The notes under the pieces: generated by a model
Told to the model about the DNA's origin: nothing
The model's database searches: none
What the model saw: the letters and a program-made list of their open reading frames with translations, nothing else
Origin: a bacterium
GTDB lineage: Bacteria > JACRDZ01 > JAJRWM01
Reading direction: 5' to 3'
DNA: 6,063 nucleotides
NCBI GenBank assembly: GCA_024276815.1
Contig: JAJRWM010000016.1
Location: 1-6,063 of the forward strand
Part shown: one piece after another, positions 1 to 6,063 of the stretch
Layout: each line of letters starts with the position of its first letter
How positions within the stretch are numbered: the first letter of the stretch is position 1
Translations under genes and position numbers: made by a program

Positions 1-78
1 CCAAAGAAACTGCTGGAGAAAACACCCTGGAAACCTTCTCCTTCTCACCCCTGGAGACAGTATGTGCGTAGATTCTAA
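1..78 (+). CDS. C-terminal end of an integrase-type transposase (partial)
   Basis: The window opens inside a plus-strand reading frame that ends at the TAA at 76-78. The last residues read KPSPSHPWRQYVRRF. A proline-rich tail with 'HPWR' is, from memory, common at the C-terminus of transposases with an rve (DDE) integrase core in IS481/IS21-like elements. Only 25 codons are visible, so no catalytic residue can be checked. The call rests on the tail and on the tandem 18-bp repeats that start 6 bp after the stop, an arrangement expected at the end of such an element. The exact IS family is not settled. Confidence 0.6.
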   Translation, partial: PKKLLEKTPWKPSPSHPWRQYVRRF

Positions 79-83
79 AAACA

Positions 84-153
84 GGACATTTCTACTTTTA
101 CCAAAAGCGGACATTTCTACTTTTACTGGACAAACAAGAAATTCTACCTTTAC
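84..153. repeat. Tandem short terminal repeats of an insertion sequence end
   Basis: The 18-mer GGACATTTCTACTTTTAC occurs exactly twice, at 84-101 and 109-126. A degenerate third copy at 136-153 matches 12 of 18 positions and ends in ATTCTACCTTTAC. Copies are spaced 25 and 27 bp. Several short transposase-binding repeats just inside an element end are typical of IS21-like elements and some IS481-like ones. Together with the transposase tail at 1-78, this marks the right end of an IS. The precise outer boundary is not visible; it probably lies shortly after 153. Confidence 0.65.
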
Positions 154-238
154 AAGAATAACGAATAATGATAAAGTACAAACTAATTTTGTCAAAAAAA
201 TCCCTTGATCTGGAAACAGGGTTGGAAATTGAGATGAA

Positions 239-266
239 TTGACAAGAGAAATGTTCTTGTTATAAA
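239..266 (+). promoter_or_regulatory. Sigma70-like promoter of the nitroreductase/cytochrome operon
   Basis: A perfect TTGACA -35 box lies at 239-244 and a TATAAA -10 box (5 of 6) at 261-266, with a 16-bp spacer. Transcription would begin near 273, leaving a leader of about 48 nt. No other good promoter is seen between the IS end and the gene at 321. The leader contains a weak inverted repeat, GTTATC (275-280) and GATAAC (295-300). Confidence 0.65.
242..260. promoter_or_regulatory. Palindrome in the promoter spacer, candidate operator
   Basis: ACAAGAGAAATGTTCTTGT has perfect 6-bp arms (ACAAGA 242-247, TCTTGT 255-260) around a 7-bp centre. It overlaps the last bases of the -35 box and runs to the base before the -10 box. 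A protein bound here would block RNA polymerase, so a repressor site is plausible. The regulator is unknown and no repressor gene is adjacent. Confidence 0.4.
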
Positions 267-320
267 CCCCCAACGTTATCCTTGAATGGCTGACGATAAC
301 TGGATTGGCAATGCGGAGTA

Positions 321-833
321 ATGGAGATAAAAATAACTGAAGCGATAAAAAGCCGTCGGAGCGTGCGTGAGTTCACCGCTGATCTTATCGCTGAAGCAGA
401 TCTTTTAAAAATAATCGAAGCCGGTCGCTGGGCTCCAAGCGGGCTGAACAATCAACCCTGGAAAGTGGTGGTCGTAAAAAACCGGGAAATAATCGCCGGA
501 CTGGCTGGTTGCACGAAATATTGGCGGGTTATCTCCGGTTGCCGGGTCTGTTTGGCGGTTTATTATGATGAAAGCAAAGGGTATAACGAAACCAAAGACA
601 TCCTGGCTGTCGGCGCGTTTATCCAGAACATGCTCTTAACCGTTCAGGAGCTGGGACTGGGCGCCTGCTGGCTCGGTGAAATATTAAACCAGGAAAACGC
701 CGTCAACAACTTGTTGAGCGTGCCCGACGCCTACCGCCTCATGGCAGTCATCGCTTTGGGAAACCCCACCGCAAAACAACGTAGTTCCACAAGGCGCCCA
801 ATAAACGAAATAATCTATAAAACGATAGATTAG
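321..833 (+). CDS. Nitroreductase family FMN-dependent oxidoreductase
   Basis: The 170-residue protein is a short member of the nitroreductase (NfsB/FRase-like) family: cytoplasmic, usually dimeric FMN enzymes that reduce nitro groups, quinones or other acceptors with NAD(P)H. It has the N-terminal FMN-phosphate motif SRRSVREF (11-18), the APSGLNNQPW motif (38-47) and the GLGACWLGEI block (112-121) near the C-terminal FMN contact. Length matches the short class. The ATG at 321 is chosen because the family begins a few residues before RRSVR; GGAG at 315-318 is the only Shine-Dalgarno candidate and sits unusually close (2 nt). It is first in an operon with the multiheme cytochrome 12 bp downstream. 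Substrate cannot be deduced; some family members are dehalogenases or cofactor-biosynthesis enzymes. Confidence 0.9.
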   Translation: MEIKITEAIKSRRSVREFTADLIAEADLLKIIEAGRWAPSGLNNQPWKVVVVKNREIIAGLAGCTKYWRVISGCRVCLAVYYDESKGYNETKDILAVGAFIQNMLLTVQELGLGACWLGEILNQENAVNNLLSVPDAYRLMAVIALGNPTAKQRSSTRRPINEIIYKTID

Positions 834-845
834 CAGGAGGAGTAA

Positions 846-1925
846 ATGAAGTATTTTGGATTGAAATTTAGCGTTACGGCGACGCTGATAATCTCGGCTT
901 GTCTGGTAACTGTTATGGTTCGCGCTGAGGATAAGGAATGTTATGACTGCCATAAAGAAGCCCGGCAGAGGTTTCAGAAGGAATTTGTTCACCCGCCGGT
1001 CGAGGATGAGGATTGTTCGGCTTGTCATGAAGACCACGGCGAAAGCAACTCCCTGAAACTGACCGCTGAAGCGCCGGAACTTTGCGCCGACTGTCATGAT
1101 CTGGATGATGATGATCTTAAGAGCGCTCACAAAAACTATCCGTTAGGCGAAGCTAATTGCTATAGTTGTCATAATCCGCACGCCTCGGACAATGAGAAGC
1201 TGATTCGCACAGTACAGCATTCGCCGTTTGAGGATCGGGACTGTGAAAGCTGTCATGGCGAACCTCAGGACAAAATCGAGACCATCGAGGACGGCGCCAA
1301 GCTCTGTTATGAATGTCACGACGCCAAAAATGACAAGAAAAACGTCCATCCGCCGGTCGAGGACGGAGAGTGTACCAGTTGCCATTCTCCCCACGCCAGC
1401 GATAATGACAAACAACTTATTTTTAAGGGCGGCGATCTGTGCTATCAATGCCATGACCGTAAAGACGACAAAGCGGTTGTCCACAAACCGGTGGCTGAAG
1501 GCCTTTGCGTCAAATGCCATAACCCCCATAGCTCGGATAATGATTTCTTCCTGGTGAAGCCTTTCCCCAAAAGTTTCTATCCACCTTATAAAAAGGGGAT
1601 TTACGCTTTGTGCGCGATATGCCATAAGGATACGGTCAGCAACCTGGCTCAAAGATATGGCGCGAAAACCGGCTTTATTCGCAATAACGAAAATTTACAC
1701 GCCCGGCACGTTAATAACAAGAAAAAAGGACGTAACTGTAAAGCTTGTCATGACGTACATAGTGGAGACCAGGAAAAACAAATAAGAAACGAAGTGCCTT
1801 TTGGCCGGCGCTATAAATATCCTTTTAAATACACCAAGTTCAAAGATAAAAAAGGCGGACGTTGCGTCGTTGGCTGCCATAAGCCCCGGGTTTACGGCCC
1901 CGCGGTTATTCAGGGTTCAAACTGA
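846..1925 (+). CDS. Secreted dodecaheme c-type cytochrome, doubled-CXXCH family
   Basis: The 359-residue exported electron carrier starts after a strong AGGAGGAG ribosome site (835-842). A Sec signal peptide runs to about residue 27 (VRA/ED). ISAC (16-19) also fits a lipobox, but hydrophobic residues continue past Cys19, so signal peptidase I is favoured. Eleven canonical CXXCH heme sites begin at Cys 32, 57, 80, 105, 133, 154, 176, 199, 221, 256 and 298; a twelfth is spaced CX3CH (C340-VVG-CH). Exactly twelve further histidines exist (49, 64, 95, 112, 125, 168, 183, 213, 228, 285, 288, 305), enough for bis-His ligation of all twelve hemes. Sites mostly alternate between an 'LCxxCHD' type and an 'HxPVEDxxCxxCHxxH' type, as in paired-CXXCH domains, which points to internal duplication. 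Likely role: electron transfer outside the inner membrane. Redox partner unknown. The name-giving family is certain, the heme count nearly so. Confidence 0.95.
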   Translation: MKYFGLKFSVTATLIISACLVTVMVRAEDKECYDCHKEARQRFQKEFVHPPVEDEDCSACHEDHGESNSLKLTAEAPELCADCHDLDDDDLKSAHKNYPLGEANCYSCHNPHASDNEKLIRTVQHSPFEDRDCESCHGEPQDKIETIEDGAKLCYECHDAKNDKKNVHPPVEDGECTSCHSPHASDNDKQLIFKGGDLCYQCHDRKDDKAVVHKPVAEGLCVKCHNPHSSDNDFFLVKPFPKSFYPPYKKGIYALCAICHKDTVSNLAQRYGAKTGFIRNNENLHARHVNNKKKGRNCKACHDVHSGDQEKQIRNEVPFGRRYKYPFKYTKFKDKKGGRCVVGCHKPRVYGPAVIQGSN

Positions 1926-1956
1926 CATCTGTCAGCGGCGCCGCGCTGAATCAGCG
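1922..1956. repeat. Overlapping palindromes at the cytochrome stop codon
   Basis: CTGACA (1922-1927) and TGTCAG (1930-1935) form a dyad across the TGA stop. TCAGCG (1932-1937) pairs with CGCTGA (1944-1949) around a GC-rich loop, and the same CGCTGA pairs with TCAGCG at 1951-1956, so the hairpins are mutually exclusive. No T-tract follows, so this is not a standard intrinsic terminator. It may protect the mRNA 3' end or act in Rho-independent pausing. Confidence 0.4.
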
Positions 1957-2042
1957 TCAGCACGCCGGTATTCGCTTCCGTATATTGATTTTGTTGCTAC
2001 GCGCTTTTCCAAACAGATGTTATTTATTTGTTGAAAATTTGT

Positions 2043-2071
2043 TTCATTGCTGATGATCGGTAAGCTATAAT
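2043..2071 (+). promoter_or_regulatory. Candidate promoter of the tlpA-like/trxA operon
   Basis: A perfect TATAAT -10 box lies at 2066-2071. The matching -35 region (TTCATT, 2043-2048, 17-bp spacer) is poor, and no extended -10 TGN is present, so an activator may be needed if the promoter is real. The start would be near 2078, giving an unusually long leader of about 220 nt before the gene at 2300. Confidence 0.35.
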
Positions 2072-2189
2072 AGCCGGGCATTTTCACCGTAATGAATCGG
2101 AAAAAAGAACAATCTCAGAAACTTTTTGAAATGATGAGTGTCTAACCTGGAGATGATGAGAAACCGGGCTTGCTGGCGAACTGGAGCAT

Positions 2190-2270
2190 TTAACGTTCGC
2201 CCAATTATTGTCTTATCGCGAAAACAAGGGGTTTCCGAGGTTCTTGTTTTGCCTTACATATGAACGTTAA
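2190..2270. repeat. Nested inverted repeat in the leader, possible RNA structure or paired operators
   Basis: A perfect 9-bp inverted repeat, TTAACGTTC (2190-2198) and GAACGTTAA (2262-2270), encloses a second one, AAAACAAG (2221-2228) and CTTGTTTT (2243-2250). The inner stem extends by GC (2218-2219) pairing with GC (2251-2252) if G2220 is bulged. Read as RNA this is a stem with an internal hairpin ending 29 nt before the ATG at 2300. Read as DNA, each outer arm contains the palindrome AACGTT, so the arms could be two binding sites 71 bp apart. I recognise no known riboswitch class. Confidence 0.4.
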
Positions 2271-2299
2271 GCGCTTCAGTAGTAAGCGGAAGGGGTGTC

Positions 2300-2857
2300 A
2301 TGAAATCCAGGAGTATTCTTAAATTCGTCTTGTGCGTTGCGCTGTTATCGGTTTTACTGGTTGCCTGCGAAAATACCAAAGCCCAGAAATCACAGAGTGG
2401 CAAGGTGAACGCCGCGGCCCGGAAGAAAGGGGCTGAAAACCGGGCGCCTGATTTTACGGTGACTACTCTGGATGGGCGTCAGCTCTCGTTGAGCGCTTTG
2501 AGGGGTAAAGTTGTTCTGCTTAATTTCTGGGCCAGTTGGTGCCCGCCCTGCCTCAAGGAATTACCCCATCTGGAGCGAATATATCAGAAATATAAAAACC
2601 AGGGCGCGCTGGTGGTTGGTATGAACGTGGAAAACAACCGCTCTCCGGAGGAAATTAAAAAATTCGTCGATAACCAGGGATTGAACTTTCCCATAGCTAT
2701 CGCCAGCTCTGAAATCCTGTCACAATACGGTATCAGCCCCATTCCCCATTCTTTCTTTATCGATAAAGCGGGAAACATCGCCGATCAGATGAAAGGTTAC
2801 GGGCGGGGAGCGGAAGTTGAGATGGAAAACAAAATTCGTGAATTGTTAAAAAAATAG
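2300..2857 (+). CDS. TlpA/ResA-like thioredoxin-fold lipoprotein
   Basis: The 185-residue protein is a membrane-anchored thiol-disulfide oxidoreductase of the TlpA/ResA/AhpC-TSA-like group. A lipoprotein signal peptide ends in the lipobox LVAC with Cys23 as the lipidated residue; a hydrophilic linker of about 25 residues follows. The thioredoxin domain starts at APDFTVTTLDG (49-59), carries the active site WCPPC (80-84) and the cis-proline loop at IPH (148-150), where family members usually have PT. WCPPC is typical of reducing periplasmic thioredoxins that keep apocytochrome CXXCH cysteines reduced. The multiheme cytochrome gene upstream fits that role, which remains inference. The ribosome site GGAAGGGG (2288-2295) supports the ATG. 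It is the first gene of a run, with thioredoxin starting 15 bp after its stop. A general extracytoplasmic disulfide reductase is the alternative. Confidence 0.9.
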   Translation: MKSRSILKFVLCVALLSVLLVACENTKAQKSQSGKVNAAARKKGAENRAPDFTVTTLDGRQLSLSALRGKVVLLNFWASWCPPCLKELPHLERIYQKYKNQGALVVGMNVENNRSPEEIKKFVDNQGLNFPIAIASSEILSQYGISPIPHSFFIDKAGNIADQMKGYGRGAEVEMENKIRELLKK

Positions 2858-2872
2858 AAGGGATGTTTTAAT

Positions 2873-3199
2873 ATGGGTGACGCTACGATCGCTATTACCG
2901 ACGATACCTTTGACAGTGAGGTATTGCAGTCGGATATTCCGGTGCTGGTGGACTTTTGGGCGCCTTGGTGCGGGCCTTGTCAGATGGTTGGACCAATTTT
3001 AAATGAATTGGCCGCGGCTTACAGTGGTAAACTGAAAATCGCCAAGTTAAACGTTGATGAAAATCGCCAGAAGCCGACTGAATACGGAGTCCAGGGAATA
3101 CCGACCATGATTCTTTTCAAAAACGGAGTGAAAATCGATCAGGGCGTTGGCGCTCGGGCCAAGAACGCCCTGGTTGAGTTTATTGATAAAGGTATTTAA
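2873..3199 (+). CDS. trxA: Thioredoxin
   Basis: The 108-residue cytoplasmic protein has standard thioredoxin length and no signal peptide. It shows the active site WCGPC (32-36) within DFWAPWCGPC, the buried Asp27 that tunes the active-site thiol, and the cis-proline loop GIPT (Pro77). It reduces protein disulfides and is itself reduced by thioredoxin reductase, which is not in the window. The ribosome site AAGGGA (2858-2863) lies 9 bp before the ATG. It is sandwiched between the TlpA-like lipoprotein gene and an iron-sulfur/zinc-finger gene. The downstream frame is in phase with trxA and separated from its TAA by one codon. Family assignment is secure; whether this is the main cellular thioredoxin or a dedicated partner of its neighbour cannot be told. 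Confidence 0.95.
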   Translation: MGDATIAITDDTFDSEVLQSDIPVLVDFWAPWCGPCQMVGPILNELAAAYSGKLKIAKLNVDENRQKPTEYGVQGIPTMILFKNGVKIDQGVGARAKNALVEFIDKGI

Positions 3200-3202
3200 T
3201 CG

Positions 3203-3622
3203 TTGTACAGTATTGGCTGGGAATGTACCAAATGTAATGTTTGCAAGGAAGTTTGCGCGGTTGGCGCAATAACGCTCCGGGACAATAGGTATACCATAAC
3301 GGAGTCCTGTACCGGCTGTGGCGAGTGCGCGAAGGCTTGTCCGGTTGGAGCGATTAATGAGACAGAAGGTAACGGTGATATGAATTGTGAAGATGTTCTG
3401 GACTGTTTATCACAATACTTTGATGGGGAGATTGAATCATCTCTGAGCGTGAAAATAAAACTCCATCTTGAAAAATGCGCTTACTGCAGGATTATTTGGA
3501 ATACTTTCAAGAAGACCATCGAATTTATTCGACCATACGCCACGGCTTCCCGGGTTAAAGTCTCCGATGATATCCATTCCCGCTTGATTTATCATCTGAG
3601 AAAGAACTTACAGGAAAGTTAA
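3203..3622 (+). CDS. Two-cluster ferredoxin fused to an anti-sigma-type zinc finger (ZAS/zf-HC2)
   Basis: The 139-residue protein has two parts. Residues 8-46 are a bacterial-type ferredoxin with two cluster motifs: C8-x2-C11-x2-C14-x3-C18 (followed by Ala, not the usual Pro) and C36-x2-C39-x2-C42-x3-C46-P. Residues 60-110 match the zf-HC2/ZAS domain of zinc-binding anti-sigma factors: MNCEDVLDCLSQYFDGEI, then H88-x3-C92-x2-C95. The spacing C62-25-H88-3-C92-2-C95 equals that of redox-sensing RsrA as I remember it. No membrane segment is present, so the protein should be cytoplasmic. The only start before the first cluster Cys is TTG at 3203, with AAAGG at 3188-3192 as ribosome site; translation is probably coupled to trxA. 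An in-frame ATG at 3380, preceded by AGAAGG, could make the zinc-finger part alone. A redox- or Fe-S-sensing regulator is inferred; no sigma factor is adjacent. Confidence 0.8.
   Translation: MYSIGWECTKCNVCKEVCAVGAITLRDNRYTITESCTGCGECAKACPVGAINETEGNGDMNCEDVLDCLSQYFDGEIESSLSVKIKLHLEKCAYCRIIWNTFKKTIEFIRPYATASRVKVSDDIHSRLIYHLRKNLQES
3364..3382 (+). promoter_or_regulatory. Possible internal ribosome site and ATG for a free zinc-finger product
   Basis: AGAAGG (3364-3369) lies 10 bp before the in-frame ATG at 3380-3382. That ATG begins MNCEDVLDC, exactly where stand-alone zf-HC2 proteins normally start. Use of this site would yield an 80-residue ZAS protein in addition to the fused form. Confidence 0.3.
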
Positions 3623-3679
3623 ACTTAATAAATTACTCAAAACGGCCGATCTACCGGAAAAACAATTACTTAAAAGAAT

Positions 3680-4438
3680 ATGGCAAATAAAATACTGGTA
3701 ATAGATGATGAAGAACTCGTCCGCCGCCTGGTTTCCTTTAACCTGAGCAGAGCAGGTTATGAAGTTATTACCTGCTCAAGCGGCCCTATTGGAGTAGTGA
3801 AAGCCAAGGAAATTTATCCCGACCTGATAGTTGTCGATCGATCCATGCCGCTGATGGACGGCTACGAATTCTGCGAGAAAATCCGCGAGGACGAGGAACT
3901 AAAAGACACGCCGATAATCATGCTGACCGCCTATGAAACCTCCATTGGCGATATTAAAAAAGCGCATGAACTGAAACTTTCGGGTTATATCAAAAAAGCT
4001 TCTGATCTGAGTGATTTAATCGCCAGGATTGACTCGTTTTTTGAAAAAGAAGAACAGCGCTTCCAGGACAAGTCTGGCCCGTTGAGTTTTTATCAGAGAA
4101 AACACGGCGCCGTAGTAATCCTGCCCTTCTATACTCCCCGGTCAATTAACCGCTTTGAGGAAACGATAAAAATTCTGGCTGAGAAGAATATCAAAAACAT
4201 CGTTCTGGATCTGACGCGCGTCAAGGATATTGACGACACCCTGCTGGAAATACTGGCCGATTTGCGGGAAAACCAAAAAAGCCGCCTGGGCGATATCAAG
4301 CTTTATCTTATCGATGTTACCAAGAGCCTGGAAATTTCGCTGAATTCATATTCTCTGGAATATTATAAAACGGTGGAAGACGCCATGGCGGTATTCACAA
4401 AAGCCGATCAGGAAAGTTCCGCAGAACCGGGGAGTTGA
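3680..4438 (+). CDS. Response regulator with N-terminal receiver and C-terminal STAS-like domain
   Basis: The 252-residue protein has a receiver domain (about 3-122) with acidic residues D9/D10, phospho-acceptor D53 in VVDRSMPLMDG, switch residue T83 (MLTAY) and a lysine at 105/106. The lysine is followed by Ala, where receivers nearly always have K-P. Residues about 139-240 resemble a STAS (anti-anti-sigma) domain: a hydrophobic strand VVILPF, then IVLDLTRVKDIDD, then a strand IKLYLIDV and a terminal 'TVEDAMAVF' helix. At the position of the regulatory DSSG serine the sequence is D185-D186-T187. No DNA-binding domain is present, so output is probably through protein binding. The ribosome site is weak (AAAAGA). 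The gene is 57 bp after the ferredoxin/ZAS gene in the same direction. No histidine kinase is nearby. REC is certain; STAS is by pattern. Confidence 0.85.
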   Translation: MANKILVIDDEELVRRLVSFNLSRAGYEVITCSSGPIGVVKAKEIYPDLIVVDRSMPLMDGYEFCEKIREDEELKDTPIIMLTAYETSIGDIKKAHELKLSGYIKKASDLSDLIARIDSFFEKEEQRFQDKSGPLSFYQRKHGAVVILPFYTPRSINRFEETIKILAEKNIKNIVLDLTRVKDIDDTLLEILADLRENQKSRLGDIKLYLIDVTKSLEISLNSYSLEYYKTVEDAMAVFTKADQESSAEPGS

Positions 4439-4509
4439 GTCAACAGCGCGATTGCCATCTCCGCTCTGAAAATTGATAATCCCCAGCTTCGCTTACCGCG
4501 GGCTTCGTT

Positions 4510-5814
4510 TCAATAACGCTTATGGTCGGTTTTAATCTCCACTTCAAAGACGTGGGGCAGTTTCATTATCTGCCCGATGATCTCCGCGGTCAGTTTCACA
4601 CCCTCTTCAAAAAGAATTACCCTGTCGGTGTTGTTTAAAATCGGTTTGGCCAGAATCATACCAGGTTCAAGCTTTTCCCGGTCCACCCTGCTTACTTTGT
4701 AAATTTCCCCGCCGGGTATTGGAGGTGGTGGAGACGGTGGGGGTTGTTTGGGGCTGGCGGCGGATTCCGGTTTTTTGGTCGGCATCAAAGGTGGTTCTTC
4801 TTTTCCCTCATTATAAATATCGGCCTGAAACTCTTTCTTCAGATAGCTGTAATCTATTATTTTTTCCAGGGCCTCTTTTTCCAGGTAAACGTCATCCTCG
4901 ATCATGACCATCAACGCCAGTTCTTCCAGGATGTTGAACACCTCTTCGAAATTGGTGAAAACACCGGCTTTTACGCCCAGTTCTTTCCGTAGCGAATCAA
5001 TATTGACAACCAGCCGCTGCCCCTGTGGCTGCCCGATCTTTTTCACAACCCTCAGAATGACGTCCAATAGATGTAAATCTTTTTCCGAAGAGAATAAAGC
5101 ATCCAACTTGGGGTTGCTTTCCTTGGTGAATTTATTTTTCTTCTCCAGATAATTAACATAATCCTGTAATTTGCTGATATCCGGGATGATCAGGAGTTGT
5201 TTTTTAGCGTGAGCATCGCCGATTCTGACTAATTTTTTGTCGGTCAACCGGTTTATGCTTGTTTCCGCCTCAGCCAAGGAGAGGCCCAGCTTGTTGGCCA
5301 TGAACTTCTGGGCCAGGCCCAGGTTAAGCTTTACCTCAGACGCGTTTTGTTGACCATAGGCTTTGGCGATATCAATCAAAGTCGCTACGGTCTGGCTGGT
5401 TTTCTCCTTTAAGAGGAAAGTCGCCAGGCGTTCATTGGTCGTCCGCAGACGATTAATGATGATGCGGATAAGCGAAGTTATCCAGCTTGGCAGTTTATCC
5501 AACTGGTTATCCATCATGGCTTTGGTGATTACCAGGATGTTGGAATCTGTCAACAGGCGGGCGGACGCCGAGCGGGGTTTCTGGTCAAAGAAAGCCATTT
5601 CCCCGAAGATATCACCTTTGCAGAAGACCGCCAGTGACGTTTCGTCCTCACCGCTGGTCTTGACGATCTCTACGGCGCCCTCGATAATAAAATAGAGTTC
5701 ATCGGAAGCGTCTCCTTCGTGAAACAGGAACTCGCCGGCTTCAAAGAGTTTTCCTTTTTGATTAAGTTTACCGAACAAAATCACTTCCCTTTCGTTTGCT
5801 ATGGCTCGTATCAA
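4510..5814 (-). CDS. Crp-like cyclic-nucleotide-binding multidomain regulator
   Basis: The 434-residue protein starts with a cNMP-binding domain (about 14-110). Its phosphate-binding cassette FGEMAFFDQKPRSASA keeps the Glu72 and Arg81 that contact cyclic nucleotide in CAP-type proteins. A long helix (about 110-140) leads to a winged helix (about 163-210). A second helical, possibly winged region (about 244-322) follows, then a linker rich in Pro (341-367, with PPPSPPPP). The C-terminal domain (about 371-428) has KLEPGMILAKPILNNTD and EGVKLTAEII, a pattern I know from regions preceding HD-GYP domains; here it stands without one. Twice the length of ordinary Crp. The start is TTG at 5814 because no ATG or GTG lies upstream in frame before a stop; no clear ribosome site is seen, and GTG at codon 11 is an alternative. 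Convergent with the REC-STAS gene, 71 bp apart, without an obvious terminator. Ligand and targets unknown. Confidence 0.8.
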   Translation of the reverse strand: MIRAIANEREVILFGKLNQKGKLFEAGEFLFHEGDASDELYFIIEGAVEIVKTSGEDETSLAVFCKGDIFGEMAFFDQKPRSASARLLTDSNILVITKAMMDNQLDKLPSWITSLIRIIINRLRTTNERLATFLLKEKTSQTVATLIDIAKAYGQQNASEVKLNLGLAQKFMANKLGLSLAEAETSINRLTDKKLVRIGDAHAKKQLLIIPDISKLQDYVNYLEKKNKFTKESNPKLDALFSSEKDLHLLDVILRVVKKIGQPQGQRLVVNIDSLRKELGVKAGVFTNFEEVFNILEELALMVMIEDDVYLEKEALEKIIDYSYLKKEFQADIYNEGKEEPPLMPTKKPESAASPKQPPPSPPPPIPGGEIYKVSRVDREKLEPGMILAKPILNNTDRVILFEEGVKLTAEIIGQIMKLPHVFEVEIKTDHKRY

Positions 5815-5825
5815 ACCATCGGCGA

Positions 5826-5847
5826 GAGTCTGGCCCGGGTAAGACTC
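5826..5847. promoter_or_regulatory. Dyad in the leader of the cNMP-binding gene
   Basis: A 22-bp imperfect dyad has arms GAGTCT (5826-5831) and AGACTC (5842-5847) with CCCGGG at its centre (5834-5839). On the minus strand it ends 11 bp before the TTG start and lies downstream of the predicted transcription start. It could be an RNA hairpin limiting translation, or an operator bound by the dimeric product itself. Confidence 0.4.
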
Positions 5848-5874
5848 CCGCTCTGATACCCGCCATTCCGAATA

Positions 5875-5902
5875 ATGATACTATGTTTTCACCTGCTTTC
5901 AA
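5875..5902 (-). promoter_or_regulatory. Sigma70-like promoter of the cNMP-binding gene
   Basis: On the minus strand TTGAAA (5897-5902, 5 of 6) and TATCAT (5875-5880, 5 of 6) are separated by 16 bp. Transcription would start near 5868, giving a leader of about 54 nt that contains the dyad at 5826-5847. Position and strand fit the gene starting at 5814. Confidence 0.5.
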
Positions 5903-5986
5903 ACAGCAAAGTTATCTTTTATGGAACGCGTCAGTTATTGGGGGAGGGGGTTAAGGTAATGTCCGGGAGCAGTCGATAAGCAGGAC

Positions 5987-6063
5987 ATGGGGTATTGTGA
6001 AGCATGTTTCGAGAAACAGCAAGAAAACGATAGATTAAGAACGGAAATCGAATATCTCCGCGG
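5987..6063 (+). CDS. N-terminal start of a probable transposase (partial)
   Basis: An ATG at 5987 opens a frame that runs off the window after 25 codons, beginning MGYCEACFEKQQENDRLR. A CxxC pair followed by a charged coiled-coil of the 'ENDRLRxEIExLR' type is what I remember from the N-termini of certain transposases, including IS66-like proteins. GGGAG (5964-5968) is a distant ribosome-site candidate. With so little sequence the family is uncertain; any small coiled-coil protein remains possible. Confidence 0.4.
   Translation, partial: MGYCEACFEKQQENDRLRTEIEYLR

Follow-up and report, generated by a model that had tools for sequence, protein, structure and literature searches.

A candidate ferredoxin-ZAS anti-sigma factor encoded beside thioredoxin genes

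Introduction

Zinc motifs abound in soluble anti-sigma domains of the ZAS class, which are often regarded as redox sensors. A relative of another kind is RsiW, the anti-sigma-W factor of Bacillus (PDB 5wuq), which belongs to a membrane protein that is cut by proteases. The anti-sigma domain of RsiW spans about 80 residues and begins M-x-C. RsiW does not require zinc to bind its sigma factor (PMC7406223). In Streptomyces, the anti-sigma-R factor RsrA (PDB 5frf) is a soluble zf-HC2/ZAS protein with ligands spaced C-x25-H-x3-C-x2-C, at positions 11, 37, 41 and 44, and oxidation links Cys11 with Cys41 or Cys44, thereby destroying the zinc site and freeing the sigma factor (PMC4960319). For SigR/RsrA, a link to thioredoxin is known.

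On the iron-sulfur side, the clostridial 2[4Fe-4S] ferredoxins, exemplified by PDB 1fdn, are small proteins with two cluster motifs. The Wbl proteins, including WhiB1, provide a case of a [4Fe-4S] protein acting on a sigma factor. WhiB1 differs in fold and cysteine motif from the protein described here, binds the primary sigma factor and has no ZAS domain.

Here we describe an open reading frame from a metagenomic contig in which a ferredoxin of the clostridial type stands in front of a ZAS module of the soluble type. Our literature searches found no paper on a ferredoxin-ZAS protein, in agreement with the sequence-only reading of this DNA, which knew of none.

Results

The window analysed here is a whole contig (C108) of 6,063 bases, which belongs to a 2.39 Mb genome assembled in 246 contigs. 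The frame under study starts with a TTG codon 3 bases past the stop codon of a thioredoxin gene (Table 1). Its first half contains eight cysteines (C8, C11, C14 and C18, followed by C36, C39, C42 and C46) in two CxxCxxCxxxC motifs, just as the sequence-only reading had placed them, and a domain search of the complete frame matched Fer4 families at about 1e-9. Two such motifs in about 55 residues are what distinguishes a clostridial-type ferredoxin, and residues 1-53, which have the same length and cysteine spacing as these ferredoxins, are a predicted 2[4Fe-4S] cluster-binding domain. The relatives of this half in the PDB are 1fdn, 9g03 and 1dur, and its score against NF058577 (62.8 bits) falls just below the cut-off of 65. 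In contrast to the clostridial ferredoxins, it is fused to a regulatory domain and has Ala rather than Pro (CA) after C18, the fourth cysteine of its first motif.

Table 1. Positions of the ferredoxin-ZAS frame, its parts and the genes around it in the window.
Feature	Position	Strand	Evidence or remark
TlpA/ResA-like thiol-disulfide oxidoreductase (WCPPC)	2300..2857	+	AhpC-TSA 2.3e-28, Redoxin 2.1e-26
Thioredoxin (WCGPC)	2873..3199	+	TIGR01068 122.8 bits, above cut-off
AAGG, possible ribosome-binding site for TTG start	3189..3192	+	4 nt, weak
Ferredoxin-ZAS open reading frame	3203..3622	+	139 aa (open codons 3203-3619), TTG start, TAA stop at 3620-3622; Fer4 and zf-HC2 both above gathering scores
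Predicted clostridial-type 2[4Fe-4S] ferredoxin domain, residues 1-53	3203..3361	+	Fer4_7 1.1e-9 (residues 8-50), Fer4 3.7e-9, Fer4_9 3.9e-9
Junction TEGNGD, residues 54-59	3362..3379	+	Stop codon cluster in +2 frame
AAGG, possible ribosome-binding site before internal ATG	3366..3369	+	Match and spacing as for ferredoxin start
Predicted complete soluble ZAS module, residues 60-139, ancestral start Met = M60	3380..3619	+	zf-HC2 4.2e-7 for the piece from ATG 3380 scanned alone; alignment A1 with 15 free-standing homologues
Putative zinc ligand codons C62 (3386), H88 (3464), C92 (3476), C95 (3485)	3386..3487	+	Sequence; invariance in A1
Response regulator receiver + STAS, next gene downstream	3680..4438	+	Response_reg 2.4e-23, STAS 3.8e-5

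The same search bore out the claim that a zf-HC2/ZAS domain with C62, H88, C92 and C95 follows in frame. zf-HC2 (PF13490) matched residues 62-96 over its full profile (positions 1-35) at 2.2e-6, scoring 28.1 bits in the fusion and 30.4 bits for the isolated piece against a gathering cut-off of 22.2, and the H-x3-C-x2-C motif is present. A pattern combining both motifs at the observed spacings matched once in the window and never in 200 shuffles. The sequence showed no membrane segment. The proposed likeness to RsrA held in part: the ligand spacing is indeed that of RsrA, with C62, C92 and C95 standing for Cys11, Cys41 and Cys44, but this spacing is the general zf-HC2 consensus and hence not diagnostic, and the score against the RsrA equivalog model TIGR03988 was 28.3 bits for a cut-off of 62.5. 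The frame further differs from RsrA in having a ferredoxin domain in front and no adjoining sigma gene, and its tie to thioredoxin is one of gene neighbourhood. A single-sequence AlphaFold prediction gave a useless model (pLDDT 39.5).

To place the second half of the frame, we searched its 80-residue ZAS piece in 290 genomes, where the matches were mainly free-standing homologues of 77-98 residues with 26-35% identity over the alignment. The profile of this family matches the solved structures of RsiW (1.5e-10), the closest solved relative of the family by this measure, and RsrA (3.2e-6). In an alignment of 15 free-standing homologues (A1), C3, H29, C33, C36 and T46 are common to all, and 10 of the 15 begin M-x-C exactly at M60-N61-C62 of the frame, which keeps the four ligands and T46 together with the family's C-terminal helix pattern. 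Judged by its sequence, the ZAS half is thus a complete member of a soluble anti-sigma family of about 80 residues, and since the homologues start where M60 lies, the frame contains an entire ZAS gene, start codon and all, preceded by an entire ferredoxin. The free-standing soluble ZAS proteins encoded behind ECF sigma factors of the C151 type (alignments A1 and A2; C151 is described below) share with it their length, start Met, ligands, a KT-I/V motif and thioredoxin, thioredoxin reductase (TrxR) or TlpA neighbours. None of them, in contrast, has a ferredoxin domain or a small ferredoxin gene nearby. In three other genomes of the same phylum we found only longer, membrane-type ZAS proteins (28-31%) and no orthologue of the downstream response regulator-STAS gene, so these genomes offer no close relative by which to judge the junction.

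The genes around the frame follow an operon-like order of TlpA/ResA-like protein, thioredoxin, ferredoxin-ZAS and response regulator-STAS, with very short gaps between the first three. STAS domains occur also in anti-anti-sigma factors. The starts of the TlpA, thioredoxin, ferredoxin, ZAS and response regulator genes (2300-4438, + strand) all fall in one reading frame, with the stop of thioredoxin two codons ahead of the TTG, probably by chance. Elsewhere in the window, a periplasmic-type multihaem cytochrome c with many CXXCH motifs (846-1925, + strand; Paired_CXXCH_1 7e-55; DmsE family 103 bits, below cut-off) hints at extracellular or periplasmic electron transfer. The minus strand (4510-5814) encodes a 434-residue protein with a cyclic-nucleotide-binding domain, a weak Crp HTH domain and a long C-terminal part with no domain assignment. 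Two adjoining 24-base direct repeats near the contig end (78-126; 92% alike, spacing 25) are possibly the end of a mobile element. An Rfam scan gave no match, and promoter and terminator scans yielded about what is expected by chance.

Thioredoxin genes accompany the family beyond this window. In 10 of the 35 family loci, a thioredoxin, TrxR or TlpA-like gene lies within 1.5 kb of the ZAS gene and without exception on its strand; neighbouring genes had played no part in the choice of the loci. Genes of these three kinds made up 11 of 130 near genes compared with 2 of 183 far genes (odds ratio 8.4, p 0.002), the two far ones being likewise on the same strand. In L101 and L104, a TrxR scoring above the TrxR equivalog cut-off is encoded directly downstream of the ZAS gene, and the thioredoxins next to ZAS genes in L156 and L160 are 57-58% identical to that of the window. 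The closest match to the gene order of the window, minus the ferredoxin, is L164 (4675-5268), where a soluble ZAS gene begins 27 bases after a thioredoxin gene and there is neither an adjoining ECF gene nor a ferredoxin. Clusters of an ECF gene, a soluble ZAS gene and a thioredoxin or thioredoxin reductase gene recur in several different families (L101, L104, L151, L156, L160, L163 and L165) and possibly represent a widespread thiol-stress module resembling SigR/RsrA. As the soluble anti-sigma family usually has an ECF neighbour and frequently a thioredoxin one, a redox role for the ferredoxin-ZAS protein is plausible.

We additionally looked for a sigma factor partner, since a neighbouring ECF gene had been put forward as a check. 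There is no ECF gene on the 6,063-base contig, and the usual, though not obligatory, adjoining ECF gene of a ZAS protein is therefore missing here; among its homologues, 26 of the 35 loci have an ECF gene within 1.5 kb, nearly always directly upstream. The sigma genes of the genome, classed by reading their sequences, are two ECF genes and one FliA/WhiG-like gene. Behind the ECF gene on contig C194 lies its own, longer ZAS gene, which encodes the only other zf-HC2 protein of the genome. The ECF gene on contig C151 (L033:503-1087) is an orphan with no anti-sigma gene adjoining. Across loci drawn from many families and not fully independent, the adjacent ECF matched C151 better than C194 in every one of the 31 small-ZAS loci tested, compared with 4 of 8 long-ZAS loci (p 0.0009). 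Because every small-ZAS locus favours C151, which lacks a ZAS of its own, this ECF is our best guess and the likely partner of the window ZAS.

Finally, we asked whether the fusion recurs. A survey pattern joining the second ferredoxin motif (TGT codon) to the ZAS spacing through linkers of 8-18 residues gave 28 matches in 84,980 species genomes, and none was a ferredoxin-ZAS fusion. All in-frame matches with an open frame were multi-ferredoxin proteins, oxidoreductases that carry several Fe-S motifs or other Cys-rich proteins. The TGC form of the pattern found nothing in 386 genomes, both forms found nothing in viral contigs, and plasmids yielded ferredoxin-only matches. Near relatives of the window may be absent from the collections searched. 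When the whole protein was searched in 60 genomes, ferredoxin and ZAS matches came separately, with no full-length match, and none of the 35 family loci has a small ferredoxin gene within 1.5 kb of its ZAS gene. The survey of homologues thus found no second genome with the fusion, which has been seen once, on one metagenomic contig. With no other fusion in the collections searched and no family locus containing a small ferredoxin within 1.5 kb, the ferredoxin seems to be an addition peculiar to this locus. Its join to the ZAS may be genuine and of recent origin, or it may be due to one missing stop codon.

Discussion

The reading we favour, at a probability of roughly 0.45, is that the frame encodes a soluble, thioredoxin-linked anti-sigma factor with an N-terminal 2[4Fe-4S] ferredoxin, which would silence an ECF sigma factor, likely C151, in a manner released by redox change and reset by thioredoxin. 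On this reading the two halves would be translated as one chain. When reduced, the ZAS module with its zinc would bind and silence the sigma factor, most likely the C151 orphan if the pairing suggested by the family loci is right. By the precedent of RsrA, oxidation of C62 with C92 or C95 would release the sigma factor; loss or oxidation of the [4Fe-4S] clusters could do so as well, alone or together with it, and thioredoxin would reset the switch. With a thioredoxin gene in the same operon, such a cycle of release by oxidation and resetting by thioredoxin is the simplest model. To this the ferredoxin domain could add oxygen or iron sensing, and the internal ATG at M60 may give an extra, free ZAS form that lacks the cluster domain. 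The zinc site itself may be structural, since RsiW, the closest solved relative, binds its sigma factor independently of zinc.

A strong rival, and one that could well be correct, is that two adjoining genes of a thioredoxin operon, one for a free ferredoxin and one for a free ZAS protein, are here read as one through a stop lost by recent mutation or by a base error in the assembly, with the ZAS protein made from the ATG at 3380. M60 being the normal ZAS start, with M60-x-C placed exactly as in the free-standing homologues, stop loss, base error and internal initiation all have to be taken seriously. The ferredoxin half likewise ends as normal ferredoxins do (compare L009, CPIGAINEE-stop), and several stops in the +2 frame across the junction mean that a one-base error could have joined the halves. 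The lack of a fused relative in the collections searched points the same way, as does the AAGG at good spacing before this ATG, which is a weak indication because an equally good site precedes 22% of internal codon positions. Against these points stands the in-frame join of 139 codons that is actually present, given that simply adjacent genes would share a frame only one time in three. If the fusion is not real, what the locus holds is an ordinary anti-sigma gene of the thioredoxin-linked kind with a ferredoxin gene next to it.

An extended form of the favoured reading is, in our view, doubtful: an anti-sigma factor with two cofactors, in which the [4Fe-4S] domain would directly control a zinc-thiol ZAS module holding an ECF sigma factor in trans and initiation at M60 would supply a cluster-free form, so that one gene would read both oxygen or iron and thiol status.

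It is improbable that the ferredoxin serves as an electron donor, supplying either the thiols of the ZAS module or thioredoxin from the same operon, with the ZAS module as sole sensor. The gene order and the very short gaps from TlpA through thioredoxin to ferredoxin-ZAS would suit such a role. However, direct reduction of disulfides is not usual for [4Fe-4S] ferredoxins, and because the genome lacks the catalytic subunit of ferredoxin:thioredoxin reductase (PF02943) and has an ordinary thioredoxin reductase (contig C169), electron delivery is less likely than sensing. Most improbable of all is that the ZAS module has lost its binding to sigma factors and taken on another use, for instance that of a zinc-binding domain partnering an electron carrier. 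In favour of this, one could cite the lack of an adjoining sigma gene and the 9 of 35 homologous loci also without an ECF gene within 1.5 kb. It is at odds with the retention of T46, all four ligands and the helix pattern at the C-terminus, and with an orphan ECF of matching type in the genome.

Zinc-thiol anti-sigma factors and Fe-S regulators are known separately, and one protein that brought both to bear on an ECF partner would give ECF control an input of a new kind. In addition, many lineages may have a SigR/RsrA type of control, in which a sigma factor governs thiol homeostasis, as is suggested by the wide family of soluble ZAS proteins and ECF sigma factors whose genes have thioredoxin, TrxR or TlpA genes as neighbours.
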